From the IMG/VR virus record IMGVR_UViG_3300032116_001540, positions 1-21,041 of that record: DNA of 21,041 nt; one strand, 5' to 3'. This document shows, in pieces, positions 1 through 21,041 of this stretch. Below the pieces are notes generated by a model. That model saw nothing but the letters and a program-made list of their open reading frames with translations, ran no database searches and was not told where the DNA came from. This stretch comes from a virus. Numbering within the stretch: position 1 is the stretch's first letter; the number at the start of each line of letters is the position of its first letter. The position numbers were made by a program, and so were the translations under genes.

Positions 1-87
1 GATATGGTTGGACGTTATTACATGGGCGGAAATAATGTTCCAGATACGGCTGGGATGATTGTTGACTATTTTAGAATGATAAAATGA
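1..87 (+). CDS. C-terminal end of an unknown protein (partial)
   Basis: The window opens inside a reading frame that starts in frame 1 and ends at TGA 85-87. The 28 visible residues run from DMVGRYYMGG to YFRMIK. Its stop overlaps the ATG of the next gene in an ATGA junction, the usual layout of translationally coupled phage genes. The start is outside the window and no family can be assigned from so little sequence. Confidence 0.6.
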   Translation, partial: DMVGRYYMGGNNVPDTAGMIVDYFRMIK

Positions 88-290
88 ATATTTTTAAACA
101 ACTTTGGGATAATTTTACTAATTTACATGAACCTAAAGCCATAACTCCTGTTGCTCCAACAGAGTTTGTTATGTATAATAATATGTATCCGTATACTGTT
201 GAGCAGACAATAAGAGTTACTCATCATAGCAAACCCAAAAGGCGTGACCCTGCACGAAAATGGAACAAGACGAAGAACTACCGATTTTAG
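84..290 (+). CDS. Hypothetical protein, 68 aa, basic C-terminus
   Basis: Small protein of no recognised family. The ATG at 84 overlaps the previous stop by four bases. The first half is mixed polar and aromatic (MNIFKQLW start). The C-terminal third is strongly basic (KPKRRDPARKWNKTKNYRF), which could contact nucleic acid, but this is only a compositional hint. Its last 31 bases overlap the next small gene, which starts at 260 in another frame. No signal peptide or membrane segment is visible. Confidence 0.5.
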   Translation: MNIFKQLWDNFTNLHEPKAITPVAPTEFVMYNNMYPYTVEQTIRVTHHSKPKRRDPARKWNKTKNYRF

Positions 291-373
291 GATCAGTAAT
301 TAATGATGGGATTAATGCCCCATTTGCTGATTTATATTTAGATTTATTCCCCGAATACTATGATATAGAATGA
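260..373 (+). CDS. Small acidic hypothetical protein, 37 aa
   Basis: A short frame fills what would otherwise be an 80-base gap: ATG at 260-262, TGA at 371-373, the stop overlapping the next ATG (370) as ATGA. The product starts MEQDEELPILGS and ends LFPEYYDIE. It is very acidic, in contrast to the basic tail of the gene it overlaps. The exact four-base junction with the next gene is the main reason to believe it. Function unknown. Confidence 0.45.
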   Translation: MEQDEELPILGSVINDGINAPFADLYLDLFPEYYDIE

Positions 374-645
374 CACTATCTGACTATTTAACGATAAAAA
401 ATAAATTTGCTGGTGTTGCTATGATAAGATTAGTATACAATGGAATATCATATGATTACAGCAAATGGAAAATTAGTGGACAAAACATTTTCTTTTATGA
501 TAATGAACTAAAAGTAACACATGTTTTATGGACAACAGAAAATATAAAAGAAATTGATGATGTTCATATTATTATTAATCCAGATATTGATCCTAAATAT
601 ACTATTGGATTAGAATTATTCTATGGTGGAGCAATATTACAATAA
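370..645 (+). CDS. Hypothetical protein, 91 aa
   Basis: Unrecognised small soluble protein. It begins MTLSDYLTIKNKFAG and has alternating hydrophobic and polar residues suggesting mainly beta structure (for example RLVYNGISYDYSKWKISGQ). It is linked by ATGA to the gene before and by TAATG (one-base overlap at 645) to the QueC-like gene after, so it is probably co-translated with that gene. There is no signal peptide, membrane segment or Cys cluster. Confidence 0.6.
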   Translation: MTLSDYLTIKNKFAGVAMIRLVYNGISYDYSKWKISGQNIFFYDNELKVTHVLWTTENIKEIDDVHIIINPDIDPKYTIGLELFYGGAILQ

Positions 646-1241
646 TGAATATTGACGATAATTCAAATATACTGCTTATGTTTTCTGGCGGCTTAGACTC
701 TACTGGCGCATTATGGAAATTAATACAAAATAAAAAAAATATAGTACACATATATCATTTACATCTTGCAAATAAAGAAAACAGAACTAAAGCAGAGGGT
801 ATAGCAGTTAAAAAAATTGTTGACTATATCACTAAAATTAGTCATGTTAATTATAGCGAGAGTTATCACCAATATCCATCTTATAATAATTCATTTATGT
901 TCGATAGTGATTTGTATAATTTCATGGCAGGAACAGTCTGTAAAAGTTTACCAAACATACAGAAGGTTGCTATTGGTCGCACAAAATCAGATTTTGGAAT
1001 AGAAGAAAGATCTATGAGGGGAACAAATATATTAAGATTACTCTCACCGAATATAGAAAAAATATATCCTGTAGGGGATATGACAAAAATTGAAATATAT
1101 AATATGCTTCCAAAAGAATTAAGAGATATGACTTGGAGTTGTAGAACCCCTGTATATGTTAGTGAAAAAATAATTAAAGAATGTGGTCAATGTAAAACAT
1201 GCAGAGAATTAGGTGCTATTAAAAATGAAAATGGAATATGA
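645..1241 (+). CDS. QueC-like PP-loop ATPase (7-cyano-7-deazaguanine synthase family)
   Basis: The PP-loop pyrophosphatase signature SGGLDSTG lies at residues 14-21, and a QueC-type zinc site is visible: TWSC with C166, then CGQCKTC with C180, C183 and C186. QueC converts 7-carboxy-7-deazaguanine to preQ0 with ATP and ammonia. The pathway feeds queuosine in tRNA and, in some phages, 7-deazaguanine bases in DNA. At 198 aa the protein is somewhat shorter than cellular QueC, and the first Cys to CGxC spacing (13 residues) is longer than I expect for the family. No QueD, QueE, FolE or DpdA is in the window, so partners would be host- or elsewhere-encoded. It overlaps the methyltransferase downstream. 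It could instead be a PP-loop enzyme that has taken another substrate. Confidence 0.75.
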   Translation: MNIDDNSNILLMFSGGLDSTGALWKLIQNKKNIVHIYHLHLANKENRTKAEGIAVKKIVDYITKISHVNYSESYHQYPSYNNSFMFDSDLYNFMAGTVCKSLPNIQKVAIGRTKSDFGIEERSMRGTNILRLLSPNIEKIYPVGDMTKIEIYNMLPKELRDMTWSCRTPVYVSEKIIKECGQCKTCRELGAIKNENGI

Positions 1242-1944
1242 GAATATATTTAGACATAGGGGTGAATCATATGATTTTGCTATGAATAAATATCCTAATG
1301 CTAGAGATAAAGAATTTTATTCTCTTTTTACTAGATATCCTATCAAAAATAATGAGACTATATTGGATGTTCCTTCTTTGGGTGGATATTTAAAGAAATA
1401 TTGTCCGGACGATACTACTGTATTATCATTAGATTTTTCACAATCTATTAATAATATACCAATAGTATCTCCATATGAAAAATGGAATATATCCAACCTT
1501 GATAGAATAGTTTGTTTAGCATCAATTCATCATATTAAAGATTTAAATTTATTTTTAGCAAATTTATCCTCAAACATTAAAAATGCAGGACTTATTCATT
1601 TAGCTGATGTTTCTTTAAATAGTAATATTTCTATATTTTTAGATGAATTCGTAGGCAGATATACATCAACAGGTGAACATAAAGGATTATACTATAATTG
1701 GAATTCAGTTAAATTTCCTAGAGATTTATCGGTATTAAGTATATATGACATAGAATGTCCATGGATATTTCAGTCAGAAAACAGTATGGTTGATTACTGT
1801 AAATTATTATTTGATTTACAGAATATATCCGACAAAGATTTACTAAATGGTTTAAAAAAATATATAGGATATACTAACATCAATAACAGTATTCATTTAA
1901 ACTGGCATTTGACATATATTGATTTACAGTCTACTAGAGAATAA
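1225..1944 (+). CDS. Class I SAM-dependent methyltransferase-like protein
   Basis: The order of motifs fits a Rossmann-fold methyltransferase: a motif-I-like strand and turn (ETILDVPSLGGYL), an acidic strand end (VLSLDFS), then DRIVCLASIHHIKDL and a following strand ending LIHLADV, as in small-molecule methyltransferases. Motif I is unusual, with PSLGG in place of the common GxGxG, so cofactor binding is likely but not certain. ATG 1225 is chosen because AGGTG at 1211-1215 sits nine bases upstream; GTG 1213 and ATG 1231 are alternatives. The start overlaps the QueC-like gene by 17 bases and the sulfotransferase follows after six bases, suggesting a shared transcript. Substrate unknown. Confidence 0.65.
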   Translation: MKMEYENIFRHRGESYDFAMNKYPNARDKEFYSLFTRYPIKNNETILDVPSLGGYLKKYCPDDTTVLSLDFSQSINNIPIVSPYEKWNISNLDRIVCLASIHHIKDLNLFLANLSSNIKNAGLIHLADVSLNSNISIFLDEFVGRYTSTGEHKGLYYNWNSVKFPRDLSVLSIYDIECPWIFQSENSMVDYCKLLFDLQNISDKDLLNGLKKYIGYTNINNSIHLNWHLTYIDLQSTRE

Positions 1945-1950
1945 TACATA

Positions 1951-2526
1951 ATGGAAAAAATATTTTGTATAGGCCAAAATAAAACCGGCACAACATCCAT
2001 GGCATTTGCTTTAAATGATTTGGGTTATTCTGTTTTACGAGTCAAAGATTTTCCAACGGGCTTGATACAGGATTGTCTGGATGGTAATTATGACAAGGTT
2101 TTATCTTGCACAAAAGAAAAAGAAGCTTTTGAAGATAGGCCATTTAATATTATGTCTGTATATAAATTTTTATATTCCTATTGGCCTAACGCTAAATTCA
2201 TATTAACTATAAGAGAAAAAGAAAGTTGGTGGAATTCCGTATACAATTGGCTTTCTGTGAATAGAAAACCATTTCGAACTGAAAAAGAAAGGTTGTCTAA
2301 AATAGAAGTATACAAAAGACATTATGAAACAAATACATTTTCTAAAAATTCTTTTATAGATTATTATGACAACTATAATAAATCTACAATTGATTTTTTT
2401 CAAAATACTAATAATTTTCTAGTTTTTAATATGTTCGATGGAGATGGATGGGATAAACTATGCCATTTCTTAAATAAACCCATACCCGACACTATCTTTC
2501 CATGGAAAAATAAAAATGTATACTGA
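1951..2526 (+). CDS. Sulfotransferase family protein (PAPS-dependent)
   Basis: The N-terminus carries the 5'-phosphosulfate loop of sulfotransferases, IGQNKTGTTS (K11 to S16), following the first strand. The 3'-phosphate motif follows near residue 86, FILTIREKESWWNSV, with the expected Arg and Ser. The C-terminal LCHFLNKPIPD...PWKN resembles the end of the sulfotransferase family that uses 3'-phosphoadenosine-5'-phosphosulfate. The length (191 aa) fits the compact bacterial and viral members. It would move sulfate to a hydroxyl or amine of a glycan or small molecule; acceptor unknown. There is no membrane anchor. It sits six bases after the methyltransferase gene and overlaps the next gene by 11 bases. 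PAPS would come from the host. Confidence 0.8.
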   Translation: MEKIFCIGQNKTGTTSMAFALNDLGYSVLRVKDFPTGLIQDCLDGNYDKVLSCTKEKEAFEDRPFNIMSVYKFLYSYWPNAKFILTIREKESWWNSVYNWLSVNRKPFRTEKERLSKIEVYKRHYETNTFSKNSFIDYYDNYNKSTIDFFQNTNNFLVFNMFDGDGWDKLCHFLNKPIPDTIFPWKNKNVY

Positions 2527-2716
2527 TATTGATGACTATATAAATGATTTAATAAAACAAAATGAAGATTTTAAAAATATTGTTGCATCCTTAAAAAAAG
2601 AAGTATTAATTCAAAGAAAAGAAATCGCTGTTCTTAGAGAAGAAAGGAGGACTATTTTAGATAAAGATAAAGGACCGAATGTTATAGCGTGGAAAGAAAA
2701 TAATAACAATGATTAA
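2516..2716 (+). CDS. Coiled-coil hypothetical protein, 66 aa
   Basis: Short charged protein with a clear helical stretch from about residue 5 to 50, rich in Lys, Glu, Ile and Leu with heptad-like spacing (for example IVASLKKEVLIQRKEIAVL), then a polar Asn-rich tail. It starts 11 bases before the end of the sulfotransferase gene. No catalytic motif is visible. It probably forms a dimeric coiled coil; role unknown. Confidence 0.55.
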   Translation: MYTDIDDYINDLIKQNEDFKNIVASLKKEVLIQRKEIAVLREERRTILDKDKGPNVIAWKENNNND

Positions 2717-2732
2717 TTTCAAGGAGGAAAAT

Positions 2733-3077
2733 ATGAAAAAGTTTATTTTAGGACTAATGTTTGCTGGATTAATTGCAGGAGTTTGTGAGGCACGACCAAG
2801 GTACTATTCCAGTAATAGTAATAAGGTTTACTCTTATACAAATAATTTGTCTAGTAATAATAGCACCGCTCAAGGTGTGGCAGAAATGATGGCTTCAAGA
2901 GGAACTGTGGGTCATTTTGGTGGAAATTCTGGCTATGAAGGATGCGGAAGCGGATTTTCTCAGCAACAAGCATATAATAATTGCTGTTTCGCTAATAGCG
3001 GAATGACAACAGTAGATGTTGGTTATGCTCAGGGCAAAGATGGTCGTTGGTATTGCTGTCGTAGATATTCTAGATGA
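2733..3077 (+). CDS. Short secreted Cys-rich protein with signal peptide
   Basis: ATG 2733 is preferred because AAGGAGG lies about five bases upstream; a start at 2709 would place extra residues before the signal peptide. Residues 1-20 (MKKFILGLMFAGLIAGVCEA) have a Lys pair, a hydrophobic core and an AxA-like end, a type I signal peptide with cleavage expected after A20. The mature part is Ser/Asn/Tyr-rich and then Gly-rich (GHFGGNSGYEGCGSGFS), with several Cys including paired CC at two places and the ending WYCCRRYSR. Disulfide bonding in the periplasm or outside the cell is plausible. No enzyme motif is seen. A phage gene with an export signal may act on the host envelope (inference). Confidence 0.7.
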   Translation: MKKFILGLMFAGLIAGVCEARPRYYSSNSNKVYSYTNNLSSNNSTAQGVAEMMASRGTVGHFGGNSGYEGCGSGFSQQQAYNNCCFANSGMTTVDVGYAQGKDGRWYCCRRYSR

Positions 3078-3107
3078 TTTGTCGTATCTAATCTACTAAG
3101 ATTGAAC

Positions 3108-3135
3108 TTGACACAACCATGTAGCGTACTACTAT
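3108..3135 (+). promoter_or_regulatory. Candidate sigma-70 promoter upstream of hsp20
   Basis: TTGACA at 3108-3113 is followed after 16 bases by TACTAT at 3130-3135. The -35 is perfect and the -10 matches four of six consensus bases. Transcription would begin near 3142, at the base of the stem-loop 3140-3162, giving hsp20 a leader of about 80 bases. Confidence 0.4.
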
Positions 3136-3139
3136 TGGG

Positions 3140-3162
3140 TAGACGCTCATGGTGAGTGTCTA
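3140..3162 (+). promoter_or_regulatory. Strong stem-loop at the 5' end of the hsp20 leader
   Basis: TAGACGCTCA (3140-3149) pairs with TGAGTGTCTA (3153-3162) in ten pairs, one of them G-U, around the loop TGG. It is the most stable hairpin in this intergenic region and is not followed by a T run, so it does not look like an intrinsic terminator. At the start of an mRNA it could protect the 5' end from decay. It could also be the processed end of the upstream transcript. Confidence 0.5.
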
Positions 3163-3169
3163 TTGAGTG

Positions 3170-3181
3170 CCACAATTGTGG
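3170..3181. promoter_or_regulatory. Perfect 12-base palindrome CCACAATTGTGG
   Basis: CCACAATTGTGG is self-complementary. It lies between the putative hsp20 promoter and its start codon. A dyad of this size can be a binding site for a dimeric regulator. The half-sites CCACAA and TTGTGG recur as an inverted pair around the -10 of the uvsE promoter (7824-7842). Confidence 0.35.
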
Positions 3182-3203
3182 GCTTAAATAATTTTTATTA
3201 GTC

Positions 3204-3233
3204 AAATTATAACAAGGAGATTGTTATGAATTT
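3204..3233 (+). promoter_or_regulatory. Hairpin enclosing hsp20 Shine-Dalgarno and start codon (possible RNA thermometer)
   Basis: ATAACAA (3209-3215) is the exact reverse complement of TTGTTAT (3221-3227), leaving the Shine-Dalgarno core GGAGA (3216-3220) as the five-base loop. The stem continues as AAATT (3204-3208) with AATTT (3229-3233), G3228 being bulged. The start codon 3226-3228 is therefore within the stem. All but two of the 12 pairs are A-U, so the structure should melt easily. Bacterial small heat-shock genes are often controlled by temperature-sensitive hairpins over the ribosome-binding site; that this one works so is inference. Confidence 0.5.
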
Positions 3234-3714
3234 AATCACTTCTTCACGAAATGGTTCGTCAGTTGCTCCAAGACGAATTGATCTTTTTAGTCAATTAAGC
3301 AAAGAAATTGACAGTGCTGTTAACGAGGTTTTTGGGACGCCTTTTTTTGTTAATGGATTAAAACATAAAGGTTATCCTCTTATGGATGCTGTAAGATTGG
3401 ATGACAGACTAATCTTGCAATATACCGTACCAGGAGTCAGCAAAGAAAATTTATCTGTAGAAATTACAGATGAAAATAATGAAAAGTTATTAACAGTTAG
3501 CGGATTATTAAATAATAAATATCGTTATGACGTCTCAGATTATCAAATCAGAGAATTAAGCGGCCAAGAATTTAGACGAGTTATTCGTTTGCCAGAAGAC
3601 ATAGCAGATGAAGAGCCGACCGTTTCATTACAAGATGGAATACTAAACTTAGAATTTGTACTGAAAAAGAAAGAACAACCTCAGTCTAAAACCAAAAAGT
3701 TGACAATAAGTTAA
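3226..3714 (+). CDS. hsp20: Small heat-shock protein, Hsp20 / alpha-crystallin family
   Basis: An ATP-independent chaperone that binds unfolding proteins in the cytoplasm. The alpha-crystallin domain spans about residues 48-148, from YPLMDAVRLDDRLILQYTVPGVSKENL to the conserved strand DGILNLEF, and the C-terminal tail KKLTIS carries the short hydrophobic motif that docks between subunits. The N-terminal region (FSQLSKEIDSAVNEVFG) is the variable arm. At 162 aa it is full length. AAGGAG precedes ATG 3226 by about six bases, inside the hairpin described at 3204-3233. Phage Hsp20 genes are known, notably in T4-like marine phages, where they are thought to help capsid or scaffold folding. Codon use is less AT-biased than in the glycan cluster. 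Confidence 0.93.
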   Translation: MNLITSSRNGSSVAPRRIDLFSQLSKEIDSAVNEVFGTPFFVNGLKHKGYPLMDAVRLDDRLILQYTVPGVSKENLSVEITDENNEKLLTVSGLLNNKYRYDVSDYQIRELSGQEFRRVIRLPEDIADEEPTVSLQDGILNLEFVLKKKEQPQSKTKKLTIS

Positions 3715-3722
3715 TTAAAGGC

Positions 3723-3751
3723 TTGACAGGATAGTGTCGATAGTGTATCAT
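3723..3751 (+). promoter_or_regulatory. Sigma-70 promoter
   Basis: TTGACA (3723-3728), a 17-base spacer and TATCAT (3746-3751) form a near-consensus promoter just after the hsp20 stop. AAGGAG and the ATG at 3775 follow at once, so the leader is short. The spacer contains CGAT at 3738-3741, an element also seen in promoters at 7808, 9912, 11254 and 12574. Confidence 0.75.
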
Positions 3752-3774
3752 AGCGTTTTACACAAGGAGACTCT

Positions 3775-4050
3775 ATGAACACTATTGACGCTATTTGGAC
3801 TATTCAAAATGCTTTGGTTGAAAAAGACCATGCAATTAAGAATATGGAAGAAAGAAACTCTGTTCTTACAAAGGTTCTTGCTACAGTCAGAACAAATTTG
3901 GAACGTGCGATCAAGGGTCATATTCCTTTAAATCAAGCAGTATACGATGCTGTTGACCTTTGCAGAGCAAACTTTAAATATATGGACTACAGTTCGGGTC
4001 AAACTAAACAAGACCCTCCACTAACAGAATCAGAAAAGATTTTACCATGA
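3775..4050 (+). CDS. Hypothetical helical protein, 91 aa
   Basis: First gene behind the promoter at 3723, with AAGGAG five bases before the ATG. The product starts MNTIDAIWTIQNALVEKDH and is mostly charged amphipathic helix up to about residue 50 (KNMEERNSVLTKVLATVRTN), suggesting a coiled coil. The tail is polar and Pro-containing. No known domain is recognised. It ends in an ATGA junction with the next gene (4047). Confidence 0.65.
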   Translation: MNTIDAIWTIQNALVEKDHAIKNMEERNSVLTKVLATVRTNLERAIKGHIPLNQAVYDAVDLCRANFKYMDYSSGQTKQDPPLTESEKILP

Positions 4051-4250
4051 GAAATAATGATAAACATAAAAAATATATAGAAAAAATAGGATTTGAACGA
4101 ACATTACAGTGTTTAATTGAAATGACAGACGATACTATGATTAGTGAAAACATTGTTCCTATATGGAAACTAAAACTTGTTGAAAGTCTTGAGCAGGCTT
4201 ATGATGCTTATATGAGTGGAAACAAGGACTCGTTATACGAAAATGCTTAA
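4047..4250 (+). CDS. Hypothetical protein, 67 aa
   Basis: Unrecognised small acidic, helical protein starting MRNNDKHKKYIEKIGFERT. Coupled by ATGA to the gene before and overlapping the metallopeptidase-like gene after. A Cys-poor soluble protein without signal or membrane segment. The position in a run of tightly coupled genes behind the 3723 promoter supports it as a real gene. Confidence 0.6.
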   Translation: MRNNDKHKKYIEKIGFERTLQCLIEMTDDTMISENIVPIWKLKLVESLEQAYDAYMSGNKDSLYENA

Positions 4251-4863
4251 AATAAAAGTTCAACCATATAGTAGTGTTTGGGTAACTGCTGATTCTCAAG
4301 AAGAATTAGGCTTAACTTTCATGCGTTTTCAAGAGCATTATGAAAGTGCTAATCCTAAATTTCGTAATAATATCTTTACTGTTGGGCAATTAAGACATTG
4401 GTATTCTGAAACTTATGGAGCAAACGACTATCATTTAACTTGGATAGGATTTAATTTTCCAAGTAAGGTACTTATTCCTTTTAAAGAAGGATTATTTGAC
4501 CCACTTACTCCAGAAGAGAATAGATTATTAGATTTATTTCGTTATCGTAAAGATAATTTCTACATTATTGGTGCTCAAAATAATGCAACATTAAGACACG
4601 AACTAGCACATGCACTATATTCTTCTAATGAAAAATATCGAACAGATATAGATAATTTCATAAAAAAGCATAATATTAAACTGAAAAAATTGCGTAATAT
4701 ATTGCTGAAAAAAGGATACTGTAAAGAAGTTTTAAATGATGAAATTCAAGCGTACATAACAGATAATGATGATTCAGAAATAATAAATAGCACTTGTCAG
4801 AGTGTTATTTCTGGAATTAATAAGATATATAACTCATATAATAAAATCAAGGTTAAAAAATAA
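4243..4863 (+). CDS. HExxH zinc metallopeptidase-like protein
   Basis: A classic zinc-peptidase helix, RHELAHALY, is present (H119, E120, H123 counting from ATG 4243). A likely third ligand is E167 in LNDEIQAYI, about 44 residues further on, the gluzincin arrangement. About 206 residues; the N-terminal 110 residues are not recognisable. ATG 4243 overlaps the previous stop by eight bases; GTG 4216 is an alternative that adds nine residues. There is no export signal, so it would act in the cytoplasm, perhaps on a phage or host protein. Inactive members with this motif exist, so activity is not certain. It joins the next gene by TAATG. Confidence 0.6.
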   Translation: MLKIKVQPYSSVWVTADSQEELGLTFMRFQEHYESANPKFRNNIFTVGQLRHWYSETYGANDYHLTWIGFNFPSKVLIPFKEGLFDPLTPEENRLLDLFRYRKDNFYIIGAQNNATLRHELAHALYSSNEKYRTDIDNFIKKHNIKLKKLRNILLKKGYCKEVLNDEIQAYITDNDDSEIINSTCQSVISGINKIYNSYNKIKVKK

Positions 4864-5054
4864 TGCACGAACCAGAAGATACAGAATTATGTGATGAAGA
4901 AAAGAGTTATCACGAATGGTTTGCCAATAATCTTCATTATGTTCTGGAAAATAAAAATCATGTTGGAGTTATGAAGAAGTTATACATGGCGGGATTTGCC
5001 GCCGGATTCTCCCACAAACAAAAATTAACAGCACAGGAATATCTGCAAAAATAA
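4863..5054 (+). CDS. Hypothetical protein, 63 aa
   Basis: Small acidic N-terminus (MHEPEDTELCDEEKSYHEW) followed by a helical region containing KKLYMAGFAAGFSHKQK, a small-residue-rich helix. No family recognised. Starts by one-base overlap with the metallopeptidase-like gene, and the next gene follows after one base. Probably part of the same polycistronic transcript. Confidence 0.6.
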   Translation: MHEPEDTELCDEEKSYHEWFANNLHYVLENKNHVGVMKKLYMAGFAAGFSHKQKLTAQEYLQK

Positions 5055-5055
5055 T

Positions 5056-5310
5056 ATGTTTAAAATTACTGAAGTCAAAAGTTGGGCAAAAACCTGGGGT
5101 TATTCTATTGTTAAAGAAAAAGATGATAGTATTAATGGAGCTAGTTACTATTGGATGAAAAATGATAATCCAAATATTGGAGGAGTGGAATTGAGTGTTA
5201 GTAAGGTCGCTAGGGCAGTCTTTAATAGTATTACAGATAATAGGTTTGTTGAACATCAAAAAGAATTTTTAGAAAAACAACAAGATGTCAAATTCTCCAC
5301 ATCAGACTGA
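5056..5310 (+). CDS. Hypothetical protein, 84 aa
   Basis: Soluble protein starting MFKITEVKSWAKTWGYSIVKEKDD, with predicted mixed alpha/beta content: GASYYWMK and GGVELSVSKVARAVFNSITDNRF. The sequence recalls small phage proteins with a strand-strand-helix core, but no named family can be assigned. Its 3' end overlaps the next gene by 26 bases in another frame. Confidence 0.6.
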   Translation: MFKITEVKSWAKTWGYSIVKEKDDSINGASYYWMKNDNPNIGGVELSVSKVARAVFNSITDNRFVEHQKEFLEKQQDVKFSTSD

Positions 5311-5470
5311 TCCTATAGTAGAAGATCAATGTATCGTTCCAGCAGTTATAACAACACCAGTTTTTAACGGCATCATCGGAGGAATATCAAGTGTTATTAC
5401 TGCCTATTTTTTTAAGCCAGTATGGGAAAAGATAGCAAAAACTCTAAATTGGACAAATAATGAAAAATAA
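5285..5470 (+). CDS. Small single-pass membrane protein, 61 aa
   Basis: After a polar N-terminus (MSNSPHQTDPIVEDQC) a Gly-rich hydrophobic stretch, VFNGIIGGISSVITAYFF (about residues 26-43), looks like one transmembrane helix with a GxxxG-type packing face, followed by a basic and aromatic tail (KPVWEKIAKTLNW). It overlaps neighbours by 26 and 11 bases. Topology would be N-out or N-in with equal plausibility. A lysis role cannot be argued: there is no adjacent endolysin. Confidence 0.5.
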   Translation: MSNSPHQTDPIVEDQCIVPAVITTPVFNGIIGGISSVITAYFFKPVWEKIAKTLNWTNNEK

Positions 5471-5960
5471 TCTCTTAATTGATAGAGAATGGGAAATCAA
5501 ATGTATAGATAAAATCTGTGAGTACATCAGAGATGATGGCTTATTTGATTTTGAATTAGATAAGATAGCAATTTTACAATTAAGTTATGAATATTCTGGG
5601 CTAATGGCTCAACTAATGTCACACAAATTATCTGTAAAAAACGAACCACTAGATATCGAACCTATTAATATTCCATATAAAAATGAATTTGAGGCATTTA
5701 TTCATCCAGATCAATTGGATCCTTATACTAAACTTATTGTTGTAGACAGTGGATGTTTGAGTGGTAATAACTTTAAAAAAATAGAACAAAAAATATCAGA
5801 TTATGGTTTTATTAAGAGCAAAGATATATTTTTTACTTGTATAGCCTGCGATCTAAATAGTATTTTTAAGCCAGATTTTTGTCCAGTATATTTTAATGGG
5901 GACACAACAATGGTTCATTTTTGGTGGGAAACTAAAACCAATAAATTTGATAGATTATGA
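5460..5960 (+). CDS. Phosphoribosyltransferase-like protein
   Basis: The stretch KLIVVDSGCLSGNNFKKIE (about residues 90-108) sits where type I phosphoribosyltransferases have their PRPP loop: two hydrophobic strands, acidic turn, Gly-Asn loop, then a helix. An earlier strand-helix (ILQLSYEYSGLMAQLM) and the end VHFWWET fit the same fold and resemble the FPWE-type ending of phage members. The PRPP loop lacks the usual DD pair, so it may be divergent or non-catalytic. 166 aa is normal for the fold. It is coupled by ATGA to the SET gene. A nucleotide salvage role is possible but unproven. Confidence 0.4.
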   Translation: MKNNLLIDREWEIKCIDKICEYIRDDGLFDFELDKIAILQLSYEYSGLMAQLMSHKLSVKNEPLDIEPINIPYKNEFEAFIHPDQLDPYTKLIVVDSGCLSGNNFKKIEQKISDYGFIKSKDIFFTCIACDLNSIFKPDFCPVYFNGDTTMVHFWWETKTNKFDRL

Positions 5961-6340
5961 TAGTAGTAAAAACTAAATTAGACAAAAGTTTAATATCTGG
6001 CATAGGCTTATTTGCAAACCAAGATATTTTAAAAGGAGACTTGATATGGAAAATGACCAGCATTTCTGTATTTCGAATTACTCCTGACAAATACAAAGAA
6101 TTATCACAGATAGAAAAAGATTTTATCAAAGAGAAAGATTATTATTGGCTAGATGAACAAGGAAACTATTTAATTCCTATAGACGACAGCAGATTTGTGA
6201 ATCATTCAAATAACCCCAATATTATAGAAATATATGAGAATTTTTGTGTTGCATCTAGAAATATAAAACAAAATGAAGAACTGACTATTGATTATAAAAC
6301 ATTAATCCCAACAGAACTTTGGGAAACATACATGTTATGA
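5957..6340 (+). CDS. SET-domain protein (possible lysine methyltransferase)
   Basis: The whole 127-aa protein is one SET domain: the start GIGLFANQDILKGDLIW, the knot motif RFVNHSNNPN with N82, H83 and S84, and the end EELTIDY with Y113. These residues bind S-adenosylmethionine and the target lysine in the family. There are no pre-SET or post-SET Cys clusters, as usual for short bacterial and viral SET proteins. Possible targets are host or phage proteins; nothing here identifies one. It starts inside the previous stop (ATGA). A short gap with GAGGA leads to thyX. Confidence 0.85.
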   Translation: MIVVKTKLDKSLISGIGLFANQDILKGDLIWKMTSISVFRITPDKYKELSQIEKDFIKEKDYYWLDEQGNYLIPIDDSRFVNHSNNPNIIEIYENFCVASRNIKQNEELTIDYKTLIPTELWETYML

Positions 6341-6362
6341 ATAAATTATACAGAGGATAATT

Positions 6363-7019
6363 ATGAATGTAAAATTAGTTAGTGTTACTCCAGATGCTGA
6401 AAAATTAATGGCGTACTGTGCTAGAGTATCTAATCCAAAAGGACAAGATAACGAGAACTACGCTAAACTTCTGAAATATTGTATAGATCATCAACATTGG
6501 AGCATATTTGAACATGGCTTTATGACCGTAGAAGTCAATACTACAAGAGGTATTGCAGCACAAATATTAAGACATAGATCATTCACTTTTCAAGAATTTT
6601 CTCAAAGATATGCTGATACAACTCTTCTATCAGAAGAAATTCCACTATTTGAACTTAGGCGTCAAGATACTAAAAATAGACAAAATAGTATTGATGATAT
6701 GGGCGACGAAATACGAGCAAAGTGGAATACAAAAATTCGTGAGCATTTTGGCAAAGCCAAAGCATTATATGACGGCATGATCGCAGATGGTATCGCCAAA
6801 GAGTGTGCGAGATTTATATTACCATTAGCAACTCCTACTAGACTATACATCAGTGGTACGGCCAGATCGTGGATACATTATATTCAACTACGTTCTGGTA
6901 ATGGAACCCAAAAAGAACACATGGCTATTGCTAATGAATGTAAACAAATTTTTGCAGAACAATTCCCGATTATTTACGAAGCATTAGAACAATTTAATCA
7001 AGGAAAAATTAATGAATAA
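6363..7019 (+). CDS. thyX: Flavin-dependent thymidylate synthase ThyX
   Basis: Makes dTMP from dUMP using methylene-tetrahydrofolate, FAD and NADPH. The ThyX motif RHRx7S is intact: R70, H71, R72 and S80 in RHRSFTFQEFSQRY. The C-terminal signature region is also present (ARFILPLATPTRLYISGTARSWIHYIQLR), including the conserved Arg residues that bind dUMP. 218 aa is full length. GAGGATAATT before ATG 6363 serves as ribosome-binding site. The stop overlaps the next start by eight bases. ThyX is common in large phages and supplies thymine for replication, fitting the AT-rich genome. Confidence 0.96.
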   Translation: MNVKLVSVTPDAEKLMAYCARVSNPKGQDNENYAKLLKYCIDHQHWSIFEHGFMTVEVNTTRGIAAQILRHRSFTFQEFSQRYADTTLLSEEIPLFELRRQDTKNRQNSIDDMGDEIRAKWNTKIREHFGKAKALYDGMIADGIAKECARFILPLATPTRLYISGTARSWIHYIQLRSGNGTQKEHMAIANECKQIFAEQFPIIYEALEQFNQGKINE

Positions 7020-7617
7020 TTTATCATGCAGAATATCATATAAAGGATTTTCTGCTATGCAGCACGAAAATGTCTTCAAGGTATTCCAAGGATTTTTAGA
7101 AGAAATAAAACCATCAAATATCTTAGAAATAGGAACCGCTGAAGGAGGTTTCATATATGGCATAAGAGATATTTTGAATACAATCAATTTATCAAACTGT
7201 AATATTAGAACATTTGATATATATCCAAATGAAAAAAGATCTTCTTTATCGGCGTACAACATAGAAATTTATACGGAAAATGTTTTTGATGATGATTATA
7301 ATTTAATTAATCCTGAATTGATAGTTCCTTTCATACAAAGAGATGGAACGACTATCGTTTTTTGTGATGGAGGAAATAAGGCCAAAGAATTTAATTGTCT
7401 GGCTAAATATCTTAAAAATAATGATATAATCATGGCACATGATTACATTGATACTAGAGAAAATTATTTAAACAATTTTGAAGGAAAAATCTGGAGCGCC
7501 CATGAAATTGGAGAACCAGATATAGCAAATTGTTGTGAAGAAAATAATCTTTTGCCTTTCTGGCAAGAATCTTTTCAAAACATAGTATGGGCCTGTAGAC
7601 AAAAAAGGATCAAATAA
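7012..7617 (+). CDS. Class I SAM methyltransferase (CmcI / Methyltransf_24-like)
   Basis: Motif I is clear, NILEIGTAEGGF at about residues 36-47. The acidic strand end NIRTFDIYP follows, then TTIVFCDGGNKAKEFNCLAKYLKNNDIIMAHDY, which is the pattern of the cephalosporin hydroxylase/rhamnosyl O-methyltransferase group (Asp-Gly-Gly after motif IV, then a strand ending in HDY, often metal-binding). 201 aa. Members modify sugars or small molecules, so a link to the glycan genes further on is plausible though they are 7 kb away. It overlaps thyX by eight bases and joins the next gene by TAATG. It is not related closely to the methyltransferase at 1225. Confidence 0.75.
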   Translation: MNNLSCRISYKGFSAMQHENVFKVFQGFLEEIKPSNILEIGTAEGGFIYGIRDILNTINLSNCNIRTFDIYPNEKRSSLSAYNIEIYTENVFDDDYNLINPELIVPFIQRDGTTIVFCDGGNKAKEFNCLAKYLKNNDIIMAHDYIDTRENYLNNFEGKIWSAHEIGEPDIANCCEENNLLPFWQESFQNIVWACRQKRIK

Positions 7618-7811
7618 TGAAACTGTACAATATTACTGCACAAGTATTTAAAAATAATGACTTATCAAAACAAAATCTTCTTATAAATGAAGTACACAAT
7701 GGTATTTCATCTAATGAGGCATTAGATAATTTTAAGCTTCATTTTCCTTGTATAGAATATTCTTTAGTAAAAATTCTTTCAGTTGAAGAAATTATTGAAG
7801 TTGCTACTTGA
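7617..7811 (+). CDS. Hypothetical protein, 64 aa
   Basis: Small soluble protein with strand-helix-strand look (MKLYNITAQVFKNN, then SSNEALDNFKLHFP, then SLVKILSVEEIIEV). It resembles the short accessory proteins that follow many phage metabolic genes; no family assigned. It starts by TAATG with the methyltransferase and its stop overlaps the -35 of the uvsE promoter at 7808. Confidence 0.6.
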   Translation: MKLYNITAQVFKNNDLSKQNLLINEVHNGISSNEALDNFKLHFPCIEYSLVKILSVEEIIEVAT

Positions 7812-7835
7812 CCTTTGCCGATATTGTGGTATACT
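7808..7835 (+). promoter_or_regulatory. Extended -10 sigma-70 promoter of uvsE
   Basis: TTGACC (7808-7813), a 16-base spacer and TATACT (7830-7835) preceded by TGG, an extended -10. GCCGAT occurs in the spacer at 7817-7822. The start ATG 7854 is only about 19 bases downstream of the -10, so the leader is very short, with CGGAGAA as ribosome-binding site. Confidence 0.75.
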
Positions 7836-7842
7836 GCCACAA
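7824..7842. promoter_or_regulatory. Inverted repeat TTGTGG / CCACAA around the uvsE -10
   Basis: TTGTGG (7824-7829) and CCACAA (7837-7842) are perfect inverted repeats separated by the -10 hexamer plus one base. A protein bound here would block RNA polymerase; in RNA it would not form because most of it lies before the start site. It shares half-sites with the palindrome at 3170-3181. Confidence 0.35.
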
Positions 7843-7853
7843 ACGGAGAAACT

Positions 7854-8765
7854 ATGAATAAATTAGGACTGTGCTGCATCTCTCTCAAACTTAAAGAGCA
7901 GGGCATTGGTCATCAGACCATGACTTTTAAACGCTTCAATACTCTACCGCGAGAAGAAGCCTTGACAACTCTTGGAGATAGGATTCTTAACAATCTTATT
8001 ACTACTCGTAAAACTATCGAGTTTTGCGGACAGAATAATTATGTCTATCGTGTTAGTAGTGATATTTTTCCTCTGATTACTTATGATGAGGCTAATGTTA
8101 GTTTGGAAGATTTGCCAAACCATGATGAAATTCAAGACGAGTTTGATAATATTGCACAAACTATTACCACTAGTAATGTTCGCGTTTCTTGTCATCCTAG
8201 TGAATTTAATTCGCTCTCAAGTCTCACCAATAAAGTTGTGGAAAAAACAATTACCGAACTCAATTTCTACAGCAGTTTCTTCGACAGAATCGGCTTGCCA
8301 GCAAATACTAACAGTCCGATGAATTTGCACGTTCATAATAACAATGGAACCAGAGAAGAAATTAGCCATCGGTTTTATCAAAATTTTAAACGTCTTGATG
8401 AAAACTGTCAGGCACGACTCACAATTGAAAATGACGACAAACTTAATTGTTGGAGTGTTCGTGAACTTGTAGATATTTTTCATCCTATTACCCGTATTCC
8501 CATCTGCTTTGATTATCTTCATCATAAGTGCCATCCTAATAATCTTTCAGAAGCAGAGGCTATAAATATGTGCTATGATACCTGGCAAACTCGTCCACTT
8601 TTTCATTATAGCGAAAGTAGAATAGGAAATAATCCGCGAGCACATGCTGACTATGCTGAAAATTTATTTGATAACTATGGACTAGAATTCGATATAGATA
8701 TGGAATTGAAAGCAAAAGATTTAGCCCTTGAAAAATATGAGTCATTATTGTGTCAAAAAGTATAA
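7854..8765 (+). CDS. uvsE: UV-damage endonuclease UvsE/UvdE
   Basis: A TIM-barrel endonuclease that nicks DNA 5' of UV photoproducts. Family landmarks: the N-terminal LGLCCISL, the FCGQNNYVYRVSSDIFPL block, the metal-site stretches VRVSCHPSEF, NLHVHNNNG, LTIENDD, ICFDYLHHKCH and LFHYSES, supplying the His, Glu and Asp ligands of the three-metal centre. ATG 7854 gives 303 residues, the normal size, and has CGGAGAA at proper spacing; a longer frame from 7815 would include the promoter. It has its own promoter and somewhat less AT-rich codon use than the sugar genes. The HNH gene begins inside its 3' end. Confidence 0.93.
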   Translation: MNKLGLCCISLKLKEQGIGHQTMTFKRFNTLPREEALTTLGDRILNNLITTRKTIEFCGQNNYVYRVSSDIFPLITYDEANVSLEDLPNHDEIQDEFDNIAQTITTSNVRVSCHPSEFNSLSSLTNKVVEKTITELNFYSSFFDRIGLPANTNSPMNLHVHNNNGTREEISHRFYQNFKRLDENCQARLTIENDDKLNCWSVRELVDIFHPITRIPICFDYLHHKCHPNNLSEAEAINMCYDTWQTRPLFHYSESRIGNNPRAHADYAENLFDNYGLEFDIDMELKAKDLALEKYESLLCQKV

Positions 8766-9196
8766 ATCATATTTTCGCTAAAAAAATAGAAAATTTTAGA
8801 GGAAACAGAGATAATTATAAAAACAAACCCAAATATATACCAGTTGCATCTAAAGAGAAAGACATTAACACTATACTAAAAAATAAAATTATTAGATTTC
8901 ATAGAGATAAAAAAGAATGGAAATATCCTCCAATGACATTCAAAGTAAAAGATTTATTACAAAAAATTGGTGATAATCCAGTATGTTATTTAACGGGTCG
9001 TAAAATAGATTTGCTTGATGGTAAATCCTATCATTTAGATCATATAATACCTAAAAATAAAGGTGGAGATAATACATTAGATAATTGTAATATTGCTTGC
9101 AAAGATGCTAATCAAGCCAAAGGAAACTTGCTTTATTCAGAATTCATTCTATTATGTGAAGAAGTCTTAAATAATCATCAAAATAAGGATAACTAA
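8750..9196 (+). CDS. HNH endonuclease
   Basis: The HNH core is intact: CYLTGRKIDLLDGKSYHLDHIIPKNKGG with H95, D97, H98, then N112 and the ending CNIACKDANQAKGN. C79 and C113/C117 may hold a structural zinc. The 148-aa protein has a basic N-terminal arm of about 75 residues that may bind DNA. The start is GTG 8750, 16 bases inside uvsE, because no ATG exists before the conserved region. Such free-standing genes are often homing endonucleases in phages; packaging-associated HNH proteins are the other common type, but no terminase is nearby. Confidence 0.85.
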   Translation: MSKSINHIFAKKIENFRGNRDNYKNKPKYIPVASKEKDINTILKNKIIRFHRDKKEWKYPPMTFKVKDLLQKIGDNPVCYLTGRKIDLLDGKSYHLDHIIPKNKGGDNTLDNCNIACKDANQAKGNLLYSEFILLCEEVLNNHQNKDN

Positions 9197-9197
9197 T

Positions 9198-9347
9198 ATG
9201 AGTGCTTGGTTAATTGCTTTTACTGGTTGTTGTTATTTATATGTAGCATTAGAACAATACATAGTTCATCGTAATATTGGTATGCTTCTTACTTATATTG
9301 GTTATGCTTTTGCTAATGTTGGTTTATATATGTTAGCATCAAAATAA
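9198..9347 (+). CDS. Small hydrophobic membrane protein, 49 aa
   Basis: ATG 9198 has AAGGA at 9185-9189. The 49 residues contain two hydrophobic stretches, LIAFTGCCYLYVAL and IGMLLTYIGYAFANVGLYML, joined by a short polar turn (EQYIVHRN), so one or two passes through the inner membrane are likely. The composition recalls small phage membrane proteins that are hard to classify. It follows the HNH gene by one base and is followed by another AAGGA-led gene. Confidence 0.6.
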   Translation: MSAWLIAFTGCCYLYVALEQYIVHRNIGMLLTYIGYAFANVGLYMLASK

Positions 9348-9358
9348 GGATAGTAATT

Positions 9359-9544
9359 ATGAAAGAGCCACAAAAAATTAAACTAACAGATAATCCAGAA
9401 AATAAAAAAGTAAAATTAACACCACTACCATCAACTACTCAATATGATATTGAAATGGAAAATGATGTTTGGATAAAAAATGAAAATAATAAACAAAACA
9501 ATTCGCAAGGCATATCAAAGTTGGAGTCCGAATCGTCTAATTAG
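9359..9544 (+). CDS. Hypothetical polar protein, 61 aa
   Basis: Low-complexity, Lys/Asn/Pro-rich, probably disordered protein (start MKEPQKIKLTDNPENKK). AAGGA precedes ATG 9359 by nine bases. Its last 65 bases overlap the deaminase-fold gene in another frame, and the overlap region encodes a Ser/Asn-rich tail here. No function can be proposed. Confidence 0.5.
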   Translation: MKEPQKIKLTDNPENKKVKLTPLPSTTQYDIEMENDVWIKNENNKQNNSQGISKLESESSN

Positions 9545-9938
9545 GTGCTATCATTATTCTGCTGCATTTGATGGTCAGAAAATGATTTGTTTCACCCAAA
9601 ATAACCCGATAAAAACGCACACGGGTGCTTATAGAATTGGGGAAGATTTTAATCTGGAAAAATACAAGGAGTTTCCTTATTATCATTCTGAATCTCGTCT
9701 TATTTCTCAACTTCTGGATAAGTATAATACCATTGATCCTAATTGGTCAGTTGTTGTTATGCGTATCAATCGAAAGGGATTGGTTTTAGGAAGTAAGCCA
9801 TGTGAAAATTGTGATAAACTTCTTAATGTCGTTGGATTGAACACTGTTTATTATAGTAATGATGACGGCAGTTTCAGTGACAGCGTTGGAAATAACATTC
9901 AAGCAGAGTCCTTGACGTTGCCGATGGTTATGGTATAA
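9480..9938 (+). CDS. Cytidine/deoxycytidylate deaminase-fold protein
   Basis: The zinc-site pair of the cytidine deaminase superfamily is present: HSE at residues 69-71 (ligand His and catalytic Glu) and PCENC at 107-111 (C108 and C111 as ligands). The conserved first strand region (RLIRCYHYSAAFDGQKM) precedes it from about residue 19. This requires the ATG at 9480, since no later start keeps it, even though that gives a 65-base overlap with the previous gene. 152 aa is near the usual size. Substrate could be dCMP, giving dUMP for ThyX, or another base; the motif does not tell. GGAT lies just before the start. Confidence 0.75.
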   Translation: MKIINKTIRKAYQSWSPNRLIRCYHYSAAFDGQKMICFTQNNPIKTHTGAYRIGEDFNLEKYKEFPYYHSESRLISQLLDKYNTIDPNWSVVVMRINRKGLVLGSKPCENCDKLLNVVGLNTVYYSNDDGSFSDSVGNNIQAESLTLPMVMV

Positions 9939-9939
9939 T
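9912..9939 (+). promoter_or_regulatory. Extended -10 sigma-70 promoter
   Basis: TTGACG (9912-9917), a 16-base spacer and consensus TATAAT (9934-9939) preceded by TGG. GCCGAT sits in the spacer as in the uvsE promoter. It overlaps the 3' end of the deaminase gene and drives the gene at 9959, with AAAGGAG in between. Confidence 0.82.
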
Positions 9940-9958
9940 CCCTTCAAAGGAGACTACT

Positions 9959-10177
9959 ATGAACTGTATTTATTGTAATGATTTGATTCCAGAAGGACGA
10001 GTTGAATTCTTGATTGATACAGGACGTAAAATGACTTGTAAAGGATGTACTATGGAGGGTCGTGCTATAGGATTTATGGATTGGGGACATAAAACTGCTC
10101 CATCTTTGGTTATGGTTCCAGCAAATGCTAAAGAAACTATTCGTATTCTTGACCGTGCTAACAGGAGAGCAAGATGA
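9959..10177 (+). CDS. Small zinc-finger protein, 72 aa
   Basis: Two CxxC pairs (C3/C6 and C27/C30) form a compact zinc ribbon at the N-terminus, in the style of DksA-like or other short phage Zn proteins. After that, RAIGFMDWGHKTAPSLVMVP and a basic helix (ETIRILDRANRRAR). Strong ribosome-binding site and its own promoter. Probably nucleic-acid or polymerase binding (inference). It overlaps the next gene by ATGA. Confidence 0.7.
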   Translation: MNCIYCNDLIPEGRVEFLIDTGRKMTCKGCTMEGRAIGFMDWGHKTAPSLVMVPANAKETIRILDRANRRAR

Positions 10178-10374
10178 AAAATAAAATGACTTGGTTAGAT
10201 TTATACAATTTTCTCTATGAAAAAGCAAATGATATTAATTCAGAAGGTAGTTTTCCATGGCAAGAACCTGTAGAAGTATTTGATTTTGAAACTCTAGAAT
10301 ATTATTCTACTGATTTTATTGAGTTTCCAGACAAGAAAATTTCTTTATCTCTTGATACTTCTACTAAGTTCTAA
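10174..10374 (+). CDS. Hypothetical protein, 66 aa
   Basis: Acidic soluble protein starting MKNKMTWLDLYNFLYEKAND, then PWQEPVEVFDFETLEYYSTDFIEFPD with strand-like segments. The pattern WLDLYNFLYEKAN is common in small phage proteins, but I cannot name a family. ATGA-coupled to the zinc-finger gene. Confidence 0.6.
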   Translation: MKNKMTWLDLYNFLYEKANDINSEGSFPWQEPVEVFDFETLEYYSTDFIEFPDKKISLSLDTSTKF

Positions 10375-10383
10375 TAGCGAGAG

Positions 10384-11019
10384 ATGAATATTAACTATAT
10401 TAGTCTCGGTGCTTCTTGTTCAACAATTTATCAGATTAACAAATTTATAGGAAATAAACAAACTCTTTTTTTTGATTGGTTATTGTCTGAGTTATTTGAA
10501 GATGTTATTGAATTGTTTAAAAATCATGATTCTATAGATGATTTTCTAAATAGTAGAGATATAACCATACTAGAAGAAAAGTCAGGACATACTCATAAAA
10601 TTCAATTTAATAAATTCCAAAACTTATATTCTTTACATGATTTATCAGAAAATTATACCGATAATGATATACTTATATTTGTAAATAAAACAAAAAAAAG
10701 ATATTTTAGACTAATAAAACAGTTATTTCTTCCAAATCAACATATCTATTTCTTAAGAGTAGGAAAAGATAGCCCAAATATTAATCAAAAAATCAATTTT
10801 TGCAATGTCATAAAAAAAATTAATCCAGAAATTGCATTCAAATTAGTTACTATTAAATACGGAATAAATTATAGCAATAGTATTATTTATAATGAATCTA
10901 TGATAGATATATCATTACATGATAATGAGACTAAATTAGAAACTATGGCATGGACGCTAAATCATCTTGATTGGGGATTTGTTTTTACCAACATAATAGG
11001 AGAAACCGATGGATTTTGA
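10384..11019 (+). CDS. DUF1796-like (putative papain-like cysteine peptidase) protein
   Basis: The N-terminus has the family hallmark SLGASC (C12) followed by FFDWLLS at residues 29-35 (D31), and a His-Asp pair LHD near residue 85. DUF1796 members are described as putative papain-like cysteine peptidases and often sit beside glycosyltransferase genes in bacteria and viruses. 211 aa. AT-rich codon use resembles the glycan cluster starting at 14454 rather than its immediate neighbours, which fits a common origin. The start has only a weak ribosome-binding site (GCGAGAG). Activity and substrate are not known. Confidence 0.65.
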   Translation: MNINYISLGASCSTIYQINKFIGNKQTLFFDWLLSELFEDVIELFKNHDSIDDFLNSRDITILEEKSGHTHKIQFNKFQNLYSLHDLSENYTDNDILIFVNKTKKRYFRLIKQLFLPNQHIYFLRVGKDSPNINQKINFCNVIKKINPEIAFKLVTIKYGINYSNSIIYNESMIDISLHDNETKLETMAWTLNHLDWGFVFTNIIGETDGF

Positions 11020-11257
11020 AATTGAAAGTTTGCTTTTTAAACAAGTTGAAAAGCCTAAGTATCATATGATGACTAAAATTATTAATGTTTGGGAGAATCG
11101 CTATCGTATCAATGTTTATACGGAAACTTTTGACGAGATAGACAATCTTACTAAACGAAAAATTCATGCAAGTTATTTTTGCCATTATTCTCCTGGTGAA
11201 TTAAAAATTATGGACGGGCCAAAAAATCCGTCAGACCCTCTAAAGAAAGCCTCTTGA
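11009..11257 (+). CDS. Hypothetical protein, 82 aa
   Basis: Small protein with strand-rich middle (HMMTKIINVWENRYRINVYTETFD) and a basic turn region, ending in KNPSDPLKKAS. TAGGAG upstream of ATG 11009 is a good ribosome-binding site. It overlaps the DUF1796-like gene by 11 bases. Its end runs into the next promoter (-35 at 11254). Function unknown. Confidence 0.6.
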   Translation: MDFEIESLLFKQVEKPKYHMMTKIINVWENRYRINVYTETFDEIDNLTKRKIHASYFCHYSPGELKIMDGPKNPSDPLKKAS

Positions 11258-11281
11258 CAACGCCGATACTACGGTTATACT
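11254..11281 (+). promoter_or_regulatory. Sigma-70 promoter
   Basis: TTGACA (11254-11259), 16-base spacer, TATACT (11276-11281). The spacer carries GCCGAT, as at 7808 and 9912. The leader to ATG 11314 contains ACGGAGA as ribosome-binding site. Confidence 0.78.
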
Positions 11282-11313
11282 TAGAGAGTAACACCTAACA
11301 ACGGAGAACAAAA

Positions 11314-11724
11314 ATGGCTAAGGGTCAAAAAACTTGTGAGAACTGTGGTCAGTCTACTGGCCCCCGTGCTTATATGTGCAAGAAGTGCAATACCCCTTTT
11401 ATCTTTAAAGCAAAGAGTAAAGAGCATAAGAACACTAAGATTATCCAGAATGTTAACTGGCGTGAATTGGTTAAGGGTGATAGAATCAAAGTTGGTGGCG
11501 GGCCTTATTTTGTTAGCAAGGGAGAATTTATCCCTATGGGCTATAGAGGCAAGTTTATTGTTGAGGGAGTAGATAAGAACGGTATCCTTGCTTGGGGTAT
11601 TGATAAGAGTACAGGATTTGCTCATATTTATATGGGTGGAGACATTCAGAATAAAGAAACTGGAGTTTGGAAAACCAAGCACAAGTTGATTAAACTCAAA
11701 ATGAAAGAGAAAGAACCCGCATGA
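11314..11724 (+). CDS. Zinc-ribbon protein with C-terminal SH3-like domain
   Basis: A four-Cys zinc ribbon (C8, C11, C22, C25; CENCGQ to CKKCNTPF) leads a 136-aa protein. From about residue 48, the segment NWRELVKGDRIKVGGGPYF to SKGEFIPMGYRGKFIVEGVDKNG looks like a small beta-barrel (SH3-like) fold known from many phage proteins of unknown role. Codon use here is clearly less AT-rich than in the sugar genes and suggests strong expression. Its own promoter stands directly upstream. DNA or RNA binding is likely, unproven. ATGA overlap with the next gene. Confidence 0.75.
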   Translation: MAKGQKTCENCGQSTGPRAYMCKKCNTPFIFKAKSKEHKNTKIIQNVNWRELVKGDRIKVGGGPYFVSKGEFIPMGYRGKFIVEGVDKNGILAWGIDKSTGFAHIYMGGDIQNKETGVWKTKHKLIKLKMKEKEPA

Positions 11725-12002
11725 GTTTTGACAACCAACAAAAAGAAGCACTCAAGAATTTATATTCTCATAGAGATCATATGGAGGATCATCTAAATAA
11801 GATCGAATCCATACTGCAAATATATTTTCCAGAAGAATTTGCTGTCTTTTATCAGCATTGGTTTCCTCAAATAAAAACGGCCCTTAGAGATGATACAAAA
11901 TGGCTTCCTAGAGGACAATATAGTATGGATTATACTCTAAGCCGTTTGAATGATAAAGTTGCTGATGATGAGAATAAAGGTGTAAGTAGATATATCAAAT
12001 AA
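11721..12002 (+). CDS. Hypothetical helical protein, 93 aa
   Basis: Mostly helical soluble protein starting MSFDNQQKEALKNLYSHRDHMEDH, with a helical pattern through FPEEFAVFYQHWFPQIKTAL and a polar end. Coupled by ATGA to the zinc-ribbon gene, so probably expressed from the 11254 promoter. No family recognised. Confidence 0.65.
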   Translation: MSFDNQQKEALKNLYSHRDHMEDHLNKIESILQIYFPEEFAVFYQHWFPQIKTALRDDTKWLPRGQYSMDYTLSRLNDKVADDENKGVSRYIK

Positions 12003-12016
12003 ATTGGAGTATAAAT

Positions 12017-12427
12017 ATGAGCGAAGTTTATGCTATTACTGATCTTGAAGGTTATGCAAATGAAATGCGTACTGCTGCGGCAAAAAGTCTGTCAGCAAAT
12101 AGTAAAGATAATCTTGATGAATACATTAGTATTAAGCAAATGATTAATCTGGTCAGAACTGAGTGTGTAGGTTATGACCATAAAGACCGACCACTTCTAA
12201 ATGAAGAATCAAATGAACAGATCTATGAAAAGACTGTCATTTGGATGCACAATGTTGGATTAGCAAAACTTGCTGCTAAAGGATTAGTTGAATGTGCTTG
12301 GGATAGCAAAAATAATGAAATGGTTTTTTGGACTAACAATGATATAAATAAACCAGTAAAGAAAAAGAGGAAACCAAATGCTAAATCCATCAAACCAAGA
12401 AATAAGAAGAAAGATCAGGGATCTTGA
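12017..12427 (+). CDS. Hypothetical protein with Lys-rich tail, 136 aa
   Basis: TTGGAG precedes ATG 12017. The core (residues about 30-110) is helical, with LDEYISIKQMINLVRTEC, then KTVIWMHNVGLAKLAAKGLVECAWDSKNNEMVFW, which has the helix-helix-wing look of small DNA-binding proteins. The C-terminus is very basic (KPVKKKRKPNAKSIKPRNKKK). A nucleic-acid-binding role is a reasonable guess. The last 50 bases overlap the next small gene. Confidence 0.6.
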   Translation: MSEVYAITDLEGYANEMRTAAAKSLSANSKDNLDEYISIKQMINLVRTECVGYDHKDRPLLNEESNEQIYEKTVIWMHNVGLAKLAAKGLVECAWDSKNNEMVFWTNNDINKPVKKKRKPNAKSIKPRNKKKDQGS

Positions 12428-12557
12428 AGATAAGATTCATGACTGTAAAACATATATCTCATCAGATTTTTGTATAAGTTGTAATGAAATGTATGAAAAC
12501 ATCAAAAAATATGAAGCAGAAATAAAGATTCTTAAAGAATTATATCAGAACGATTGA
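12378..12557 (+). CDS. Small coiled-coil protein, 59 aa
   Basis: ATG 12378 is preceded by AGAGGAAACC, a good ribosome-binding site, and the frame stays open to TGA 12555-12557. The product (start MLNPSNQEIRRKIRDLEDK) is nearly all charged helix with Leu/Ile heptads, and two Cys in FCISC in the middle. It overlaps the previous gene by 50 bases in another frame. It fills the space before the tRNA promoter. Confidence 0.5.
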   Translation: MLNPSNQEIRRKIRDLEDKIHDCKTYISSDFCISCNEMYENIKKYEAEIKILKELYQND

Positions 12558-12573
12558 AATTTTCCCTCAAGGG

Positions 12574-12601
12574 TTGACAACTGGCCGGTCGATGATATAA
12601 T
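12574..12601 (+). promoter_or_regulatory. Extended -10 sigma-70 promoter of the tRNA
   Basis: TTGACA (12574-12579), 16-base spacer, consensus TATAAT (12596-12601) preceded by TGA. Start would be near 12608, 25 bases before the tRNA. CGAT is in the spacer at 12589-12592. As no terminator is visible after the tRNA, it may also drive the small genes and tmRNA that follow. Confidence 0.85.
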
Positions 12602-12632
12602 GGACTCAGGACAGGTTTGATCTTTACAATAT

Positions 12633-12708
12633 GGGGCGGAAGGTAAGCCGGTAGCATCCGATACTCTTATAAGGTATTCATAGGTAGGTTCGACTCCTAC
12701 TCGCCCTA
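12633..12708 (+). tRNA. tRNA-Ile with anticodon UAU
   Basis: A 76-base cloverleaf. Acceptor GGGGCGG (12633-12639) pairs with TCGCCCT (12701-12707), with G-U at both ends, and A12708 is the discriminator. The anticodon stem ATACT/GGTAT encloses the seven-base loop CTTATAA (12666-12672), with anticodon TAT at 12668-12670 and A37. The T arm is GTAGG, TTCGACT, CCTAC. The D arm contains GGT but pairs poorly (two clear pairs). UAU reads AUA, normally handled by a CAU tRNA with lysidine, so it would suit AUA-rich phage genes. CCA is not encoded. The weak D arm leaves some doubt about function. Confidence 0.75.
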
Positions 12709-12780
12709 TTATACTTGCTTTTGATGAAAGAAGAACTATTATATCATGAACAGTAATCCTATACAAAACAAGGAAAGTTT

Positions 12781-13038
12781 ATGACTCATCGTTCATTATG
12801 TTGTATGCCAATAGTAACTTTAATGATTGGTTTATTGGTTTTATCAGTTGGATTTAATTTTGTATTTATTGAGAAAATAAATAAGTTATCCAATATTGTC
12901 AATACAATAACAGCACCAGTTGACGATGATGAACTCAAAAACTTGATGGAAGAAATCAAAAGATTATCAAAACAGGAGTATATGAATAATCTTAAATATG
13001 ATATCAAAACAAAACAACCAATACACAATGATTTCTGA
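12781..13038 (+). CDS. Single-pass membrane protein, 85 aa
   Basis: AAGGA at 12770-12774 leads ATG 12781. Residues about 8-30 (CMPIVTLMIGLLVLSVGFNFVF) form one transmembrane helix. The rest is soluble helix with coiled-coil spacing (INKLSNIVNTI, then DDELKNLMEEIKRLSKQEY). Such anchored coiled coils are common in phages; no name can be given. It overlaps the next gene by 11 bases. Confidence 0.6.
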   Translation: MTHRSLCCMPIVTLMIGLLVLSVGFNFVFIEKINKLSNIVNTITAPVDDDELKNLMEEIKRLSKQEYMNNLKYDIKTKQPIHNDF

Positions 13039-13240
13039 TCTAATTAAAAATAGAATTTGGCAACTAAAATTATCTTTCTTTAACAGAAAATGTTATTTTA
13101 CTGGACAAAAATTACAATATAAACTGTGTTATTGTGGACGCAAACAAATCAAAGACAGTATATCTTATAGGTATTTAAATGATGATATTTGGGTATCCTC
13201 AAAGGAATATTTGAAACTACTAAAAAGCAATATTCTGTAG
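13028..13240 (+). CDS. Hypothetical basic protein with Cys motif, 70 aa
   Basis: From ATG 13028 the product is MISDLIKNRIWQLKLSFFNRK, then CYFTGQKLQYKLCYCGRKQ, in which the CYxTG and CxC elements recall the first half of HNH-type zinc modules, then DDIWVSSKEYLKLLKS. It is too short to be a nuclease by itself. An in-frame ATG at 12998 would add ten residues but overlap the previous gene more. No ribosome-binding site is clear for either start. Confidence 0.45.
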   Translation: MISDLIKNRIWQLKLSFFNRKCYFTGQKLQYKLCYCGRKQIKDSISYRYLNDDIWVSSKEYLKLLKSNIL

Positions 13241-13294
13241 GTGTATAAGATAAGTAGCCTTCCTAAACTATTGATTTTATAATCAACCCACCTA
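13238..13294 (+). other. Nested inverted repeats in the gap before the 58-aa gene
   Basis: TAGGTG (13238-13243, containing the previous stop codon) is exactly complementary to CACCTA (13289-13294), and inside lies a hairpin TTGATT (13271-13276), loop TTAT, AATCAA (13281-13286). No T run follows, so an intrinsic terminator is unlikely. The rest of the 70-base gap shows only the purine-rich ribosome-binding region AGAAAGAAGA before ATG 13311. Confidence 0.35.
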
Positions 13295-13310
13295 TAAGAA
13301 AGAAGAAAAT

Positions 13311-13487
13311 ATGAAATATAGATTGCTGTTTATCGGTCTAGTCTCAGTTTTGTTTGCTTCATTAACAATGAATGTTATTCATTCAGAATCACTAGACGCT
13401 GCTAAAGAAACAATACAGATTAATGAGATGGTACATTCAAAGGTTATCAATAGTTTACATGACCGATTAATGCAATTAGAAGATTAA
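13311..13487 (+). CDS. Small protein with N-terminal signal or membrane anchor, 58 aa
   Basis: The frame opens at ATG 13311 after an AGAAGAAA ribosome-binding region and stops at TAA 13485-13487. Residues 1-24 (MKYRLLFIGLVSVLFA, then SLTMNVIH) resemble a signal peptide or single membrane helix. The remainder is a short amphipathic helix (DAAKETIQINEMVHSKVI). The tmRNA begins at the very next base after the stop, so one transcript must be either translated or processed at this boundary. Function unknown. Confidence 0.5.
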   Translation: MKYRLLFIGLVSVLFASLTMNVIHSESLDAAKETIQINEMVHSKVINSLHDRLMQLED

Positions 13488-13842
13488 GGGCGAGAAAAGG
13501 TTTCGACTACATAAAGAAGATTATATTGGCAAGTAGAAGTTGATCTGGAGGCTTCTTTAAAACCAGATTAAACGCTTTAACTGGCGAAACTCAGTTAGCA
13601 CTTGCTGCCTAACTAAAACGGGCAGTAACGGACTGCGATTGCGAATGAGGGTAGCGATCAAAAGTCTGTCGTCAAATCCCTCTGCACTTACAATATCCAA
13701 CGGGTTGTAGGTTAAGAGCAGTTGGTAAGATGAGATTAGTCTTGTTTATTCTGTACTCTCATTTAATTTATGAATAAAATAAACTTGTAGAAGATATGAT
13801 TTGAAATATGATAGGACAGGGGTTCGACTCCCCTCTCGTCCA
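13488..13842 (+). ncRNA. ssrA: tmRNA (ssrA), one-piece, tag ALTGETQLALAA
   Basis: Rescues stalled ribosomes by trans-translation with SmpB. The ends pair as GGGCGAG (13488-13494) with CTCGTCC (13835-13841) and keep G3-U70 (G13490 with T13839), the alanine identity pair; A13842 is the discriminator and the T arm is AGGGG, TTCGACT, CCCCT. CTACA/TGTAG (13507, 13786) closes helix 2. PK1 is AGAAG/CTTCT crossed with ATCTGG/CCAGAT (13535-13568). PK2 is CGGACT/AGTCTG crossed with GAGGG/CCCTC (13629-13682). The resume codon GCT at 13574 has the expected A at -4, and the tag ends at TAA 13610-13612. The genome has CTA where CCA would be. It fits between two reading frames with no spacer. Confidence 0.96.
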
Positions 13843-13844
13843 CT

Positions 13845-14237
13845 ATGACTAGAAAAATTTGTGCATATTGTAACAAAAGGAAAAACAAGGGGAGTTTTCC
13901 TAAACATAGTATGTACAAGGATAATCTAGATAGTCGATGTAAAAAGTGTGTTAAAAAACAGTCTAAAGTTCGCGGAAAACTTCATAAAAAAGCCCCGCCT
14001 CGTCCAGAGGTATGTGAGTGCTGTAAAAAAGTACCATTAAAATGGTGTTTGGATCATGACCACTCTGATGATTCTTTTAGAGGATGGGTCTGTGAGAGAT
14101 GTAATACTGGTATAGGTAAACTTGATGACAATTTAAACGGTGTAATTAAGGCTGTAAACTATTTGATTATGGCAAAAAATAGGAACCAGCAAAATGAATC
14201 TTTATCACAAATGGATTCAGCACCTAAAAGAAAATGA
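13845..14237 (+). CDS. Endonuclease VII family protein (recombination endonuclease)
   Basis: The Endonuclease VII fold is shown by C57/C60, DHDH at residues 70-73, the following FRGWVC (C83) and C86-N87, and the helical end GIGKLDDN. T4 endonuclease VII resolves branched DNA during packaging, but small free-standing relatives are often homing-like nucleases. Extra CxxC pairs at C6/C9 and C32/C35 make an N-terminal zinc module, so the start at ATG 13845 is needed. That ATG lies three bases after the tmRNA discriminator, and the only purine-rich sequence upstream is in the tmRNA T arm, so translation initiation is odd. 130 aa. Confidence 0.88.
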   Translation: MTRKICAYCNKRKNKGSFPKHSMYKDNLDSRCKKCVKKQSKVRGKLHKKAPPRPEVCECCKKVPLKWCLDHDHSDDSFRGWVCERCNTGIGKLDDNLNGVIKAVNYLIMAKNRNQQNESLSQMDSAPKRK

Positions 14238-14403
14238 CATGACCTATTTACAGCATTTAGTCTTTGCGTTTTTCTATGGTTCTTGTTGTTTGCTTGCTGG
14301 ACTGTATTTAATGATACATTCAGTATTACCTTGTTTTTTCGCAACAGCAGGGAGCGATTTGGTAACAAGGCTAAATGTAATATTTAGAAAAAGCCAAAAA
14401 TGA
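14194..14403 (+). CDS. Small membrane protein, 69 aa
   Basis: ATG 14194 has AGGA at 14181-14184, nine bases upstream, and lies within the end of the endonuclease gene (44-base overlap). The alternative ATG 14239 starts one base after that stop but lacks a ribosome-binding site. The region YLQHLVFAFFYGSCCLLAGLYLM forms one long hydrophobic segment, with a second weaker one before the basic C-terminus (VIFRKSQK). Function unknown. A 50-base gap without a gene follows. Confidence 0.45.
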   Translation: MNLYHKWIQHLKENDMTYLQHLVFAFFYGSCCLLAGLYLMIHSVLPCFFATAGSDLVTRLNVIFRKSQK

Positions 14404-14453
14404 TACCAATATATACAAAACGATCATAGAGACACTCATAGAAAGTTTATCAA

Positions 14454-14990
14454 ATGATCTATTATTTTACTCCATTTATTAAAGGCAATCTTGGAGAAGC
14501 ATATAATCACTATTGTGATTTAGTTCCAAATGACGAAGATTGGATAACATTAGTTGATGGAGATGTTATGCAACTACACACCAACTGGGCAGATATCTGG
14601 TATAAAATTATTGAACAAAATAATAATGCTGGAATTATTTCTTGTCTAACAAATAGAGTTGCAAAAAGCAATAAAAATCAATTATGTTATGACATGTATA
14701 ATGAAACAGATATTTTAAAACATAAATTATATGCATCTAAAATTTTTAATGAAAAAAAATATTCTACTAAAAAAATGAACGGTGGTTTTTTATCTGGATT
14801 TTTTTTTGCATTTAAAAAATCAACTTGGAAGCAAGTCAATAAATTTGATGATGGTATTTTACATATAGATAAAAAGTTTTATAATAAAGTTAAACAAATC
14901 AAACCGTGTTTGATAGCAGAAGGTTTCTATGTTTTACATTATTATAGAATGTTAGAGGGGGATAGATATATTGACCATCTTTTATATTAA
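14454..14990 (+). CDS. Short GT2-like glycosyltransferase
   Basis: A small GT-A-fold transferase, 178 aa. The DxD metal site is D35-G-D37 in DWITLVDGDVMQL, and the acceptor-side motif GGFLSGFFFAFKKSTW followed by VNKFDDGILHIDKKFY and the ending VLHYYRM are as in small phage family-2 relatives, which start MIYY(C/F)TP as here. It probably passes a sugar from a nucleotide sugar to an unknown acceptor. First gene of the glycan cluster, with very AT-rich codon use. No signal or membrane segment. Confidence 0.75.
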   Translation: MIYYFTPFIKGNLGEAYNHYCDLVPNDEDWITLVDGDVMQLHTNWADIWYKIIEQNNNAGIISCLTNRVAKSNKNQLCYDMYNETDILKHKLYASKIFNEKKYSTKKMNGGFLSGFFFAFKKSTWKQVNKFDDGILHIDKKFYNKVKQIKPCLIAEGFYVLHYYRMLEGDRYIDHLLY

Positions 14991-14995
14991 ATTTA

Positions 14996-15589
14996 ATGAG
15001 TATATTTAATACATTTATTATTCCTACAATAGGTAGATCCTCACTTAAAACCGCAATAGAAAGTGTGCTTATTCAAGATAATACTCATATAGTTGTTATT
15101 AGTGATAATATCAAACTTAATAATTTAATAAATAATAATAGAATAACATATATAAAAAATAAATACGACAGTGGATCAGCAGGGTTGGTTAGAAATTGTG
15201 GTATAGAATATACTCTATCACATATACAAACAGAATATATCTCTTTTCTTGATGATGATGATTATATTACTAATAATTTTACTGATATTATAAAATTGTA
15301 TCCAATATATGATTTATTAATTCATTCTATTAATTTTCTATATCATAAAAAAGAAAGAAAAAAACTACCACCGTGTTCTGGATTTGAAATTAAAAGAGGA
15401 CATATGGGAATTGCTATGACAGTAAAAAATCAAATATTAAAAGATAAACATATTAGATTTGGTAATTTTATTGCAGAAGATTTTTTCTTTGCTAAAGCTT
15501 TGATAGATAATGGTGCTACCTATTATAATACCGGAATATCAACTTATGTTGCACCATCTAAAGGCAAGTGGAATTATATCCATGATTAG
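14996..15589 (+). CDS. GT2-family glycosyltransferase
   Basis: Starts with the family-2 opening FIIPTIGRSSLKTAIESVL, then RNCGIEY and the acidic metal-binding cluster FLDDDDYI (D86-D89), and later IAEDFFFAKALIDNG, which resembles the catalytic ED region. 197 aa, compact and lacking a second domain. It begins six bases after the previous transferase gene and overlaps the next by eight bases, so the transferases are made from one message. Donor and acceptor unknown. Confidence 0.82.
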   Translation: MSIFNTFIIPTIGRSSLKTAIESVLIQDNTHIVVISDNIKLNNLINNNRITYIKNKYDSGSAGLVRNCGIEYTLSHIQTEYISFLDDDDYITNNFTDIIKLYPIYDLLIHSINFLYHKKERKKLPPCSGFEIKRGHMGIAMTVKNQILKDKHIRFGNFIAEDFFFAKALIDNGATYYNTGISTYVAPSKGKWNYIHD

Positions 15590-17123
15590 TGTTTGTATAT
15601 TAAATTGGAATTGTTTGACCACACTAGAAAAAACAATAAAATTAATTGAAGATGATCTAAAACATATTGTTCATGAAATAATTATATATGATCAAAATTC
15701 TAGTGACGGATCTGTAGATTATTTAAAAAAAATTCAATCGAATAATATCCATGCGATACTAGATGAAAAGAATAGTGGAAATTCTATTGCTAGAAATAGA
15801 ATGATTAATCAATCTAAATATAAATATATTTTATTATTAGATTCAGATATTGTGCCAATTAAAAATTCTATTTATTCTATAATTAATTTTATGGAAAATA
15901 ATTTACAATATCATTATTTAGGATATAATTGGCGTTCGTATACAGTTAATGAACAAGAAGCAACAAATTATGAATATGAAATAAAACAATCAGATATAGT
16001 AGATTGGAAAGATAATATTGCACTGACTCAGTATGGGATATTTAGAAGTGATATATTAAAAGCATTTCCATTTCCAGAATTTTATCCATTTAATTTAGAA
16101 GGGTGGGGTGGAGAGGATGATATGGTTGGAGAAACTATAAAAGCATCAAATACAGGAATCGGTGGAACAATAATAAATAGAGTATATTTTCATAACAAAG
16201 GAAGCAGTATTATACATTTAGGAAAAGATACTCATCAAAGATTATATATGATTAGATTTATATATACTAAATATTTTATAGATTTTTTAAATTTTGAAGA
16301 AAAAATTAATGCTCTAAAATATAAAACATTAAAAAAAACATTACTTCATTGTCAAAAATATCATTGGGATTTAAATAACAATTTAGGAGATATTGCTACA
16401 AACCATATAATTATGGAATATTTTCCATTTTTTGAGTTTGATAATATGGAAAAAAATAATTTATTAATGTTTGGTGGAACAATTATGGATCACATAGATA
16501 ATGCCAACAAATTATATGATACTAAATTTAAAAATATTCTTTATTTTGGGGTTGGTCTTTCTAATAAAAATGAGTTACATAGAGCAATTAAAAATATAAT
16601 AGCAAATAATATTTTATATACAATTATTCCAAGAGGACCAAAAACAAAACAAGTTTTGACAGATAATTCAATTAATTGTAAGAATGCTTGCGGAGATGTG
16701 GTCCAATTATTAGCTTCTTTACCATTATCTAATACAAATCTTGATGATCCAGAGCTTTTGGTATATGATGTTTATAATCCTGATTTAATTATTCCTGAGT
16801 CTAAAAACTATGAAATTATAAAAGTAGCTCAAAACAATTCTTTTGAAAACATAAAATATTATAATCTCAACAACTTTTTAGTGGCCGTCAACAATTTTAG
16901 TAAAATTTATTCATCACAGGTTCATCCATTTTTAATCGCTTCTTTATTGGGCAAGCCATGCTGTCTGCATCCGAAAGACTTTAGAGCAAAAGACTTTAGA
17001 TATTTTAAATCATTTAAACTAGATATGTCAAAAGAAGATTCCTTATTATTAAGATCAGAAGCACAACAAAATATTCAAAAATTTATTATCAAGTTTTTTA
17101 AAGAAATGAAAAAGTTTGCATGA
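15582..17123 (+). CDS. Two-domain protein: GT2 glycosyltransferase fused to pyruvyl-transferase-like domain
   Basis: Residues 1 to about 255 are a family-2 transferase: SVCILNWNCLTTLEKTI, DQNSSDGS, LLLDSDIVP with DSD at 87-89, and GWGGEDDMV near 190. From about 265 a polysaccharide pyruvyl-transferase-like (PS_pyruv_trans) domain begins with NNNLGDIATNHIIMEYF, then MFGGTIMDHI, YFGVGLSN, IIPRGPKTKQVL and VHPFLIASLLGKPCC, the order of that family. ATG 15582 is chosen because the GT2 strand starts there; it overlaps the previous stop by eight bases. 513 aa. One protein could add a sugar and a ketal pyruvate or, if the second domain is degenerate, only scaffold. The stop joins the epimerase gene by ATGA. 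Confidence 0.8.
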   Translation: MISVCILNWNCLTTLEKTIKLIEDDLKHIVHEIIIYDQNSSDGSVDYLKKIQSNNIHAILDEKNSGNSIARNRMINQSKYKYILLLDSDIVPIKNSIYSIINFMENNLQYHYLGYNWRSYTVNEQEATNYEYEIKQSDIVDWKDNIALTQYGIFRSDILKAFPFPEFYPFNLEGWGGEDDMVGETIKASNTGIGGTIINRVYFHNKGSSIIHLGKDTHQRLYMIRFIYTKYFIDFLNFEEKINALKYKTLKKTLLHCQKYHWDLNNNLGDIATNHIIMEYFPFFEFDNMEKNNLLMFGGTIMDHIDNANKLYDTKFKNILYFGVGLSNKNELHRAIKNIIANNILYTIIPRGPKTKQVLTDNSINCKNACGDVVQLLASLPLSNTNLDDPELLVYDVYNPDLIIPESKNYEIIKVAQNNSFENIKYYNLNNFLVAVNNFSKIYSSQVHPFLIASLLGKPCCLHPKDFRAKDFRYFKSFKLDMSKEDSLLLRSEAQQNIQKFIIKFFKEMKKFA

Positions 17124-18184
17124 AAAAAGTTTTATTTATTTTAGGAACTAGACCGGAGGCTATAAAACTCAAACCTATCATACTACAATGCGTAGATTTA
17201 TTTGATATAAAAATATGTTTAACAAATCAACACCCTGATATAGATCATATTTTATCTGAATTTAGAGAAAATATTATTAGTTTAGGATTGAAGAGAAGTG
17301 GTTCTAGTTTATCTAATTTAATGGGAAATATTCTAGTCTTATTAGATAATGAAACAAGAATTAAAGAATGGAAACCAGATCTAACAATTGTACATGGGGA
17401 CACAACTTCTTCTTTGTGTGGAGCATTATATTCTTTTTATGAACAAATACCTATTTGTCATATAGAATCTGGCTTAAGGACACACAATAAATTTTCTCCA
17501 TTTCCAGAAGAATCCAATAGAAAAATAATAGACCATCTTGCAACAATAAATTTTGCTGCAACAGAAAACAATAAAGATAATCTTAATTATGAAAAGATAT
17601 TACACAATGTCCATGTAGTTGGTAATTCTATTATTGACGTAATTAAGAATAATTTAAATGATATATCTATGATCTCCAACGATAGTTTCGGCGTGATAAC
17701 TTTACATAGAAGAGAAAACTGGAAAAATAATATATCATTAGCATTAAAAGAGATAAGTAAATTTTGCATCCAGCATGAATATAAAATGATTTATGTATGT
17801 AATAATAATATAGAACTACAATCTTTAGTTAAGCAAACAATTAACGACAATCCTTTTATAAGTATAATTAATTCATTAGACAATAAAGAATTTCATCATT
17901 TAATTGCAAAATCAACTTTTATTATAACTGATAGCGGAGGAATACAAGAAGAAGCGAGTTTTATTGGTAAGCCAATTTTAATTTTAAGAGATTCGACAGA
18001 AAGACAAGAAATTATTGAAAATAACTGTGGTATATTATTACAAATTAATAACATACAAGAAATATTAGAAAATATTCTATTCAATAAGATACTATTTAAT
18101 CAGAATAAAGCATTATATGGAAATGGTACAACCAGTATGCAGATAGTAGAGATATTAAAATCCTATATAGATATTTTATATTAA
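17120..18184 (+). CDS. wecB: UDP-N-acetylglucosamine 2-epimerase (non-hydrolysing)
   Basis: Converts UDP-GlcNAc to UDP-ManNAc, a precursor of surface polysaccharides. GTRPEA at 9-14 binds the nucleotide; further landmarks are HGDT (D94), HIESGLRT (E116), PFPEESNR (E130/E131), LHRREN (H196), DSGGIQEE and GKPILILRDSTERQE. These match WecB/MnaA catalytic residues. The early TGQH motif reads TNQH. 354 aa is a little shorter than the usual 370-380 but complete. It sits between two glycosyltransferase genes, so its product likely feeds them. It is full of AAT, ATA and TTA codons. Confidence 0.93.
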   Translation: MKKVLFILGTRPEAIKLKPIILQCVDLFDIKICLTNQHPDIDHILSEFRENIISLGLKRSGSSLSNLMGNILVLLDNETRIKEWKPDLTIVHGDTTSSLCGALYSFYEQIPICHIESGLRTHNKFSPFPEESNRKIIDHLATINFAATENNKDNLNYEKILHNVHVVGNSIIDVIKNNLNDISMISNDSFGVITLHRRENWKNNISLALKEISKFCIQHEYKMIYVCNNNIELQSLVKQTINDNPFISIINSLDNKEFHHLIAKSTFIITDSGGIQEEASFIGKPILILRDSTERQEIIENNCGILLQINNIQEILENILFNKILFNQNKALYGNGTTSMQIVEILKSYIDILY

Positions 18185-18187
18185 AAA

Positions 18188-19744
18188 ATGACTCAAGTAA
18201 TTTACTATAAATTTAATCCACACAAAACATATAAATTCGGCTGTGTGATTTGTTGCTATAATAGAGAATCTTTTGTTAAAGATACAATAAATAGTATATC
18301 AAAAAGTTTTTTACCTCAAGATTTACTTTTTATTATTATTGATGATGGTAGTAATCCAGTTATTCAAGTTGAATTAGATCATGACTATATACTCATACGA
18401 AAAGATAAAAATTATGGAATATCTAATAGTCTTGCTATTGGTTGGGATATAGCATATATATTAAATATTGAGTATCTTATGAATTTAGATTCAGATACAA
18501 ATGTTTCTGTTAATTGGTTGTCAAGACTACTAAGCACATCTAAAAAATTTAATGACAATGCTGTTGTCACAGGATTCAATGGAAGATATCACTCAATTAT
18601 TAATGACAACAAAAATTATTATTTAAAAAATTCTATAGGAGGGATAAATATTTGGTTTGAAAAAACACTATACGAACAAACTATTAGAAAATCATTAACG
18701 ACATATGATATCATCCCAAACTCTATTGATAAAATATTATTAGATATAGATAAATATGGAGTTAATCCAAAAATTCATGATGTATATAATGGATGGGATT
18801 GGGGTCTGGTATCATTATGTAATGACCAAAAAATAGAGATGGTCTGCGTAAAACCATCTGTAGTACAACACATAGGCAAAAGAGGATTAAACAGTAAACC
18901 AAACAATATTGAAAAGTCTCTAGATTATCAAAATATTTGTGTTCCAAAAATAATTCATCAATTATGGAAAGACAATAATATTCCCGAACACCTTAGATTA
19001 ATGCAAAAAAGTGTCTTAAATAATCATCCGACATATGAATATAAGTTATGGACAGACGAACTATTAATAGAATTTATTCGACAATTTTATCCAAATATTT
19101 TGGACTATTATCAAACTGGAATAGAACACATCATACAACAAATAGATTTTGTGCGTCTTTTATTATTGTATCACTATGGTGGAGTGTATATTGACATAGA
19201 TTCTTTCTGTATAAATCCTGTAGATGATATACTAAATTATCCTTGTTCGTTCATTGATACAAAAAAACACGAAGCTTTTTCTGATAATTATTATCCATTA
19301 GTATTAAATAATGCTTTTATTGCTGCTGAAAAAGATAATTATTTTATTCAACAAATATTAATACATATAATAGAATATAATGATCCAGTTAACTATAAAG
19401 AATATTGTTCATTTAATCCTGCTTATACCAAAATACTTAAATCTGCCGGCCCATTATGTATAACTGATGTGTATTTAAATTATAGTTTTAAATCTTGCAT
19501 TAATTTATTATCAAGCGATTATTATTTTGGATCAAGTTATGATAAAAAAATGACAGCAAATCAAATTTTAGAATATGGTATAAAGGTAAGTCATAATATT
19601 AAAAACTGTCATTTTATACATTTACATGAAAGTAGTTGGTGGAAAGACGATAATGATAAAGCAATATCACCTCCAACAAACAAGTTTTTTACTAAAGAAA
19701 ATATTGAAATCAAGAAAAATATGGCTAAGTTAGAATTAATATAA
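18188..19744 (+). CDS. Two-domain glycosyltransferase: GT2 plus GT32-like
   Basis: The N-terminal half (to about 245) is family 2: FGCVICCYNRESFVKDTINSI, IIDDGS, LMNLDSDTNVS (DSD 101-103) and NGWDWGLVSLC. The C-terminal half starts at residue 252 with VPKIIHQLWKD, followed by the GT32 pattern LWTDELLIEF, IDFVRLLLLYHYGGVYIDID (DxD at 336-338), the OCH1-type sugar-binding DxD. The 518-aa fusion could add two sugars in turn. The end FIHLHESSWWKDD also fits GT32. Starts three bases after the epimerase stop; last gene of the cluster. Confidence 0.85.
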   Translation: MTQVIYYKFNPHKTYKFGCVICCYNRESFVKDTINSISKSFLPQDLLFIIIDDGSNPVIQVELDHDYILIRKDKNYGISNSLAIGWDIAYILNIEYLMNLDSDTNVSVNWLSRLLSTSKKFNDNAVVTGFNGRYHSIINDNKNYYLKNSIGGINIWFEKTLYEQTIRKSLTTYDIIPNSIDKILLDIDKYGVNPKIHDVYNGWDWGLVSLCNDQKIEMVCVKPSVVQHIGKRGLNSKPNNIEKSLDYQNICVPKIIHQLWKDNNIPEHLRLMQKSVLNNHPTYEYKLWTDELLIEFIRQFYPNILDYYQTGIEHIIQQIDFVRLLLLYHYGGVYIDIDSFCINPVDDILNYPCSFIDTKKHEAFSDNYYPLVLNNAFIAAEKDNYFIQQILIHIIEYNDPVNYKEYCSFNPAYTKILKSAGPLCITDVYLNYSFKSCINLLSSDYYFGSSYDKKMTANQILEYGIKVSHNIKNCHFIHLHESSWWKDDNDKAISPPTNKFFTKENIEIKKNMAKLELI

Positions 19745-19763
19745 GCTTAAATAAAAGGAGACT

Positions 19764-20012
19764 ATGACAATGATAGTATTATCTAAATTAAGAGGTGTTA
19801 CTGGTACACTAGATACTGACACAAGCGTTTTTACTCCACGAGAATGGACAGTAGAAGAAACTGCTCGATATGATGCTATAGTAGTAGAAGAAGTTGTTTT
19901 GGCTAAACTCAATGGTGTTACCGGAGTTTTGAATAAGACCAACAACACTTTTACTGCCAGAGAATGGACCGAGGAAGAAACTTCTCGTTATAATGCGATA
20001 ACTATTGTTTAA
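19764..20012 (+). CDS. Protein of two tandem 40-residue repeats, 82 aa
   Basis: The protein is an internal duplication. Unit 1 (from V5) reads KLRGVTGTL...FTPREWTVEETARYDAI and unit 2 (from V45) reads KLNGVTGVL...FTAREWTEEETSRYNAI, offset by exactly 40 residues (120 bases). Shared positions are K-L-x-G-V-T-G, F-T-x-R-E-W-T-x-E-E-T-x-R-Y-x-A-I. Each unit looks like two strands then a helix. AGGAG is only three bases from ATG 19764 and nine from ATG 19770, so either may be the true start. It follows the glycan genes after 19 bases, but higher GC suggests a different history. Function unknown. Confidence 0.65.
   Translation: MTMIVLSKLRGVTGTLDTDTSVFTPREWTVEETARYDAIVVEEVVLAKLNGVTGVLNKTNNTFTAREWTEEETSRYNAITIV
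19776..20009 (+). repeat. Direct tandem repeat, 120-base period, inside the 82-aa gene
   Basis: Unit 1 spans 19776-19895 and unit 2 19896-20009. Base identity is partial (for example GGTGTTAC is present in both, and AGAGAATGGAC against GAGAATGGAC), while the encoded residues match at most conserved positions, as expected for an old duplication kept by selection on protein. Confidence 0.7.
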
Positions 20013-20023
20013 TAGGAGATTAT

Positions 20024-20221
20024 ATGTCAGAAGAAAAAAATACAATTGTTTTTTTACTTGATAAAGTTAAGCAACTAGAATTAGATGTGCAATATCAATT
20101 ACATCGTGCAGATAGGGCCGAGCAGAAATACATAAAATTATATAATGTAATTGATCAAGTAGTTAAAAAACTTAATATTTCCATGAATAGTGAAGAAAGC
20201 GACCCTTTGCAGATTGTCTAA
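20024..20221 (+). CDS. Coiled-coil hypothetical protein, 65 aa
   Basis: AGGAG stands five bases before ATG 20024. The first 50 residues (MSEEKNTIVFLLDKVKQLEL, then ADRAEQKYIKLYNVIDQVVKKLN) have strict heptad hydrophobics and form a likely coiled coil. The tail is acidic and Ser-rich. No enzyme motif. Probably an oligomerising accessory protein. Confidence 0.6.
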   Translation: MSEEKNTIVFLLDKVKQLELDVQYQLHRADRAEQKYIKLYNVIDQVVKKLNISMNSEESDPLQIV

Positions 20222-20248
20222 ATAATTCGTTTGAGAGCGACGATACTC

Positions 20249-20277
20249 TTGACAAAGCACTTCAATTGTGCTATAGT
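20249..20277 (+). promoter_or_regulatory. Extended -10 sigma-70 promoter of the DNA ligase
   Basis: TTGACA (20249-20254), 17-base spacer and TATAGT (20272-20277) preceded by TGC. The spacer contains an inverted repeat AGCAC (20256-20260) and GTGCT (20268-20272), which could be a repressor site. CAGGAGG follows before ATG 20302. Confidence 0.78.
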
Positions 20278-20301
20278 TGTTCTAAACAGGAGGATTTTGG
20301 A

Positions 20302-21041
20302 ATGACTCACGATTTTAATTATGTTTGGGATATGGTTCGTGATCTTAGGGCTACTAGCAGCACTATTGATAAGCAAGGGATTATTGAGGATTATTGTAAT
20401 CATAATTCTGAGGCCGCAAGTTTTGCTAAGAAAATTCTACTCTATACCTATCATCCATTGTGGCAGTATAATGTTACTAGCGATAATCTCAAGAAGAAAA
20501 ACTCTTTGAGAGGAAAGTCTTATAAGAATTTTTTTGATCTTCTAGACGATCTAAAGAGTCGAAAGATTACTGGTCACGATGCTATCGGGGCAGTCCATAC
20601 TTTTATTGATAGTCAGTCAAATAAAAGCAATATTGAAGAACTGATTTATTGCATCATCGACAAGGATTTGAAAACCCGTGCTGGTGATAAGATTATCAAC
20701 AAGGCTATTCCTGACCATATTCCAGAGTTTAGTGTTGCTCTTGCTGATAAATACGAGCCTAAACTTGTAAGTTGGAAGGATGGTTGGTATGTCTCACGAA
20801 AAATTGACGGTGCTAGATGCGTTGCTATTGTTGATAGTAATGGTGACGCTACCTTCTATTCCCGCACAGGAAAAGAGTTTGATACTCTTGGTATTGTTGC
20901 TGGTGGTATTAAGGCTCTTGGCATTAAGGATGTAGTATTTGATGGTGAACTTTGTCTGGTTGATGACGAAGGTAATGAGGATTTTCAGGGAGTTATGAAG
21001 CAACTGAAAAAGAAGGATCATACTATTCCTAATCCATCATA
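20302..21041 (+). CDS. ATP-dependent DNA ligase (partial, runs off the window)
   Basis: Seals nicks in DNA using ATP, forming a lysyl-AMP intermediate. The adenylation motif is RKIDGAR with the nucleophile K167, and motif III (FYSRTGKEFD) and motif IIIa (VVFDGELC) follow in order. The first about 150 residues are a helical N-terminal domain. Motifs IV and V and the OB domain lie beyond 21041, so about 246 residues are visible. CAGGAGG precedes ATG 20302. Codon use is less AT-rich than the glycan genes and the gene has its own promoter. Confidence 0.92.
   Translation, partial: MTHDFNYVWDMVRDLRATSSTIDKQGIIEDYCNHNSEAASFAKKILLYTYHPLWQYNVTSDNLKKKNSLRGKSYKNFFDLLDDLKSRKITGHDAIGAVHTFIDSQSNKSNIEELIYCIIDKDLKTRAGDKIINKAIPDHIPEFSVALADKYEPKLVSWKDGWYVSRKIDGARCVAIVDSNGDATFYSRTGKEFDTLGIVAGGIKALGIKDVVFDGELCLVDDEGNEDFQGVMKQLKKKDHTIPNPS

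Follow-up and report, generated by a model that had tools for sequence, protein, structure and literature searches.

Can a phage-borne hsp20 gene sense heat through its own mRNA, and if so, which part of the leader would do the sensing? The question arises from an AU-rich hairpin over the start of hsp20 in the window, that is, the whole virus record of 21,041 bases (30% G+C) that was analyzed, in which an earlier reading of the sequence alone had seen a candidate phage RNA thermometer. The ThyX protein encoded in the window is about 70% identical to the ThyX of T4-like cyanophages, and the phage also encodes a tmRNA (positions 13488-13843; tag GETQLALAA) and a tRNA-Ile with the anticodon TAT (12632-12709). 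The features of the hsp20 locus that carry the argument are the following:

3108-3135, plus strand: sigma-70-like promoter, TTGACA-N16-TACTAT, called from 10/12 matches and its arrangement in orthologues
3140-3162, plus strand: hairpin H0, UAGACGCUC-AUG-GUGAGUGUCUA, which folds in the window and in most close orthologues
3163-3187, plus strand: hairpin H1, UUGAGU-G-CCAC-AAUU-GUGG-GCUUAA, with a bulged G at 3169, from RNAalifold, covariation and covariance model R2
3204-3233, plus strand: hairpin H3, AU-rich, with the Shine-Dalgarno (SD) core in the loop and the AUG in the stem, from folding, comparison of 13 leaders and a background of 315 starts
3214-3219, plus strand: SD sequence of hsp20, AAGGAG, from the sequence, with the ATG at 3226
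3226-3714, plus strand: hsp20, a small heat-shock protein of 162 aa (PF00011, E 4.6e-10; phrog_432)

Neither the whole window Hsp20 as a single-protein query nor its alignment with distant phage Hsp20 proteins retrieved usable viral relatives. Orthologues in other phage contigs of IMG/VR, with 52-57% identity to the window protein, were recovered with a chimaeric 58-residue query of the best-conserved Hsp20 stretches followed by an alignment query, and from these we assembled a set of 13 distinct orthologous hsp20 leaders, the window included. One of these records, L097, has hsp20 at apparently the same locus, 5' of thyX (77% identical) and of a homologue of g5056 (45% identical). The gene is missing in all 19 of the closest relatives (L002-L020) between the homologues of g2733 (or g2516) and g3775, and several of these have instead a GC-rich hairpin directly 5' of the g3775 promoter. 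The notion of a recent insertion of hsp20 was softened on account of L097, and with hsp20 at seemingly the same locus in that record, loss of the gene in the 19 relatives is as likely as recent insertion in the window lineage.

The AU-rich hairpin over the hsp20 start

Folding of the hsp20 start recovered H3 (AAATT-ATAACAA-GGAGA-TTGTTAT-g-AATTT) just where the sequence-only reading had placed it, with the GGAG of the SD unpaired in a five-base loop (GGAGA) and the AUG paired in the stem. The best predicted fold replaces the seven pairs, bulged G and five further pairs of the original description with an uninterrupted stack of nine, in which 3207-3215 lies opposite 3221-3229 and the G of the AUG takes part in a U-G wobble. 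The expectation that a stem made nearly entirely of A-U pairs should melt at modest temperature is not borne out by the calculations, which give the local stem -10.3, -6.6, -5.5, and -3.8 kcal/mol at 20, 37, 42, and 50 C, respectively, and leave the AUG about 94% paired at 42 C. The calculated cost of opening the start region falls by about 3.4 kcal/mol, from 9.1 kcal/mol at 20 C to 5.7 kcal/mol at 42 C, which is similar to the fall from 10.1 to 5.8 kcal/mol over the same range in the ROSE-like leader of cyanophage S-SCSM1; such a slope is not specific to a thermometer because any AU hairpin weakens with warming.

A background of 315 SD-bearing starts from related phage contigs places H3 among the most stable 7.6%. 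Among the 132 starts of equal AT content, a single one matches the stability of H3, and this position in the top 1% of such starts argues against regarding the hairpin as a meaningless by-product of AT-richness. The alternative to which that view belongs, in which H0 and H1 would protect the 5' end of the mRNA or set its start and the leader would sense no heat at all, strikes us as tenable, if on the doubtful side. It is favored by the recurrence of the same layout, SD in the loop and AUG in the stem, at seven further background starts and by the lack of covariation and of class-wide strength in the SD hairpin. Taken as a class, the hsp20 starts of the 13 leaders do not exceed the 315 other starts in structure (Mann-Whitney p 0.47), and a strong H3 is confined to the window and L097, the hairpin being weaker or absent in the other orthologues. 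In L097, the SD hairpin is retained with a seven-base loop and has one pair broken without compensation. Compensatory changes in homologous leaders, whose absence the sequence-only reading had itself named as a refutation, do not exceed those in shuffles for H3 across the 13 leaders, its count of two-sided pairs being matched or exceeded in 490 of 500 shuffles. An exact search of IMG/VR with the H3 sequence returned no match.

The 5' arm of H3 contains a UAAY segment for which 9 of the 13 leaders possess a partner farther upstream (GUUA/UAAC, with a compensatory change to AUUA/UAAU in two of them), and in most of those nine, the segment is predicted to pair with it. Across the 13 leaders, UAAY is predicted to be fully paired around the SD only in the window and L097 and to be mixed in L088 and L094. 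The leader could accordingly be conceived as a switch, with UAAY pairing either with a partner upstream, which frees the SD (GUUA-H2-UAAC), or with one downstream, which cages it (UAAC-GGAG-GUUA), and the window lineage having kept the caged form only; L088 and L094 are indeed predicted to populate both forms. We consider this highly improbable, as only one pair covaries, L101 and L104 are devoid of the downstream partner, the window and L097 are devoid of the upstream one, and no single sequence other than those of L088 and L094 is a strong two-state switch. A thermometer function of the SD hairpin H3 is plausible but unproven, and we would place it a little below an even chance.

The additional claim that other AAGGAG starts in the window are free of such a hairpin fails for the very next gene, the start codon region of which (start at 3775) constitutes the 3' arm of a long inverted repeat (window 3723-3796; -34.6 kcal/mol at 37 C). 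The 5' arm of this repeat is overlapped by a sigma-70-like promoter, TTGACA-N17-TATCAT. The inverted-repeat fold is kept in L013, L015, and L017, where the arms pair better with their own partners than after swapping (permutation p 0.009). A read-through mRNA would hide the 3775 start, and an mRNA made from the gene's own promoter would be without the 5' arm. The starts of T4 late genes are masked in early mRNA by a hairpin inside which the late promoter lies; the arrangement at 3775 is the mirror image of this scheme. The window and the T4 late genes have in common a start codon held in a hairpin in a T4-like phage; unlike in the T4 genes, the predicted promoter in the window lies upstream, such that the whole hairpin is transcribed.

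A bulged-G hairpin upstream in the leader

The sole helix that RNAalifold returned from the alignment of the 13 orthologous leaders is H1, a hairpin that the first reading had not flagged. Across these leaders, 96.9% of the H1 cells are paired, as opposed to 23-47% in slid controls, and 8 of its 10 pairs show two-sided changes; G3169 is both bulged and invariant. H1 is an evolutionarily preserved RNA element of the hsp20 leader and is kept by selection. A covariance model of H1, R2, was built from the same 13 leaders, and its matches to them arise by construction. On the window, its only significant match is the H1 site (E 4.4e-9), and in 12 of the 13 hsp20-bearing records, which range from 18 to 224 kb, it gives one significant match per record, at the hsp20 leader (E 4e-9 to 2e-5). 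The record that it missed is L098, the hairpin of which has a mismatch beside the bulge. R2 found no further significant match in the rest of the hsp20-bearing genomes (best second E 0.016) and none in related genomes without hsp20 (best 0.06); H1 is restricted to hsp20 leaders. Rfam searches of the window and the orthologue leaders returned nothing relevant, and weak matches to DUF2815, STnc370, and similar families were dismissed as chance.

In most orthologues, a TTGACA...TATACT/TATTAT arrangement lies directly 5' of H0, the counterpart of the window promoter that scores 10/12 in a scan that overall gave no more matches than it gave in shuffles. Hairpin H0 itself folds in most close orthologues from different sequence. 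With a promoter-like site so close on its 5' side in most orthologues, H0 is probably the structure with which the hsp20 mRNA begins, and we infer a transcript start just before it, from 3136-3140.

This geometry bears on the alternative in which H0 and H1 merely protect the mRNA or set its start. It is congenial to that alternative that H0 begins at the predicted transcription start and that hairpin I of the bacterial short ROSE elements does not melt and is suspected to be an mRNA stabilizer (PMC3669281). An invariant bulged G and a fixed Y-G-CC/GG-R core would, however, be superfluous in a plain protector, and in the cyanophage leaders examined, the same type of hairpin comes with a partner that pairs with the SD.

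Hairpins that bind proteins typically combine a covarying stem and an invariant bulged purine with a loop of unconstrained sequence, and H1 fits this type. H1 might be a binding site for Hsp20 itself or for a phage repressor such as RegA that controls hsp20 translation, with heat entering via the protein only, and it is in keeping with this that hsp20 lies directly 3' of regA in several cyanophages. Nevertheless, we regard a protein site as unlikely: H1 ends about 38 bases 5' of the AUG rather than lying over the start, and there is no regA among the scanned open reading frames beside the window hsp20.

A further interpretation takes H1 together with a U-rich stretch to terminate or attenuate transcription arriving from the gene upstream of hsp20. 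In the window, AUAAUUUUUAUU follows H1 on its 3' side, and U-rich sequence is present in several orthologues. This would be very surprising, since a terminator scan found none at H1, a negative result on which H1 as a terminator was rejected; moreover, L097, L101, and L104 have H1 without the U-run, and the promoter-like site upstream would place H1 inside the hsp20 transcript.

ROSE-like leaders of cyanophages

A cyanophage Hsp20 is matched by 505 phage records, about 460 of which are cyanophages. The cyanophage hsp20 leaders contain two hairpins, the first with a bulged G and the second pairing with the SD. In hairpin I, the bulged G is situated between a pyrimidine-purine pair and CC/GG, and the outer stem covaries strongly, with two-sided changes (UGUC/GACA, GGAU/GUCC, GUAC/GUAC, and GAAU/GUUC). 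Hairpin II takes the form CUC-G-CUU/AAG-GAG in most leaders, likewise with a bulged G; 98.8% of its cells are paired, and it is mostly invariant. The cyanophage leaders hence display the configuration by which ROSE-like elements are recognized, namely, two hairpins, with a bulged G in the second and YGCU paired there to the SD.

A covariance model of these two hairpins, R1, detects held-out cyanophage leaders with E values of 6e-16 to 2e-4, and in 10 of 11 whole genomes, its only significant match lies at the hsp20 leader. The Rfam ROSE_3 model (RF02523) aligned full-length to the S-SCSM1 leader with 24.8 bits, the best score obtained and short of the gathering cut-off of 43, and its best genome-wide match falls at the hsp20 leader in 3 of 14 genomes (E 6e-4, 0.014, and 0.054). 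From such sequence comparisons, ROSE-type sensors seem to be standard 5' of hsp20 in cyanophages. In full-text literature searches, no account of a cyanophage hsp20 RNA thermometer came to light, and the two papers on cyanophage small heat-shock proteins make no mention of thermometers or untranslated regions. The cyanophage leaders (L024, L025, L106-L115, L118, and L120-L199) are usually preceded by TATAATTA or TTAAATA, which are late-promoter-like and lie where the leader starts. In a different lineage, the Pseudomonas jumbo phage Deifobo (L119, about 252-310), inspection by eye revealed a bulged-G hairpin and UCUUGCG...AAGGAG 5' of hsp20; R1 gave no score on this leader.

The Y-G-CC/GG-R core around the bulge is common to H1 of the window clade and hairpin I of the cyanophages. 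MAFFT could not register hairpin I across the two clades, and the comparison was therefore made with separate models and a structural parse. A bulged-G hairpin score of at least 9 was attained by 11 of 13 window-clade leaders and 52 of 56 leaders from cyanophages and other phages, compared with 24 of 436 other starts and 8 of 520 shuffled leaders. In cyanophage loci, 7 of 17 weak R2 matches fall exactly on hairpin I, none of them significant (best there E 0.19). Common descent of H1 and the ROSE/cyanophage hairpin I is likely rather than proven because the R2 matches are nonsignificant and any hairpin model favors stable hairpins.

Like ROSE elements with their hairpin I, the window leader possesses a stable upstream hairpin, H1. 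The ROSE motif U(U/C)GCU (YGCU) was not found between 3188 and 3215, and neither R1 nor Rfam ROSE_3 matched the window leader; therefore, we do not file it as a ROSE element by class, and it may work like one. Where cyanophages have the ROSE hairpin II, the window has H3, without the features of hairpin II. The window leader is best read as a descendant or a functional analogue of a ROSE-like leader in which the ROSE SD hairpin has been replaced with a plain AU hairpin. The original suggestion of a phage RNA thermometer thus survives for the leader as a structured RNA akin to bacterial heat sensors, as seen in H1 and the ROSE-like leaders of cyanophages, and falls for H3 as a conserved element.

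A proposed mechanism and its relation to known thermometers

Under the mechanism that we favor, the 5' untranslated region of hsp20 would be a structured RNA of about 87 bases, of which H3 is one piece. Transcription would start just before H0 (3140), H0 and H1 would fold first, and the last part of the leader would fold over the start codon afterwards. H1 would be the counterpart, in layout, of hairpin I in the two-hairpin ROSE-like leaders of cyanophages and might act as a stable scaffold or as a protector of the mRNA, as proposed for the bacterial hairpin I. In the window and its syntenic neighbor L097, the place of hairpin II would have been taken by a simple AU stem, which involves the AUG in pairing and encloses the SD in a loop of five bases in the window and seven in L097. 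Such a leader would most likely restrain hsp20 translation to a moderate degree, and gradually less so as the temperature rises. The proposal as a whole, comprising the structured leader, the retained ROSE-like hairpin I, and the AU cage as a temperature-eased brake, comes in our estimation close to an even chance without reaching it.

More broadly, we tentatively entertain the possibility that a phage-borne thermometer of the ROSE lineage sits on hsp20 in T4-like marine phages and in an unrelated Pseudomonas jumbo phage and that the window branch kept hairpin I and swapped the SD-sensing hairpin for an AU cage. If true, this would mean that RNA thermometers can exchange the half that senses and yet retain the hairpin upstream. 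The hosts of cyanophages are the most abundant photosynthetic cells in the sea, and hsp20 is carried by many of these phages; if a ROSE-type leader ties its translation to temperature, the phage chaperone supply would respond directly to warming, without a host regulator. In the window family, the bulged-G hairpin occurs separately from the usual SD hairpin, which renders the role of the upstream hairpin in ROSE-type leaders testable.

RNA thermometers are already known in phage genomes, as exemplified by the FourU thermometer of blyA from prophage SPbeta (PMC10586365) and a phage thermometer found with Robo-Therm (PMC11182007), neither of which is on hsp20. The FourU pairing, UUUU with the AGGA of the SD, is not seen in the window leader, where the SD core is unpaired in the loop. 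The hsp17 thermometer of Synechocystis, which pairs AGGA with UCCU, contains an internal loop and has an apparent Tm of 46 C (PMC4477652), shares with the window a small heat-shock gene and a hairpin at the start codon. In this single-hairpin type, SD and start codon are both trapped and the apparent melting falls in the physiological range; the window has a trapped AUG and a looped SD core. Its stem, with a calculated -3.8 kcal/mol remaining at 50 C, would be too stable to melt below that temperature, but the calculated cost of opening does drop by about 3.4 kcal/mol between 20 and 42 C. In the short ROSE-like thermometers of Pseudomonas ibpA, hairpin II melts and hairpin I does not, and the purpose of the upstream hairpin is not fully understood (PMC3669281). 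The phage leaders differ from ibpA and RF02523 in being phage-borne and below the Rfam cut-off, and the window clade differs further in its lack of a ROSE-type hairpin II, the SD core being unpaired in the loop and the AUG paired. What they share with these bacterial elements is an arrangement of two hairpins 5' of a small heat-shock gene, with a stable hairpin I. In the cyanophages, hairpin II likewise pairs the SD with YUYGCUU and has a bulged G, and hairpin I is nearly identical to the bulged-G hairpin I of the RF02523 consensus (GGGAU-G-CC...GG-GUC).
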